Origin: Paenarthrobacter ureafaciens
GTDB lineage: Bacteria > Actinomycetota > Actinomycetes > Actinomycetales > Micrococcaceae
Direction: 5' to 3'
Length of the DNA stretch: 64,000 nucleotides
Assembly (NCBI RefSeq): GCF_004028095.1
Contig: NZ_SBHM01000007.1
Coordinates: 1,302,001 to 1,366,000, forward strand
Position 1 is the stretch's first letter. Each line of letters starts with the position of its first letter. A model generated the notes under the pieces. It had not been told where the DNA came from. It was given only the letters and a program-made list of their open reading frames with translations, and did not search any database. Below are positions 1 to 64,000 of the stretch, piece after piece. The position numbers and the translations under genes were made by a program.

Positions 1-499
1 TCAGGGGAGCCTGCAGGTCATGGGTCTCCAAAGTTCCACCGGTGATTGGATCCTTGATGCGGTAGCGCACGCCGGCGACCGCCCCGGAGCCATCCGTCAG
101 CAGGTCCGTCGCCTCGGCATTCATGATGAGCGTGAAGCAGGGTTCCTGCCGGGCGGCGTCCACCAGGAAGTTCAAAAGGTCCCATTGCGGCACCATGGCC
201 ACGTAGTTGTATGGCTCCTTCAGCAGCCCAAAATCCGCCAACACAAACTCCCCGGAGCCGGCGGGGAGCCGGAAGTTGTCCATCCTGCTTTGCGGGAGTT
301 GCCGGAACCCGTCACCCAGCCCCAACTCATCGAGCAAACGGAGGGTGGAGGCGTGCACCGTGTCACCGCGGAAGTCCCGGAGGAAATCGGCGTGTTTCTC
401 CAACACGGTGACGTGGACTCCGGCCCTTGCAAGGAGCAAACCCAACACAATGCCGGCCGGACCTCCGCCGACCACAGCGCACTGAGTGGGTTTCTCCAT
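1..499 (-). CDS. FAD-dependent aromatic monooxygenase, partial (C-terminus outside window)
   Basis: This reading frame begins at an ATG (497-499, minus strand) and stays open to the left edge, so only the first 166 residues are present. The N-terminus has the FAD-binding dinucleotide fold GGGPAG at about residues 10-15, a glutamate at the end of the second strand (VLEKH), and an RGDTVH segment near residue 43, a pattern typical of UbiH/PheA/TfdB-type flavoprotein hydroxylases that use NAD(P)H and oxygen on aromatic rings. It stops 12 bases before the downstream penicillin-binding protein gene ends at 512, so the two are tandem on the minus strand. The substrate cannot be judged from this fragment. 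Confidence 0.75.
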   Translation of the reverse strand, partial: MEKPTQCAVVGGGPAGIVLGLLLARAGVHVTVLEKHADFLRDFRGDTVHASTLRLLDELGLGDGFRQLPQSRMDNFRLPAGSGEFVLADFGLLKEPYNYVAMVPQWDLLNFLVDAARQEPCFTLIMNAEATDLLTDGSGAVAGVRYRIKDPITGGTLETHDLQAPL

Positions 500-511
500 G
501 CCAGCCTCCCG

Positions 512-2509
512 TTAGCCTGCCGCAGTCAGGAATGACTTCAGCAAGGGTCCGCTGGTGGTTGCGCCCAAGCCGCCGTCCTCGACAAATACTGCCACCGCAA
601 GGTCTCCGTGAACAGCAACAATCCATGCATGGGTTTTTGGCGGATCCTCGTTGCCGAACTCAGCCGTTCCGGTCTTCGCGCCCACAGGCGCCCCCGGAAC
701 CTGGGCCAGGAACCCGGCGTGCCCGGATGTCACCACGGCCCGCATCATGTCCGAGAGCCCAGCGGCTTCTTCCTTGGTGATCGGGTTGGTGGACGCCGGG
801 GACGGCGTTGTGGTTGCCGTGGCGGAAGCCGACGACGGCGACGCGGTGCCGCCTTCCGCTGGCGCAGCACCGGCGTCGGGGTTCCGGGTTTCCGCATCAG
901 CGGCGTCTGCATTCAACACCAACTGGGGTGAGACCGGAGCTCCGTTGCCCACGGAAGCGGCCATCACCGCTGCGGCCAAGGGTGAGAACAGGACCTTGCC
1001 CTGGCCGATCATGGACGCCGCGTGCTCGGTGCCTTCAGCTTCGCCGGGCACGGACCCAAGGAATGCGTCCGCACCCAGCTTGGGGGCCTCAACCGCCACA
1101 CCAAGTGCCGTTGCCGCCGACTCCAACTGGGCTTGGGTGACGGTATCCCGGGCATTGATGAATGCGGTGTTGCAGGAGTGTGCAAAGGCATCCCGGAGGG
1201 CGACCGATCCCAGGGAACCTTCCGGGTAACCCTCGGCATTCTTGAAAGTGCGGCCGTCCACGGTGACTGTCGGCGGGCAGTCGACCTTGGAATCCGGCGT
1301 AGCACCATTGCGGAACATGGCCAGCGAGTCCACGATCTTAAAGGTTGAACCCGGCGCGTACTGGCCCAGGAAAGCCGTGTTGTAACCGTTGCTGCCGGGA
1401 CCCGACGCTGCCGCGAGCACAGCCCCCGTGGACGGCCTGAGGGCAACGATCGCGGACGCCGGTTCAATGTTGGCGAGGGTTTCTTCAGCCAGCTGTTGGA
1501 GTTTCAGGTCCAGCGTGGTCTTGAGGGTGGTACCCGCTTCAGCCGGGGTCGAGAAGAGCACTTTGGTGTCCGGGGTCCCGCCTTCCGCTGCGGGCTTGGC
1601 GGTAGCAACCACTTCCACGCCGTCCTTGCCGCGCAAAAGGGAGTCGTACTTCTGCTGCAGGCCACCGGTCCCGGTGCTGTCGCCTGCCCGCAAGGCACCG
1701 TTCGACTTCTCGATCTGTTCGGCACTGGCCTGTCCCACGGAGCCCAGCAGGGCCCGCGCGAAGGTACGCGTCGGTGCCAGCGCCATGGAATCGGCGATGC
1801 TCGCACCGCCGGGGATTGCCTTGATCTTCGCCTCGGTGATGTCTGCCGTGTAGGCCCGGAGCACAATTCCTTCAACGAACGCCTGCGGTCCGGAAGCGGC
1901 AACCTGCTTCGCGTATTCTTCAACGTCCAAGCCGAGCAAGGCAGCCATGGCGCGGGCCGAGGCATCGGATTGATCCTCGGAAACCTTGGTTTTGTCGATC
2001 CCCACACGGAAAACCGGCCGGTCCTCAACGATCGGCGTGTCACCGGCACCAAGAATCCCGCCGCGTTGGGCCGGAACCGTCTTGGCGGACAACGTCTCTC
2101 CGTCTGTCAGTTCAGGCGCCAGGAGCCCGGGGTTCCACTGAACGGCCCACTTGTCCCCGTCCTTCTTAAGGGAGGCCTCCAGGCTGTACTCCCATTGGGC
2201 GGACCCGATGTTCCAGCTGTAATTCAAAGGGACGGTTGCGGTGTCTCCGTCGAGCTTCACCTCTCCGGACTGGACCGAAGGTTTCGCACCGAGTCCCTGG
2301 AACACCGCCTTAAGTTCGTCATTCGCCGCCGCGGCGTCCTTGCCCTGAACGGCGAGCTGACCGACGTCGAGCGCTTCCAGCGACGAGGCCAGCTGCTTGG
2401 CGGCGTTCTCGGCACCCTCACGGCCATCGCCGCAGGCTGTCAAAGAGCCGGCCATCATCAGCGCAGCGAGTCCCAAGACCAGATTCCTAAGTTTCCCCAT
2501 TTGCGTCAT
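512..2509 (-). CDS. Lipoprotein penicillin-binding protein (class B-like transpeptidase)
   Basis: A D,D-transpeptidase that would cross-link peptidoglycan outside the membrane. From the chosen ATG at 2509 the N-terminus is a lipoprotein signal with lipobox LTAC (Cys26), which is the reason for preferring this start over one 14 codons upstream. An NTF2-like N-terminal domain resembling MecA_N follows (about 30-145), then a dimerisation domain and the transpeptidase domain with STFK (active Ser388), SCN (445-447) and KTG (612-614). A stretch rich in Ala, Thr, Ser and Pro (about residues 535-575) lies between SCN and KTG and looks like a disordered loop. Not in a recognised division operon; possibly an accessory or low-affinity PBP (inference). 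Confidence 0.88.
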   Translation of the reverse strand: MTQMGKLRNLVLGLAALMMAGSLTACGDGREGAENAAKQLASSLEALDVGQLAVQGKDAAAANDELKAVFQGLGAKPSVQSGEVKLDGDTATVPLNYSWNIGSAQWEYSLEASLKKDGDKWAVQWNPGLLAPELTDGETLSAKTVPAQRGGILGAGDTPIVEDRPVFRVGIDKTKVSEDQSDASARAMAALLGLDVEEYAKQVAASGPQAFVEGIVLRAYTADITEAKIKAIPGGASIADSMALAPTRTFARALLGSVGQASAEQIEKSNGALRAGDSTGTGGLQQKYDSLLRGKDGVEVVATAKPAAEGGTPDTKVLFSTPAEAGTTLKTTLDLKLQQLAEETLANIEPASAIVALRPSTGAVLAAASGPGSNGYNTAFLGQYAPGSTFKIVDSLAMFRNGATPDSKVDCPPTVTVDGRTFKNAEGYPEGSLGSVALRDAFAHSCNTAFINARDTVTQAQLESAATALGVAVEAPKLGADAFLGSVPGEAEGTEHAASMIGQGKVLFSPLAAAVMAASVGNGAPVSPQLVLNADAADAETRNPDAGAAPAEGGTASPSSASATATTTPSPASTNPITKEEAAGLSDMMRAVVTSGHAGFLAQVPGAPVGAKTGTAEFGNEDPPKTHAWIVAVHGDLAVAVFVEDGGLGATTSGPLLKSFLTAAG

Positions 2510-2568
2510 TATGCCGGGTTCCACTGACAGTTTCCCGTCCCGACCACACATCGGACGGTCGCGCGTGC

Positions 2569-3225
2569 CTACTGGCCCCTGATGATCCTTTGCTTGGTTG
2601 CGGCGGCGATTGCGGCTGTCCGGTTGTCCACTCCGAGCTTGGCGTAGATATGCACCAGATGGGTTTTTACGGTGGCCTCGGAGATAAACAATTGCTTCGC
2701 CAGGGCACGGTTGCTCATACCTGTGGCCAGCAGTTCAAGCAGTTCGACTTCCCTGCCGCTCAGCGCCGGCGATGGGTTCCGGATGCGGCCCATGAGCCGG
2801 GCGGCAACCTCCGGGGCCAAGGCGGTTTCGCCCGACGCGGCAGCCAGCACGGCTTGCCGGATCTGTTCGGGTGGCGCGTCCTTCAGCATGTAGCCGCTTG
2901 CGCCCGCCTCCACTGCGGCGAGGATGTCCGCATCGGTGTCGTAGGTGGTGAGGATGAGGACAGGCGGCGGCGGACTGCCGCCTTCGCCGGCCCTGATTTT
3001 TCCCGTTGCGGTGACGCCGTCCATTCCCGAACCCATTTGCAGGTCCATGAGCACCAGCTGCACGGGTTCGCCCAGGGTGTTCAATCTGGTCAACTCAGCC
3101 AGCGCGGCGGCGCCATCAGCCGCTTCGGCCACCACGGCGACCCCGGGGAAGTCGGCCAACATGGCGCGCAATCCTGCCCTGACAACCGGGTGGTCATCCA
3201 CCAACAAGACCCTTATGTCCTTCAT
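2569..3225 (-). CDS. LuxR/NarL-family response regulator
   Basis: A two-component response regulator of 218 residues. The receiver domain (about 1-125) has the acidic pair DD at 10-11, phospho-acceptor Asp61 in the strand ending LMDLQ, a conserved Thr near residue 93 (TTYDTD) and Lys in the MLKDAP loop. The C-terminal LuxR helix-turn-helix (about 155-212) carries the usual REVELL and TVKTHL signatures. Its ATG overlaps the stop of the sensor kinase gene by four bases (ATGA), so the two are translationally coupled. It probably regulates the divergent ABC transporter at 4703-6501 (inference from position). Confidence 0.92.
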   Translation of the reverse strand: MKDIRVLLVDDHPVVRAGLRAMLADFPGVAVVAEAADGAAALAELTRLNTLGEPVQLVLMDLQMGSGMDGVTATGKIRAGEGGSPPPPVLILTTYDTDADILAAVEAGASGYMLKDAPPEQIRQAVLAAASGETALAPEVAARLMGRIRNPSPALSGREVELLELLATGMSNRALAKQLFISEATVKTHLVHIYAKLGVDNRTAAIAAATKQRIIRGQ

Positions 3226-4598
3226 GCCGGATCCTTCCCTCGAAGTGGCAGCCGGATGGCCACCACCGTCCCTTCTCCCGGCGACGACTCAACGTCCAAG
3301 CTGCCGTTGAGTGCGGTTACCCGCTCCCGCAGGCCGGAAAGCCCGACGCCGGTTCCGTCACCGCGCGCCGTACCGGCCGCCGTCGTGGGATCGAAACCTA
3401 CGCCGTCGTCGAAAACGTCCAGTGTCACCTCCGTGCCCGGATCCGCGTCGAGAAAGGACAAGGTGACGACGGCGGAGCGCGCGTGGGCGTGTGCCCACAC
3501 GTTTGCGAGGGAAGCCTGGGCGGCCCGGAGCAGGGTGGTTTGATAGGCGTTGGGCAGTTCTACCGGCGTACCCACCAACTCGAACCGGCACCGAAGATCC
3601 GCCCCGCGGGCAGCGGCTTCAGTCTCCGTCTTCATGCAAAGTCGCCGGAGAGTGTCCACCAACCCCGACTCCGCGAGGTCCGGGGAGCGAAGGCCCCGCA
3701 CGAAGTTGCGGGCTTCGGCCAAGTTGGCGGAAGCCGTCTCTTGAACCGTCCTGAGCCGCTCCCGGGCAACGTCTACATTGCCCTCAGCCAAGGCCTTCTC
3801 TGCGGATCGGCCCATGAGGACAATGCTGGAGAAGCCCTGCGCCAAAGTGTCGTGAATTTCGCGTGCCAAGCGTTCCCTCTCACCGACCATGCCGGCCTCG
3901 TGCTGGGTCCGGGCGAGTTCGGCGCGGGTCCGCCTGAGTTCTTCCGCCACGCGCCGTTGGCTTTCTGCCTCGTGGAACAGGGCCCGATACGCCATCCCGG
4001 TGACCACGGCGAAGCCGGCCCCGAACACCGGCCCCAGAACCATGGCCGGCTGCAGCCCGCCGTCGGCCGTCCCCTGGCCGTGGAACCAGAGGGCACCCAC
4101 CAACAGCGCGGTAGTAGCCGCAATCGAGAGCAGCGCGGCGGAACGAGGCAAGAGGTGCAACTGCAGGAAGAACAGCGGGAAGGCAACCCAGGCGAAGTCG
4201 CCGCTGACCAGCAGGAGCAGGAGCCACAGAAGCATGACGGCACCAAGCCACCACCCTGCGTAGGGCGAGGGATCAAAAGCTTCGGCTGAGTTGGCGTGGC
4301 GCTTTTCCAGGACCGTCCCGGTCAAGTAGACGACTACAAGCACAGTGGAAAGTGCCAAGCCGGCTGTGAGGGCAAGTTGCGGCACGCCGGGTCCTGCCAG
4401 CAGCCGGACCACTGCGACCAGCAGCAGAACCGCGAAGCCCACGTGAAGGCTCACCCGAAGCACGCGGAGAATCGCCGTAGTCGGGGTATCGCGTTCCTGG
4501 AGCTGCACGTCTTCCAGCGTATCTTCGGGCCGTGGCGGGAACGGGGGAATGTGGCGGATCCGCACCCGAATCAACCTTTCGGTTGATTCGCCCTTCAA
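3222..4598 (-). CDS. Sensor histidine kinase (HisKA_3 type)
   Basis: Membrane sensor kinase partner of the adjacent response regulator. Using the longest start (4598), six hydrophobic segments occur at about 50-67, 73-93, 115-132, 134-150, 153-172 and 187-205. A coiled-coil follows (about 207-240), then the HisKA_3 H-box EIHDTLAQ with His249, and a HATPase domain with DDGVGF and a late GEGT motif. The true start is uncertain: a perfect 10-bp inverted repeat (4567-4590) lies inside the first ten codons of the long form, while GTG codons at 4565 and 4508 would place it upstream of the gene. The transmembrane sensor has few extracytoplasmic residues, so it may sense envelope stress or a membrane ligand (inference). 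Confidence 0.9.
   Translation of the reverse strand: MKGESTERLIRVRIRHIPPFPPRPEDTLEDVQLQERDTPTTAILRVLRVSLHVGFAVLLLVAVVRLLAGPGVPQLALTAGLALSTVLVVVYLTGTVLEKRHANSAEAFDPSPYAGWWLGAVMLLWLLLLLVSGDFAWVAFPLFFLQLHLLPRSAALLSIAATTALLVGALWFHGQGTADGGLQPAMVLGPVFGAGFAVVTGMAYRALFHEAESQRRVAEELRRTRAELARTQHEAGMVGERERLAREIHDTLAQGFSSIVLMGRSAEKALAEGNVDVARERLRTVQETASANLAEARNFVRGLRSPDLAESGLVDTLRRLCMKTETEAAARGADLRCRFELVGTPVELPNAYQTTLLRAAQASLANVWAHAHARSAVVTLSFLDADPGTEVTLDVFDDGVGFDPTTAAGTARGDGTGVGLSGLRERVTALNGSLDVESSPGEGTVVAIRLPLRGKDPA
4567..4590. promoter_or_regulatory. Perfect inverted repeat between divergent two-component and ABC operons
   Basis: Ten-base arms CGAATCAACC and GGTTGATTCG are separated by TTTC. It sits in the region between the divergent sensor kinase and ABC permease genes, so it is a candidate operator for the response regulator. 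If the kinase starts at GTG 4565, the hairpin would instead lie in its leader, with GAAAGG (an SD-like sequence) spanning the loop and stem. Confidence 0.55.
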
Positions 4599-4702
4599 CC
4601 CAACGATTCCCGTCGTTCATCCCTGTTCCCGATGGAATGGCGGGCGTGTAACGGAAAAGTTGGGAGTGCCGGGACAGGCCCGGACCAATACGAAGGAATC
4701 AA

Positions 4703-5776
4703 ATGTTTCTTGCCATCCGCGACATCCGTTTCGCGAAAGGCCGCTTCGCTCTCATGGGAGGCGTGGTGGCCCTCATAACGCTCCTGCTCGTCATGTTGTC
4801 CGGGTTGACTGCCGGCCTGGGCAACCAATCCACGTCGGCCATTGCCGCGTTGCCTGTGCAACAGATCGTGTTCGGCGCGCCCGCAGGCAGCCAACCCACG
4901 TTGTCCTATACGGAATCCGAAGTGTCCAGGGACCAGCTCCAGTCGTGGCGCGGAAGGCCTGGCGTCGCCTCGGTCCATGAACTCGGCATCAGCCAAACCC
5001 GCTTCCAGTCGGTCAACGGAAACGGGGAGGCTAGTGGCACAGCCAACGTGGCAGTTTTCGGCGGAGACCTGGTGGATGTGGATGACGGATCAGCGGTTGT
5101 CAGTGAGAGTGTGGCCAAGGAACTGGACGTACAGCCGGGGAGCCGCGTGCGCCTCGCCGGCAACACGTTCGTGGTCTCGGACGTTGTGAGGGACCAGTGG
5201 TACTCACACACTCCGGTCGTCTGGACCACGCTGTCCGACTGGCGCTCCATTTCGCACTCCGCACCTGATACGGCAACCGTCCTGGGCGTGAAGTCCGACG
5301 CCGGAACCTCCTTGGATATCCAAGCCGCCAACGCGGCGGCCGGGACGGTCAGCAGCGACGTCCAGGGATCTTTCCAGGCCCTCGGTTCCTACAAGAGCGA
5401 AAACGGCTCACTCATGCTGATGCAGGCATTTCTTTACGGCATATCGGCCTTGGTAATCATGGCTTTCCTGACTGTGTGGACCGTACAGCGGACCCGGGAC
5501 ATTGCCGTTCTCCGGGCTCTTGGGGGATCAACGGGTTACGTCCTGCGTGATGCGTTGGCCCAGGCGGCAATCGTGCTGTGTGCCGGGGCTGGTGCGGGCG
5601 GACTGCTGGGGTTGATCGGCGGTACGGCTGCCGCACAAGCTGCACCCTTCCTGATCACCCCGTTGACCACTCTGCTTCCCGTAATGGGCATTGTGGTCCT
5701 GGGATTGGCCGGAGCGGTCCTGGCCGTTGGACGCGTCACCAAGGTCGATCCATTGCTTGCCCTCGGCGGCAACTAA
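4703..5776 (+). CDS. ABC transporter permease, FtsX/MacB-like
   Basis: Membrane subunit of an ABC exporter or envelope-remodelling complex, 357 residues. One N-terminal membrane helix (about 17-40) is followed by a large extracytoplasmic domain (about 45-230), then three helices in the FtsX core (about 245-265, 290-320, 325-345). The motif WTVQRTRDIAVLRALG in the loop between the last helices is typical of MacB/LolC-type permeases. The ATPase gene begins 26 bases downstream, so the two form an operon. Substrate unknown; such pairs next to two-component systems often serve antimicrobial-peptide resistance or cell-wall hydrolase control, which is only an inference here. Confidence 0.9.
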   Translation: MFLAIRDIRFAKGRFALMGGVVALITLLLVMLSGLTAGLGNQSTSAIAALPVQQIVFGAPAGSQPTLSYTESEVSRDQLQSWRGRPGVASVHELGISQTRFQSVNGNGEASGTANVAVFGGDLVDVDDGSAVVSESVAKELDVQPGSRVRLAGNTFVVSDVVRDQWYSHTPVVWTTLSDWRSISHSAPDTATVLGVKSDAGTSLDIQAANAAAGTVSSDVQGSFQALGSYKSENGSLMLMQAFLYGISALVIMAFLTVWTVQRTRDIAVLRALGGSTGYVLRDALAQAAIVLCAGAGAGGLLGLIGGTAAAQAAPFLITPLTTLLPVMGIVVLGLAGAVLAVGRVTKVDPLLALGGN

Positions 5777-5802
5777 TTCATTCCACGAAAGGTATATGTC
5801 CA

Positions 5803-6501
5803 ATGTCAGCCCTTGGCCTTGTCAACGTCTCGCTGGAGTACGCGGACGGTTCTTCCACCCTTAAAGCACTCGACCACGTGGACCTCACTGTTGCCCAGGG
5901 TGAGTTCCTCTCCGTGGTCGGGCCTTCCGGCTCAGGGAAGTCATCGCTGCTTGCCGTCGCTTCCACGCTCATCGTGCCGACACATGGCGTCGTCATCATC
6001 GACGGCGAAGACGTCACCGCAATCACGCCGGCCCAACGCACCGTGCTGCGGCGTGAAAAGGTTGGCATCGTCTTCCAGCAACCCAACCTCCTGCCGTCGT
6101 TGACCGCCGTCGAGCAGTTGCTGATGCGGGAGCATCTGCGGGGGAAGGCCGGGGCAGGAGAACAGCGCAAAGCGCGGGAGCTCCTGGACACGGTTGGCCT
6201 CGGTTCAGTCCTGGACAAGCGTCCCCATCAGCTCTCCGGCGGGCAGCGTCAACGGGTCAACATTGCCCGGGCGCTCATGCGGAACCCCTCCGTCCTCCTT
6301 GTCGACGAACCCACCGCCGCGCTGGACCACCAGCGGAGTGAGTCGATCGTCCGGTTGCTCAGAAGAATTACGGACGAGTTCGCAACAGCGACCGTGATGG
6401 TCACCCACGACACCGAGTTCCTTCCGCTGACCGATGCGGTGGCCGTGATGCGGGACGGGCGCCTCAGCCGCGAAAGCATCCCTTCCACGCAGATGAGTTA
6501 G
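5803..6501 (+). CDS. ABC transporter ATP-binding protein (MacB/LolD-like)
   Basis: Cytoplasmic ATPase partner of the preceding permease, 232 residues from the ATG at 5803 (ribosome-binding GAAAGG at 5787-5792). All ABC motifs are present: Walker A GPSGSGKSS near residues 40-48, Q-loop VFQQPN, signature LSGGQRQR, Walker B LLVDEPTAALD and the H-loop VTHD. The sequence is of the LolD/MacB/FtsE class that works with four-helix FtsX-like permeases. The stop codon overlaps the stop of the convergent HxlR regulator by four bases (6498-6501), leaving no room for a separate terminator. Confidence 0.95.
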   Translation: MSALGLVNVSLEYADGSSTLKALDHVDLTVAQGEFLSVVGPSGSGKSSLLAVASTLIVPTHGVVIIDGEDVTAITPAQRTVLRREKVGIVFQQPNLLPSLTAVEQLLMREHLRGKAGAGEQRKARELLDTVGLGSVLDKRPHQLSGGQRQRVNIARALMRNPSVLLVDEPTAALDHQRSESIVRLLRRITDEFATATVMVTHDTEFLPLTDAVAVMRDGRLSRESIPSTQMS

Positions 6502-6899
6502 CCTCCTGCGGGGCCCAGCACCGCCTTGTCCTGCTCCTCTTCATAGGCATCGCGTGCTTCGAGGATGGCGGGAACGTGACTCTCGGCCCACTCCCGCAAC
6601 ATCCTCAGCGGTTCCAGGAGGGAGGCGCCCATCTCGGTGAGTTCGTAATCCACGCGTGGTGGCACTTGGGCGTGGATGGTCCGGGTGATCAGCCCGTCCC
6701 TCTCCAAAGTCCGAAGCGTCTGGGTCAGCACCTTGGGCGTCACCACGTTGACCATCTTCCGCAACTCGGAGAAACGGACCGGGCCGTCGCCCAGGACCTG
6801 AATGACCAGCGAAGCCCATTTGTCCCCGATCCGTTGGAGGATCACCCGGGACGGGCAGTTGGGATCGAAGACGTTTGCCGGCAGTTTGGAGGTATCCAC
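6498..6899 (-). CDS. HxlR-family winged-helix transcriptional regulator
   Basis: DNA-binding regulator of 133 residues with the HxlR (YtfH/YodB) winged helix. Conserved features include a Cys at residue 15 (NCPSR), GDKWASLVI, RFSELRK, the recognition helix VTPKVLTQTLRTLERDGLI and the wing with YELTEMG. In several HxlR proteins the single N-terminal Cys senses electrophiles or oxidants, so a redox role is possible (family knowledge). It is divergent from an NAD(P)-binding protein gene, and a perfect inverted repeat stands between them, which suggests it controls that neighbour and itself. Confidence 0.92.
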   Translation of the reverse strand: MDTSKLPANVFDPNCPSRVILQRIGDKWASLVIQVLGDGPVRFSELRKMVNVVTPKVLTQTLRTLERDGLITRTIHAQVPPRVDYELTEMGASLLEPLRMLREWAESHVPAILEARDAYEEEQDKAVLGPAGG

Positions 6900-6927
6900 G
6901 AGGTAACTAGGTTCCTTTGAAGCTATC

Positions 6928-6944
6928 AGTATCAGAAAGATACT
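6928..6944. promoter_or_regulatory. Putative HxlR operator
   Basis: AGTATC and GATACT arms are separated by AGAAA in the 81-base gap between the divergent regulator and reductase genes. Position and symmetry fit a dimeric winged-helix regulator binding site; assignment is by inference. Confidence 0.55.
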
Positions 6945-6980
6945 TTTGGTTCATCACCAGCTTAGCAACCGAGGAGAGCT

Positions 6981-7586
6981 ATGAAAATCGCAGTATATGG
7001 CGCAAGCGGAATGGTCGGCAGCGAGATCGTCAAGGAGTCCCTCAGCCGTGGTCATGACGTCACGGCCATCTCCCGCAGTGGCACCGAAGTCCCCGGAGCC
7101 ACCTCGAAGGCCGCCGACCAAGCTGACAGCCAGGCGTTTTCCACAGTGGCCAGGGACCACGACGTCGTTGTGCTGGCGACGGGCCCCAGCCGCACCGGCG
7201 GCGACCACGCCGAGTGGCTCGAGGCCATGTCCACGGCCTACAGCAACGCCGCGGGCACCCGCCTGATGATCGTTGGCGGTGCCGGCACGCTCGAGGTGGA
7301 CGGGGTCCGCCTGCTCGACTCACCTGAGTTCCCCGAAGCTTACAAAGCCGAGGCCACTACCGCAGCGAAAGCACTGGAGGTAGTCCGTGAGGCACCGGAA
7401 GAACTCGACTGGACTGTCCTTGCTCCCGCCCCGGTGATCCAGCCGGGAGAACGCACAGGCGCATACAAGGTGGCCAGGGATACACCGGCCGGAGCGTCCA
7501 TCTCCTCGCAGGATTACGCAGTCGCGATGCTGGACGAGATCGAGTCTCCGAGCCACCGCCGCACCCGGTTCACCGCAGCAAACTAA
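6981..7586 (+). CDS. NAD(P)-binding oxidoreductase, atypical SDR (NmrA/YwnB-like)
   Basis: A 201-residue Rossmann-fold protein. The N-terminal GASGMVGSEI (residues 8-17) is the glycine-rich nucleotide loop of atypical short-chain dehydrogenases, and the next strand ends in ISRSG, where Arg and Ser favour NADP over NAD. The central VVLATGPSR, LMIVGGAGTLEV and WTVLAPAPVIQPGERTG segments match the YwnB/BVR-B-like family. Ribosome-binding GAGGAG lies at 6970-6975. Its divergent pairing with an HxlR regulator is common and suggests a role in handling quinones or reactive electrophiles (inference). The precise substrate is not apparent. Confidence 0.88.
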   Translation: MKIAVYGASGMVGSEIVKESLSRGHDVTAISRSGTEVPGATSKAADQADSQAFSTVARDHDVVVLATGPSRTGGDHAEWLEAMSTAYSNAAGTRLMIVGGAGTLEVDGVRLLDSPEFPEAYKAEATTAAKALEVVREAPEELDWTVLAPAPVIQPGERTGAYKVARDTPAGASISSQDYAVAMLDEIESPSHRRTRFTAAN

Positions 7587-7589
7587 CCG

Positions 7590-9035
7590 TCAGGACACCA
7601 GGCCAAGCCCGGGTACGCGTTTATTGAATATGTCCTTAAGGGCATATTTGGCGGCGTTGTATCCGGGCATGCCGGTGACGCCCGGTCCCGGGGACGTGGA
7701 GGAGGAACACAGGTACACCCCGGGAAGGGGAGTGCGCCACGGGACGGGGGAGACTACGGGCCTTCGAAGGAGTCCCAGCAGGTCCATCTGCCCCGCACTG
7801 AAGTCCCCACCCACGTAGTTGCGGTTGTAGTCGGCCAGTTCCACCGCCGTCGTGGTCTTTGATGCCACCACCACATCCCGGAAGCCGGGGGCGTAGCGTT
7901 CGATGCGGGAGATGACGGCCTCACCCATGTCCACGGTGGAACCCTTGGGCACGTGGCAGTAGGTCCACAGGATGTGCTTTCCCCGGGGTGCCCGCGATGA
8001 ATCGAACAGCGATGGCTGGGAGGCCAGGACGTAGGGTTCGCCGGGATGCTTTCCCATGGCCACGAGGTTCTCGGATTCAGCCATTGCGGTCCTGGATCCG
8101 CCCACGTGGACCGTTCCTGCCTTCGCCAGGGCAGCATCGCGCCAAGGAACGGGTGCGGAAAGAATGAAGTCCACTTTGCAGGCGGCATTTCCGAAACGGA
8201 ATGCTTCCAAGGCACGCCGGTACCTGTCCGGCACCTCGGATCCACCCAGGCGAAGCAGCGCAGGCGCCGCCACATCAAGCAGGATGGCCTGGGCCGGACG
8301 CACCTGGTCCAGTGACTCCACAGCCTGTCCCGTATGGATGGTTCCGCCGTGCGCCACCACGTCATCGGCCATGGCCTGTGCGATGGAGGCCGACCCTCCC
8401 GTCGGAATGACCCAACCACCGGCGTGGGCCAACACAGCCAGCATCAGGCCGGCACCGGTAGCGGTCAGGGCGGGCAATGCCGAGACTGCATGCGCCATGA
8501 CGCCCGTCAGCAGGGCCGGTGCTGCGTCCTCGCGGAAGCGCCGGTTCCAGAGCGGCGAACCCTGATCCAGGGTTGCGAGTCCCAACTGCACAGCTGCCAG
8601 GGGATCGCGCGGCACACGCAGCAGCTGGTAGGACGTAAAGTCCACTATTCCGTCCACGCGGTTCAGCAGCGGCTCAAGCAGGCGCCGGTAGGCCGCACCG
8701 TCGTTGCCGAGTTCCAACGCAGTACGCTCCAGCGATTGGTACGCCACCGCGGCACCTCCTGAATCCAGCGGCGTACCATGCTGCACTTCAGGGACCACCA
8801 GCTCAACGCGTTTGGCAAGCTCGAAGTCCTTGAAGAACGGCGATGCAACAGCCATCGGATGCACCGCCGAGCAGACATCATGGAAATGCCCCGGCTCGAT
8901 CAGCTCGGAGGTCCTTGTGCCACCCCCGATCGTGGCACCCGCTTCGTAGACGTGTACGTCCAAACCGGCCCGGGCCATCACCACAGCAGCAGCAAGACCG
9001 TTGGGACCGGAACCTACGACGGCGACATCAACCAT
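7590..9035 (-). CDS. Phytoene desaturase-like FAD-dependent oxidoreductase (PYROXD2-like)
   Basis: A 481-residue flavoprotein of the CrtI/PYROXD2 superfamily. The N-terminal VVGSGPNGLAAAV motif (about 6-18) and the following E (VYEAG) bind FAD; GGGTRTSEL follows, as in carotenoid desaturases; a second FAD-contacting motif near the C-terminus reads YLCSSSTSPGPGVTGMPGYNAA. It lacks neighbouring crtB or crtE, so carotenoid synthesis is not implied. Its start overlaps the end of the GT87 gene by eight bases (9028-9035), suggesting co-transcription. The stop lies three bases from the convergent reductase at 7586. Confidence 0.88.
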   Translation of the reverse strand: MVDVAVVGSGPNGLAAAVVMARAGLDVHVYEAGATIGGGTRTSELIEPGHFHDVCSAVHPMAVASPFFKDFELAKRVELVVPEVQHGTPLDSGGAAVAYQSLERTALELGNDGAAYRRLLEPLLNRVDGIVDFTSYQLLRVPRDPLAAVQLGLATLDQGSPLWNRRFREDAAPALLTGVMAHAVSALPALTATGAGLMLAVLAHAGGWVIPTGGSASIAQAMADDVVAHGGTIHTGQAVESLDQVRPAQAILLDVAAPALLRLGGSEVPDRYRRALEAFRFGNAACKVDFILSAPVPWRDAALAKAGTVHVGGSRTAMAESENLVAMGKHPGEPYVLASQPSLFDSSRAPRGKHILWTYCHVPKGSTVDMGEAVISRIERYAPGFRDVVVASKTTTAVELADYNRNYVGGDFSAGQMDLLGLLRRPVVSPVPWRTPLPGVYLCSSSTSPGPGVTGMPGYNAAKYALKDIFNKRVPGLGLVS

Positions 9036-10518
9036 CGCTGCCCACCTCCACTGATCGGGGTTCTTTGCGGGACCACGGACGTACCGATAGCGATGGATGC
9101 CGGAGGTTGACCCTCAACCAGTCCTTGGCGCCGTTGAACGGACCACCGTGGGGATCGTCGTCTCCGTGGCTCCGCAGGGGATCCTGCGACGGGTCCAGGA
9201 CGTCCATGACGACCCGTGCCATCAGGTACGCAGTCACGGCCATGTGCAGGATGACGGCCAGGACGTACGCGGACATATCGATATTGTGCTGGGCTGCGCC
9301 GCCACTGGTTGCCTGCCCGAGGTACATCCAGATGGCCCCCCAGTGCAGGGCTTCTGCTGCCTGCCAGATCAGGAAGTCACGCCAGCGGGGCCTGGCCAGT
9401 GCCAAGAGGGGAATAAGCCAGATGACGAACTGCGGGGAGTAAACCTTGTTGGTCAGGATGAAGGCACCCACGATCAGGAAGGCCAGCTGGGCGAGCCTTG
9501 GCCTCCGGGTGGCTGTCAACGCCAGCATGCCGACCAGGACACACGCAACAATGAACAGGTTCAACGCCAGGGAATTAATGGTGGAGGCGGTGAGCTGGGT
9601 CCATTGCAGCCTCTCCGCCGCCAGGTTGTAGGCGAACCAGGGAGAGCTATAGCCGGCCGGCCGGTCCTGCGTGAATTCGAAGAAGTACTGCCACCCGGAC
9701 GGGTTCATCGCGGCAATGGGAAGGTTGACCGCAAGCCAGGCGGCAAGCGCCGCACCCGCGGTGGTGAAGAATGTCCGCAGCTTCCCGCTCCGGATGGCGA
9801 GCACCAAAACCGCCCCGAGAATCAGGACCGGATAGAGCTTGGTGGCGGTCCCCAAGCCGATGCAGATGCCTGCCAGGACGGGTTTGTTCCGCGAGAACAG
9901 GAACATGGCCAAGGCAAGTAGTCCGACCGCCCACATATCCCAGTTAATGAACCCGGCCAGGATGATGCCGGGCGCCACGGCCACCATGGCGGCGTCCCAA
10001 GGCCGCCGTTTGTTCATGCGCGCTGTCAGCAACACGGTGACGATCCAGATGGCTACGATCAGCGTGGCGTTGACATCGAAGTACCCCAGGATGCGTTCCG
10101 GCCCTGGACCATTGCCCGGAACCACCAGGGCAGTGAGCCCCGCGATGATTCCCATCAGGACCGGATACTCAAACAAGCTTCCCTGGGTAAAGAAGGGAAA
10201 AACGCCGTCTCCGAGGCCGCGGTTCTTGAACAGTTCGGGGAAGTCGGAGTAGCAGGTGGCGTAGAACTGTGACGGTGTTTCCCAGCCGTTGACGCGGCAA
10301 TAGTCTTTGGCCAGCACAGCGATCAAGGCGGCGACCACGGTCAGGATGACAAGGACCCGCTCAACGGTGAACGGCCCGGGGGAGACCTCGCCGGGGGCAG
10401 AGTGGCGGCCCATGGGTCCACCAACTACTTCGGTGAAGTTGCGGAGCAGGGAATCGTTGCGGCTGGGAACCACAAAGCGGGCACGTTTTCGCTGCTGGTG
10501 CGGCTTCGTCTCCTGCAT
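9028..10518 (-). CDS. Polytopic glycosyltransferase family 87 (DUF2029) membrane protein
   Basis: A 496-residue integral membrane protein with roughly ten to eleven hydrophobic segments beginning near residue 54. Its first extracytoplasmic loop, rich in aromatic and acidic residues (CYSDFPELF), and the long central hydrophobic core resemble GT87/DUF2029 mannosyltransferases that use polyprenyl-phosphate sugars in actinobacterial envelope glycolipids. A conserved acidic-aromatic loop is expected to hold the catalytic Asp. The first 45 residues are charged and likely cytoplasmic. The precise acceptor is not evident. The downstream oxidoreductase overlaps its end. Confidence 0.85.
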   Translation of the reverse strand: MQETKPHQQRKRARFVVPSRNDSLLRNFTEVVGGPMGRHSAPGEVSPGPFTVERVLVILTVVAALIAVLAKDYCRVNGWETPSQFYATCYSDFPELFKNRGLGDGVFPFFTQGSLFEYPVLMGIIAGLTALVVPGNGPGPERILGYFDVNATLIVAIWIVTVLLTARMNKRRPWDAAMVAVAPGIILAGFINWDMWAVGLLALAMFLFSRNKPVLAGICIGLGTATKLYPVLILGAVLVLAIRSGKLRTFFTTAGAALAAWLAVNLPIAAMNPSGWQYFFEFTQDRPAGYSSPWFAYNLAAERLQWTQLTASTINSLALNLFIVACVLVGMLALTATRRPRLAQLAFLIVGAFILTNKVYSPQFVIWLIPLLALARPRWRDFLIWQAAEALHWGAIWMYLGQATSGGAAQHNIDMSAYVLAVILHMAVTAYLMARVVMDVLDPSQDPLRSHGDDDPHGGPFNGAKDWLRVNLRHPSLSVRPWSRKEPRSVEVGSDG

Positions 10519-10640
10519 GAGTCGAGCTTACAGTCCGGCCGGGCGGGGGCGTCACCGCGTGGACCACGCTTCGATCGGTCGACGCCGGTCCGTCAGTCAC
10601 TTCCCCGCGCCCGGAATGCACTTCCTGGACAGGCTTCCTT

Positions 10641-10678
10641 AAAAGGGGGAAGCCCACGCGTAGCCGCGTGGGCTTCCC
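10641..10678 (-). terminator. Rho-independent terminator after the 46-residue ORF
   Basis: A 14-bp perfect stem (10647-10660 with 10665-10678) with loop TAGC. On the minus strand the stem is followed by CTTTT, so it ends transcription from the small gene at 10733-10873. Confidence 0.75.
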
Positions 10679-10732
10679 GGGGTTCGGCATGAGCGTACGC
10701 CATGGGAGCTCCTTTGCAGTGGCTGAACGATG

Positions 10733-10873
10733 TCAGCGGATGAGTCCCATCTGGTGCAGGACCACGTAAACGTCTTCGCGGTGTTGATCCAGCAACTGAC
10801 CGTTAAACAGGGTGCGGTTCTTGGGAGCATCGCTGCTCTTGTGAACTCGCAGGTCTTCGGGGCGTTTTGCCAT
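10733..10873 (-). CDS. Small ORF, 46 residues, function unknown
   Basis: This ORF is below the usual size cut-off but has an almost ideal ribosome-binding site, AAAGGAGGTGA, ending six bases before its ATG (10871-10873, minus strand). A strong terminator stands about 55 bases after its TGA. The protein is hydrophilic and charged, beginning MAKRPEDLRV and ending VVLHQMGLIR, with no signal peptide, membrane helix or cysteine. I do not recognise a family. The AT-rich upstream segment (about 10890-10990) could hold its promoter, but I see no convincing consensus. A short regulatory or structural protein is more likely than chance, judged from the SD and terminator. Confidence 0.55.
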   Translation of the reverse strand: MAKRPEDLRVHKSSDAPKNRTLFNGQLLDQHREDVYVVLHQMGLIR

Positions 10874-11190
10874 CAGATTCACCTCCTTTCATTGTTTGTT
10901 CAGTATTTGGGCATGCCAATTAGAGCCTTTGAATTCACAAAAGAATCCGGGCATCATTGGGCAGAAAATATCCCAAATGGATTAAAAGGGAGAGCGGACT
11001 AATTCAGGAGCCGGAGGAGGAATTGCATGCAAAGGCCGGCAATCACCCAACAAGAAGCTGGTTCTGAACTATGGGGAAACTGCGTACCCGGCTTCCGGGC
11101 TCCGCTCATGGGAACAACGCACTGCTGTCCCCCCGGGATGCAGGGACAGGATCCAATCTCCGCCGGCGTCAACGCCGGTCCGGTAGATCT
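10874..11190. other. Gap between two small ORFs, AT-rich at one end
   Basis: No credible gene. From 10880 to 10990 the base composition turns AT-rich, unlike the flanks, and contains TTGGG...CCCAA inverted repeats (10957-10976). A GC-rich hairpin (11163-11178, CCGGCGT/ACGCCGG) follows the 30-residue ORF on the minus strand and lacks a T-tract. Confidence 0.4.
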
Positions 11191-11283
11191 TTAGTGCCGG
11201 TGATTCCGAAGACGGCGCGCGACAACAGCAGAGGCCGGGGCAGCAATGAAAGTCATCTTCCATCCGCTAGTCAAAGTAATCAT
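11191..11283 (-). CDS. Very small ORF, 30 residues, with strong ribosome-binding site
   Basis: An ATG at 11281-11283 (minus strand) is preceded by GAAGGAGGTTGGGAAA, a strong SD at good spacing, and the frame closes with TAA after 30 residues. The peptide begins MITLTSGWKM, has a short hydrophobic centre (FIAAPASAVVA) and a basic tail (RRLRNHRH). It could be a leader peptide, a small membrane-associated peptide or a modified-peptide precursor; nothing nearby encodes a modifying enzyme. An overlapping 64-residue frame starting at 11263 lacks an SD and is not favoured. No family recognised. Confidence 0.4.
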   Translation of the reverse strand: MITLTSGWKMTFIAAPASAVVARRLRNHRH

Positions 11284-11430
11284 TTTCCCAACCTCCTTCT
11301 CTGGCCGTTGCCGACCTGTCATGGCCTTCAACCGGACTGACTAACCCGGGAAAGCACGCCGCGTTCCCGGCAAGACGCTCTGGGAACAAGATTCAAGGTA
11401 CAGCAGCACCGACATAAATACCAGCAGGAA

Positions 11431-11460
11431 TTGGGAAATTCCCAAAATTATTTGGAAATT
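11431..11460. repeat. Overlapping AT-rich palindromes downstream of the phosphatase gene
   Basis: A perfect palindrome TTGGGAAATTCCCAA (11431-11445) overlaps a second, near-perfect one (11437-11460) whose arms AATTCCCAAA and TTTGGAAATT flank ATTA. It lies just after the stop of the phosphatase gene on the minus strand and before the 30-residue ORF. It may be an operator for the small ORFs or part of a terminator. Confidence 0.5.
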
Positions 11461-11466
11461 CTTTCC

Positions 11467-12045
11467 TCAGAGGCCCCAGCGGATAATCGCCGGTGTCCGC
11501 TTGTCCCACCCAAGAGTGCATACCTTCGCGGTTCCCAACAGGAAATGCCGCCCTTCTTTGGCGTCCATTTCCAGCCAACGGGCGGTCAGGATGCGGGAGA
11601 AGTGGCCGTGCGCAACCACCAGGACATTGTCCATTCCGGATTCAAGGACCCTGCCGATGATTTTGTCGGCCCGGGCAGCCACCTCGTCCAGGGTTTCCCC
11701 GTTGGGCACGCCGTCGGTCCAGATGAGGTAGTCCGGGTTGTCCTTGCGGATGAGGTCGGAGCTGATGCCCTCGTAATCCCCATAATTCCACTCCACGGCC
11801 AAGGGCTCGTGGACTGCGTCCGGAAAGCCGGCCAACTCCGCGGTACGCCGGGCGCGGCGCAACGGTGACGTGAGCACCAGGTCGAAGTCGATGCCTTCCA
11901 ACACCTTGCGCGCCTCGACGGCCTGCTGCTCGCCCTCCACCGTCAGGGGAAGGTCCGTCAACCCGGTGTACTGGCCGCTCTTGGACCATTCAGTCTCGCC
12001 ATGGCGAAGGATCCACAGTTGCGGGCGCGGGGAGATCGCGTTCAA
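11467..12045 (-). CDS. Histidine phosphatase family protein (phosphoglycerate mutase-like)
   Basis: A 192-residue member of the histidine acid phosphatase/phosphoglycerate mutase superfamily. The RHGET motif (residues 14-18) holds the catalytic His; SPLRRARRTAEL and the late VVAHGHFSR supply the second active-site Arg and His. It is shorter than cofactor-dependent glycolytic mutase (about 230-250 residues) and lacks its extra helices, so it is more likely a phosphatase than glycolytic GpmA. Its ATG is immediately adjacent to the stop of the CCA-adding enzyme gene, implying one transcript. Confidence 0.9.
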   Translation of the reverse strand: MNAISPRPQLWILRHGETEWSKSGQYTGLTDLPLTVEGEQQAVEARKVLEGIDFDLVLTSPLRRARRTAELAGFPDAVHEPLAVEWNYGDYEGISSDLIRKDNPDYLIWTDGVPNGETLDEVAARADKIIGRVLESGMDNVLVVAHGHFSRILTARWLEMDAKEGRHFLLGTAKVCTLGWDKRTPAIIRWGL

Positions 12046-13512
12046 TTAGGACTCCTCTGTTTCGGTTGAAGGTTCGACGACGGCGGACTCCGGCTGTTCC
12101 TGCCACCATGCCAGAAGCTTGGACTCGGCTTCCTCGGGAGCGAGCGGCCCGTGCTCCATGCGTTCCTCAAGGAGGAACTTGTAAGCCCGCCCAACCACGG
12201 GTCCGGGCTTGAGTCCCAGGAGCGCCATGATTTGTGCACCGTCAAGATCGGGACGGATGGCAGCCAGGGATTCCTGTTCCAACAGGGCGGCTATCCGCTG
12301 TTCGAGGTCGTCGTACGCGAAGGCCAGACGGTCGGCCTTGCGCTGGTTGCGCGTGGTGACGTCGGATCGGGTCAGCCGGTGGAGTCGTTCCAAATGGGGT
12401 CCGGCGTCGGTCACGTAGCGGCGGACGGCGGAATCGGTCCATCCGGCGTCGCCGTATCCGTAGAAGCGCATATGGAGTTCAACCAGGCGTGCCACCGCTT
12501 TAATGGTGTCGTTGTCGAACCGCAGGGCCTTCATCCGCTTGGCCGTCAGCTTGGCACCTACTACGTCGTGGTGGCGGAAGCTCACCGCGCCGCCGGGTTC
12601 GAAGCGGCGCGTAGCCGGCTTGCCGACGTCGTGCATCAAGGCCGCAAACCTCAGCACGAAGTCGGGTCCGGGCACGGCTCCGTCCCGGTCCGTTTCCAGG
12701 GCCGCTGCTTGCTCCAGGACTTGCAGCGAGTGCTGGTATACGTCCTTGTGACGGTGGTGCTCATCGGATTCAAGCCGCAAGGCGGAGACCTCAGGGAGCA
12801 CGAACTCGGCCAGTCCCGTGTCCACCAACAAATCCACGCCAACCCGCGGATGGGCGCCGTTGATGAGCTTGACCAGTTCGTCGCGAACGCGTTCTGCGGA
12901 AATGATCTTGATCCGTTCAGCCATGTGGGTCATGGCGTGCCGGACGTCATCGTGGACGGAAACCCCCAGCTGGGATGCAAAGCGGGCAGCGCGCATCATC
13001 CTCAGCGGATCATCCGAGAAGGAGGCCTCCGGCGCGCCCGGGGTGGAGAGTTCGGAAGCGTGCAGGTCGCGTACGCCGCCAAAGGGATCCACGAGTTCCA
13101 GGCTCGGGAGCCGCAGGGCCATGGCGTTGATAGTGAAGTCCCGGCGCAGGAGGTCATCGGTCAGCGAGTTGCCGAACGCCACCACGGGCTTGCGGGAGTC
13201 GGGATCGTAGGCCTCCGCGCGGTAGGTGGTGACCTCGATCTGGAAGCCGTCCTTCCTCATCCCGATCGTGCCGAACGCCCGTCCGATCTCCCAGAAGTTA
13301 TCTGCCCACTTCTTGATGACCGAGATGGTCTGGTCCGGTGTTGCATCGGTAGTGAAGTCGAGATCGGGGGAGGTCCGGCCGAGGAACAGGTCACGCACAG
13401 GCCCACCGACCAAGGACAGCTCGAATCCGGCATCGACAAAGCGCTGCCCGAGGTCGAGCACCACCGGATCGATGGTGAAGTTAACAGAAGAGCTGTCCAA
13501 TACGTGCGCCAT
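12046..13512 (-). CDS. cca: CCA tRNA nucleotidyltransferase
   Basis: Adds or repairs the 3' CCA of tRNAs. The 488-residue protein has the class II nucleotidyltransferase head: GGPVRDLFLGR (about 36-46) and the metal-binding DLDF just after it, followed by the RRDFTINAMA motif (near 135) and the GVRDL segment. A C-terminal HD domain is present (LMHDVGKP, near 290), as in many actinobacterial enzymes. Gene order next to Nudix, murJ and trxB is the conserved actinobacterial arrangement. The divergent promoter region with the Nudix gene spans 13513-13648. Confidence 0.95.
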   Translation of the reverse strand: MAHVLDSSSVNFTIDPVVLDLGQRFVDAGFELSLVGGPVRDLFLGRTSPDLDFTTDATPDQTISVIKKWADNFWEIGRAFGTIGMRKDGFQIEVTTYRAEAYDPDSRKPVVAFGNSLTDDLLRRDFTINAMALRLPSLELVDPFGGVRDLHASELSTPGAPEASFSDDPLRMMRAARFASQLGVSVHDDVRHAMTHMAERIKIISAERVRDELVKLINGAHPRVGVDLLVDTGLAEFVLPEVSALRLESDEHHRHKDVYQHSLQVLEQAAALETDRDGAVPGPDFVLRFAALMHDVGKPATRRFEPGGAVSFRHHDVVGAKLTAKRMKALRFDNDTIKAVARLVELHMRFYGYGDAGWTDSAVRRYVTDAGPHLERLHRLTRSDVTTRNQRKADRLAFAYDDLEQRIAALLEQESLAAIRPDLDGAQIMALLGLKPGPVVGRAYKFLLEERMEHGPLAPEEAESKLLAWWQEQPESAVVEPSTETEES

Positions 13513-13648
13513 AGTCCCTTAAGCTTGGCAGATTTTTGGGCCGCATTGGGCCAGACCAGGCGTCAAATGCAACCGCCGTCGTTTCCAGTCCATCTTGCGG
13601 CCATGTCCCGGTCATCACTCCCGGGCAAGAGTCGTTAGAGTGGACTTC

Positions 13649-14200
13649 ATGGCCAACCCGATCCCGAGCGCTCCTGGCAGGAGGACAAACGCACCGTTGC
13701 CGTCGGCAATCGGAGCGCACGTCGCGCCTGCCCCGCAGCACCCGGTCCAGGCCTCGCTTCCCACCGTTGAGGAAATCTCGGCCGGTGGCGTCGTAGTAGA
13801 TACGTCCGACGGCGAACTGAGGGTTGCGATTATCGCCCGCCTTAATAGGGGTGGCCGGCTTGAATGGTGCCTGCCGAAGGGACACCCTGAGGGCCGGGAG
13901 AACAATGAGGAAGCCGCTGTCCGCGAGATCGCGGAGGAGACCGGCATCGAGGGCAGCATCCTGGCCCCGCTGGGAAGCATCGATTATTGGTTCACTGTGA
14001 GTGGCCACCGCGTCCACAAGACCGTCCATCACTTCCTCCTGCGGGCAACGGGCGGGGAACTGACCATTGAGAACGATCCGGACCAGGAAGCGGTGGACGC
14101 AGCATGGGTTCCTATTCAGGAACTGGCACGCAAACTGTCGTTCCCCAATGAGCGCCGCATTGCCGATCTGGCACGGGAAGTGCTGCCGGAACACCTCTGA
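13649..14200 (+). CDS. Nudix hydrolase
   Basis: A 183-residue Nudix hydrolase counted from the ATG at 13649. The Nudix box is complete: GHPEGRE, then REIAEETGI, matching GX5EX7REUXEEXGU. The ISAGGVVV entry strand and PKGH before the box are typical of MutT/Ap4A-type enzymes. A Pro/Ala-rich N-terminal stretch of about 35 residues precedes the domain and is probably disordered. There is no clear SD, and TAGAGT ten bases before the ATG could be a -10 giving a leaderless message (inference). Nudix genes between cca and murJ are conserved in actinobacteria; the substrate is unknown. Confidence 0.9.
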   Translation: MANPIPSAPGRRTNAPLPSAIGAHVAPAPQHPVQASLPTVEEISAGGVVVDTSDGELRVAIIARLNRGGRLEWCLPKGHPEGRENNEEAAVREIAEETGIEGSILAPLGSIDYWFTVSGHRVHKTVHHFLLRATGGELTIENDPDQEAVDAAWVPIQELARKLSFPNERRIADLAREVLPEHL

Positions 14201-14227
14201 GCCCCTCGACGTGGGACGATAAAGGCG

Positions 14228-16246
14228 ATGTCTGAAGCCAAAACCACCCAGTCCGTTCAATCCGGTGAAGCCCGTTCCAGCGCCATTATGGCGGCTGGAA
14301 CCTTGGTCTCCCGGGTCCTTGGCTTCGCCAAAACCTGGATGCTGGCCGCCGCCCTGGGCCTCGGATCCACGGTCACTGACACGTTCATCAACGCGAACAA
14401 CCTGCCCAACCTGATCTTCCTCCTGGTAGCCGGCGGTGTCTTCAACGCCGTCCTGGTTCCCCAGATCATCAAGGCCAGCAAAGCCCCCGACCGTGGAGCG
14501 GACTACCTCAGCCGGCTCCTGACCCTCGCGGTGCTGCTCCTGCTCGCCCTCACGGCGCTCGTCACATTGGCTGCGCCGCTGGTCATCGAACTCACTACCC
14601 AGGGCTACTCGGAACAACAAAAGGCACTGGCTGTCACTTTTGCGTTCTGGTGCCTGCCGCAGATCTTCTTCTATGGCCTGTACGCACTCCTGACGCAGGT
14701 ACTGAACGCGCACGGCGCCTTCGGACCTGCCATGTGGGCGCCGATCCTCAACAACCTCGTAGCCATCGCCGGCTTGGGGATGTTCATCTGGCTCCTCGGC
14801 GCCAACGCCACCAATCCGCACACCCTGGACAACTGGGGCCCCACGCAGACTTTCCTTGTGGCAGGGTTCTCCACCATCGGCGTCGTGGCCCAAACAGCCA
14901 TCCTGATGATCCCTGTCATTCGCTTGAAGCTTGGCCTCAGGCCCCGCTTCGGTTGGCGTGGCGTGGGACTTGGCCAGGCCGCCAAGTTGAGCGTCTGGAC
15001 GCTGCTGACCGCCGCCGTCGGGCAGTTGGCCTTCCTGTACGTCATGAAGGTGGCCACCATCCCCGGCGCCGAGCGTTTGCGCCTTGCCAATGCGGGGGAG
15101 ACCACCGCGGCCTCCACGCTTCCCGGTAACGCCATCCTCGAAGTCGCCAGCCAGTTGTACCTGCTGCCGCACTCCATCATCGCGCTGTCCCTGGCCACTG
15201 TCCTCTTTAACCGCATGACCCGGGCGTCCCAGGACGGGAACAAGGACGAACTGCGTGACGCCCTTTCCCACGGTCTTCGGACCATGGCAGTCGCTACGGT
15301 CTTCGGGGCGCTGGCGCTGTTCGCGCTTGCCGGACCACTGGGCATGTTCTTCTCCGGCGGTGAACCCCAGGACGGCGTCATGCTGGCGCAGACCCTCACT
15401 ATCCTGGCACTCAGCACGCCGTTCATGAGCGCGAACTTCATGATGTCGCGCGTCTTCTATGCCAACGAGGACGCCCGCACGCCCCTCTACGTCCAGTTGT
15501 TGTTGGCCGTGGTCTACGTGGTGGGGGCCTTCGTCATCCAGTTCCTGCCCGTCGGCCAGATCATCTACGCGATCGCCGTCCTATATACCTTGGGCAACAT
15601 ACTTTCCGTCGTGATCAGCGTCGTCTTCCTTCGCCGCATGCTGGGCCACCTCGACGGTCCGCGCATTGCCAATTCCTATATCCGCATGGGTTACGCGGGA
15701 TTGGGATCCGCCCTGGCAGGCGCTTTGGCCCTGTGGCTCCTGGGCAGCTACCGTGCCGACGGTTTTGCGTGGAGCAGCCGCCCCGCCGCAGTGGTGACGG
15801 TGGTCGTCGTCGGGCCTGTCATGTTGGTTGCCTACCTCCTGCTGTTGAAGGCCTTCCGGGTCACCGAACTGCGCGACCTCATGCGACCGCTCCTGGGACG
15901 CTTCGGCCGCGGCGTGCCCGTCAGTGCTGGTGGACGGGACCAGGAACAAGAAAGCACGACGCCGGCACGCGCCACGGTTTCCGACGATACCGGCCTGATT
16001 CCACGCATCTCGGGCGAGTTCGACGCCGCATCCTTCCGCGCCGGGCCGGCTGTGGAACCACAACAGTCGGCTGAACAGCACCCTGAAGTGCCGGGGGCCT
16101 CCGAGTATCTTCCGGACGAGGACGTACCCAGCACCGCTAAGGGCGGACGGTTCCGTCCGCAGGTGCCGCTCCCGGGGCGCAGGACTTACCAAGGGGAGGC
16201 CGGGCAGAATCCCTACTTCCCGTCCGAGGACCAAGGAAGCAAGTAA
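14228..16246 (+). CDS. murJ: Lipid II flippase MurJ (MviN family)
   Basis: Polytopic flippase of the MOP superfamily that moves lipid II across the membrane for peptidoglycan synthesis. The 672-residue protein has the MviN core of about 14 hydrophobic segments (about residues 15-545), starting with AAGTLVSRVLGFAKTWMLA and including the NLIFLLVAGG segment. A cytoplasmic, hydrophilic tail (about 550-672) with acidic and Pro-rich stretches follows. Mycobacterial MviN continues directly into a pseudokinase and extracellular domain; here those parts are supplied, if at all, by the separate downstream gene. AAAGG lies just before the ATG. Confidence 0.95.
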   Translation: MSEAKTTQSVQSGEARSSAIMAAGTLVSRVLGFAKTWMLAAALGLGSTVTDTFINANNLPNLIFLLVAGGVFNAVLVPQIIKASKAPDRGADYLSRLLTLAVLLLLALTALVTLAAPLVIELTTQGYSEQQKALAVTFAFWCLPQIFFYGLYALLTQVLNAHGAFGPAMWAPILNNLVAIAGLGMFIWLLGANATNPHTLDNWGPTQTFLVAGFSTIGVVAQTAILMIPVIRLKLGLRPRFGWRGVGLGQAAKLSVWTLLTAAVGQLAFLYVMKVATIPGAERLRLANAGETTAASTLPGNAILEVASQLYLLPHSIIALSLATVLFNRMTRASQDGNKDELRDALSHGLRTMAVATVFGALALFALAGPLGMFFSGGEPQDGVMLAQTLTILALSTPFMSANFMMSRVFYANEDARTPLYVQLLLAVVYVVGAFVIQFLPVGQIIYAIAVLYTLGNILSVVISVVFLRRMLGHLDGPRIANSYIRMGYAGLGSALAGALALWLLGSYRADGFAWSSRPAAVVTVVVVGPVMLVAYLLLLKAFRVTELRDLMRPLLGRFGRGVPVSAGGRDQEQESTTPARATVSDDTGLIPRISGEFDAASFRAGPAVEPQQSAEQHPEVPGASEYLPDEDVPSTAKGGRFRPQVPLPGRRTYQGEAGQNPYFPSEDQGSK

Positions 16247-16387
16247 ACCGGTGCCGTCAACACGGGCGCCGGGTGGCTATCGGCTAGGCTAGAAACGAAT
16301 ATTGGTAGTTGCAAAAGCGGTTCGGCCCGGCTCAGTGGGCGTGCCGCCTGCAGGACCCGCAGCTCCCGGACAGCCTAGGAGGAACAC

Positions 16388-17983
16388 GTGTCCCACCCGA
16401 TCGACGTCGGATCAGTGCTTGGCGGCCGCTATAAAGTCACAGCCACCGTATTGACCTCGCATGACCAAGATCTGGTGCTCGACGGCGTCGACCAGGTTCT
16501 CAACCGTCCCGTGAGCATTCTTGTTGCCGGGCCGGGAAACGCAGAGCAGGTAGCCCAGAGCGCACGGGAAGTGGCTACGGGGGAACGTCCTGGCCACGTG
16601 CAGATCCTGGACCTCGGCGTCAGCGACAACACCACCTACCTGATCACCAACCACAGTACGGCTCCGGATCTCCTGGACCTGGTGGTTGCCACCAACCCCC
16701 CGTACGTTGAGCCGTTCTTCACCGAAACCCTCGGCAGCGAAATCTTCGGCCAGTCCCGTACCTACGAGCCCGAAACCTATGACGGCCTCTACGAGGACGA
16801 CGAGCACGAGGCCGAATACATCCAATATGACCGCGATGGCTACCCCATCCACCGGGAGGGTGACGCAGAAGTTCCTGCCGCGCCCGCAGTTCCGCCGAGG
16901 CCTGAGGCCAGCCCGGGGTCCGCAAAGGGTTTTGGGGCCAAGATCGCTGCCGCGGCTGCCGGAGCGGGAGCAGCAGGAGCCGCTGCCGCTGCTGCCCTGA
17001 AGCAGGCAGGTACCAAGAACCACGACGCCGGTGTGGCCGCTGGCGCTGCCGGGAACGGAGCCGCGGGTAACGACGTGGAGCCGCCGACCCAGGCGGTTTC
17101 TTCGCCGCCTCCTGCGCCTGTGAGCAAGCCACAGACCGCACCCCAGCCTCCCCGCGAACCGGCTGCCGAACCGAAGGTGTCACTGTGGTCCGAGGAAGAC
17201 TATGGTGCTGCGGGGGGTGCTGCGGGTTCAAACACCACCGACCCCGGATATGACCGTGCGGCAAGTAGCTTCCCCGCTTCCGCCGCCGTGGTGGACGAAG
17301 ACTACGATGACGAGGTTTACGAAGACGAAGCGCCCGCCAAGGAGCCGCGGTCGCTGCGCTGGCTGGTAGGTGGGCTCCTGGCTGCCGTGCTCATTGTTGG
17401 TCTGGTCCTGGCTGTCACGAACCTGGGCAGCCTCCTGCCGAGCTCCCAGCCTACGGCTGCCCAAACCACCACCGAGCCGCCGGCTACGGGCACGCAGTCC
17501 CAGGAACCGACACCGACCGAGAGCTCAGCCCCTTCGGCGCCGCCGGCCGTTGACTCGATCACCCGCCTCGGTACTTTCGACTTCGCAGCGACGTTCGACA
17601 AGGATCTGCCCAAGGCCTTCGACGGCAACGCTGCCAGCTACTGGTCCGACATGGAATTCGCTACTCCGGACTGGGGCGGACTCTCGGGGGAGATGCCGCT
17701 CGTCATCAAGCTCAAGGAACCGGCAGAGGTTAAGTCGGTTGTCCTTAACCAGCTGGGCGGATCCGGCGGCAGCATCAGCGTCTTCACCAACGACCGTCCG
17801 GCGATGGATGGCGCCAAGCTGGTGGGCACCAACAGCTTCACGTCGCCTGAGTTGACCATGCCACTGGCGGCGCCGACACAGACCCAGTACGTCATTGTGG
17901 TCATCAAGTCGCTGCCCAAGCTGGCTGCCCCCAAGACCCGGTTCGGCTACGGACTGCGGTTGGCTGAGGTCACCGTCCAGTAG
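16388..17983 (+). CDS. Membrane protein with kinase-like N-lobe remnant and C-terminal sugar-binding-like domain
   Basis: A 531-residue single-pass protein starting at GTG 16388 behind AGGAGG. Residues 9-100 resemble only the N-lobe of a Ser/Thr kinase: LGGRYKVTA and RPVSILVA occupy the place of the glycine loop and the VAIK strand, but the lysine, HRD and DFG are absent, so it cannot be a kinase. A Pro/Ala-rich acidic linker (100-320), one membrane helix (about 325-347), a Thr/Pro-rich spacer and a C-terminal beta-rich domain (about 390-531, discoidin/F5-8C-like) follow. Lying next to murJ, it matches the domain order of the tail of mycobacterial MviN. A regulator of MurJ is likely (inference). 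Confidence 0.7.
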   Translation: MSHPIDVGSVLGGRYKVTATVLTSHDQDLVLDGVDQVLNRPVSILVAGPGNAEQVAQSAREVATGERPGHVQILDLGVSDNTTYLITNHSTAPDLLDLVVATNPPYVEPFFTETLGSEIFGQSRTYEPETYDGLYEDDEHEAEYIQYDRDGYPIHREGDAEVPAAPAVPPRPEASPGSAKGFGAKIAAAAAGAGAAGAAAAAALKQAGTKNHDAGVAAGAAGNGAAGNDVEPPTQAVSSPPPAPVSKPQTAPQPPREPAAEPKVSLWSEEDYGAAGGAAGSNTTDPGYDRAASSFPASAAVVDEDYDDEVYEDEAPAKEPRSLRWLVGGLLAAVLIVGLVLAVTNLGSLLPSSQPTAAQTTTEPPATGTQSQEPTPTESSAPSAPPAVDSITRLGTFDFAATFDKDLPKAFDGNAASYWSDMEFATPDWGGLSGEMPLVIKLKEPAEVKSVVLNQLGGSGGSISVFTNDRPAMDGAKLVGTNSFTSPELTMPLAAPTQTQYVIVVIKSLPKLAAPKTRFGYGLRLAEVTVQ

Positions 17984-18000
17984 CTCCACCCAACTAAGTC

Positions 18001-18042
18001 GCAGTAGGGGCCGTTTTGATTCGTCAGAACGGCCCCTACTGC
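18001..18042 (+). terminator. Strong hairpin after the murJ-associated gene
   Basis: Fifteen-base perfect arms (18001-18015 and 18028-18042) with a 12-base loop, 17 bases after the stop. No T-run follows, as is common in high-GC actinobacteria. Confidence 0.65.
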
Positions 18043-18139
18043 TACCTACATTGGCGTCACCGCTTCGATTCAGCGCCCCTTCAACCGGTACCCTGAATGA
18101 TGGTGGCTTTTGGGGTCCCTTCGCGTCCCCTGAAGCAAC

Positions 18140-18165
18140 GGAATATTTGAACAGTTGCCGGGGTT
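18140..18165 (+). promoter_or_regulatory. SigR/SigH-type promoter for trxB-trxA
   Basis: GGAAT (18140-18144) followed after exactly 18 bases by GTT (18163-18165) matches the actinobacterial SigR/SigH consensus of the thiol-oxidative-stress regulon. It lies 57 bases before the trxB start, and trxBA is a classic member of that regulon. Confidence 0.75.
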
Positions 18166-18222
18166 GAGTCAGGTGGCTGCCCCGAAAGCCGCAGCATCGA
18201 TCAGGAAAGAGGTTCACGCCAC

Positions 18223-19179
18223 GTGAGCATTGCAGAAAACAACGCATCGCAGGTGCGTGACGTCATCATCGTAGGCTCAGGCCCGGCCGGCTACACAGCT
18301 GCCGTATACACCGCTCGCGCCAACATGAAGCCTCTGCTCATTGCCGGTTCCGTCACCGCAGGCGGCGAACTCATGAACACCACTGACGTTGAGAACTACC
18401 CTGGTTTCCCCGAGGGCATCATGGGCCCGGATCTCATGGAAAACTTCGAGAAGCAGGCCGCACGTTTCGGTACCGAGATCCTCTTCGAGGACGTCACCGC
18501 GTTGGATCTCGACGGCGACATCAAGAAGGTCACGATCGGGACGGGGGAGACCTTCCAGGCCAAGGCCATTATCCTGTCCACCGGTTCTGCCTACCGCGAG
18601 CTGGGCTTGGAGAACGAAAAGCGCCTCTCCGGCCACGGAGTCAGCTGGTGTGCAACCTGTGACGGTTTCTTCTTCAAGGACCAGGACATCGCTGTTATTG
18701 GTGGTGGCGACTCCGCAATGGAAGAAGCATTGTTCCTGACCAAGTTCGCCAAGTCCGTCACGGTGGTGCACCGTCGCGACACCCTCAAGGCTTCCAAGAT
18801 CATGGCAGACCGTGCTCTTGCCCACGAGAAGATCAACTTCCTGTGGAACACCGCAGTCGAGGATGTTCTCGGCGGCGAAAAGGTCACCGGGCTGAAGCTG
18901 AAGAACGTGGTTGACGGTACTGAGTCCGAACTCGCTGTCACCGGTGTCTTCGTGGCTATCGGCAACGATCCCCGCACCGACCTGGTGAAGGGGAAGGTGG
19001 GACTGACTCCTGAGGGCACCATCGCTGTTGAGGGCCGTAGTTCACGCACGAGCATCAAGGGTGTCTTCGCTGCCGGCGACGTCATCGACCCCACGTACCG
19101 CCAGGCAATCACCGCCTCCGGCTCCGGTTGTGTAGCTGCCTTGGATGTAGAGCACTACCTGGCCGACCTGAACTCCTAA
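18223..19179 (+). CDS. trxB: Thioredoxin-disulfide reductase
   Basis: NADPH-dependent flavoenzyme that reduces thioredoxin. The 318-residue protein begins at GTG 18223 behind GGAAAGAGG. It shows the FAD loop GSGPAG (18-23), the redox-active WCATC with Cys143 and Cys146, the NADPH loop GGGDSAMEE (about 157-165) and the C-terminal FAD contact AAGDVIDP. Length and motif order are those of low-molecular-weight bacterial TrxB. trxA follows 31 bases later, and a SigR-type promoter precedes it, so both respond to thiol oxidation (inference from promoter). Confidence 0.97.
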   Translation: MSIAENNASQVRDVIIVGSGPAGYTAAVYTARANMKPLLIAGSVTAGGELMNTTDVENYPGFPEGIMGPDLMENFEKQAARFGTEILFEDVTALDLDGDIKKVTIGTGETFQAKAIILSTGSAYRELGLENEKRLSGHGVSWCATCDGFFFKDQDIAVIGGGDSAMEEALFLTKFAKSVTVVHRRDTLKASKIMADRALAHEKINFLWNTAVEDVLGGEKVTGLKLKNVVDGTESELAVTGVFVAIGNDPRTDLVKGKVGLTPEGTIAVEGRSSRTSIKGVFAAGDVIDPTYRQAITASGSGCVAALDVEHYLADLNS

Positions 19180-19210
19180 GCTTCATCGCAACCAAAAGAA
19201 GGGAAGAGTT

Positions 19211-19537
19211 ATGAGCAACGCTAAAGACGTTACCGACGCAAGCTTCAGCACCGATGTCCTGGCTTCCGAGAAGCCTGTCATCGTTGACTTCTGGGCAGAG
19301 TGGTGCGGTCCCTGCCGCAAGCTCGGCCCGATCCTCGATGAGATCTCTGTCGAGTACGGCGACAAGGTGGACGTCGTGAAACTGAACGTAGACGACAACC
19401 CCGCCATTGCCGCCGAGTACGGCATCACTTCCATTCCCGCTGTATACCTGTTCAGCGGAGGCGAAGTGAAGAGCACCGTCATCGGCGCCAAGCCGAAGCA
19501 GTTCTTTGAAAAGGAATTCGCGGACGTACTGTCCTAG
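19211..19537 (+). CDS. trxA: Thioredoxin
   Basis: Cytoplasmic disulfide reductant of 108 residues, the classical thioredoxin length. The active site is WCGPC with Cys32 and Cys35; the cis-proline loop SIPAVYLF is present near residue 76. AAGAAGGGAAGAG lies just upstream of the ATG. It is co-transcribed with trxB and ends at a strong terminator. It supplies electrons to ribonucleotide reductase, PAPS reductase and peroxiredoxins (family knowledge). Confidence 0.97.
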   Translation: MSNAKDVTDASFSTDVLASEKPVIVDFWAEWCGPCRKLGPILDEISVEYGDKVDVVKLNVDDNPAIAAEYGITSIPAVYLFSGGEVKSTVIGAKPKQFFEKEFADVLS

Positions 19538-19553
19538 TCTTCCGGGCTCAGAA

Positions 19554-19605
19554 GGCCGGCGGTTCCGCTCCTACGGGAGTGGAGCCGCCGGTCTTTGATG
19601 TTTTT
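19554..19605 (+). terminator. trxA terminator
   Basis: An 18-base stem (19554-19571 with 19576-19593, a few wobble pairs or mismatches) with loop TACG, followed by TTTGATGTTTTT. Classic intrinsic terminator that closes the trxBA operon and marks the left edge of the gene-free region. Confidence 0.85.
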
Positions 19606-19767
19606 CTTTGAAATAAATTCACTTCGGTTTATTTTGCGTGCTCTATGCCGTGGACGAGCTTTCCCTGAGCGGTCTGGTGTTTGGATGGGTATGAGGTACC
19701 CGTATGGCGGTGAAACGCTTAGGGCGGAGCGCTTCTCAGCCACGGTGCTGCTGAATCGTGGTGGGTG

Positions 19768-19781
19768 GTTTCACGTGAAAC
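19768..19781. promoter_or_regulatory. parS site 1
   Basis: Perfect GTTTCACGTGAAAC, the ParB-binding palindrome. Leftmost site, 162 bases after the trxA terminator. Confidence 0.92.
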
Positions 19782-20344
19782 GGTCCCCGCGGACGTCGAG
19801 GGCTTCGCAGTCTTTCGCCGGCTCATGAGAGTAGCTTCGTTCAGAGTTCCTGGGTCAGCCGCTGGTTCGCAAAGGTAGACCGCAGAGGATAGTCAGGGAG
19901 TGGTGATTTTCCGGTGCGCTCCTGCGGGACATTTCGACGCCATTTAGCGCCTCCCGGGGTCCGAGAACGTTCTAGGGTGCTTCAATGCCAACCGCGCTTC
20001 AGGGCCCGCGGACAGTCATGACTCGTCGACTCTTCCGTCAAGACCGGCACCAACGCGTCCTCGTGGCTCAGCTCGCGCCATTCAAATCGCTCCGCGTGGC
20101 TCGTCTCATGGGAGATCTCCTGGCTGGATCGTGGGATGCGCGCTATGCGTCTGGGCTCTAACAGAGGTGCCCCGTGCTTAAATCTTCTATGTGATGCGTC
20201 TTCCCAAAAGCACTCCAGGAATTGCTACGGCATTCCTGCAATCACTTCACCCCTTCCTCGTGGACATCCCCGACCAACGAGAAGCGTGTTATCACGTTAG
20301 GAACTAGTCAGTCAGTACCAGCCAGCTATGTGCTGCGACATCCG

Positions 20345-20358
20345 GTTTCACGTGAAAC
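20345..20358. promoter_or_regulatory. parS site 2
   Basis: Perfect GTTTCACGTGAAAC followed by AT, as in most copies here. Confidence 0.92.
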
Positions 20359-20515
20359 ATACTTCTGTCTGCCGTCAGCATCGCTTCAGATCGCAGCAGA
20401 AAGAGCATCCCGCGCCGCACTCGAGCCCGAGTGACTGCTCTGGATTTCATCCCTGCCCCTAGAAATAGTCCCCAAAGGCTCTAAAACCGTCCAGAATGAT
20501 AGACGAGGGGGACTC

Positions 20516-20529
20516 GTTTCACGTGAAAC
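20516..20529. promoter_or_regulatory. parS site 3
   Basis: Perfect GTTTCACGTGAAAC, 171 bases from site 2. Confidence 0.92.
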
Positions 20530-21410
20530 ATTGCATCAACTATCCGTGTAAGCTTGAGCGCACGCTTCTAAACCGAGTAATTGGCGCTGACAACAGCGCG
20601 ATCTACCTCGATCTCAGGAGAGTCCCCTGAGTCACGCGCACCCCGTCTGAACGCGGGGAATTGACCTCCACGGGCAACCGATGACTCTAAACCGGTGCCG
20701 AACGTGAGACAAATCGGAACGCGCCTGACCAAGATGCACACCAGCGCACGCGTTGCCGCGGCCGCGCCCGCCATAGCCACGCCAAGAACTACTACGCATG
20801 GACAAGCTAAGCCTCCCTTCAGGTATTCCGCAGAACCTCTACTTGGCCGCACATCGGGCCCGGCCCGTACGGTGTCTTCTGCATCGAATGCCGTGCATAG
20901 AAAGGCGACCCTCCGTACACCGCCTCGATACGTGCGCAGCAGGCAACGTGAGAGAAGGTTGCTCTCGTCGTAGCGCTGCGTCAAACCCAGTTTCCGGGTC
21001 CGTTCAAGCGCCTAGAGAGTCGGTTCCTCCGGCAGGAGAGCATCAACTGCAGCGTTTCGTGTCGAGCTGAAACAGAATCTGCTTCGTGTCTGAGACTCAG
21101 CTAGCCATGCTGATGCCACTACGAAGAGTTTTCACCCGGCTCGAAGTGGATCACGACAGCTCTACTGAGCGGCTGGGATCAGATAAACGGAACTCGGCCA
21201 GCCCGATGGTCAACGGGCGCGCCAAATCGACCACTCCTTCCCGCACCCCGCCCTGAGGGGCACGCTAGCGGAACGAAGGGGCACATGTGATGTGACGATT
21301 CCACCCAGGTATTACCCAAGGTGGGTTCCCGAGTTCCAACCGGCCCTCTCACCACCAACGAACGAGCACGAAATACCGGCACTTCCTTGAACCACGCCAC
21401 CTCAATCCCT

Positions 21411-21424
21411 GTTTCACGTGAAAC
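21411..21424. promoter_or_regulatory. parS site 4
   Basis: Perfect 16-base TGTTTCACGTGAAACA palindrome including both flanking bases. Confidence 0.93.
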
Positions 21425-22052
21425 ATAAGTGGACCCAGTATGCAGACTGTCGAGAGTAAACTTGTTGCGCCGCTCGGTCCCCGGTGACCTTTTCCGGATC
21501 GAACCCTGAAGTGGGGGACACCGCGCTGCCCCGCTCCAGCTTGCTCGAGCCTAAAGTACACCGGCGTTTCGGCCTTCGTATTCTGGGGCTTTACAACGGA
21601 GATGGAGGATCCGTGCGGCTGCATTCCTACCGGCTGGGCAAGGGTGAGACAACCGCCAGCACTTACGAGGACGAATTGGACGCGAGTCCTTCATCAACAC
21701 CTATAGGCCGGCCCATCACGGAGCGGGCACATGTCAGAGGTGCCTTGGCCGAACTCAAGGTCAAAGAAACCGAAGGTCTCCACAGCCCTAACAGCGAACA
21801 ACTCGATAGCCTCGTTCGTCGCATTGGCGGTTGAATCCCTCTGTCTCCAGAGTCGCCCTAGGGCCGGGTGTGCCCGGTCCTGATGGTGGAATGTCGCCTG
21901 TGGCGTGGCATTTCATCCACGGCTACACATTACGTGGCATCACCCGGAGCCACGTGCCAGCGCGTTGAAGTCGCGTCGAGATGTGGGCTGGGATCCGCAG
22001 CCTGCTCAGCTAGGCACTTCAGATCCGAATCGTGTGACTGCCTGCCACCCTT

Positions 22053-22066
22053 GTTTCACGTGAAAC
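22053..22066. promoter_or_regulatory. parS site 5
   Basis: Perfect 16-base TGTTTCACGTGAAACA, about 450 bases left of the first DnaA-box triplet. Confidence 0.93.
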
Positions 22067-22493
22067 ATCGAGAATCCGCGGAGGGGGCCACCCCTAGGAG
22101 CGGACCGTACCTTCCTTGGAGTCCCAGTTCCGGTCTTGAAGAGGTCACACAACCGTTGGCTCGCCGAGACTGCCTCCTTCAGGTCGAGATCTGTTATGAA
22201 GTACGTGGATGAGCGCAGACGAGGCCGCGTATGAGACATCCGATGATTGTGATGCGGGACAACAACTATCCTGCTCATTCCTGGTACCGCGGGTTGGGGC
22301 CACCTAGGGTTGTCGTACCGTCGTGCATTCCGCCCCCGGTCCTGCTTCATCTCCATCCATTAGCCGGGGGAGTTTCCCGGCCCCGAGGGTGAGTTCCACT
22401 TGGCAGTGGTCGTCCCTGCAGTCATTCAAGTAGGCCGGATCGCTCCGAGCTCACCCGTCCCCTGAGGCCTAGGTGGCCGCAAACACCGTATGA

Positions 22494-22548
22494 GTATCCA
22501 CACATCGGACCCGAGTTATTCACAAGGTTATCCACAAGCTTATCCACG
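22494..22548 (+). promoter_or_regulatory. DnaA-box array A inside the centromere region
   Basis: TTATTCACA (22516-22524), TTATCCACA (22528-22536) and TTATCCACG (22540-22548) stand in tandem with 3-base spacers, a 12-base period. GTATCCACA (22494-22502) precedes them. One box is a perfect DnaA consensus and the others differ by one base. Nearly the same array recurs 322 bases to the right. Confidence 0.8.
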
Positions 22549-22837
22549 CGGTCTTGACGATCCGACAGATCCACCTGCCCACATGTCAGCACCGCCCTCG
22601 GTCCGCTGTATATCCGCATCGAGCTGGCCTCTGGCCCTCAGACGCGGCACTCGCCCTCAGGTGCCACAATTTTCTCAGAATACAGCTGATTTCGCCTTCA
22701 CAGACGACGCAGTGCGATGCGATCTAATCTCGCAGCCTTCGATAAACGTGGACATTGAACCACGGCTGTTCGTTGAGCCCTTCCCGTCATAGCACCCCGG
22801 TGAAGACGTGCCCGGTGAGCTCACATGGACTCATGTC

Positions 22838-22870
22838 TTATCCCCAAGGTTATCCACAGGCTTATCCACG
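22838..22870 (+). promoter_or_regulatory. DnaA-box array B inside the centromere region
   Basis: TTATCCCCA (22838-22846), TTATCCACA (22850-22858) and TTATCCACG (22862-22870) in the same order, orientation and 12-base period as array A, with the same AGG first spacer. Confidence 0.8.
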
Positions 22871-22958
22871 GCCGGACGGTATGAGCTGGCGCCATCCACA
22901 TGCAGTCCTGCCGGGCTCAATGATAAGAACGAGTCTCTACTCTTCTTCACCAGATGCT

Positions 22959-22972
22959 GTTTCACGTGAAAC
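22959..22972. promoter_or_regulatory. parS site 6
   Basis: Perfect 16-base TGTTTCACGTGAAACA, 88 bases right of DnaA-box array B. Confidence 0.93.
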
Positions 22973-24257
22973 ATCGGAAGCAGGGCCGCGGGCTGCGGTA
23001 CAGACGGCATGTACCGCCCAGTCCCGAACGCAAGCTAGTCCACGTCTACGGTCGTTAGTAGATACGCCAGGACGCTCGCATCATCTCTGCCTCATCACTG
23101 AGACCTACCTCACGACATCAGATCTTTCACGGACTCGCGTCACGCCGTCAGGCCCGCATCAAGCCGTCAGGATTGCGCCGTCGGCAAAGGAAGGTGGTAG
23201 GAGCTCTGGGACCAAGCCACAGAAGTGGGCACAATGCCGCAGCTCTCTTATGCGGAGGACGTCAGACGGGTGCGCAGGAGACACCGCCAAGCTCCAGCCC
23301 GCCCACCGCCATCGTCTGGGCACACGTAAGGCAACTAGACACATGTAGGGCATCCAGGCGGACGTCAAGCAGACGGGCAGTCGTCAAGCAGGCGGCTTTC
23401 CGCAACTCCCGGACATATCGTCTGGTCATCCGAGTACCTACGCAGCCATCCTCCGGGGGAGCGTCCACCCGAGGCTGGGCACGGTCAATGCAATATCGCA
23501 TCAGACGTAGAGTCTCCCAGTATCGCGCCGCGTACCATCACTGTTCCGCGCGTTGAGAGGCGTAAGAGCGTCCGACGATTCTGGGGTCGACTCACCAAAA
23601 CCCCATCATCTCTAGGCTCCAGAGAAACTCGAAGCTGCGGTTCCTCAAATAGCAATGACAGCTAATCGCTAGTAGCGCTGCTGAGGATGGTTCAGGCTAG
23701 GCGCTCTCTGGGTTGCGCCCAGCCAACTCAACGGGTCGTGCGTATCGCAGCAGCTAATCCTTAGGATTGCGCATCAGCCGCGGCCACGCCTAGGGGAGTC
23801 GCCTGCAGGGGCGCCCTAAGAAGAGACCAGTCACGCTCGGGGGAGCCGTGGCCTGTGACCAGGACCCAGCTACGCCCGGAGCCCTGCCTTGCGACTCTGA
23901 GCGGCCTTTGCACGGTCGGCTCGTACTGCACGGCCTTCTTCCGACCTCGTCGGCCCCATCCACAAAGGAGCACTCCTGCGTTCCAGGGCCTGAGGGCTGG
24001 CTCAGTCGGAGCATCGAGTCCAAAGGCTACAGCCCGAGGGATTCTCCAGCGAACTATGGTGCTTCTTACCGGCGAATCCCTGCCACGCCCAACGGCATCT
24101 CGTATCCTCACCCAGTCCTCCGCTGTCGTGGAACGGCTGGCCGCAGCCCCTCAGAGACGGTCCAACGCTCCTCTTCTAAAGAACAAATATCCCGCTACCT
24201 TCAAGCCCTTGATCGCGGATCTCAATCCCGAGCTCAAGAACCACTGTCTCCGGCTAC

Positions 24258-24271
24258 GTTTCACGTGAAAC
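24258..24271. promoter_or_regulatory. parS site 7
   Basis: Perfect GTTTCACGTGAAAC after a 1.3-kb gap without sites. Confidence 0.92.
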
Positions 24272-24397
24272 ATAGGCAGGGCTGCACTGATCGGACATTG
24301 CAGCGGACCATCAAGCAGGGGCTGCAGTACGTCGAAGGCAAGTTGCAGGCGTGGTCATACACTTCATCATCTAAGCTCTGGTAGTCCTCGGGCGAAG

Positions 24398-24411
24398 GTT
24401 TCACGTGAAAC
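24398..24411. promoter_or_regulatory. parS site 8
   Basis: Perfect GTTTCACGTGAAAC, 140 bases from site 7. Confidence 0.92.
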
Positions 24412-24728
24412 AGCGTCGAGGAACCCTGCTTGGTACGAGCATCCTGCACTGGCGCGTCCGGCCCCGGGATCAGCGTATGGAGTGGTTCTTCCTAGGGGCG
24501 CCTAAAAGGTGGGCGGCGTAGGTCGCCGTGAGGTTGGTCAGGAACGTCTATAGGCGTCTGGAGCACGCTTCGGGGAGACCCCAGCGATGGCTAGGGCGAC
24601 GTAACTTGCAAGCTTGCAGCGTGACGTATGCGGACTTCCGAGAAGCCCCGCTCCTGGCCCTACGGTGCACTTCTCTGAACTAGCCAGCCACCGACGTCGA
24701 TGTGAAGCATCCGGAGCAAATGATCCTT

Positions 24729-24742
24729 GCTTCACGTGAAAC
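24729..24742. promoter_or_regulatory. parS site 9 (one-base variant)
   Basis: GCTTCACGTGAAAC; only the second base departs from the palindrome. Probably still a ParB site of lower affinity (inference). Confidence 0.8.
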
Positions 24743-25120
24743 ATATATCTGCAGAGTAGTGGCAAAGGATAGTCAGTGCGCTCTCACAGCAGTTCGGCCT
24801 CACCTCGAACCGCCCGTGACAGTAAGGATGAGCAAAAACAGGGCGTACCAGATTACGCAAGGAATCGACACACGGCAGTAGGACATGCCTGGGCAGCATG
24901 TGGGCGGATAATTGCACCTCCAGGCGCATGCCAGTGACCTCATGTCACACGATGAACAACGTTCACGCACGACAGGCTGACCCAGACTGACACAAGGAGA
25001 GGACGGCCCTCACGACAGACCTACTCTGATCAGCGTTAACAACGCAAACGGGCCGGCATAAACAAGGGGACCACCCAGCCCAACCAAGACAGCCGTCCCA
25101 TCCAATAAGAAATCATCGTT

Positions 25121-25134
25121 GTTTCACGTGAAAC
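25121..25134. promoter_or_regulatory. parS site 10
   Basis: Perfect GTTTCACGTGAAAC; paired closely with site 11. Confidence 0.92.
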
Positions 25135-25154
25135 GAGCGCAAAAGGCGTCCTTG

Positions 25155-25168
25155 GTTTCACGTGAAAC
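25155..25168. promoter_or_regulatory. parS site 11
   Basis: Perfect GTTTCACGTGAAAC, 34 bases from site 10, the closest pair in the window. Confidence 0.92.
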
Positions 25169-25687
25169 GCTCATCCTCGGCGAGAGTAACTCCCGCGATG
25201 GGTGAATCAAAACTGCAGTAGCCGAGCGCAGTGTGCACTATCCGCGCCAATAGGGATCTCGAGCCCTCACGCTAGGGCACTCAGTCAGTGCATTCGCAGG
25301 AGTGAGGGCATCAACCACACTGAAGCTCGTGGAGCTAATACTTGGAACCGCCACAGGCGACCTGGATGGAGGCTCTAGGGTGGATGGACGCCTCACCCAC
25401 GCCTTAGAACGCGGTCCTGGCCGCCCACAGAGCGGCTTATGCGGATTCAGCGACGCTCCGACAGCCCGATGGACCCGAGGGGCGGTTTAGGGACCTCCAT
25501 GGACACACACAATCTGTCTCCTCGGAAGCTTCCGTGACGAGCGCCCAGATTGGCCCTGACGTCAAAAACCGACGGCACCTTGGATTCAACAAACGGCGTC
25601 CGCATATACCCGTTAATCCACATCACTCAAAAGCGACCCCCGGCCTGGACACACTAGGCCCCTCGTTCAGGGATGCTCGGAGACAGC

Positions 25688-25720
25688 AAAAGGGCCCACT
25701 CCAATGAAGTGAACCCTTTT
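25688..25720 (-). terminator. parB terminator
   Basis: Hairpin AAAAGGG..CACT / AGTG..CCCTTTT with a two-base internal loop, about 20 bases after the parB stop; on the minus strand the stem ends in CCCTTTT. Confidence 0.6.
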
Positions 25721-25738
25721 TCCGATGATAAGGAACTT

Positions 25739-26983
25739 CTAGCTTTCTGCCCCAGGACTCAACACATCCATGATCCGGTTGAGATCTTCCACGCTGGCGA
25801 ACTCAATGCTCACCCGTCCCTTACGGGCGCCAAGCGTGATCTTCACATTCGTATCCAGGCGATCAGACAAGGACGAGGCCAAGTAGTCCAACCGTTCGTG
25901 CCGTGCGTTGGGCTTGGGAATTGAATTCTTGGTGGGTGCGGCAGGCTCTTGGTAAAGCGCCACTGCTTCCTCTGTGGCCCTCACAGACATGCCCTCAGCC
26001 ACAATCTTCTGTGCGAGCCTTTCCATCGCGGCCGCGTCCGGCAGGGACAGCAATGCGCGCGCATGCCCTGCGGACAAAACGTTGGCGGCAACCCTGCGCT
26101 GCACCAGGGGTGGAAGCTTCAGCAAGCGAAGAGTATTGGAGACCTGCGGACGGGACCGGCCGATGCGGTCAGCCAATTGTTCGTGCGTCGTTCCAAAGTC
26201 CTCAAGGAGCTGCTGGTAAGCGGCGGCTTCTTCCAAAGGATTCAGCTGGCTCCGGTGGAGGTTCTCCAGAAGTGCGTCCCGGAGGAGGTCATCATCGGTG
26301 GTGTCACGGACGATCGCAGGGATGGTGTCCAGACCGGCGGCCTGCACAGCACGCCACCGACGCTCACCCATGACCAACTCATACGGTTCTCCACCCTTTT
26401 CGGTTGAAGTACGTACAACAATTGGCTGGAGGACACCGATTTCCTTGACCGAGTGCACAAGCTCTGCCATGTCGTCCTCATCGAAGACGGAACGGGGCTG
26501 CTTTCGGTTCGGGTGAATGTCCGTGACAGGGATTTCCGCGAAACGTGCTCCCGGAACCTCCACCAGGTCGGTCTGCGGTTCAGTGGATGCGGGTGAAGCG
26601 CTTGCTTCCGGCAGGGCGGTCGTCGGGCTTTCGTCTGAAGCTTCCGGAGCAGACACCGAAGCTGCCTGCTTGGAAGAGACCGTCGAAGACGATCCTGTCG
26701 CAGCAGCCGTCTTCTTGGTCGGAGCCTTGGCATCCGATTTGGCGCTCGACTTGGACGAGCCAGTCTTCGAAACTGCTGCTCGTGTGGCCGAACCCTCTGA
26801 AGCATCGTTGCCCGCTTCCGCCGGCGCGGAAACAGATTCCGGCTCCGGAGCTTTCCGGGCATCAGGGAAGAACAGATCCACAGGACGGGACGGCGAAGCG
26901 CCAGCTCCTTGGACGCCGGCGGAGGCCGAGCTGGGAATGAGAGCCCCAAGACCCCTGCCAAGGCCTCTTCGCTTTTCGCTCAT
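25739..26983 (-). CDS. parB: Chromosome partitioning protein ParB
   Basis: CTP-dependent DNA clamp that loads at parS and spreads to build the segregation complex. The 414-residue protein starts with the conserved [11 protein letters not shown], followed by a long Ala/Ser/Lys-rich linker (about 30-140). The ParB/Srx domain comes next (HPNRKQPR, then the CTP motif GERRWRA), then [14 protein letters not shown] and the helix-turn-helix around [16 protein letters not shown], and a C-terminal dimerisation domain. The linker is longer than in many ParB proteins. Its DNA sites fill the adjacent gene-free region and one lies inside parA. Confidence 0.97.
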
Positions 26984-27050
26984 TAGTTCTTCCCTCCGAT
27001 GGAATAGCCGAGCGTGGAGTAGCCCAGGCTCTTGCAGTGTTTCAAGAATT

Positions 27051-28103
27051 CTAGCGTTCTGCGATTTCAGCAGCGGCTTCCATGTAGGAGAGCGCGCCGC
27101 TGGACGAGGGATCGTATGTCATCACTGTTTGCTGGTAGCTCGGCGCTTCGGAGATACGCACAGACCGAGGAACTACCGCACTGAGAACCTGCTGAGGGAA
27201 GTGCTGGCGCACTTCGGAGGCGACCTGTGCCGCCAGGTTCGTCCGACCGTCATACATGGTCAGCAGGATGGTGGACACCACCAGATCAGCGTTGAGGTGC
27301 TTCTGAATCATTTCGATGTTCTTCAGCAGTTGACTCAGACCTTCCAGGGCGTAGTACTCACACTGGATGGGAATCAGTACTTCGCTGGCTGCACAGAATG
27401 CGTTCACTGTCAGCAGGCCCAGGCTGGGAGGGCAATCAATGAAGATGTAGTCGAGGCGGCCTTCGCCGTTCTTTTCGCGTTCTTTCGCGTAGACGTCGAT
27501 CGCGCGGCGCAGGCGCTGTTCGCGGGCCACCAGGGACACAAGCTCGATCTCCGCGCCGGCAAGGTGGATAGTGGCCGGGGCGCAGAACAGGTTGGGGATG
27601 TCCGGGCACGGTGCCACTACGTCCTTCAGGGGAAGGTCGTTGATGAGGACGTCATAAATGCTGTCTACATCAGCATGGTGCTCGATGCCGAGGGCGGTCG
27701 AGGCGTTGCCCTGGGGATCGATGTCGATGACCAGCACATTCAGGCCGGCAGACGCGAGGGCCGCAGCGATATTGACCGTGGTGGTGGTCTTGCCGACGCC
27801 ACCCTTTTGATTGGATACCGTGAAGATCCTGGTGCGCTCAGGTTTGGGCAACTGCCGTCCGATCAAACGTTCCCGCCGCCGGGTCTCGTTCGCCAACTGG
27901 CGTGCGATGGGGCTTGAATCGTCGATCGAGTCCATAACGTTGGGACCATCATCGGCCACAGTTTCACGTGAAACCGTCTTATCAACCGAATTCGTGCGAG
28001 CGGAAGCAGGCTGCAGCGTGCTCGGCGGTGTGGCAATAGACCGCGCGGACCCCAACGACATAAAAGGGGGGATCCGCTGCGTGGAGGTTTCGCTACTGCC
28101 CAC
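27051..28103 (-). CDS. parA: Chromosome partitioning ATPase ParA
   Basis: Deviant-Walker ATPase that moves ParB-parS complexes. The 350-residue protein starts at a GTG (28101-28103). Its ParA core shows KGGVGKTT (100-107), the conserved DIDPQGN (about 127-133) and the FIDCPPSLG strand (about 227-235). The first 90 residues are a variable, Ser/Thr-rich extension whose codons 44-48 (VSRET) coincide with a perfect parS site (27961-27974). The order rpmH-rnpA-yidD-yidC-jag-rsmG-parA-parB is the conserved actinobacterial origin-proximal block. Confidence 0.97.
27961..27974. promoter_or_regulatory. parS site 12, inside parA
   Basis: Perfect GTTTCACGTGAAAC embedded in the parA coding sequence (codons 44-48). 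Could let ParB bind over its own operon. Confidence 0.92.
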
Positions 28104-28190
28104 TGGTCACACTCTCACTCTCATTCGGCGCTTGCTGCCGTTCTCTAGCCTAACTGCTCAGCCGCCGACACGCGGGAAACCAAGCGGTGG

Positions 28191-28841
28191 CTAAGCTGTC
28201 TTTCCGGGCTTGTTGACGATGATCCTCACCACGGTGGTGGGTTCCTCCAAAAGCTCCTGTCCGCACACCACAACCGACGTTTCTACGCCGCCAAGCTTAC
28301 GAATAACCTTCTTGGCCTTCTCGATCTCCTCGGCTGCGCTGCGCCCCTTAATGGCCACGACCTCGCCCTTTCCGTTGAGCAACGGAATGGTAAGGCCAGC
28401 CAAATTGCTCAGGGCAGAGACGGCGCGGGCGGTCACAACGTCCGCGTTAACCAGACCCACTGCAAGCTCGGCACGGGTACGCATCACGGTGACGTTGTCG
28501 AGTCCAAGATCGTCAACAACTTCCTGGAGCCAAATCACACGGCGTTCCAGTGGCTCAATCAGGGTGAGCTCGAGATCAGGACGTGCAATGGCCAGACACA
28601 GGCCGGGAAGTCCAGCCCCGGAACCGACGTCGGCCACGTGACTGTCTTTTGCGATCGCGGACTCAATGACGGCACAGTTCAGCACATGCCGACCCCACAG
28701 ACGCGGAACTTCCCGGGGACCGATGAGGCCGCGTTCAATGCCGGAGGTGGCCAAATGTTCAACGTAGCGCTTGGCAAGATCCAGGCGCTCCCCGAAGATC
28801 TTCTCGGCCGCCTGCAGTTCTGTCGCGGAGATTTCTACCAT
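28191..28841 (-). CDS. rsmG: 16S rRNA (guanine527-N7)-methyltransferase RsmG
   Basis: SAM-dependent enzyme that methylates G527 of 16S rRNA (GidB). The 216-residue protein has the SAM-binding loop VADVGSGAGLPG (about 70-81) followed by acidic LIEPLERR, and the VTARAVSAL segment typical of the family. N-terminal YVEHLATSGIERGLIGPREV matches the GidB substrate region. It is co-directional with jag and parA, six bases downstream of jag, so probably part of the same transcript. Known mutants in this family give low-level streptomycin resistance. Confidence 0.95.
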   Translation of the reverse strand: MVEISATELQAAEKIFGERLDLAKRYVEHLATSGIERGLIGPREVPRLWGRHVLNCAVIESAIAKDSHVADVGSGAGLPGLCLAIARPDLELTLIEPLERRVIWLQEVVDDLGLDNVTVMRTRAELAVGLVNADVVTARAVSALSNLAGLTIPLLNGKGEVVAIKGRSAAEEIEKAKKVIRKLGGVETSVVVCGQELLEEPTTVVRIIVNKPGKTA

Positions 28842-28847
28842 GGGCCG

Positions 28848-29387
28848 TTAGTCAGCCGAAACCACGATGTGACGTCCGGCGCCCTCGCCTTCGGATTCGG
28901 AAACGAATCCGAGGTCGGCGACGGCGTCGTGGACAATTTTGCGCTCGTACGCGCTCATCGGTTCCAGCGCAACGGTTCCACCGTTCTCTTTCACCTTGGC
29001 AACTGCGTCCTCTGCGATCTGCTGAAGGACCCCGGCGCGGTGCTTGCGGTATCCGTTGATGTCCAGCACCAACCGGGAGCGGCTATCGGTAGCGGAAAGT
29101 ACGGAGAGGCGGGCCAGCTCCTGCAGGGCCTCGAGTACTTCACCGTCACGGCCTACAAGGCTTTCCAGCGCGGGTGATTCCTCTTCCGCGGCAATGGAGA
29201 TGTAGGTCCGGCCATTGCGGACCTCGATGTCGATGTCACCGTCGATGTCTGCGATGTCGAGGAGTTCCTCGAGGTAGTCGGCGGCAATATCGCCTTCCTC
29301 TTCCAAACGGCTGGCCGTCTTGGACGGGGTCTCTTCCTGGGCCTCAGTCACGGCGTCGGTTATTTCCTCGGTGCTCTCAGCAGACAT
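28848..29387 (-). CDS. jag: R3H/KH-domain RNA-binding protein (Jag/KhpB-like)
   Basis: RNA-binding protein of 179 residues. An acidic N-terminus is followed by a KH-like domain containing SPALESLVGRDGEVLEALQELAR (residues about 85-105, without the Jag-N domain of Firmicutes) and a C-terminal R3H domain with RRAGVLQQ-like spacing ending EPMSAYERKIVHDAV. Its start overlaps the yidC stop (29387) by one base. Proteins of this type act with KhpA and with YidC in cell-envelope control; its exact RNA targets are unknown. Confidence 0.9.
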   Translation of the reverse strand: MSAESTEEITDAVTEAQEETPSKTASRLEEEGDIAADYLEELLDIADIDGDIDIEVRNGRTYISIAAEEESPALESLVGRDGEVLEALQELARLSVLSATDSRSRLVLDINGYRKHRAGVLQQIAEDAVAKVKENGGTVALEPMSAYERKIVHDAVADLGFVSESEGEGAGRHIVVSAD

Positions 29388-30358
29388 TACTTCTTCTTCC
29401 TGTTCTTACGTTGCGGCTGGACGCGCTGCGCCCGTGCCTCGGCGGCAGCAGCGGCGGCGGCAGCCTCGGCGTCGTCGTTCTTCTTGCCGGCCAGCGGCGG
29501 CAGGCCCTTGGCAGCGCGGCGTTCCTCCAGCGCCTTGGCGGCGGGGGAACCCGGGGTGGGCATACGGCGGATGACGAAGAACTGCTGGCCCATGGTCCAG
29601 AGGTTGGTGGTGGTCCAGTAAATGAGGACACCGATCGGGAAGTTGATACCACCGATGCCGAAGACGAGCGGCAGGATGTAGAGCATCATCTTCTGCTGGC
29701 GCATGAACGGGCTGGCGAGTGCTTCCTCGGACATGTTCTTGGCCATGATCTGCTTCTGCGTGATGAACTGCGATGCAGTCATGGCAAGGATCATGATGAT
29801 GGACAGCACCCACACAGCAACTGCGCTGCCGCTGCCGCTGGGGTCGCCGTGCAGCAGGGAAGCGGACAGCGGTGCACCAAAGATGCTCGACTGGTCGAAC
29901 TGCACTACCTGCTCGTGGCTCATGGCACCAATGCCCTGGCCGGCCTTGGCGTTGGTGGAGATCCCGGACAGCACCTGGAACAGGGCGAAGAAGAACGGCA
30001 TCTGGATCAGCATCGGCAAGCACGCGGAGAACGGGTTTGTGCCGTGCTTCTTGTACAGGGCCATCTGCTCCTGCGCCATCGCCTGGCGGCTGAGCTGGTC
30101 TGTTTTGCCCTTGTATTTGGTCTGCAGTTTCTTCAAGTCGGGCTGCAGGAGCTGCATGCCGCGCTGGGCTTTGATCTGCTTGACGAAAACAGGGATCAGG
30201 GCGGCACGGATAACCAGCACCAGACCAATGATGGACAGGGTCCAGGTCCAGCCGTTCGCTGCGGGCATTCCAAGGAAGCTCAGTCCCTCGTGGAAGCCAA
30301 CCATGATGATTGACACCAGCCACTTGAACGGAAACATGATTGTTTCAAAGAAGTCCAT
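29387..30358 (-). CDS. yidC: Membrane protein insertase YidC
   Basis: Sec-associated and Sec-independent insertase. The 323-residue protein has the short Gram-positive/actinobacterial form without a large periplasmic domain: a first helix (about 35-55), the cytoplasmic coiled-coil loop beginning with IKAQRGMQLLQPDLKKLQ, then helices near 110-130, 175-200 and 235-260. The conserved positively charged residue in the first core helix (IRAALIPV, near residue 51) is present. The tail (about 270-323) is very rich in Ala and basic residues (EARAQRVQ..RKNRKKK), which probably contacts the ribosome. Confidence 0.95.
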   Translation of the reverse strand: MDFFETIMFPFKWLVSIIMVGFHEGLSFLGMPAANGWTWTLSIIGLVLVIRAALIPVFVKQIKAQRGMQLLQPDLKKLQTKYKGKTDQLSRQAMAQEQMALYKKHGTNPFSACLPMLIQMPFFFALFQVLSGISTNAKAGQGIGAMSHEQVVQFDQSSIFGAPLSASLLHGDPSGSGSAVAVWVLSIIMILAMTASQFITQKQIMAKNMSEEALASPFMRQQKMMLYILPLVFGIGGINFPIGVLIYWTTTNLWTMGQQFFVIRRMPTPGSPAAKALEERRAAKGLPPLAGKKNDDAEAAAAAAAAEARAQRVQPQRKNRKKK

Positions 30359-30374
30359 ACGATATCCCTATTCG

Positions 30375-30797
30375 TCAGGCCGCCGGGCGGCCTTCTTCAT
30401 CAGCCTGAGCAGCCAGGAACTGGTCCGGGTTGTTCAGTACAACAATTGTGGGCGTCCGGCCTTCCGGCCAATGACGGTGGCCGGCGGGGACATGGTCCAC
30501 TCCACCGGCATTCCAAGGGTGGCATTTGGCGAGCCTTTTGGCTGCGAGCCAGCTGCCCTTCACGGCGCCGTGCACCGTGACCGCCTCCAGCGCATAGGCC
30601 GAACACGACGGGAAGAAACGGCATACCTGGCCGTACAGGGGCGAAACCACCTTGCGGTAGGCCTTCAGCAGGAGAATGAGGACGTTCCGAGGCAGGTCCC
30701 AAACAAACCGGCCGACTGTGGCCAACCAGGTTGGAGCGGGAACCTCGTTCCCGGGGTCGCCGGAGGAAGGAACGACGGCGGCACTATGGTGATGCAC
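30375..30797 (-). CDS. yidD: Membrane protein insertion efficiency factor YidD
   Basis: Small membrane-associated helper of YidC. The conserved core YRKVVSPLYG, CRFFPSCSAYALEAV, HGAVKG and RLAKCHPW is complete. I chose the GTG at 30797 with GAAGGG in good register; a longer frame starting at 30860 would run through much of the rnpA end. The chosen form overlaps rnpA by 14 bases. A C-terminal extension of about 40 residues (GHRHWPEG onwards) goes beyond the usual 70-80-residue YidD and is hydrophilic. Conserved position between rnpA and yidC supports the call. Confidence 0.9.
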   Translation of the reverse strand: MHHHSAAVVPSSGDPGNEVPAPTWLATVGRFVWDLPRNVLILLLKAYRKVVSPLYGQVCRFFPSCSAYALEAVTVHGAVKGSWLAAKRLAKCHPWNAGGVDHVPAGHRHWPEGRTPTIVVLNNPDQFLAAQADEEGRPAA

Positions 30798-31200
30798 GCG
30801 GTGTCCCTTCCGTAGTGGTGCCGTTGCGGTCCTGCGAAGCGTTGCGTGGAGCTGAGCCACCCAATCGCTTCGTCGTCACTGCCAATGCGGCGTTGTAATC
30901 ATTCAGCAACTGCTCCCAGCTGGCGGTTGCAGCTGCCGGCAGTGCACGGACTACGACCGCCAGGCCCGTTCCATGCGTTTGCAAGGACAGCGCGCCTGCT
31001 TCTCTCAGTCTCCTCTTAACGAGGTTCCTGGTCACGGCGTTCCCGACGGCTTTGGAGACAATGAAGCCGATACGACTCGGCTCCCCGGCCCCGATAGGAG
31101 CCGTATATAACACTAAGTTCCGGCGTCCATTACGGACGCCGGAACGTACAGTTGTTGAAAAGTCGGTAGACGTCCGAAGGCGGTTTGGGGTGGCTAGCAC
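30784..31200 (-). CDS. rnpA: Ribonuclease P protein component
   Basis: Protein subunit of RNase P, which matures the 5' ends of tRNAs. The 138-residue protein shows the signature RNLVKRRLREA (about 76-86) and the aromatic FSTTVRSG and GFIVSKAVG strands near the N-terminus. The C-terminal 30 residues are poorly conserved and Ala/Ser-rich. It follows rpmH by 41 bases in the normal order. Confidence 0.95.
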   Translation of the reverse strand: MLATPNRLRTSTDFSTTVRSGVRNGRRNLVLYTAPIGAGEPSRIGFIVSKAVGNAVTRNLVKRRLREAGALSLQTHGTGLAVVVRALPAAATASWEQLLNDYNAALAVTTKRLGGSAPRNASQDRNGTTTEGTPRASP

Positions 31201-31241
31201 CGACGAACCCCCGAGAGGACCCTGGCCGACAAGTCAGTTAT

Positions 31242-31379
31242 TTAAGCCGACAGCTCGACGCGGCCCTTGCCGCGACGGGCAGCCAGGATGGCGCGGCCGG
31301 CACGGGTGCGCATACGAAGGCGGAAGCCGTGCTTCTTGGCCCGACGGCGGTTATTCGGCTGAAAAGTCCGCTTGCTCAC
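31242..31379 (-). CDS. rpmH: 50S ribosomal protein L34
   Basis: A 45-residue, very basic protein. It begins with the L34 signature [18 protein letters not shown], continues MRTRAGRAI and ends with [10 protein letters not shown]. Start is GTG (31377-31379) behind GGAGTAACTAAC. First gene of the leftward operon that runs to parB; divergent from dnaA as in most bacteria. Confidence 0.96.
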
Positions 31380-31844
31380 GTTAGTTACTCCAGTGGATCA
31401 AAGGTGCGCCCACCCGATCAAAAGGGGAAGAACTGGCCGACGCTAAGTTTTGTATGTGGCCGCCGCCGCTGCCTCTCGCACGGTAAACGTACGGAGATGC
31501 AACTGATCTCAAAAGCGGACACAAAGGACTTCACAACGTTAGGGCAAAAATAGACCCCCAGTCAAACCGGAGGGCCGCCCTGAAGCTGTCCACAACTGTG
31601 GCAAACGACTGGCATCAGCCTGTGGATGAACTGGCTCACAGCCACCGATCGGGAACAACAACGGTGTAATTATCCACAAGCAACTTCCCAGCTATCTTCT
31701 AGAGAAATCATCCCCTAGAGTGGCTCAGTAGCCCATTGTCCACCCGCTGTGCATAACTCTGTGGATTAATCCATGGAACACGTACCAGCCGGATGCCCTT
31801 CGGCTGCCAGCAACGCAGGCAAGCAAGTATTTAGGAACACATTG
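31380..31844. other. rpmH-dnaA spacer with DnaA boxes
   Basis: 465 bases without a gene. It holds the divergent promoters of rpmH and dnaA and several DnaA-box-like sites: CTGTCCACA (31586-31594), TGTGGATGA (31621-31629), perfect TTATCCACA (31670-31678), TTGTCCACC (31736-31744), TGTGCATAA (31748-31756) and TGTGGATTA (31760-31768). The cluster just before the dnaA start suggests autoregulation of dnaA and perhaps part of a bipartite origin. Confidence 0.7.
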
Positions 31845-33266
31845 ATGACAGTAGACGAAGCCAACCACGCCAATACTGTCGGAAGTTCCTGGCGCCGGGT
31901 GCTGAGCCTGCTGGAACAAGATGACCGGGTATCTCCCCGACAGCGCGGTTTCGTCATCCTCGCCCAGGCCCAGGGCCTGATCGGTTCCACCCTGTTGGTG
32001 GCCGTTCCCAACGAGCTCACCCGCGAAGTCCTTCAGACGCAGGTCAAGGACGCTCTGGATGATGCCCTGCGCAATGTCTTCTCCGATGACATCCGCTGCG
32101 CGATCGACGTTGATACCGATCTGGTGCCGGTCCACGAGGAGCCGGAACCCGCCGTCGAGCTTTCCCCTGTCCCGGACCTGGCCGCGGAGCCGAAGCCGCA
32201 GCCGACTCCTCCCAGCACCTCCCATGAATTCGGACGCCTGAACCCGAAGTACATTTTCGATACTTTCGTGATCGGTTCATCCAACCGCTTTGCCCATGCG
32301 GCAGCCGTTGCCGTAGCCGAAGCGCCCGCGAAGGCCTATAACCCGCTCTTCATCTATGGAGACTCGGGCCTGGGCAAGACCCACCTGCTGCACGCCATCG
32401 GCCACTATGCCCGGCGCCTCTACAGCGGCATCCGCGTCCGCTACGTCAACTCCGAAGAGTTCACCAACGACTTCATCAACTCCATCCGTGATGATGAAGG
32501 CACCAGCTTCAAGACCACGTACCGGAACGTGGATGTGCTGCTGATCGATGACATCCAGTTCCTGGCCGGCAAGGACCGTACGCAGGAAGAGTTCTTCCAC
32601 ACGTTCAACGCCCTGCACAACGCCAACAAGCAGGTGGTCATCACCTCGGACCAGCCGCCCAAGATGCTGGCAGGGTTCGAAGACCGGATGACTTCACGGT
32701 TTGAATGGGGTCTCCTCACGGACATCCAGCCGCCTGAACTCGAAACACGCATCGCCATCCTCCGCAAGAAGGGCCTGAGCGAGGGTCTTTCAGCGCCGGA
32801 CGATGCCTTGGAGTACATCGCGTCCAAGATTTCCAGCAACATCCGTGAGCTCGAAGGTGCGCTCATCCGCGTTACCGCCTTCGCCAGCCTGAACCGGCAG
32901 CCGGTGGATGTGGCATTGGCTGAGATGGTCCTCAAGGACCTGATCACTGACGACGGCGCCCAGGAAATCACTGCGAAGCAGATCCTCGACCAGACAGCTG
33001 ACTACTTCAAACTCAGCATGGAAGAGCTCTGCAGCAAGTCCCGGACCCGCACACTGGTGACGGCCCGGCAGATCGCCATGTACCTCTGCCGTGAGCTGAC
33101 AGACATGTCCCTGCCCAAGATCGGACAGGAACTGGGCGGACGCGACCACACCACCGTCATCCACGCCGATCGCAAGATTCGCGAACTGATGGCCGAGCGC
33201 CGTGTGATTTACAACCAGGTCACCGAGCTGACCAACCGCATCAAGCAGCAGCAGCGCGACTCCTGA
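31845..33266 (+). CDS. dnaA: Chromosomal replication initiator DnaA
   Basis: Initiator ATPase that binds DnaA boxes and opens the origin. I chose ATG 31845 (AGGAAC ten bases upstream), giving 473 residues; the upstream extension lacks homology. Domains in order: N-terminal helicase-loading domain I (1-85), a Pro/Glu-rich linker (about 90-130), the AAA+ domain with [13 protein letters not shown] and Walker B LLIDDIQF, and the C-terminal DNA-binding domain with the DnaA signature [11 protein letters not shown] near residue 435. Divergent from rpmH and followed by the oriC spacer. Confidence 0.97.
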
Positions 33267-33600
33267 ATCCACAGACGTTCCGCGCACTACATACCTTATT
33301 AACAGGCGCATGTGGATAACCCTGTGGATTGTTAAGGGGACAAGCGCGCTTAATGGGCTTAAAACCCTTAAGGCATCTGTGGATCGTTAAAAACGGGCTT
33401 CCGGGTTGTCCCCATCCACACCCTGTTTAAAACCCAGTTAACGCACAGTCCGTGAACAGGGCTTAACCGCGGAACCGCGCGGCGAAAGCCACTTATCCAC
33501 AGTTTCCACAGCAGTTATTAACACTACGAATCCCAAAAAATTGAAATCCCTCAAATAACAATCTCGTTCCTCCACGCCCCAAGGCACCACTGAGAGAGAA
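33267..33600. other. Chromosomal origin oriC (dnaA-dnaN spacer)
   Basis: Contains TGTGGATAA (33311-33319), TGTGGATTG (33323-33331), TGTGGATCG (33378-33386), CCATCCACA (33412-33420) and TTATCCACA (33493-33501). Repeated TTAA-containing stretches occur throughout. An AT-rich tract (33511-33565) is the best candidate unwinding element. Location between dnaA and dnaN is the standard place for actinobacterial oriC. The remaining 33601-33840 has a GC-rich GGCCGG repeat and no gene. Confidence 0.85.
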
Positions 33601-33840
33601 CTCCAACCGGCCACAGGCCGGCCGGGGACTGTCCACATAGCCGGGGTCCCGCCGGCCGGGGATGGGTTAATCCCCGATCTTGCGGCTAAGCTGTCACCAG
33701 CGCTCCCATCCCTGGGTTGGTTTTGTAGTCCGTTGTGTGCGGACCATGCACCTCGGGACCTTGGAACGCGGAATTTTGGCGGCTTCCATGGCTGGAATCC
33801 GCAGCTACTATTTGGCAGCAATGAAAGGCGGCACCCCTCC

Positions 33841-34965
33841 GTGAAGTTCAGAGTCGACCGCGACGTCCTGGCAGAAGCCGTTACGTGGACCGCGCGGTCG
33901 TTGTCTCCGCGGCCGCCGGTGCCTGTCCTCTCCGGCCTCCTCCTCAAAGCCGAGGCAGGAACCGTCAGCCTGTCCAGCTTTGACTACGAAACCTCGGCCC
34001 GCCTCGAGATTCCGGCTGACATCACCACAGAGGGCACCATCCTGGTGTCCGGTCGACTCTTGGCAGATATTTGTCGAAGCCTCCCCTCAGCTCCGGTGGA
34101 AGTGGAAACCGACGGCAGCAAGGTCACCCTCACGTGCCGTCGAAGCAGCTTCCACCTGGCAACGATGCCCGAGTCCGAGTACCCGGCATTGCCTGCACTC
34201 CCTGCGATCAGCGGCACCTTGCCGGGTGATTCGTTCGCGCAGGCCGTCTCCCAGGTGATCATCGCTGCCAGCAAGGACGACACCCTGCCCATCCTCACCG
34301 GTGTCCGCATGGAGATCGAGGATGACATGATCACGCTTCTTGCCACTGACCGCTACAGGCTCGCCATGCGCGAAGTGCCCTGGAAACCCGTCACTCCGGG
34401 CATTTCCACCAGCGCCCTGGTCAAGTCCAAGACCCTGAACGAGGTGGCAAAGACCCTTGGCGGAAGCGGCGACATCAACGTTGCCCTGGCCGATGACGAC
34501 AGCCGCCTCATTGGCTTCGAAAGCGGCGGCCGCACCACCACGTCCTTGTTGGTTGACGGTGATTACCCGAAGATCCGCTCGCTTTTCCCGGATTCAACGC
34601 CGATCCATGCCACGGTCCAGACCCAGGAACTCGTGGAAGCCGTACGCCGAGTGTCCTTGGTTGCCGAACGCAACACACCGGTGCGCCTCGCCTTCACCCA
34701 AGGCCTGCTGAACCTGGATGCCGGCACCGGCGAAGACGCCCAGGCCTCCGAAGAACTCGAGGCACAACTTTCAGGCGACGACATCACGGTAGCCTTCAAC
34801 CCGCACTACCTGGTTGAAGGCCTCAGCGTCATCGAAACGAAATACGTGCGCTTCTCCTTCACGTCAGCTCCCAAGCCCGCCATGATCACGGCGCAGGCAG
34901 AGGCCGATGGCGAGGACCAAGACGACTACCGCTACCTCGTGATGCCTGTCCGCCTTCCCAACTAG
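33841..34965 (+). CDS. dnaN: DNA polymerase III sliding clamp (beta subunit)
   Basis: Ring-shaped clamp that holds DNA polymerase on DNA. The GTG at 33841 (AAAGGCGG ten bases upstream) gives 374 residues, the normal length, beginning MKFRVDRDVLAEAV; longer frames reach into the origin spacer and are unlikely. Three clamp repeats are visible; the second contains PILTGVRME and the last ends with YLVMPVRL, which builds the partner-binding pocket. First gene of the dnaN-gnd-recF-dciA-gyrB-gyrA series. Confidence 0.97.
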   Translation: MKFRVDRDVLAEAVTWTARSLSPRPPVPVLSGLLLKAEAGTVSLSSFDYETSARLEIPADITTEGTILVSGRLLADICRSLPSAPVEVETDGSKVTLTCRRSSFHLATMPESEYPALPALPAISGTLPGDSFAQAVSQVIIAASKDDTLPILTGVRMEIEDDMITLLATDRYRLAMREVPWKPVTPGISTSALVKSKTLNEVAKTLGGSGDINVALADDDSRLIGFESGGRTTTSLLVDGDYPKIRSLFPDSTPIHATVQTQELVEAVRRVSLVAERNTPVRLAFTQGLLNLDAGTGEDAQASEELEAQLSGDDITVAFNPHYLVEGLSVIETKYVRFSFTSAPKPAMITAQAEADGEDQDDYRYLVMPVRLPN

Positions 34966-35001
34966 CCACTACCGCCACCTACGCAGAAAAGAGTTCACAG
35001 C

Positions 35002-35886
35002 GTGCACATCGGACTGATTGGCCTTGGAAAAATGGGGTTCAACATGCGGGAACGCATGAGGAACGGTGGCATTGAGGTAACAGGCTTTGACCGCAATCCG
35101 GACGTCACGGACGTAGCTTCGGTGGATGAACTGATCGCCGCGCTGCCTACGCCAAGGTTGGTCTGGGTGATGGTTCCTTCCGGCGAAATCACTGACGCGG
35201 TTGTGAACGAGCTGCGCGGGAAGTTGAGCGAGGGCGACCTCGTCATCGACGGCGGGAACTCCCGCTTCACCGAAGACCAAAAGCACGCCGCCGCGTTGGC
35301 CGAAAAGGGAATCCGTTTCGCTGACTGCGGTGTTTCCGGTGGCGTCTGGGGACTTCAGAACGGATATGGCCTGATGGCCGGCGGTTCCGAAGAAGACATC
35401 GCACTTGCCATGCCGGTCTTTGATGCCCTCCGTCCCGAGGGCGAAAGGGCGGACAGCTTTGTGCACGTAGGCGGCGTAGGTGCAGGACACTACGCAAAGA
35501 TGGTGCATAACGGCATTGAATACGGCCTGATGCAGGCCTATGCCGAAGGCTACGAATTGCTGGCGGCCAAGGACATCGTGAAGGACCTTCCCGGTACGTT
35601 CCGGGCGTGGCAGAAGGGCACCGTTGTCCGCTCCTGGTTGCTTGACTTGATGGTCAAGGCACTGGACGAGGACCCGGGCCTCGCCTCCATCGATGACTAC
35701 GTCGAGGATTCAGGCGAAGGGCGCTGGACAGTGGAAGAAGCGATCGCAAACGCGGTCCCGGCTCCGGCAATCACGGCGGCGCTTTTTGCCCGGTTCGCTT
35801 CCCGCGAGGACACCTCACCCGCCATGAAGATGGTCTCGGCGCTGCGCCACCAGTTCGGCGGCCACGCCACCCGTCCGGCCAACTAG
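35002..35886 (+). CDS. gnd: 6-phosphogluconate dehydrogenase, short decarboxylating type
   Basis: Oxidises 6-phosphogluconate to ribulose 5-phosphate in the pentose-phosphate pathway. The 294-residue protein is the short form (YqeC/GntZ type), with Rossmann motif GLGKMGFNM (7-15), DGGNSR, the catalytic GVSGGVWG region and [10 protein letters not shown] (about 165-174). Its insertion between dnaN and recF is conserved among actinobacteria. Start is GTG 35002. Short forms often prefer NAD (family knowledge), which I cannot confirm from the sequence. Confidence 0.95.
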
Positions 35887-35908
35887 CCGCAGGAGCCACA
35901 CGAACAGC

Positions 35909-37102
35909 GTGTATTTGGAACATCTCTCGCTCACGGATTTCCGCAGCTATGCACAGGTAGACCTCAAGCTCGGGCCGGGTGTCACCGTTCTGGTAGGGTC
36001 AAACGGCATCGGCAAGACCAACCTCATGGAAGCCATCGGGTACTTGGCAACCCTCAGCTCCCACCGTGTGAGCAGCGACGCCCCGCTGCTGAGGTTCGGC
36101 ACCGAGCGTGCCATGATCCGCGCCCGCCTGGTCCGCGGCGAACAGTCAAGCATCATAGAAGTCGAAATCAATGCCGGCAGGGCCAACCGCGGACGCATCA
36201 ACCGCGGAAATCCGGTACGGGCGAGGGACATCCTTGGCATTTGCCAAACAGTGCTCTTTGCCCCGGAAGACTTGGCTCTTGTCAAGGGAGACCCCTCCAA
36301 CCGGCGGCGTTTCCTGGATGAGCTCCTGGTCAGCCTGGTCCCGCGGCATGCTGCCACACGCAGTGACTACGACCGCGTCCTCAAGCAGCGTAACGCCCTC
36401 CTGAAATCTGCCCGAACAGGAAAATTCACCGCGGGCCATGAGGCCACCCTTGACGTCTGGGACCAGCATATGGCCCGTGCCGGTGCACAGCTTCTGCACG
36501 CAAGGCTCGAGTTGGTGGAACGCCTCCGTCCGCACTTGAACAGCGCCTACGCGCAACTCACCGACGGTTCAAAGATCGCCGGCGCGGTTTACCGCTCAAC
36601 CATCCAGGGCGTACTCGACGACGACGGCGGTCCGGCCGAGCAGCCCACGCAAGGCCCGCCGTCGGGCGAGGAACTCCGGCAGTTGTCCGTGGACGAACTC
36701 ACCGAACGCTATATCCAGGCGTTTGCCGTAGCCCGCAAGAAGGAACTCGAACGCGGGATCTCGCTGGTTGGCCCGCATCGGGACGAGCTCGAGCTGATGC
36801 TCGGCCAGGCACCGGCCAAGGGGTACGCCTCGCACGGTGAGACGTGGTCCATGTGTTTGTCCCTGCGCTTGGCTTCCTACTACGTCATGCTCGATGACGC
36901 ACGCACCGGCGGGACCGCGCCCATTCTCATTCTTGACGACGTCTTCGCCGAGTTGGACGTCCAGCGACGGCGTAAACTGGCAGCAATCGTGGCCGGCGCC
37001 GAACAGGTGCTCGTGACGGCCGCAGTCGACGCCGATATTCCGGAGGAGCTGGCCGGACGGCGCGTAACCGTTGTTCCGGGAGGCATCGATGGTGAAGGGT
37101 GA
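35909..37102 (+). CDS. recF: DNA replication and repair protein RecF
   Basis: SMC-like ATPase of the RecFOR recombination path that binds gapped DNA. The 397-residue protein starts at GTG 35909 with AGGAG 14 bases upstream. It shows Walker [11 protein letters not shown] (about 31-40), the signature-like [11 protein letters not shown] and Walker [13 protein letters not shown] (near 335). The family motif HRDELEL is present. Its end overlaps the start of the dciA gene. Confidence 0.96.
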
Positions 37103-37643
37103 CGCTGACGGACTCCAACCCGACCGGGTTCCCGACCAGATCGACGCTGCCCAGGCGGCCCTGAACAGGATGCGCGAGGCGGCCGCGGCGCGAGGCGAAG
37201 TGCGTCAGCGGGCACCCCGGCCGGGGACGACTCAAAAACGAACCGGGCTCCGGGGAACCAAAGGGTTCTCGCAATTCCATGGAAGCGGCCGCGACCCCTT
37301 GGGATTGGGAAAAGTGGTTGGACGCCTGGTGGCCGAACGCGGCTGGACGTCACCCGTTGCCGTGGGCTCCGTCATGGCTGAATGGGCCACACTTGTGGGG
37401 CCGGACATCTCGGCGCACTGCACGCCTGAGAGCTTCACGGACACAACCCTCCATGTGCGCTGCGATTCAACCGCGTGGGCAACGCAGCTGCGCCTGCTGA
37501 GTTCGAGCTTGCTTGAGCTGTTCCGGAAGGAACTCGGTGAAGGCGTCGTCACCAGCATCCAGGTCCTCGGACCCTCGGCACCGAGCTGGCGGAAAGGCGG
37601 CCGCAGTGTCAACGGTCGCGGACCCCGGGACACATACGGCTGA
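37089..37643 (+). CDS. DciA-family (DUF721) protein
   Basis: A 184-residue protein between recF and gyrB, the conserved place of DUF721/DciA in actinobacteria. The N-terminal half is charged and likely flexible (Ala/Arg-rich). The DciA domain (about 75-165) contains [20 protein letters not shown] and the SWQL-like segment [15 protein letters not shown]. In other bacteria DciA helps load the replicative helicase DnaB onto DNA. Its start (ATG 37089 or GTG 37092) overlaps recF by 14 or 11 bases, so the two are translationally coupled. Confidence 0.88.
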
Positions 37644-40057
<2,414 letters not shown>

Positions 40058-40120
40058 CAGCCGCCATCACTGCCTGAATATTCCTGAATCGACATATACC
40101 TGAAACGGAAATCTTAGATT

Positions 40121-42789
<2,669 letters not shown>

Positions 42790-42793
<4 letters not shown>

Positions 42794-43458
42794 GTAATTC
42801 CGACTCATATCCCAAGCCGAGCACAGGTGTCCCCGGCGGACTCCGGCAGCCATCAGGCAACGCCCCATCAGGAACGCCTGCCCGGCCCCAGCAGCGGCCG
42901 GGCGGAGCTCCCGCCGCTTCAGAGGCGCGTCCTGCTTCCTCCGGCGCTCCGCAGCGACCGGCCGGAGCCCCGGGCCAGCGTCCCGCCTCGAGTGGGCAGC
43001 GCCCCGCCGGAGCCCCGGGCCAACGCCCGGCAGCAACTGCCCAGCGCCCCGCCCAAGGCGGACCCGGATTGGTGAAGCCCGCCCCCAAGGCCAAGGTTCG
43101 CCGTGCACGGCTACTGGTCAGCAAGGTGGATCCATGGTCGGTGCTCAAGATGGCGTTCCTCCTGTCCGTTGCCCTTGGCATCGTCACCGTGGTGGCCGCC
43201 ATCGTGCTGTGGACTGTTCTGGATCTCACCGGCATCTTCAACCAGGTGGATAGCCTGCTTGGGACGCTTGCAGGTTCCGAGGGCAGCGGTTTTGAGCTGA
43301 AGAAGATTGCATCCCTGGGTCAGGTGGCATCCTTTGCCACGATTATTGCCGTCGTCAACGTGGTTTTGTTGACCGCCCTTTCCATGCTCTCCGCCGTCTT
43401 GTATAACATTTCGGCAACGCTGGTTGGCGGCATCGGTGTGACCCTGACGGACGACTAG
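42790..43458 (+). CDS. DUF3566 membrane protein
   Basis: A 222-residue protein of the DUF3566 family, restricted to actinobacteria and always next to gyrA. The first 100 residues are a Pro/Ala/Gly/Gln/Arg-rich, probably disordered repeat (GQRPA-like units, which are also DNA repeats). The conserved domain (about 103-222) has two hydrophobic segments (about 115-140 and 175-205) and ends in the [11 protein letters not shown] signature. Start is GTG 42790 overlapping the gyrA stop. Function unknown; a role in the cell cycle has been proposed only from location. Confidence 0.9.
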
Positions 43459-43516
43459 TGAAAACCCCCGGAATTACGCGGAAAAACGGCGTAAAGAAGG
43501 GGATTCGGGCCTCGAT

Positions 43517-43546
43517 TTGAGATCGGGCCGGGATGTGCTGTACAGT
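43517..43546 (+). promoter_or_regulatory. Promoter of tRNA-Ile
   Basis: TTGAGA (43517-43522) and TACAGT (43541-43546) with an 18-base spacer, the best sigma-70-type promoter seen near the tRNA; it ends 25 bases upstream of the tRNA 5' end. Confidence 0.6.
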
Positions 43547-43571
43547 CATATCTCGGCCCGATGAGGCATCG

Positions 43572-43645
43572 GGGCGTATAGCTCAGGCGGTTAGAGCGCT
43601 TCGCTGATAACGAAGAGGTCCCAGGTTCAAGTCCTGGTACGCCCA
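43572..43645 (+). tRNA. tRNA-Ile (GAT)
   Basis: 74-base cloverleaf: acceptor GGGCGTA pairs with TACGCCC; D-loop AGCTCAGGCGGTTAGAGC; anticodon stem CTTCG/CGAAG around loop CTGATAA with anticodon GAT; T-arm CCAGGTTCAAGTCCTGG. 3' CCA not encoded in full (A then CGG). Confidence 0.95.
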
Positions 43646-43686
43646 CGGAACCCAGGTTCAGGAAACTGAACCGGAATGAGGTACTT

Positions 43687-43806
43687 GTGAAGAAGTTGCT
43701 GGTTGTAGTTGCAGCGGCGATCGCAGGTGTCCTGGTCTTCAAAAAGGCACAGGAATCCGAAGCCCGGAAGGATGTCTGGAGCAAGTCAACCGACAAGGTC
43801 GACTAG
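43687..43806 (+). CDS. DLW-39 family small membrane protein
   Basis: A 39-residue ORF between the two tRNAs, starting at GTG 43687 with GAGG (43677-43680) in good register. It begins MKKLLVVVAAAIAGVLVF, one membrane helix (about 3-18), followed by a charged KKAQESEAR stretch and the WSKSTDKVD tail. Length, position between gyrA and the tRNAs, and the acid-Val/Leu-Trp pattern fit the actinobacterial DLW-39 family. Function is not known. Confidence 0.85.
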   Translation: MKKLLVVVAAAIAGVLVFKKAQESEARKDVWSKSTDKVD

Positions 43807-43876
43807 CCGAAGAGCCCGGCGGGACCCGGTAAATACGGGTCTGAACGTAGGGTATGATAGACGGGTTGCTTCTTAT

Positions 43877-43952
43877 GGGGGCATGGCGCAATTGGTAGCG
43901 CACCTGCTTTGCAAGCAGGGGGTTAGGGGTTCGAGTCCCCTTGCCTCCACCA
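43877..43952 (+). tRNA. tRNA-Ala (TGC)
   Basis: Acceptor GGGGGCA pairs with TGCCTCC (one GT wobble); anticodon stem CCTGC/GCAGG and loop TTTGCAA with anticodon TGC; T-arm AGGGGTTCGAGTCCCCT. The 3' CCA is encoded. TATGAT (43853-43858) is a likely -10. Confidence 0.95.
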
Positions 43953-43957
43953 TAAGG

Positions 43958-43990
43958 AAAGTCCCGGTCAGAAATGACCGGGACTTTTGC
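43958..43990 (+). terminator. tRNA-Ala terminator
   Basis: 13-base perfect stem AAAGTCCCGGTCA / TGACCGGGACTTT, GAAA loop and TTTTGCTTTC after it. It closes the tRNA-Ile/DLW-39/tRNA-Ala stretch. Confidence 0.9.
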
Positions 43991-44060
43991 TTTCTAACCA
44001 ACGGATTGCTTTTCGGGGTTATAGGACAAAACGTGTGTAAACCCCGGGCGCGTCATGGGG

Positions 44061-46115
44061 TCAGGAACCCGGCGCCCGCCGTAGGGCATCCTCCAAAAAC
44101 GTCTTCAACTCGCCGTCGCCAAAGACGGGGGTCACCACGCCGAGTGCCAGCGTCGGCTGGGTTCTCGCCCCTGCTGCAGTAAGGGCACTGTTCACGTTGC
44201 GGCGGCTTTCGGCCACGCTCTCCGAGTCGCCCCGCCGTGCGGCTTCCAGCATGGCAATGGCCTCCTCTACCCCGCGCCCGAATTCCGCAGCGGCAGCAGC
44301 CCAGTGCTCAGCGTCGGCAGCGAAGCCCGGCTCTGCCATCCGCGGCAGGAGTTCAGGCAGTTTCTGCAGCAGCTCAGCGCGCCGGAGCAAATCTCCCGAA
44401 GGTGCCTTTCCGGCGTCGTAATCCGACCAGAACTGCCGGATGTCCCGGCGGAGGGCGGGAGCCGAAGGCGTGAGTTCGTCGTCCTGCCAGTCTTGGTTCA
44501 GGTCCACGAATGCCCTCACGGCAGCTTGGACCTGCTGGTCCGGTCCGGCGAGCTGGGCGAGGGCGGCGTCCATGGATTCCTGTGGACGGTACGCCGGACC
44601 GTTCCATGAAAAGTCCGCGTAATTGAAGATGGCGGGCAGCGAAAGGTAGGGCTGGATCATGGGGTTGGTGACGATGCCCTGCACGGACTGGTACAGGTCG
44701 GCGTCCCTGCCGATCAGTGGCGCCATGAACAAGTGGTCCTGTGAAAAATCGTTCACGGGGTAGTTATCCCAAATGACGATCGGCCGGCCTGCGTCCTCAC
44801 GACCGTAGCTCCGCCGGGCAGCCTGTGCCGAATCCCGTGTGATCCTGTGCGAGACCACGTCTTCACCCGTCCACTGCACCACGATGGCGGGATCGAGCAG
44901 CCGCCCCAGCTGTTTCTTGTACGGGTTGCTTCCGGAACCCGTGTAGAAGGTGGGCACTGTTTCCAGCGGCTGGAGGTCTTGCTTCCCGGCGGTGAAACGC
45001 TCCTGCAAGGAATTCAGGAAGCCGGCCTGGGCCTTGGCAAGATTGGATGGGCCCGAGCCGAACTCCTCCAGGTCCTCCGGACATTGGACCTTGGTAGCAA
45101 TGTCATCCAGCGGAATGACGAAGGACCGGACGCCAAGGCCGTACAGCGACTCGAGTTTGGTGATGGCGTCCTCAAGATCCGAATCCCGGGAGTAGCAAAC
45201 ATCGATGCCCGGTGAGAGCGCGTACGTAAACCTGAGATGGTTGGCCTCTGCCGCCTCTATGAGCTCCTGGAGTTCCGTGAGTTCCTGAGCTGAATAGAGA
45301 TCCCGCCACTTCTCCCGGAGCAGGGGGTCGTCTTTGGGTGAATAGATATAGGTGTTCATTTTCTGCCGCCCCGCGAAGCTGATGACGTCCAGGCGGGCTT
45401 GGTGCGACCACGGCGTGCCGTAGAACCCCTCGATCACACCCCGGGTTTCCATCAGGGGCCAGTCGCTGACATGCAGCGCGGGGACCGATCCGGCCTTGAG
45501 CAATTGCCGCAGCGTTTGCACGCTGTGGAAGACGCCGTCGCCATCGTGGCCGACCAGGACCGCCGTCGGAATCCCCTCCAACTTTCCAGTGGCGACGACG
45601 TACCCTTCCGCCCGGTCCAAGGCCTCCCCGTCCTCGGGCCTCTCCGTTCCCAAGTCCCTCAGGGCGGAACGTGCCGGAGATGCTTCCCCGCCGAGGCCGA
45701 GATAGACGGCTGAGGAACCCTCCGACGGCTTGTCGAGGGCTGCGACCACCTCCGCGGTGCCACCGGCAGCGGCTATCACGTCCAGTAGCGCGTCCAGGGC
45801 CGGCTGGTCGGTTCCGGGGGCAGCGACCACGTGGACCCGTCCGGTGAGGGGTACTGATTCGCCGGACTGCGACACTGCGTGCTGCGGTACGGGATGAACC
45901 GCGGGCAAATCCCCCCTTGAACGGTCCCCGCCGCCGGGCACCTCCCGCGCGCTGATGAACCAGCCGGCGATGACCGCAGCAACCAGCAAACCGGCGACGG
46001 AAAGCAGCAGGAAGCGGCGTCGCCGGGAGCCTGCGCGAGCGGATGGTGCATTCAATCGGTAGCCCTTTGGATTCGCCGTCTCCGGCCGGCTGGAATGATG
46101 TGTCAAGACAATCAC
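44061..46115 (-). CDS. Membrane-anchored GH84 beta-N-acetylglucosaminidase
   Basis: Glycosidase expected to remove beta-linked N-acetylglucosamine outside the cell. The 684-residue protein starts at GTG 46115 behind GGAGGAAACA. A basic N-terminus and one membrane helix (34-54) anchor it. A GH20b-like N-domain (about 75-215) precedes the GH84 barrel with GVIEGFYGTPWSHQAR (226-241), MNTYIYSPKDDP (253-264) and the catalytic pair Asp337-Asp338 in VIPLDDIA. These match GH84 (bacterial O-GlcNAcase/hyaluronidase). Whether the substrate is a host glycan, peptidoglycan or chitin oligomer cannot be read from the sequence. Confidence 0.92.
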   Translation of the reverse strand: MIVLTHHSSRPETANPKGYRLNAPSARAGSRRRRFLLLSVAGLLVAAVIAGWFISAREVPGGGDRSRGDLPAVHPVPQHAVSQSGESVPLTGRVHVVAAPGTDQPALDALLDVIAAAGGTAEVVAALDKPSEGSSAVYLGLGGEASPARSALRDLGTERPEDGEALDRAEGYVVATGKLEGIPTAVLVGHDGDGVFHSVQTLRQLLKAGSVPALHVSDWPLMETRGVIEGFYGTPWSHQARLDVISFAGRQKMNTYIYSPKDDPLLREKWRDLYSAQELTELQELIEAAEANHLRFTYALSPGIDVCYSRDSDLEDAITKLESLYGLGVRSFVIPLDDIATKVQCPEDLEEFGSGPSNLAKAQAGFLNSLQERFTAGKQDLQPLETVPTFYTGSGSNPYKKQLGRLLDPAIVVQWTGEDVVSHRITRDSAQAARRSYGREDAGRPIVIWDNYPVNDFSQDHLFMAPLIGRDADLYQSVQGIVTNPMIQPYLSLPAIFNYADFSWNGPAYRPQESMDAALAQLAGPDQQVQAAVRAFVDLNQDWQDDELTPSAPALRRDIRQFWSDYDAGKAPSGDLLRRAELLQKLPELLPRMAEPGFAADAEHWAAAAAEFGRGVEEAIAMLEAARRGDSESVAESRRNVNSALTAAGARTQPTLALGVVTPVFGDGELKTFLEDALRRAPGS

Positions 46116-46172
46116 ACTGTTTCCTCCACAGATAGGGGTAATGCGCAGTCCCCGCCGAACTAAGGTTGATCC

Positions 46173-47081
46173 GTGAATCTCCTCATTTCGGCCCTGGGTG
46201 TACTGGGCGTAGCCTCATCCGGACCACTCATCGCCGGAACGCTCGGTGCTACCTCGGTAACTGCCTTGGCGATCGCGTTCTGGCGGAACGCCATAGCTGC
46301 CGTCGTGATGGCCGTTCCCGTGGCGGTCCGTGAACCGAGGCAGTTCACAGGAGTCACCCGCCGGGAGTTCGGCTGGTCCGCCGTGGCTGCCGTGGCATTG
46401 GCTTTCCACTTTGCCTGTTTCATTACGGCGTTGCAGCTCACGTCCGTCGCCGCCGCTACGGCGTTGGTGTGCCTGCAGTCCGCGTGGATCGCTGTCTTCC
46501 AGCTGTTCAGGGGAACCCGCCACCGCTGGCCCGTCCTGCTGGGCCTGGGCATCGCATTCGGCGGCGTCGTTGCCATCACGGGATTCGACATGGGCTCGTC
46601 CACGGACGCGCTTATTGGTGACGTCCTCGCCCTGGCCGGCGGCGCCTTGGCAGGGCTCTATACGCTCGCGGGCGGCAAAGCGCGCCAGTCGATGGGAACC
46701 GGAACCTACACCACGCTTTGCTACGGAATGTGCGCGGCTTTGGTGGCTGTCATGGCGTTGTTCAGCGGGCAGCCGCTGGCAGGGTTCGACGCCGGAGGGT
46801 GGCTTGGGATTCTTGCCATCACCGTGTGTGCGCAGCTGGTAGGCCACACCGCCTTCAACCATCTCCTGGCGACCATGAGTCCGCTGGTGGTTTCCATGAT
46901 CATCCTGCTGGAGATTCCGGGAGCGGCCATCCTGGCGGCAATCTTCCTCAATGAGACCCTGCCCGGCGGGACCTACGCCGGCCTGGCCTTGATCCTGGTG
47001 GGACTCGCCGTGGTGGTGTCCGGGCAGCGGAGGGGGCGTGCGCGGGCAGACCGGCGCGAAGCTGAGCTGGGAACGGACTGA
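46173..47081 (+). CDS. EamA/DMT-family transporter
   Basis: A 302-residue integral membrane protein with ten hydrophobic segments in two EamA repeats, starting at GTG 46173. Repeat 1 begins with LGVLGVASSGPLIAG and contains ALAIAFWRNAIAAVVM; repeat 2 begins near residue 145 (IGDVLALAGGALAGLYTLAGG) and ends with LPGGTYAGLALILVGLAVVV. The charged tail (RGRARADRREAEL) is cytoplasmic. DMT transporters export or import small metabolites; this substrate is unknown. It is divergent from the GH84 gene. Confidence 0.9.
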   Translation: MNLLISALGVLGVASSGPLIAGTLGATSVTALAIAFWRNAIAAVVMAVPVAVREPRQFTGVTRREFGWSAVAAVALAFHFACFITALQLTSVAAATALVCLQSAWIAVFQLFRGTRHRWPVLLGLGIAFGGVVAITGFDMGSSTDALIGDVLALAGGALAGLYTLAGGKARQSMGTGTYTTLCYGMCAALVAVMALFSGQPLAGFDAGGWLGILAITVCAQLVGHTAFNHLLATMSPLVVSMIILLEIPGAAILAAIFLNETLPGGTYAGLALILVGLAVVVSGQRRGRARADRREAELGTD

Positions 47082-47109
47082 ACCAGCCGCCGTCGTACTT
47101 GACGCGGTG

Positions 47110-47991
47110 TCAGAGACCGCCGCGGCGGACGCCGCCGGAAACCGCGTTGGCAGCGTGGATTGCCCGGAGGAGCTTAGCCGGGAAGTACACGGAGAAGAAC
47201 ACCACCATCGGCGCCTTCAGTGCCATCTTCTTGACGTTGTGGGCCTTGTAAGTGCGGTCAAAGCGCGTCACGTAGTAGCGGTAATCCCGGGGCGAGTCCT
47301 CAAGCCGGCGCGCTGACATTCCGGACACCATCTGGGGCCAGTACTGGATCCGGAGGTCGTGTTCGGCGAGGTGCAGTGAGAGATCGATGTCCTCATGCAT
47401 TTCGTCCTTCTCATCCAGGCAGGCTTCATCCCTGATGGTTTCCCACGCCGAACGGCGAAGCGCCATGTTGGAGCCGAACAGGAAGTGGTACTGGTGCTTC
47501 GCCAGGCGCAGCATGAGCTGGCGCATCTTGTCGTCTGCCTTAAGGCCGAAACGGCGCATAGGCATGTCGTAGTACACCACCGGACCCGTTGCTGCCTGAA
47601 CGGTGGGATCAGCGAAGGCCTTCTGGACCTGCTCCACCCAGTCAGGTTCCAGGACCGAGTCGGCATCGATCCTGCCGATGATGTCGCCGGTGGCGCTATT
47701 GAGGCCGTAGTTCCGCGTGGGAATGAGGCCTTGGACGTCCGCTTGCTTCAGCAGGATGATCGGGCTCTCCGGATATTCCTGCTGCATCCGGCGAACAATC
47801 TTTGCCGTTCGGTCCTTGGACAGGTTGTCCACCACGATGATTTCCTTCGCAGGAACAGACTGATAAATGGCCGCGATGAGGCACTGGCGTATGACGCTTT
47901 CCTCGTTGTACGCCGGGATGACAATTGAAACGCCCGGAGGTTCCGCGCGCTCCTTAAGTTCACCCTCGAAGGGTCTATCAGCTGACATCAT
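47110..47991 (-). CDS. Glycosyltransferase family 2
   Basis: A 293-residue GT-A fold enzyme. VSIVIPAYNEESVI (about 20-33) and IIVVDNLSKDRT bind the sugar nucleotide; the DXD-like RIDADSV (near 112-118) binds metal. Later motifs include GPVVYYDMP and DEMHEDIDLSLHL, where an ED pair is the expected catalytic base region. The C-terminus has one hydrophobic stretch (about 262-278), so it may sit on the membrane. Convergent with the EamA transporter. Product unknown, likely an envelope polysaccharide or glycolipid. Confidence 0.92.
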   Translation of the reverse strand: MMSADRPFEGELKERAEPPGVSIVIPAYNEESVIRQCLIAAIYQSVPAKEIIVVDNLSKDRTAKIVRRMQQEYPESPIILLKQADVQGLIPTRNYGLNSATGDIIGRIDADSVLEPDWVEQVQKAFADPTVQAATGPVVYYDMPMRRFGLKADDKMRQLMLRLAKHQYHFLFGSNMALRRSAWETIRDEACLDEKDEMHEDIDLSLHLAEHDLRIQYWPQMVSGMSARRLEDSPRDYRYYVTRFDRTYKAHNVKKMALKAPMVVFFSVYFPAKLLRAIHAANAVSGGVRRGGL

Positions 47992-48130
47992 TTCAAATCT
48001 AGCACCCGGCCACGGAGCCCCAGCGGACTGTTCGGCGTGGGAAGGCCGCTTGGCGGGAATTCAGGGCCGGGAAGTTGCCTCGGCCGGGACCTTGTCTGGC
48101 GCCGGGACCTTGCCTGGCCTGGAAAACAAT

Positions 48131-48160
48131 GAAGGGACCCCGGCTAACCGGGGTCCCTTC
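48131..48160 (-). terminator. Terminator of the repeat-protein gene
   Basis: 13-base perfect stem GAAGGGACCCCGG / CCGGGGTCCCTTC with loop CTAA, 35 bases after the stop at 48196; on the minus strand it is followed by ATTGTTTTCC. Confidence 0.85.
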
Positions 48161-48195
48161 ATGGTTTGCTGATCGAACGCCGCCGATGGCTTGAA

Positions 48196-49149
48196 CTAGA
48201 GAGCGGAATCCTTGGAGTCCGTGCCCTTGTCCTCATCCTTGTGGGTGGCGGCAGCAATGTTCTTCACTGCCGTCTTTGCGTCCGTGGCGACGTTGGAGGC
48301 GTTGTCCTCGGTCTTCGCGAACGCGTCCTTGGTGGCCTGCTCTACTTCTGCCTTGGCTTCTTCCGGGGTGAGGTCGGAAGTTTTGGACTCAGCCGGGGCC
48401 GCAGCTGCTGCAGTTGCGGAGGCTGCTGCGTCCGCAGGAACCGGAGCGGGGGTCGGCGTTACCGGGGAAGGTGTCTTCCACGGGTCCTCCACCGGCTTGG
48501 CGGCCTTCCACGCAGCGACGCCGGCGGCAACCGCGGCGGCAATGACCGTGACAACCAACCAGCCGCGCTTCTTGGGCTTCTGCTGGGTAGCCAGCTGCTT
48601 GCTGACTGCCTTGCTGGTCTGTTCCGCCACAGCCTTGATCTGCTTGCTGGTGGCCTGCGCCTGTTCCTGGACGCCATGGACGACGCCGGACTCAACCAGG
48701 CGCTGGGCGACTGCATCGACCTGTGCCGGTGCATTCTCCAGAACATGGTGGACCGCAACCGATGCGTGGCCCAGCTGTTCGGAAAGCTTGGGCAAGTACT
48801 CTTCCACTACCTTGTCCCGGGCAACGCCGAGGGCAGGCGTGGCGCGGTTGAGCGTCTCCTGAATCTTGGGCGTTGCATCCTCAACAGCGTCGTGGATCTT
48901 GGGAGCCAGCTGGGCCAGCCCGTCCTGGATCCGCGGCGTGACCTTCTCCACGCCGTCGGCGAGGTTGTGTGCGGCCGACTTCAGTCCCTCCTGGATCTTG
49001 GGGGAAGCAGTGTCAATGCCGTGCTGGATTCGCGGAACAGCCCAGTTGACAGCTGCCTCTACACGTGGCGCTGCCCAGTCGCGGGCGTTATCCACGCTGG
49101 CCACAACTGTGTGCTCAAGGTCGCGGGCAATACGGTCTGATTTCTTCAC
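48196..49149 (-). CDS. Single-pass membrane protein with 11-residue amphipathic repeats
   Basis: A 317-residue protein starting at GTG 49149 behind GGGAGGT; the ATG 57 bases upstream lacks an SD. Residues about 25-115 carry an 11-residue repeat starting with Pro, Lys/Arg, Ile (PRIQHGIDTAS, PRIQDGLAQLA, PKIHDAVEDAT, PKIQETLNRAT), typical of long amphipathic helices such as apolipoproteins and LEA-like proteins. A coiled segment, one membrane helix (about 200-220) and a Pro/Ala-rich acidic tail follow. No family is recognised. Membrane-surface binding is a structural inference. A good terminator follows. Confidence 0.8.
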   Translation of the reverse strand: MKKSDRIARDLEHTVVASVDNARDWAAPRVEAAVNWAVPRIQHGIDTASPKIQEGLKSAAHNLADGVEKVTPRIQDGLAQLAPKIHDAVEDATPKIQETLNRATPALGVARDKVVEEYLPKLSEQLGHASVAVHHVLENAPAQVDAVAQRLVESGVVHGVQEQAQATSKQIKAVAEQTSKAVSKQLATQQKPKKRGWLVVTVIAAAVAAGVAAWKAAKPVEDPWKTPSPVTPTPAPVPADAAASATAAAAAPAESKTSDLTPEEAKAEVEQATKDAFAKTEDNASNVATDAKTAVKNIAAATHKDEDKGTDSKDSAL

Positions 49150-49304
49150 AACTACCTCCCGATACACATGCTCGTTTGTTGCTAGCCTACGTGCCCCAAA
49201 CTTCATGGGCTATTCATCGTCAAGATTCTTGCCCGATTTCACCGAGCGCGGAACCGGCTTCACGGCCAGTGGCGGCGTTGACCCTGCATGAAAGAATGGG
49301 ACGC

Positions 49305-49847
49305 ATGACCATTGCAACAGCAAAAGCCACAATTCACACGAGCCTGGGCGACATCAAGGTTGACCTTTTCGGCAACCACGCCCCCAAGACCGTTGCCAAC
49401 TTCATTGGCCTGGCCACTGGCGAAAAGTCCTGGACCCACCCGGAGACCGGCGAGGACAAGACCGGCACACCGCTTTACAACGGCACCATCTTCCACCGGA
49501 TCATCAAGGACTTCATGATCCAGGGCGGCGATCCCCTCGGCCGCGGCGTCGGCGGACCCGGCTACAAGTTCGACGACGAAATCCACCCCGAGCTGACCTT
49601 CAACGCTCCGTACAAGCTGGCCATGGCCAACGCGGGCGTCCAGATGGGCAAGGGCACCAACGGTTCCCAGTTCTTCATCACCACGGTGAACACCGACTGG
49701 CTGTTCGGCAAGCACAGCATCTTCGGCGAGGTCACCGACGAGGAGTCCCGCAAGGTTGTTGACGCAATCGAGGGCGTACGCACCGGCATGGGCGACCGTC
49801 CTGTTGAGGACGTCGTCATCAACAGCATCGACATCGAACAGCTCTAG
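49305..49847 (+). CDS. ppiA: Peptidyl-prolyl cis-trans isomerase, cyclophilin
   Basis: Cytoplasmic cyclophilin of 180 residues. The isomerase core shows FHRIIKDFMIQGGDP (catalytic Arg and Phe), GTNGSQFFIT (Gln and Phe) and a WLFGKHSIFGEV end. An internal loop GEKSWTHPETGEDKTGTPLYN is a longer actinobacterial variant. I chose ATG 49305; another ATG at 49296 is possible, giving three more residues. The order ppiA then rhomboid is conserved near the origin in actinobacteria. Confidence 0.95.
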   Translation: MTIATAKATIHTSLGDIKVDLFGNHAPKTVANFIGLATGEKSWTHPETGEDKTGTPLYNGTIFHRIIKDFMIQGGDPLGRGVGGPGYKFDDEIHPELTFNAPYKLAMANAGVQMGKGTNGSQFFITTVNTDWLFGKHSIFGEVTDEESRKVVDAIEGVRTGMGDRPVEDVVINSIDIEQL

Positions 49848-49853
49848 TCCTTC

Positions 49854-50708
49854 ATGAGCTACGGAATTCCGTCGGCCGAGCCGTCCGCTGACATCCCGGT
49901 GTGCCCCAGGCACCCGGACCGGCCTTCATACGTACGGTGCCAGCGTTGCGGGCGCCCTGCGTGTCCGGAGTGCCAGCGGGCGGCCGCCGTCGGGTTCCAA
50001 TGCGTTGACTGCGTCAACGAACAGAAGCGTACGACGCCGACCTACCGGGCCCCTTACGGCGGCGCGTTGGCCGTCGGCAAGCCCTTGGTGACGTACGCGA
50101 TCATCGCACTCTGCGTACTGGTTTACGTTCTGCAGTGGCTGCTGCCCGGCGAGGCTGTCTACCAGCAGTTCGCTTTTGCCAACGTTTTTGCAGACCGTGA
50201 GCCATGGAGGATGCTGACGGCGGCGTTCCTCCATTCCCAAAGTTTCCTTCTCCACATCGTGTTGAACATGTACACCTTGTGGATCTTCGGACAAGCCCTT
50301 GAGCCGTTGCTCGGGCGGGTCCGGTTCCTGGCCGTTTACTTGCTGTCCGCCGTGGGCGGTTCCATTGGATTCCTGCTCCTCACCCCGGACCGCCCCGTCA
50401 TAGGCGTGGTGGGTGCCTCGGGGGCGATCTTCGGTCTCTTCGGGGCAATGTTGGTGGTCCAAAGGCACCGCGGTGGGGAAACCCGCCAGCTGTGGGTCTT
50501 GATAGCCATCAATGGAGCAATCGGTTTCTTCGTCCAGGGCATTGCCTGGCAGGCGCACCTCGGCGGATTGATCACGGGCGGCCTTGCGGCCGCTGCCATC
50601 GCCTATGCCCCCCGCGGTAAGAACCAAGGGCTGCTCCAAGCGGGAGGCTTGGTCCTGGTGGGGGCGCTGCTGGCAATCGTCACCTGGTTCCGCGTTTCTT
50701 CAGGCTAG
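49854..50708 (+). CDS. Rhomboid family intramembrane serine protease with zinc-finger-like N-terminus
   Basis: A 284-residue rhomboid. Catalytic Ser189 lies in GASGAIFG and His235 in QAHLGGL; the HIVLNMYTLWIFG helix supplies the oxyanion Asn138. About six membrane helices span 77-280. The cytoplasmic N-terminus has a B-box-like cysteine cluster (Cys17, His20, Cys29, Cys32, Cys37, Cys40, Cys50, Cys53) that should bind zinc, a fusion found in many actinobacterial rhomboids. It starts six bases after ppiA and converges on the GyrI-like gene. Confidence 0.93.
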   Translation: MSYGIPSAEPSADIPVCPRHPDRPSYVRCQRCGRPACPECQRAAAVGFQCVDCVNEQKRTTPTYRAPYGGALAVGKPLVTYAIIALCVLVYVLQWLLPGEAVYQQFAFANVFADREPWRMLTAAFLHSQSFLLHIVLNMYTLWIFGQALEPLLGRVRFLAVYLLSAVGGSIGFLLLTPDRPVIGVVGASGAIFGLFGAMLVVQRHRGGETRQLWVLIAINGAIGFFVQGIAWQAHLGGLITGGLAAAAIAYAPRGKNQGLLQAGGLVLVGALLAIVTWFRVSSG

Positions 50709-50719
50709 CTGCTGTGCTG

Positions 50720-50785
50720 CCCAACTAGATCGAATTTGTGCACGTTTTGAGGGGGCAAAAGGCGCACAAATGCGATCTAGTTGGG
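50720..50785. repeat. Long near-perfect inverted repeat between convergent genes
   Basis: 22-base arms (50720-50741 and 50764-50785) with one mismatch, enclosing a second short inverted repeat. It separates the convergent rhomboid and GyrI-like genes by filling most of their 81-base gap. It could terminate both transcripts, or be a dispersed palindromic element. Confidence 0.7.
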
Positions 50786-50789
50786 AGGG

Positions 50790-51422
50790 TTAGTTCCGGG
50801 CTACGGGCTGCCGCAGGATTGTCTTGAGCTTCTCCGGAGCAGTCCGCCTCGCGTCGGACAGATAAATCTCGTGATGTTTCCCTGTGGGCCGAAGACGGTG
50901 CGAAGGGATGAAGTCCTTGTGCATCTCTTCCAGAACCGGGCCCTCTGCGTCGTACGGGCCTGTGTGCAGGGTCTGGACGCATAGTCCCTCATTCAACGAG
51001 GCCAGCCGCAGCGACTCCAATGCCGGCGCTCCACCCTTGCTCCGTACGGCCTCCACTACAGCGTCTACGTGCCCCGGGGTGATCCAGTCAGGCGTCATGA
51101 TCATCATGGTCCAGTCCCAACGGGACTTATCCCGTTCCGTGGTGAAGCTGGCCATGTCCTCAGACCACCACAGACCTTCCAGCGGCATCACGCCGTAGTC
51201 CCGGCCGAGTTCCTGCTTGCTGAAGAACTTCAGCTTGTACGCGACCGGATACAGCGTTTCCAAGGCATCCCTGTAAGCCTGGGCGGTGTTGGGATCGCCG
51301 TGGCCGTCGATCATGAGGAATTGCAGCTCCGGTACCTTGACCAATGCGAACGTTCCTGCCGTGGCCTTGTAGCTTGTGATCTCCTTCTTGAAGTCGACCT
51401 TGGTCTTGGACTGTGTGCCCAC
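50790..51422 (-). CDS. GyrI-like small-molecule-binding domain protein
   Basis: A 210-residue cytoplasmic protein of the GyrI-like/effector-binding family. It opens with VDFKKE and the VKVPELQFLMIDGHGDP strand, then the YGVMPLEGLWW segment and late VQTLHTGPYDAEGPVLEEMHKDF, all of which resemble the family's ligand-binding fold. There is no DNA-binding domain. Members bind or degrade hydrophobic cations; the ligand here is unknown. Its start at 51422 opens onto the DnaA-box-rich gene-free segment. Confidence 0.85.
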   Translation of the reverse strand: MGTQSKTKVDFKKEITSYKATAGTFALVKVPELQFLMIDGHGDPNTAQAYRDALETLYPVAYKLKFFSKQELGRDYGVMPLEGLWWSEDMASFTTERDKSRWDWTMMIMTPDWITPGHVDAVVEAVRSKGGAPALESLRLASLNEGLCVQTLHTGPYDAEGPVLEEMHKDFIPSHRLRPTGKHHEIYLSDARRTAPEKLKTILRQPVARN

Positions 51423-52165
51423 CGCTCCTCCTCGATGCAGGTCATCCCCGCTCCGGCGTTATCCACAGATGTTATCCACACTGTGAGTAACTTACATACG
51501 TGTAGTTAGGACGCTAAAGGCCAGCCGGCACGTGAAATGGGGCAGATATCCCCCGTTTGGCATGTGTTGATCCACATCTGTGGATAACTTTGTCCCCTGC
51601 AGGAGGCTGTTTGTGGACAAGAGAAGCCCTGAGGGCAGGGGTGTGGAAAAAGCTGTTAATCCGCCTGTTAATAAGCGCCTATCAACAGAGTTATCAACAC
51701 TGTTAATAACTTACAGTCGTGTAGTTTCGGAGCTCCTGCGGGCGCTGAAGCCTGCCATGACAAGGGTTTCCGCCGCTATACCCACAACTTTTCCCCATCT
51801 GTGGATAACTTGTGAGCGGCTCGTTGTTGTTAAGTGGGTAACTCTGTGAGGACGTCTTCCAGGTGCTTGTTCGAACGTCGGCGAACAAGCACAAGCTCGG
51901 GTGGATGAACTTTGACCGAATGAACCTGCAATATCCACAGCCTCGTACACAGTGGGTAAAACCCGGTTGCTACTGCCGGGTAGCCCGGAGAACGCACCAG
52001 TCCGGGGCTTTTGGCGCCAGTTCCGTGGATGTCCACAGAAGTTATCCACGGCTGTGGATAAAGTTACGCACTTTCTGTGGAAGGCAAGCACGCCGTCAGG
52101 CACTGCGGTGGGCCTTGGCGGAGTTCTCCAAAGCCCGCGGAGCTAGTTCGAAGCCTGAGGAGCGC
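51423..52165. other. Gene-free segment rich in DnaA boxes, internally duplicated
   Basis: 743 bases without a credible gene. Perfect DnaA boxes (TTATCCACA on either strand) lie at 51459-51467, 51472-51480, 51579-51587, 51800-51808 and 52053-52061. One-mismatch boxes lie at 51568-51576, 51612-51620, 51691-51699, 51931-51939 and 52042-52050. Two related blocks about 220 bases apart (51472-51507 and 51691-51726, roughly 85% alike) extend to the ATCTGTGGATAACTT boxes. It is about 18 kb from oriC. Confidence 0.8.
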
Positions 52166-52768
52166 TCAGTTCCAGACGCCCGAGGAGCCGCGTCGATGGC
52201 TGTCCACCAAGTGGGTGTCGATGATTCCCACAGCTTCCATGAGGGCGTACATGGTGGTGGGGCCAACGAAAGCGAAGCCCTTCTTCCGGAGCGCTTTGGA
52301 CAGCGCTATGGACTCGGGCGACGTCGTGGGAATGTCCGCGAGGGTTTTGGGAGCGGGCGTCTTGTCGGGCTTAAATGACCAGACAAAGTCAACCAGCCCA
52401 CCTTCCTCACGGAGGGCAATGGTGGCTTTGGCGTTGGTGATCGTTGCACGTATCTTGAGGCGGTTCCGTACGATGTCCGCATCCAGCATCAACCGCTCCA
52501 CATCAGCCTCGGTAAAGGTGGCCACGCTCTCCGGATGGAAATCAAGGAAGGCTTCCCTGAACGCTTCCCTCTTTCGGAGGATGGTGGCCCAGGACAGCCC
52601 GGCTTGGAAGCCTTCCAGGCTGATGCGTTCATATAGCCCCTGCTCGTCCCGGACAGGCATTCCCCATTCATGGTCGTAGTAAGCCTGCATCAAGGGATCC
52701 GAAGCTGCCCACGCAGGCCGTGCCAGGCCGTCCCCGCCAATGACCGTGCCGTTCTCCGCGGGATTCAT
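52166..52768 (-). CDS. tag: DNA-3-methyladenine glycosylase I (Tag), cysteine-free
   Basis: Base-excision enzyme that removes 3-methyladenine. The 200-residue protein follows the Tag fold: YYDHEWGMPV, GFQAGLSWATILRKREAF, IVRNRLKI and KKGFAFVGPTTMYALMEA, with an HTLVDSHR-like end. Escherichia coli Tag binds zinc through two Cys and two His near its termini; this protein has no Cys at all (RPAWAASD replaces the usual Cys-containing start). It lies 72 bases after alkB and is probably the last gene of the alkylation-repair operon. Confidence 0.93.
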   Translation of the reverse strand: MNPAENGTVIGGDGLARPAWAASDPLMQAYYDHEWGMPVRDEQGLYERISLEGFQAGLSWATILRKREAFREAFLDFHPESVATFTEADVERLMLDADIVRNRLKIRATITNAKATIALREEGGLVDFVWSFKPDKTPAPKTLADIPTTSPESIALSKALRKKGFAFVGPTTMYALMEAVGIIDTHLVDSHRRGSSGVWN

Positions 52769-52840
52769 TCGTAGCTCCTTTTGGCTAAGTGTGGAAAACC
52801 CTGCATTGGATTTCCCCGTTGGGGATATTGTGCCCGCGGG

Positions 52841-53557
52841 CTACGACATCCCGGTGACGCGCATGGTGATGTTGATGCGGCCGTGGGAAAGACCGCAATC
52901 CGAGGGTGCCGTGCCGGGGTGGACCTTGGGGATGCCGTGGTAGGCAAACCGCGATGGCCCGCCGAACACAAACAGGTCGCCCGACCGCAACTGCACGTCC
53001 TCGTAGGGTTTGGTACGGGTCCGGGTGTTTCCGAACCGAAATACGCAGGAGTCGCCAATGCTGATGGACACCACAGGCGCACTGGACCGTTCGTCCTTGT
53101 CCTGATGCATCCCCATGGCCGCGCCATCGCCGTAGAAGTTCACCAGTGCAGCGTCCGGTGCGTAGCCGTCGGCCAGGCCGCTCAGGGAGGCGTCCTGGAC
53201 CAACTCCGGTGCATATGCCTCTGAGACTGCCTTCTTGCCCAACCGAACCATCCAGTCGGGGAAATCGAGGACAGGGCGGCCATTGACGTCTGTTGCTTCC
53301 CGCGTGTACTTGTACGGCTGCCAGTGCCAGCCCAGGCATACGGTCTTGACGGACATCTGCTGGCCGCCCGGCAACGTGGCCGCACGCAGCGGCACCGGAC
53401 CCTGTGTCCACTCCCCAAACCGGGCCACGATCCAGCGCTGTTGCTCATCGGTGAGCCAACCGGGAACGTGCACTGCGCCGGGTGCGACCAGACGCGGGCC
53501 GGAGTGGCTCCCCTGCGGTTGGCCGAGCTCGACCGGGAACAGGGCGTCCTCGGTCAT
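52841..53557 (-). CDS. alkB: Alpha-ketoglutarate-dependent DNA dioxygenase AlkB
   Basis: Fe(II)/2-oxoglutarate dioxygenase that reverses N1-methyladenine and N3-methylcytosine damage. From the ATG at 53557 it has 238 residues. The iron triad is His151, Asp153 (GMHQDKDE) and His207; 2-oxoglutarate-binding Arg227 and Arg233 lie in RINITMR. The nucleotide-recognition segment around GWHWQPYKYT is present. Its ATG overlaps the stop of the upstream methyltransferase by three bases, so translation is coupled. The longer frame to 53650 lies inside that gene and is rejected. Confidence 0.95.
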   Translation of the reverse strand: MTEDALFPVELGQPQGSHSGPRLVAPGAVHVPGWLTDEQQRWIVARFGEWTQGPVPLRAATLPGGQQMSVKTVCLGWHWQPYKYTREATDVNGRPVLDFPDWMVRLGKKAVSEAYAPELVQDASLSGLADGYAPDAALVNFYGDGAAMGMHQDKDERSSAPVVSISIGDSCVFRFGNTRTRTKPYEDVQLRSGDLFVFGGPSRFAYHGIPKVHPGTAPSDCGLSHGRINITMRVTGMS

Positions 53558-54180
53558 GCCGCGGCCTCCAAGGTCAGGAGAGTTCGTTTCGCTTCCGTGC
53601 CGCCGAGATACCCTCCGTAGGTTCCATCGGTCCGGACCACCCGGTGACATGGCACGATGACCGGCAGAGGGTTGGTGGCGCAGGCTGTGCCCACCGCCCG
53701 GACTGCGTTGGGGCTGCCCGCTGCCCTGGCCACCTGCGAGTAGCTCTCCGTGGTTCCATAGGCAATGTGCGGCAGATGATGGAGGACGTCCAGGCGGAAG
53801 CCGCGCGAGAGGCTGAAATCCAAGGGGAGGTTGAACGTCCGGCGCTGGCCGCTGAAGTATTCATCGAGTTGGCGGGCGGCTTCGTCCAGCAGCCCGGGGG
53901 CCTCAAGGATTCGTGGGCTGACGGTGTTGGAAAGCTGTTGAAGTACTGACGCGTGGTCTTCGAGTTGGAAAGCTACCCGGAGCATGCCCCGTGCAGTAGC
54001 GGCCAAGAGGAGCCTTCCGACCGGTGACTCCACCACCCGGTAGGCGATATCCAGGGAGTGGTCTTCCCACGCCGCACGGGCCAAGCGGGCACGAAGGGCT
54101 ACCAGTGAAGCTTCCAGCCCGGAGTCCAAGGACTTCAACATGGTGCCCACATCGCCGGGTTCCTGTTCCACGGAGGTCAT
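53554..54180 (-). CDS. Methylated-DNA-protein-cysteine methyltransferase, second copy
   Basis: Suicide repair protein that removes O6-alkylguanine adducts. The 208-residue protein has the catalytic PCHRVVR with Cys178, and SPVGRLLLAAT, FRLDVL and YGTTESYSQVA in order. It is longer at the N-terminus than the other copy (about 35 extra residues with coil-like Ala/Leu/Arg) and resembles the Ada C-terminal half more than Ogt. It overlaps the sigma factor gene by four bases (ATGA) and the alkB start by three. Confidence 0.92.
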   Translation of the reverse strand: MTSVEQEPGDVGTMLKSLDSGLEASLVALRARLARAAWEDHSLDIAYRVVESPVGRLLLAATARGMLRVAFQLEDHASVLQQLSNTVSPRILEAPGLLDEAARQLDEYFSGQRRTFNLPLDFSLSRGFRLDVLHHLPHIAYGTTESYSQVARAAGSPNAVRAVGTACATNPLPVIVPCHRVVRTDGTYGGYLGGTEAKRTLLTLEAAA

Positions 54181-54716
54181 CCGGGTACTCCTCTCAAAGC
54201 AGTCGGCAATAGAACGGTGGGTGAAGGCCGGCCGAGCGCAGCCCGGAGAGCTTTGACGCCGTCCGCTGCTGCCCGGCGGGCAGCGTCCGGAGTTACGCCC
54301 ACAAGGGCCGCAACATCCTTGTAAGGAAGCCCGACAAGATAGTGGTAGGCGATCGCCTGACGTTGCTTCGGCGGCAGCTGACCGACGGCGTCGAGTAGTT
54401 CCACCTGCCCCTCATCCGGCACACCCAGGCTCGAGGGCACATCGGGCGTTTGCTGTACCGGCACCGGCCTCCGAACCGACGCGCGCAGGATGTCGATGCA
54501 TTTCCGATGGGCAATGGTCACAAGCCATGCCTCCGTATTGGCATCTGCCGGAAGGTCTCCATAGGCCTTCAGTGCTGACAGGAAAGTCTCGGACCAAGCA
54601 TCCTCGCCGTCGTGAATGCCAACAATGGCCCGGCACACGCGCAGGACCGTGGCGCCGTGTTCCTGCACCACGGTTTCGAACGGTCTCTTTGGGGGTGCCG
54701 GGGGAATTGGCCCCAT
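54177..54716 (-). CDS. ECF-like RNA polymerase sigma factor inside the alkylation-repair operon
   Basis: A 179-residue sigma-70 family member. Region 2 (about 10-85) includes VCRAIVGIHDGEDAWSETFL and WLVTIAHRKCIDIL, region 4 (about 110-165) includes LPPKQRQAIAYHYL and a helix-turn-helix PYKDVAALVGVTPDAARR. No anti-sigma factor gene is next to it. It is sandwiched between two methyltransferase genes with one-base (TGATG) and four-base (ATGA) overlaps, which implies co-expression with alkylation repair. It may drive this operon or a wider damage response; both are inferences. Confidence 0.9.
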   Translation of the reverse strand: MGPIPPAPPKRPFETVVQEHGATVLRVCRAIVGIHDGEDAWSETFLSALKAYGDLPADANTEAWLVTIAHRKCIDILRASVRRPVPVQQTPDVPSSLGVPDEGQVELLDAVGQLPPKQRQAIAYHYLVGLPYKDVAALVGVTPDAARRAAADGVKALRAALGRPSPTVLLPTALRGVPG

Positions 54717-55225
54717 CAGAAGAGCTTGCTCTCTTTGACAGCCGCAGGCTCCTCCAATTCCAAAAGGAATCTCTTATTGTCCAAGCCGCCCGCGTAACCA
54801 GTGAGGCGGCCCGTGCTTCCCACCACGCGGTGGCACGGAACAATGATGCTGAGCGGATTGCGTCCCACTGCGGAGCCCACCGCCTGGGCAAGGTGGGGAT
54901 CGCCGAGTTCGGTTGCCAGTTGCCCGTAGGTGACCGTTTCCCCGTAGGGGATCAACTGCAGGCGATGCCAGACTTTTTCCTGGAGCTGGTTTCCCCGCAC
55001 TTTGAAGGGCACCTCGAAGTGTGTTCGGTTCCCGCCCAAGTACTCGGCCAATTCGGCTTCCGCCCGTGAGAAAACGGGATCCCCGCCAGCGGCCAATGAG
55101 CCGAAGTAATCCGCAGGCGGCAGGTGCCAATGGCCCTCGTAGAAAATGCCCGTGAGGAACTGCCCGCTGGCAGTCAGCGTCAACTGCCCCAGCGGGGAAT
55201 CCATGGTGGTGTGCCTGGTGCTCAT
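54716..55225 (-). CDS. ogt: Methylated-DNA-protein-cysteine methyltransferase, Ogt type
   Basis: Suicide O6-alkylguanine repair protein of 169 residues. The active-site Cys131 lies in PCHRVVG; the DNA-binding helix GNQLQEKVWHRLQLIPYGETVTYGQLA and the asparagine hinge GRNPLSIIVP are complete. The N-terminal beta domain begins MDSPLGQLTLTAS. It is the first gene of the operon ogt, sigma, MGMT, alkB, then tag, and its stop shares one base with the sigma start. No obvious SD is seen before its ATG, only CAGGGT. Confidence 0.93.
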   Translation of the reverse strand: MSTRHTTMDSPLGQLTLTASGQFLTGIFYEGHWHLPPADYFGSLAAGGDPVFSRAEAELAEYLGGNRTHFEVPFKVRGNQLQEKVWHRLQLIPYGETVTYGQLATELGDPHLAQAVGSAVGRNPLSIIVPCHRVVGSTGRLTGYAGGLDNKRFLLELEEPAAVKESKLF

Positions 55226-55279
55226 ACCCTGTAGACGTTCACGGGCAGGAAAACGTGAGGTGGGACTTTCCCGGCGGCG

Positions 55280-55534
55280 TCAGGACCGCCAGCGAGTGGT
55301 CATCAGAAAGCCCACGATTGCGATGCCGAAGCCGGCCACGATGTTCCACGAAGCCCAGTCCCGTACCGGGAACTGACCTTCGGTGATGTAGAACGTGATG
55401 ATCCACAGCAGGCCGAGGATCATCAGGCCGAACATCACCGGCTTGAACCACACGGGGTTCGGCTTGTACTGCTGCGCTGCGGAAGTCTGCTGCTCCTGAC
55501 GGGCAGGCCGCTTGCGGGGCTTGGACTCGGGCAC
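55280..55534 (-). CDS. crgA: Cell division protein CrgA
   Basis: Small actinobacterial septum protein of 84 residues that recruits peptidoglycan synthases to the division site (known family role). A basic N-terminus (KPRKRPARQEQQ) precedes two membrane helices (about 31-51 and 60-79) joined by TEGQFPVRDWASWN, a signature of the family. Start is GTG 55534 with AAGGAGGATCC. As in mycobacteria it lies close to the sortase, pabA and pknB genes. Confidence 0.96.
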   Translation of the reverse strand: MPESKPRKRPARQEQQTSAAQQYKPNPVWFKPVMFGLMILGLLWIITFYITEGQFPVRDWASWNIVAGFGIAIVGFLMTTRWRS

Positions 55535-55710
55535 GGATCCTCCTTGGCTGATGCAACTAAACCCGTAACGGCATGCCTTGGTATCCTGCAGGAAGGAAAA
55601 TTCCAGCGGTCAACGGCCACGCGGCATTCCGGGGTGGTACTAGCTGTCAAGTCTAGCCGCAACCAAGGGGCCGCCCGCGCCGCCCGCGCCCCCTGAAACG
55701 AGGAGATCCC

Positions 55711-56517
55711 GTGGCGCACCAGCAGTCGTCAACCACTGCTGTAGCGCCCCCTGCCCAGGACCTGCGAAAGAGACCACCGCGCCGGAAGACCGGACCGATG
55801 GACGTTATCCGCAAGATCATCCAAATTCTGGGCGAGCTCCTGATCACCGCAGGAATCGTCCTGCTTCTCTTCGTTGCCTGGGAGCTGTGGTGGACCAACG
55901 TCGAGGCAGACGCCAAGCAGTCAGAGGCGGTAAAGAGCTTCGCGCAGGAACTCTCCGGGCCCGTGGAGCCGGCGCCCGCCCCTGCTGACTACGGCCCTCC
56001 GGTGGTTTCAGCAGCCCCGGGGTACGGTCAAACAATCGGCATCATGTACATCCCGCGCTTCGGTCCGGGTTACACGCGCCCCATCATCGAGGGAACCGGT
56101 TCCGATGTTTTGGACACGCTGGGCCTGGGGCACTACGGAAGCACCAGTATGCCCGGTGCTGTGGGGAACTTTGCGGTGGCAGGCCACCGCCAGACCCACG
56201 GAGCCGTCCTGGACAGCATCCACACCCTGGTGCCCGGGGACAAGGTCTACGTCCAGACCAAGGAGGGCTACTACACCTACGTGTTCCGCAATAACCAGAT
56301 CGTCCTCCCGAGCCAAACCGACGTGCTGCTGCCCGTGCCCACCCAGCCGGAGGCCACTCCCACGGAAAGCTTCCTGACCATGACCAGCTGCAATCCCCGC
56401 TTCGGGTCCCAGGAACGGATTATTGCCTACTCCATCCTGGACAGTTGGCAGCCCTCCTCAGCCGGCCCGCCGTCGGAAATTGCCGCTCAAGTAGCCCAGG
56501 CCCAAGGAAAGGGGTAA
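55711..56517 (+). CDS. Class E sortase
   Basis: Transpeptidase that anchors surface proteins. The 268-residue protein starts at GTG 55711 after AGGAG. One N-terminal membrane helix (40-60) leads to the sortase domain with catalytic His159 in GHRQTHG, Cys227 in TMTSCNPRF and Arg236 in GSQER; the TSC form in place of TLTTC is typical of class E. Class E enzymes recognise LAXTG-like motifs. Divergent from crgA; two genes follow closely on the same strand. Confidence 0.93.
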   Translation: MAHQQSSTTAVAPPAQDLRKRPPRRKTGPMDVIRKIIQILGELLITAGIVLLLFVAWELWWTNVEADAKQSEAVKSFAQELSGPVEPAPAPADYGPPVVSAAPGYGQTIGIMYIPRFGPGYTRPIIEGTGSDVLDTLGLGHYGSTSMPGAVGNFAVAGHRQTHGAVLDSIHTLVPGDKVYVQTKEGYYTYVFRNNQIVLPSQTDVLLPVPTQPEATPTESFLTMTSCNPRFGSQERIIAYSILDSWQPSSAGPPSEIAAQVAQAQGKG

Positions 56518-56520
56518 CCG

Positions 56521-56691
56521 GTGTACGCATGGATATTCCGCAATCTTCCGGGCCCCTTGTGGGTCCGGATCCTGACATCAGTGGTACTCGTGGCGGTAGC
56601 CGTGATCCTGATGATCGAGTTCCTGTTCCCCTGGGTTTCCCAGTTCACCACCTTGACCGACTCAACGATTGGTTCAGTGCAGCAGCCATGA
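56521..56691 (+). CDS. Small single-pass membrane protein, 56 residues
   Basis: Starts at GTG 56521, three bases after the sortase stop. It begins MYAWIFRNLPGPLWVRI, has one membrane helix (about 18-40) rich in Val, Ile and Leu and a Trp/Gln/Thr-rich extracytoplasmic end. Its TGA overlaps the pabA ATG by four bases (ATGA), which supports real translation. A short gene in this position is seen in other actinobacteria. Function unknown; partner of the sortase is possible. Confidence 0.7.
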   Translation: MYAWIFRNLPGPLWVRILTSVVLVAVAVILMIEFLFPWVSQFTTLTDSTIGSVQQP

Positions 56692-57329
56692 GCACAGCAA
56701 AAATCCTGGTCGTGGATAACTACGACAGCTTCGTTTACACCCTTGTTGGATACCTTCAGGAGCTCGGGGCCGAGACAACGGTCGTCCGGAACGACGACGT
56801 AACCCTTGCCGAAGCGAAGGAGCTCGCCGCAGCGCGCGACGGCGTCCTGATCTCACCGGGCCCGGGCACGCCGGCGGAAGCCGGCGTGTGCATCGACCTC
56901 ATCAAGTGGTGCGGCGAGAATGGCAAGCCCATGTTCGGCGTGTGCCTCGGCCATCAGGCACTTGCGGAAGCATACGGCGGAGTCGTCACGCACGCCCCGG
57001 AGCTTATGCACGGGAAGACGTCACCGGTCCGGCACGACGGCAAGAGCGTCTTCGCGGGCCTGCCGTCCCCCGTCACCGCAACGCGCTACCATTCGCTTGC
57101 CGCGGTGCGTGATTCCATTCCCGACGTCCTGGAGATCACTGCCGAGACCACCAACGGTGTAGTGATGGGCCTGCAGCACAAGACGGCACCTCTGTGCGGA
57201 GTCCAGTTCCACCCGGAATCCGTGCTCACCGAGGGCGGCTACCAGATGCTCGGCAACTGGCTCGAGTCCCTGGGAATGCACGGCGCAGCCGAACGCGCGG
57301 CCAAACTGAGCCCGCTGATCCAGCACTAG
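56688..57329 (+). CDS. pabA: Aminodeoxychorismate/anthranilate synthase component II (glutamine amidotransferase)
   Basis: Glutaminase subunit that supplies ammonia for p-aminobenzoate (folate) or anthranilate (tryptophan) synthesis. From ATG 56688 it has 213 residues. The catalytic Cys86 lies in FGVCLGHQA, and the His-Glu pair in QFHPESV. The ILVVDNYDSF start is characteristic. The partner component I gene is not in the window. Its place between sortase and pknB matches the actinobacterial origin-proximal order, where it is usually annotated pabA or trpG. Confidence 0.93.
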   Translation: MSTAKILVVDNYDSFVYTLVGYLQELGAETTVVRNDDVTLAEAKELAAARDGVLISPGPGTPAEAGVCIDLIKWCGENGKPMFGVCLGHQALAEAYGGVVTHAPELMHGKTSPVRHDGKSVFAGLPSPVTATRYHSLAAVRDSIPDVLEITAETTNGVVMGLQHKTAPLCGVQFHPESVLTEGGYQMLGNWLESLGMHGAAERAAKLSPLIQH

Positions 57330-57341
57330 GAAGCCGCTCTG

Positions 57342-57418
57342 CTGAGGGCTGGAGGCATCCTCTGCGTGCTGCTCCTTCGTCGCTTTGACGCAGGCTGCCG
57401 GATGCCCCCAGCCCTCAG
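57342..57418. terminator. Bidirectional terminator between pabA and pknB
   Basis: 19-base arms (57342-57360 and 57400-57418) with one A/C mismatch. They stand between the convergent stops of pabA and pknB, so the hairpin serves both. Confidence 0.75.
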
Positions 57419-57430
57419 GCATGCCTGAAA

Positions 57431-59314
57431 CTAGTCCTTCTTGGTGGGAGTCGGCTTCGGCTTGTCCGTTTCCGTGGGTTTGGGGGTCGGTGTCGGCTCC
57501 GGGGCGGGCGCCTTGGCCAGCGTTACCGTGATGGTCTTCCCCTGTTCCACTTCGGTGTTGGCGGCATCGCTCTGGGCCGTTACCTTGCCCGGTTCAACCT
57601 GTGTATTCTCCTGTTCGACGACGGCCATCAGCAGGCCGTTTTCCTTCAGGAGAGCCTCCGCCTCGGCTTGGGTGAGGCCTGCGAGCTGGGGCATCAGGAC
57701 GCGTCCGGAAGACACCTGCAGCTCAACGTTGGAGCCGGCTGCAATGGGTGCGCCCGGAGCCGGTCCTGTGGTGATCACCAGGCCGAAGGGCACCGTGGGG
57801 CTGTGCGTCCGGACGGTGGAAATGGCGCCGGTAATGCCCAGGCGCTTCAGGTAGTCGCGGGCATCGGGTTCTGTCCGCCCGGCTATGTCCTTGGGGATGG
57901 TGACCGAGCTGGGCCCGCTGGATATGTTGAGCACCACTTCGGCGTTCTGTTCCAGCATTGCCCCCGCATCCGGGGACGTGCCTATGGCCATGTCTTTCGC
58001 CACGGTGTCGCTCGCTACCCGCGTGGTCTTGGGAACCAGCTTGGCACCATAGAGCTCTTGGAGAGCCTGTGATTCGGACATATTGGCCACCGCAGGTACG
58101 GCAACTTTGGCGGGTGCCGGCGGCGCCGCGTTCACCACGCTGTAGATCCAGAACCCGGCCCCCGCAAGGACCAGGATGGTGAAGATTGCCAGGGTTGCCG
58201 CCCAGGCACGACGGCGGGACTTCTGCCGCGCTGTACGCTCGCGTTCCGGCGGGAGGCCAAGAGGAAGGTCGTCATCCGCCTGCCTGAGGGCATAGCCCTG
58301 TGGCTCCGCGTAGTCGGCGTGCTCGGGATCGTCATTGATCTGGTCGACGTTGAGGAATCCGACGGCGGTGGCGCTGAGCAGCTGTGTGGAGGGATTGTCG
58401 TCGTCCACGAGGTCGTTGGGGTCCGTGGGTGCCTCGCTGGCCGGAACGGCAGGTACGGGGACGCCGTTGCTGGCCGCCCTCAACGCACGGCGGAACGCAG
58501 CGGCGTCCTGGAACCGGTCGTCGCGGTTTTTCTGCAGGGCCTTGGCCAGGACGGAGTCCAATGCCTCGGACACGTCGGGGTTGTGGATGCTGGCCTTGTC
58601 CGGGGTTTCCCGAACATGCTGGTACGCGACGGAGACGGGACTGTCACCAACGAACGGCGGCCTGCCGGTCAACAATTCGTAGAGCAGGCAGCCGGCCGAG
58701 TAGAGGTCGCTCCGCGCATCGACTGTTTCGCCGCGGGCCTGCTCCGGGGAAAGGTACTGGGCAGTGCCCACAACGGCCTGGGTTTGGGTCATGGTCGCGG
58801 AAGAATCAGCCATTGCCCTGGCGATGCCGAAGTCCATGACCTTGACCTCGCCCGTATCGGCGCAGACCATCACGTTGGCAGGCTTGATGTCGCGGTGGAC
58901 GATCCCCGCCCTGTGGCTGTATTCCAAGGCCGACAGGACTCCCAAGGTGTAGCCGATGGAGCCCTCGACCGTCAGTTCCTTGGCCTTGATCATGTCCCGC
59001 AGGGTGCGTCCTGCCACGAATTCCATGACGATGTAGGGAACCCGCACGTCCTCGCCGGGTCCGCCCGGGATGGAGTATTCACCTGTATCGAAGATGGCCA
59101 CAATGGAGGCGTGGTTCAGGGCAGCGACTGCCTGGGCTTCGCGCTTGAACCTGGCCTGGAACTGGGGGTCCCGGGCGAGGTCGGCGCGCAGTACCTTCAC
59201 CGCTATGGTCCGTCCCAGCAGGGTGTCCGTCCCGCGGTAGACATCAGCCATCCCGCCACGACCGATCAGCTCACCCAGCTCATAGCGGCCGTTGAGGATG
59301 CGTTGCTCAGACAC
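57431..59314 (-). CDS. pknB: Ser/Thr protein kinase PknB with PASTA domains
   Basis: Membrane sensor kinase that controls peptidoglycan synthesis. From GTG 59314 (GAGGAGG upstream) it has 627 residues; a longer start exists at 59365. The kinase domain (about 10-275) has the glycine loop GRGGMADVYRG, IAVKVL, HRDIKPANV and DFGIA. A juxtamembrane linker, one membrane helix (about 370-390) and about three extracellular PASTA repeats follow; these bind muropeptides in related proteins. The tail is rich in Pro/Thr/Lys. Last gene of the kinase-PBP operon on the minus strand. Confidence 0.96.
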   Translation of the reverse strand: MSEQRILNGRYELGELIGRGGMADVYRGTDTLLGRTIAVKVLRADLARDPQFQARFKREAQAVAALNHASIVAIFDTGEYSIPGGPGEDVRVPYIVMEFVAGRTLRDMIKAKELTVEGSIGYTLGVLSALEYSHRAGIVHRDIKPANVMVCADTGEVKVMDFGIARAMADSSATMTQTQAVVGTAQYLSPEQARGETVDARSDLYSAGCLLYELLTGRPPFVGDSPVSVAYQHVRETPDKASIHNPDVSEALDSVLAKALQKNRDDRFQDAAAFRRALRAASNGVPVPAVPASEAPTDPNDLVDDDNPSTQLLSATAVGFLNVDQINDDPEHADYAEPQGYALRQADDDLPLGLPPERERTARQKSRRRAWAATLAIFTILVLAGAGFWIYSVVNAAPPAPAKVAVPAVANMSESQALQELYGAKLVPKTTRVASDTVAKDMAIGTSPDAGAMLEQNAEVVLNISSGPSSVTIPKDIAGRTEPDARDYLKRLGITGAISTVRTHSPTVPFGLVITTGPAPGAPIAAGSNVELQVSSGRVLMPQLAGLTQAEAEALLKENGLLMAVVEQENTQVEPGKVTAQSDAANTEVEQGKTITVTLAKAPAPEPTPTPKPTETDKPKPTPTKKD

Positions 59315-59372
59315 AGATGTGCCCTCCTCCCGGTGTGCAGGACCCTGCCGTGACGATGTCATCAAGGACTAC

Positions 59373-61220
59373 TTAGTTGCTCGGGCGGCCGCTGGGGCTA
59401 CCGCTGGAGGTTGACGGACTGGTGGGCACAACGGAGCGGGAGAGGAAGTACGTGACCGTAGAGCCTTCCTCAACTTCAGTTCCAACTGCGGGCGATGACC
59501 TGACGAAGGTGTTCGGTGCCTGGCCGACGGCACCGTTGACGGGATCTCCTGGAATCCAGCGGAGGCCGGCACCTTCGAGGGTGGCCCGCACCTGCGCCTC
59601 AGTGGCACCCGGAGCGATGTTGGGAACTTGGACTGTGGCGGGCTTCTCGGGTCCCTTGGAGTACTTGACGGTGATGGTGGTGCCGGGGTCGACAGGACCG
59701 CTCGGGTTCACGTCCACAACAATTCCGACGGCGGCGGTGTCGTCGAAGACCTCCTGGCCGTTGACGCCAAGGCCGAGGCCCCGAAGAGCCGCGCTGGCCG
59801 TTTCAAACGGCTGGCCCAGGTACTCTTCCGGAATGACGTTGACCTTCTGAGGTGTGGTCTGGGTCGGTGACGGCGCCTGGGAGGTTTGCGTGGGTGTGGG
59901 CGTTGCCGAAGTTGACGACGGCGCCGACGTCCGGCTGGGGCTGGACGATGTGGATTCACTCGGAGAAGGGCTCGGTGAAAAGAACCCGGACTGTGAAATC
60001 AGGAATCCAACCAAGGCGAAGAGAACCAGCAGGATCAAAGCCACCAAAGGCCAGGTCCAAGGACTGCGTTTCTTGCGGTCGGGCTCAGCGTCGTCGTAAT
60101 TGTCGTCGTCGCTGTAGATCACTTCTTCGTCATTGAGCTGACGCTCTGCCTCCAACGCATTGGCCCGGGCCAAGGCGTTGTCCGATGACGCTGCGGAAGC
60201 GCCTGCGGCGCCTGCAGCAGCCCCGGCGGCAGCTGCGCCGACCACCGGAAGTGCGGAAGTCGCCGTCGTCGATTGCTCTTTTCCGAATGGTGAGGCGACG
60301 ACGCCGGTGGGTGCCGTGGCGGTGTTGACGGGTGCGGTGAGGGGACCGGTTGAGTCCTCGAAGAGGAGCATGCCGGGCACCGCGGCGTGGGCGGTGGCGA
60401 TGTCTCCGTTACGGATCGCTTCCGCGGCTTCGGCCAGTTTTATGGCGTTGGCGGGACGGTTCTTGGGGTCCTTGGCCAGCATGGACATCAAGAGTGCGCG
60501 CACGGGCGTCGGCAGCGTCTCCGGAAGCGGCGGTGGAGCGTCGTTGACCTGTGCAAGGGCGATCGCAATCTGGGATTCGCCGGAGAACGGCCGGTGCCCG
60601 GTGAGGCACTCGTAACCGATGACGCCCAGGGAGTAAATATCCGAGGAACCCGTGGCGGTCTGCCCCGTGGCCTGCTCCGGAGCCAGATACTGGGCGGTGC
60701 CCATGACCTGTCCGGTCTGCGTCAGCGGCACTTGGTCGGCCAAGCGTGCGATGCCGAAGTCCGTGACCTTGACCCGGTTGTCCGGGGTGATCAGGAGGTT
60801 GCCCGGCTTGATGTCGCGGTGCACCAGGCCTTGTGCGTGTGCCACCGCCAGGGCGCGTGCCGTCTGGGAAATGATGGAAAGCGTCATGTCCGGAGACAGC
60901 ACCTGCTCGCGCTCCAGGATGGCGCTCAGCGGGTGGCCGGGGACGAGTTCCATGACCAGGTACGCCGAACCGGCCTCCTCGCCGTAATCGAAGACGTTGG
61001 CGATGCCGATGTGGTTGAGGAGCGCGGTGTGCCGTGCTTCAGCGCGGAAACGCTGGAGGAACCCGGGGTCGCCCGTGTATTCCTCCTTGAGCACCTTAAT
61101 GGCAACGATCCGGCCCAGAATCTGGTCCTTGGCCTTCCAGACCTCGCCCATGCCGCCAATCGCAATGCGACTGGTCAGCTGGAACCTGCCGCCGAGTGTG
61201 ATTCCCGAAGTAGGCCTCAC
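59373..61220 (-). CDS. pknA: Ser/Thr protein kinase, PknA-like, with C-terminal PASTA domains
   Basis: Second kinase of the cluster, 615 residues from GTG 61220. The kinase domain (about 10-265) shows [25 protein letters not shown] and DFGIARL; one membrane helix (about 390-412) separates it from a Ser/Thr-rich stalk and two PASTA-like repeats (about 460-595). Mycobacterial PknA has no PASTA, so this is the fuller form seen in some Micrococcales. It overlaps the pbpA stop by four bases (GTGA). It likely phosphorylates division and cell-wall proteins (family knowledge). Confidence 0.94.
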
Positions 61221-62674
61221 TTATTCAACACCGCCTCAAAAATCTTCTTTGCGTTCGGACTGGTTAGCTTTGAGCCGCTGAGCACATCCACACCTTCCAT
61301 GACGATGGTGACGGCCACTTGCGGGTCGTTCGCCGGGGCAAACCCGGTGAACCATGAATTGTTCAGGCCTGAATCACCGAGTTCGGCGGTGCCGGTCTTA
61401 CCGGCCACCTTGACTCCCGGGACGGACGCGCCGTTGGCGATGCCGTTGTCCACGGCGCTGGTCATCCATTCGGTGATCTGGCTGGCGATGGGTTCAGTGG
61501 TGCTCTTGCGGAGGGTTTCGGGCTTGGTTTCGCTGATGACGCGAAGGTCCGGCGCCCTGACGGTCTTCACCAGGCTGGGCTTCATCTGCGTTCCGCCGTT
61601 GGCGATGGCCGCGGTCATGAGGTTGATCTGCAACGGCGTAGCCTTCACGTCGCGCTGTCCCACGGAGGACTGTGCAAGCTGTGCCTGGTCAAGGTCCTTG
61701 GGGAAGACGCTCTGGGCCATCTGGAGCTTGAGCTGATCGCCGAAGTTGTCACCAAATCCGAACTTCTCAGCCTGCTCCCTGATGGCATCCTGGCCGAGGT
61801 CCAGGGCGATGCTGGCAAAAGGCGTGTTGCAGGACTGCTCAAGGGCGAAAGAGAACGACGCCGTCTCCCGGACGTTGCAGTTACCGCCGGCATAGTTGGG
61901 GAGGCTTGCGCTGGACCCCGGAAGCGGAAGGCTGGCCGGATTCGGCAGTTCGCTGTCCTTGTTGTACTTGCCCGAGTTCAGCGCTGCTGCGGTGTCGACG
62001 AGCTTGAAGACCGATCCCGGCGACAGCAGGTTGCCCGTGGGGCCGCTGACGTTCTGGTTCAGGTTGATGCCGGGAATCTGGTTCAGCTCGGTGTAGTTGG
62101 CCTGTGCTGCCTTGGTGTCATGAGTGGCGATGAGGTTGGGATCGTAGGAAGGCTTGGACACCATCGCCAGGATCGCTCCGGTCTTGGGGTTCGTCACCAC
62201 AATGGACCCGCGCTGGCCGTCAGGGATGAGGTCGTATGCGAGCTTTTGGATGTCCGGATCAAGGGTCAACTCAACGGACGCGCCCTTGGGCTCGTTGCCA
62301 AGGAACATTTGGCTGACGCGGTCCAGGAAGAGCTGGTCCGAGTTGCCGGCCAAGGTGTCGCCCATTGACTGTTCCAGGCCGGTGGAGCCAAATCCCTTAG
62401 AGAAGTACCCGGTGATACCGGCATAGAGTTCCGGCTCCGTGTACTTCCGCTGGAAGGCACAGGATTCCGTCCCTGGCACCGACTCGGCAATGGGCTTCCC
62501 GTCCACGATGATGGCGCCGCGGTCGTTGCAGAAGGACGCCAGGATGGCACGCTGGTTCCACGGGTTGGCGTTGAGCTCGTCAGCGCCGATGACCTGCACG
62601 TAGCTGATGGCACCGAAGATCAGCGCGAACATGGCGACGGCAGCCATCCATGAACTCCTAATAGCCTGGTTCAT
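61217..62674 (-). CDS. pbpA: Penicillin-binding protein PbpA (class B transpeptidase)
   Basis: Division-linked transpeptidase that works with the RodA/FtsW partner encoded upstream. The 485-residue protein has one N-terminal membrane helix (about 10-28), a dimerisation domain, then the transpeptidase with SVFK in [13 protein letters not shown] in EQSCNTPF and KTG in GKTGTAEL. Length and order are those of actinobacterial PbpA. ATG 62674 overlaps the upstream gene by four bases (ATGA), so it is translated with it. Confidence 0.95.
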
Positions 62675-64000
62675 TGCTGCTTCACCGCCTCTGTTGGTGC
62701 GCTGGGTGTCTGTCCGGTGGCCGGCCTGCGTGCGGCCGGAGTGCTGCTGGTTGCTGGAGGTTTAGTGACCATGGGGGTGGTATCCACAGGGCCACGCGCC
62801 GTGTTGGAGATCATCAGCAGCAGGCCGACAATGATCCAGTTGGCCAGCAGCGAGGATCCGCCGGCGGCAAGGAACGGCGTGGTGAGGCCCGTGAGCGGAA
62901 TGAGCCGGGTAACGCCGCCGATCACCACGAAGCACTGCAGGGCGATAGCGAACGACAGTCCGCAGGCCAACAGCTTTCCGAAGGCATCCCTGGTTCCGAG
63001 GGCAGCGCGGAAACCGCGCGTGAACAGCAGGAGATAAAGCATCACCACGGCAAACAAGCCGATGAGTCCCAGTTCTTCGCCAATCAGCGCAACGATCATG
63101 TCGCTGTTGGCAAAGGGGACCAGGTCCGGCCTGCCTTGGCCGAGGCCGGTGCCCACCAGGCCGCCGTCGGCCATGCCGAACAGGCCCTGCACGATCTGGC
63201 CGCTGCCGCCGGGAGAACGTCCGAAGACTTCCGGGGTGAAGGCATTGATCCAGCTGTCGATGCGGAAAGCTACGTGGGCGAAGATCCGCGAGGCGATGAA
63301 GCCGCCGCCGAGTATGAGGGTGACACCAATGACCACCCATGAGATTCGGCTCGTGGCCACGTAGATCATCACGATGAACAAGCCGAAGAAGAGGATGGAG
63401 GAGCCAAGATCGCGCTGGAAGACCAGGACGCCGATGCTCACCAGCCACGCGGTGATCATGGGGCCAAGATCCTTGAAACGCGGGAACTGCATGGGGCCGA
63501 TCTTCCGGCCGGCCAACAGGATGAGGTCGCGGTTGGAGGATAGATACCCTGCGAAGAATATAGCGAGGGTGATCTTTGCGATTTCGCCCGGCTGGAAGGT
63601 CATGGGCCCTACCCGGATCCACACCCTTGCACCAAGGATTTCTCCGGCGGAGATGCCGGGAATCAGGGGAAGGAGCAGCAGGAACGCGCTCACTGCCAAT
63701 GAAATGTAGGTGAAGCGACGCAGGATCCGGTGGTCTTTGAGGAACCAGATCACCGCGATAGCGACCGCCATGGCGATCAGGGTCCATCGGAGCTGGTTGT
63801 TTCCCGTGTCGTCGCCGGGGGCATCCATGCGGTGGATGAGGGCCAGGCCCAAACCGTTGAGTGCAACGACAATGGGAAGTATTACTGGGTCGGCATATTT
63901 AGCCCGGAGCCTTAGGACCACGTGGAAGGCGAAGGCAGCTACAGCCAGAAGACTCGACTGGAACCAAAAGTCGTTGTCCAGGCCGGATTCAGAGTTGATG
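62671..64000 (-). CDS. FtsW/RodA/SpoVE-family peptidoglycan glycosyltransferase, partial
   Basis: SEDS polymerase. The frame is open to the right edge, so the N-terminus lies outside; at least 442 residues are visible. Hydrophobic segments are regular through the protein, and the family features GRSPGGSGQIVQGLFGMADGG and GLIGLFAVVMLYLLLFTRGFR are present, with LIPLTGLTTPFLAAGGSSLLANW near the C-terminus. Residues upstream of 63921 (GINSESGLDNDF-like) continue the same frame. In this cluster it is usually annotated ftsW or rodA and forms a pair with PbpA. Confidence 0.94.
   Translation of the reverse strand, partial: INSESGLDNDFWFQSSLLAVAAFAFHVVLRLRAKYADPVILPIVVALNGLGLALIHRMDAPGDDTGNNQLRWTLIAMAVAIAVIWFLKDHRILRRFTYISLAVSAFLLLLPLIPGISAGEILGARVWIRVGPMTFQPGEIAKITLAIFFAGYLSSNRDLILLAGRKIGPMQFPRFKDLGPMITAWLVSIGVLVFQRDLGSSILFFGLFIVMIYVATSRISWVVIGVTLILGGGFIASRIFAHVAFRIDSWINAFTPEVFGRSPGGSGQIVQGLFGMADGGLVGTGLGQGRPDLVPFANSDMIVALIGEELGLIGLFAVVMLYLLLFTRGFRAALGTRDAFGKLLACGLSFAIALQCFVVIGGVTRLIPLTGLTTPFLAAGGSSLLANWIIVGLLLMISNTARGPVDTTPMVTKPPATSSTPAARRPATGQTPSAPTEAVKQQ

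Follow-up and report, generated by a model that had tools for sequence, protein, structure and literature searches.

A conserved DnaA-box element with a spaced palindrome near oriC of Paenarthrobacter ureafaciens, a probable brake on replication initiation in Actinomycetes

How initiation of chromosome replication is held to once per cycle in Actinomycetes is, to our knowledge, poorly understood. Clusters of DnaA boxes that restrain initiation are already a known kind of site: according to the accessible portions of the reports, clusters of this type in Streptomyces coelicolor and Bacillus subtilis repress untimely initiation (PMC4585315, PMC10950094, PMC5742627). In Escherichia coli, as far as the available accounts go, datA limits active DnaA, whereas DARS1 and DARS2, non-coding clusters of DnaA boxes that also act on DnaA, work in the opposite direction to a limitation of the datA type. 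Here we describe a non-coding cluster that resembles these systems. It lies in a 64,000-nucleotide stretch of the Paenarthrobacter ureafaciens genome (contig NZ_SBHM01000007.1, positions 1,302,001 to 1,366,000), called the window throughout, to which all coordinates refer unless a contig or locus is named (Table 1).

The segment is situated 17.7 kb from oriC and contains five perfect TTATCCACA boxes and six boxes with one mismatch (at 51568, 51612, 51642, 51691, 51931 and 52042), giving 11 DnaA boxes at no more than one mismatch, in agreement with the first-pass annotation of this DNA, which had listed five perfect boxes on both strands and at least five imperfect ones. The whole genome (4.40 Mb) has 37 perfect boxes, five of them in this segment, and 407 with at most one mismatch; from these densities 0.006 perfect and 0.07 ≤1-mismatch boxes would be expected per 743 bp, and in 500 dinucleotide-preserving shufflings of its sequence no more than one perfect or two ≤1-mismatch boxes ever arose. 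Comparable density was not seen in ordinary spacers, and only one other place in the genome has three perfect sites inside 1 kb (C7:1276239-1276677). That place (L032:6240-6678), about 57 kb left of dnaA, is directly upstream of a dnaB-like gene, whose identity was read from the translation.

The description of the segment as gene-free also held. Rfam and tRNA searches gave no match inside 51423-52165, and a coding gene was rejected for the two wholly internal ORFs (51580-51849 on the plus strand and 51711-52103 on the minus strand), each of which carries stops in 9 of 9 relatives, with frames anchored on the palindromes described below and small indels left as they stand; two further ORFs, 51069-51509 and 51863-52378, enter the segment from outside. 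A known structured RNA was ruled out as the identity of the segment by the lack of an Rfam match there. Phage origin was likewise discarded, as 51430-51850 found no match in 50,697 phage records and the viral contigs had no exact composite. One plasmid record, from Arthrobacter, matched the element. The 1.0-Mb record titled "plasmid StoSoilB13-2" (L031, NZ_AP024649.1) carries the element, and the record may therefore be chromosomal; a record titled Vibrio cholerae 35D (L144) has an Arthrobacter-type composite, and its title is probably wrong. None of the 12 parS-like TGTTTCACGTGAAACA matches (≤2 mismatches) in the 64-kb window falls in the segment. Twelve parS-like sites at this threshold lie left of oriC, at 19767-27960, and DnaA boxes at 22494-22548 and 22838-22870 are found among them.

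Table 1 Features of the element and its surroundings in the window.
Feature	Position	Strand	Remark
rhomboid-family gene, left landmark	49854..50708	+	
GyrI-like gene	50790..51422	-	beside the element in 3/16 same-genus loci examined
non-coding DnaA-box element (whole)	51423..52165	.	predicted boxes, shuffles, relatives' alignment
unit 1 box R1, perfect	51459..51467	+	30 bp before palindrome
unit 1 box R2, perfect	51472..51480	+	17 bp before palindrome
unit 1 palindrome AACTTACA-N4-TGTAGTT	51489..51507	+	exact copy
unit 1 inverted box, perfect	51579..51587	-	+90 from palindrome
unit 2 box R2, TTATCAACA	51691..51699	+	one-mismatch box
unit 2 palindrome AACTTACA-N4-TGTAGTT	51708..51726	+	exact copy, 219 bp from first
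unit 2 inverted box, perfect	51800..51808	-	box scan
module B, conserved block holding boxes 52042+ (one mismatch) and 52053- (perfect)	52022..52081	.	
tag (3-methyladenine glycosylase), right neighbour	52166..52768	-	
crgA, next to the box cluster on its right in most of the other families examined	55280..55534	-	
composite ACA-N4-TGTAATTATCCACA, dnaA promoter	31658..31678	+	95-115 bp before dnaA
dnaA	31773..33266	+	
oriC, dnaA-dnaN spacer	33267..33732	.	

The segment contains two similar units. In its general form the unit reads box, 13 bp, box, 17 bp, AACTTACA-N4-TGTARTT, about 90 bp and an inverted box; the 19-bp palindrome AACTTACA-N4-TGTAGTT is not a DnaA box, and its only exact copies in the genome are the two in the segment. 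The duplicated 36-base blocks, reported earlier as about 85% alike, were confirmed, with 31 of 36 bases identical between 51472-51507 and 51691-51726, 219 bp apart. The recurrence of ATCTGTGGATAACTT stood as well, although its copies start one base earlier than had been given, at 51576 and 51797, and are 221 bp apart instead of the 219 bp that separate the blocks. Three features had escaped the first-pass annotation: the palindrome at fixed spacing, the wide conservation of position and a composite in the promoter of dnaA.

The spacing was counted over 90 instances of the palindrome at 53 loci of the same genus: a box with at most one mismatch stands at -17 in 80 and at -30 in 52 of them, and an inverted box follows downstream in 88, in 82 at +90 to +94. 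Other genera (20 loci, part of them without synteny) have the -17 box in 21/30 instances, the -30 box in 18/30 and the inverted box in 24/30. The distance of 219 bp between the two units is shared by the window's genome and all nine of the close relatives compared, and is about 240-275 bp in some other congeners. In an alignment of ten relatives, in which the window's own row covers the second half of the segment and not the first, near-identical short blocks, among them the DnaA boxes and the 19-bp motif, stand amid freely varying sequence. Module B has 82-95% identity in short matching stretches of relatives, and in five genomes (G012, G043, G045, G051 and G054) modules A and B are both kept, 3-12 kb apart. 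The palindrome would most simply mark the site of a second protein, the alternative being that it reflects an arrangement of DnaA's own.

By DNA similarity the element is present in 56 of the 60 other genomes of the genus. The composite pattern is found in 59 of these 60, the exception being G016, and its reversed control in none, so the segment is indeed kept in close relatives. At up to two mismatches 33 congeners have two matches, 26 have one and one has none; in G021 and G027 the second match is not near the first. Across the family, 144 of 295 genomes, from 21 of 32 genera, have the 19-bp motif with no more than one mismatch, against 15/295 for the reversed control, and a longer pattern occurs in 72 of 396 genomes of the order (control, 1/396), distributed as 31 in the own family, 19 in f6, 16 in f19, two each in f3 and f4, and one each in f13 and f17. 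Most of the f19 matches belong to a different element and, like the f17 match, are far from dnaA. Arthrobacter, Pseudarthrobacter, Paenarthrobacter, Sinomonas, Glutamicibacter and Psychromicrobium are the named genera among the best 80 of at least 118 matches. A specific, conserved element of predicted DnaA boxes is therefore strongly supported at the level of sequence.

The position of the element relative to dnaA was measured in 53 genomes (42 + 11) that have the motif and dnaA on one contig, taking the match near dnaA where there were several, as in G688, G696, G528 and G123, which have a second match elsewhere. In 53 of 53 it is found downstream of dnaA, with the same orientation as that gene. 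The distance is 16.8-18.1 kb in 11 congeners; in 21 other genomes of the family it is 14.2-26.3 kb in 20 and 63.9 kb in one, so that side and orientation are the same in 32/32 and the distance is 14-26 kb in 31. For the 14 genomes of f6 the range is 29-60 kb, and for the five of f19/g21 and f3 together it is 11-22 kb; the f4 and f13 matches are 56 kb and 108 kb away. These distances leave out genomes in which separate contigs carry the motif and dnaA (G599, G608, G658, G100, G156, G198, G695 and G138), those in which the two come close only on the assumption of a circular contig (G144, G215 and G319), G369 (motif in oriC), G108 (about 507 kb away), and G449, G624 and the f19/g28 matches (far away or on other contigs), as well as G541 and G681 of f6 and many motif matches of the family. 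One g41 genome (L084:2008) has the palindrome, with one mismatch, inside oriC, between dnaA and dnaN.

Outside the family we took up to 40 kb downstream of dnaA from 50 genomes and used 48. Since the rhomboid landmark was found in 26 of these and not in the other 22, our claims from this set are limited to the 26. With the dnaA-dnaN part (oriC) excluded from the ranking, the kilobase after the rhomboid gene holds the best DnaA-box cluster in 22 of the 26, where about 0.7 would be expected; it ties in one and ranks lower in three, the best cluster lying elsewhere in f5_G064, f6_G065 and f8_G085. When the window's genome is added, the rhomboid gene and crgA are convergent in 26/27, at least one box (≤1 mismatch) lies between them in 26/27 and the gap is below 1.5 kb in 25/27; because the flanking genes converge, the cluster is not a shared promoter. 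In the other families this spacer has 0-6 boxes and measures 94-1580 bp. In a review, crgA is given as SCO3854 (PMC4255298). The gap in the window also contains the GyrI-like, tag, alkB-like, two ogt-like and sigma-factor genes. Between the element and crgA, at 52166-55225, the DNA-alkylation repair genes (tag, alkB-like and the two ogt-like genes) form a run together with the sigma factor, and in 25/27 genomes a run of this kind would not fit between the rhomboid gene and crgA.

The palindrome was defined in the own family first and then tested in the other families, where its core, TACA-N4-TGTA, occurs 12 times in the 23.3 kb after the rhomboid gene versus twice in 1,017 kb elsewhere, an enrichment of about 260-fold. 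An exact core after the rhomboid gene is present in 10 of the 26 genomes and often adjoins a box, as in ACACCGGTGTAGTTCTCCACA. In seven genomes of this set, both from f37 included, there is no core at that place even at one mismatch, so the palindrome is not universal; the two f37 genomes, which we take as Streptomyces-like, do have a strong box cluster in the rhomboid-crgA spacer.

A matching composite, of the pattern ACA-N4-TGTARTT-N-TCCACA, precedes dnaA itself. It is also found before dnaA in G023, G040 and G002, exactly in one of 20 further dnaA upstream regions (G634, f6) and with at most two mismatches in one more (G233); it was not seen in the 167 bp upstream of dnaA examined in G055. 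Across the class the composite occurs in 66 of 384 genomes, most of these sites being counted without placement relative to dnaA, and the reversed pattern in none; several f45 genomes have two or three copies. Within the window's genome, AACTTACA-N4-TGTAGTT at up to two mismatches has a single site outside the segment, which rules out a general transcription-factor site. The symmetric form AACTACA-N4-TGTAGTT has seven places at this threshold, two in the segment and one in the dnaA promoter. Two more of the seven are found upstream of an fpg-like gene and of a LuxR-type regulator, one at each (L320:2659-2676 and L340:3308-3325; names read from translations), the latter copy with a ATATCCACA box close by. 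The palindrome factor may, judging by these sites, have a small regulon. In f19/g28 a conserved CCACAAGGGGTAGTAGTTACATCCGTGTAGTT of the same palindrome type lies away from dnaA (for example G096:C1:2283248 and G504:C1:2308040) and is possibly another target of that putative factor. We also considered MtrA as the palindrome factor, which in the accessible parts of the reports binds dnaA and oriC (PMC5487470) and has the motif GTCACAGCG (PMC4285127); this motif is unlike the palindrome, and MtrA was set aside.

Many likely DnaA sites, the same place in many families and a second, palindromic motif together indicate that the segment is probably a replication brake, that is, the Arthrobacter version of an oriC-proximal, predicted DnaA-binding element that is conserved in Actinomycetes and would restrain initiation together with a putative second factor. 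The nearness of oriC, the converging genes on either side, the rigid spacing of the boxes and the dnaA-promoter composite point to control of DnaA. From the sites, their geometry, conservation and position and the matching promoter composite, all observed directly, we infer binding by DnaA and by a second protein. That the effect would be a brake and not a stimulus we infer by analogy with clusters described elsewhere.

In such a brake, DnaA would bind cooperatively to boxes at fixed distances around the palindrome, and the palindrome would be recognised by a putative second DNA-binding protein or by an unusual arrangement of DnaA. In the accessible part of one report the DnaA domain I dimer is conserved across Actinomycetes, and its self-contacts are proposed to join DnaA on distant boxes (PMC13270200), which would fit cooperative binding across spaced boxes. 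Being near oriC, the locus would be copied soon after each initiation, and because of this early replication its two copies would draw DnaA into complexes, lower free or active DnaA and delay re-initiation, whether by titration or by stimulated hydrolysis as in datA. More tentatively, the element could belong to a two-protein control system for DnaA in Actinomycetes, in which a conserved putative protein on TTACA-N4-TGTAR joins DnaA at composite sites, at the rhomboid-crgA locus and, for some lineages, also in the promoter of dnaA, as a datA counterpart with a partner other than IHF. If this were true, the palindrome would be a bait for a DnaA partner acting across much of the class; and a small cis element whose position is conserved in many families lends itself to deletion or relocation with a direct read-out of the effect.

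A DARS-like stimulator, at which DnaA would be reactivated or collected and then passed to oriC, would be served by clustered boxes with a partner-protein site, and boxes of opposite orientation do flank the palindrome. We nevertheless regard it as unlikely: E. coli DARS sites lie further from oriC, and, in the accounts accessible to us, those clusters close to the origin for which a role is reported act to restrain initiation. It also seems doubtful that DnaA and a palindrome protein fold or anchor the origin region here with little effect on initiation. Such an architecture or segregation site would suit the fixed side and orientation relative to oriC, the parS-like sites clustered across oriC on the opposite side and the usual neighbour crgA, a cell-division gene; but the segment itself is without a parS-like site, and the dnaA-promoter composite points to DnaA control.

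Control of adjacent genes by DnaA, a known transcription factor, together with another factor would be in keeping with the GyrI-like gene that starts at 51422 and adjoins the element, but this gene has that place in few of the same-genus loci and the rhomboid gene and crgA converge across the cluster in nearly all genomes, which makes a transcriptional region quite improbable. Hardly more can be said for the palindrome as a bidirectional terminator, with the boxes alone binding protein: it does have converging genes on its two sides in most of the families examined, and a short stem is possible, but the folds are weak (-3.4 and -2.5 kcal/mol, with z of -0.36 and -0.70), there is no T tract, the spacing to the DnaA boxes is fixed and the promoter of dnaA has a similar composite. 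An auxiliary origin of replication, the other role first suggested for this segment, or the remnant of an oriC duplication is very improbable, because although the lowest-GC 40-mer approaches that of oriC (32.5% vs 30%) and a GTTATTAACA-type sequence is common to both, the palindrome is absent from the window's oriC at up to three mismatches, no replication gene directly adjoins the segment and the few boxes at this place in other families weaken the proposal.

The DnaA-limiting role, which had also been proposed at first, is the best-supported analogy, and it is on this reading that the element can be set beside known systems. Like E. coli datA, as described in the available accounts, it would combine DnaA boxes with a site for a second protein. 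The limiting role may carry over, the datA label less surely: datA has an IHF site between its DnaA boxes, and the window has no exact match to one IHF consensus (WATCARNNNNTTR), with 0.86 expected by chance, so that this is a weak test; a degenerate site or a different partner may be present instead. The B. subtilis clusters (Okumura et al. 2012) are similar, by description only and as far as the accessible text goes, in being oriC-proximal and reported regulators of initiation. In the matches listed from the literature searched, which included few subscription papers and was available in part, the conserved synteny, the palindrome composite and the dnaA-promoter composite were not described, and the palindrome sequence in several spellings had no match. 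Unlike our element, the clusters of the Streptomyces-like f37 genomes occupy the rhomboid-crgA spacer without a palindrome core. The S. coelicolor cluster H69 is, we assume, near crgA. The closest likeness in description is to the S. coelicolor clusters (Smulczyk-Krawczyszyn et al. 2006), an actinomycete DnaA-box cluster near oriC that represses initiation according to citing papers; a palindrome and wide synteny do not appear in the available descriptions of those clusters, and the S. coelicolor cluster may be the same locus as the element described here.
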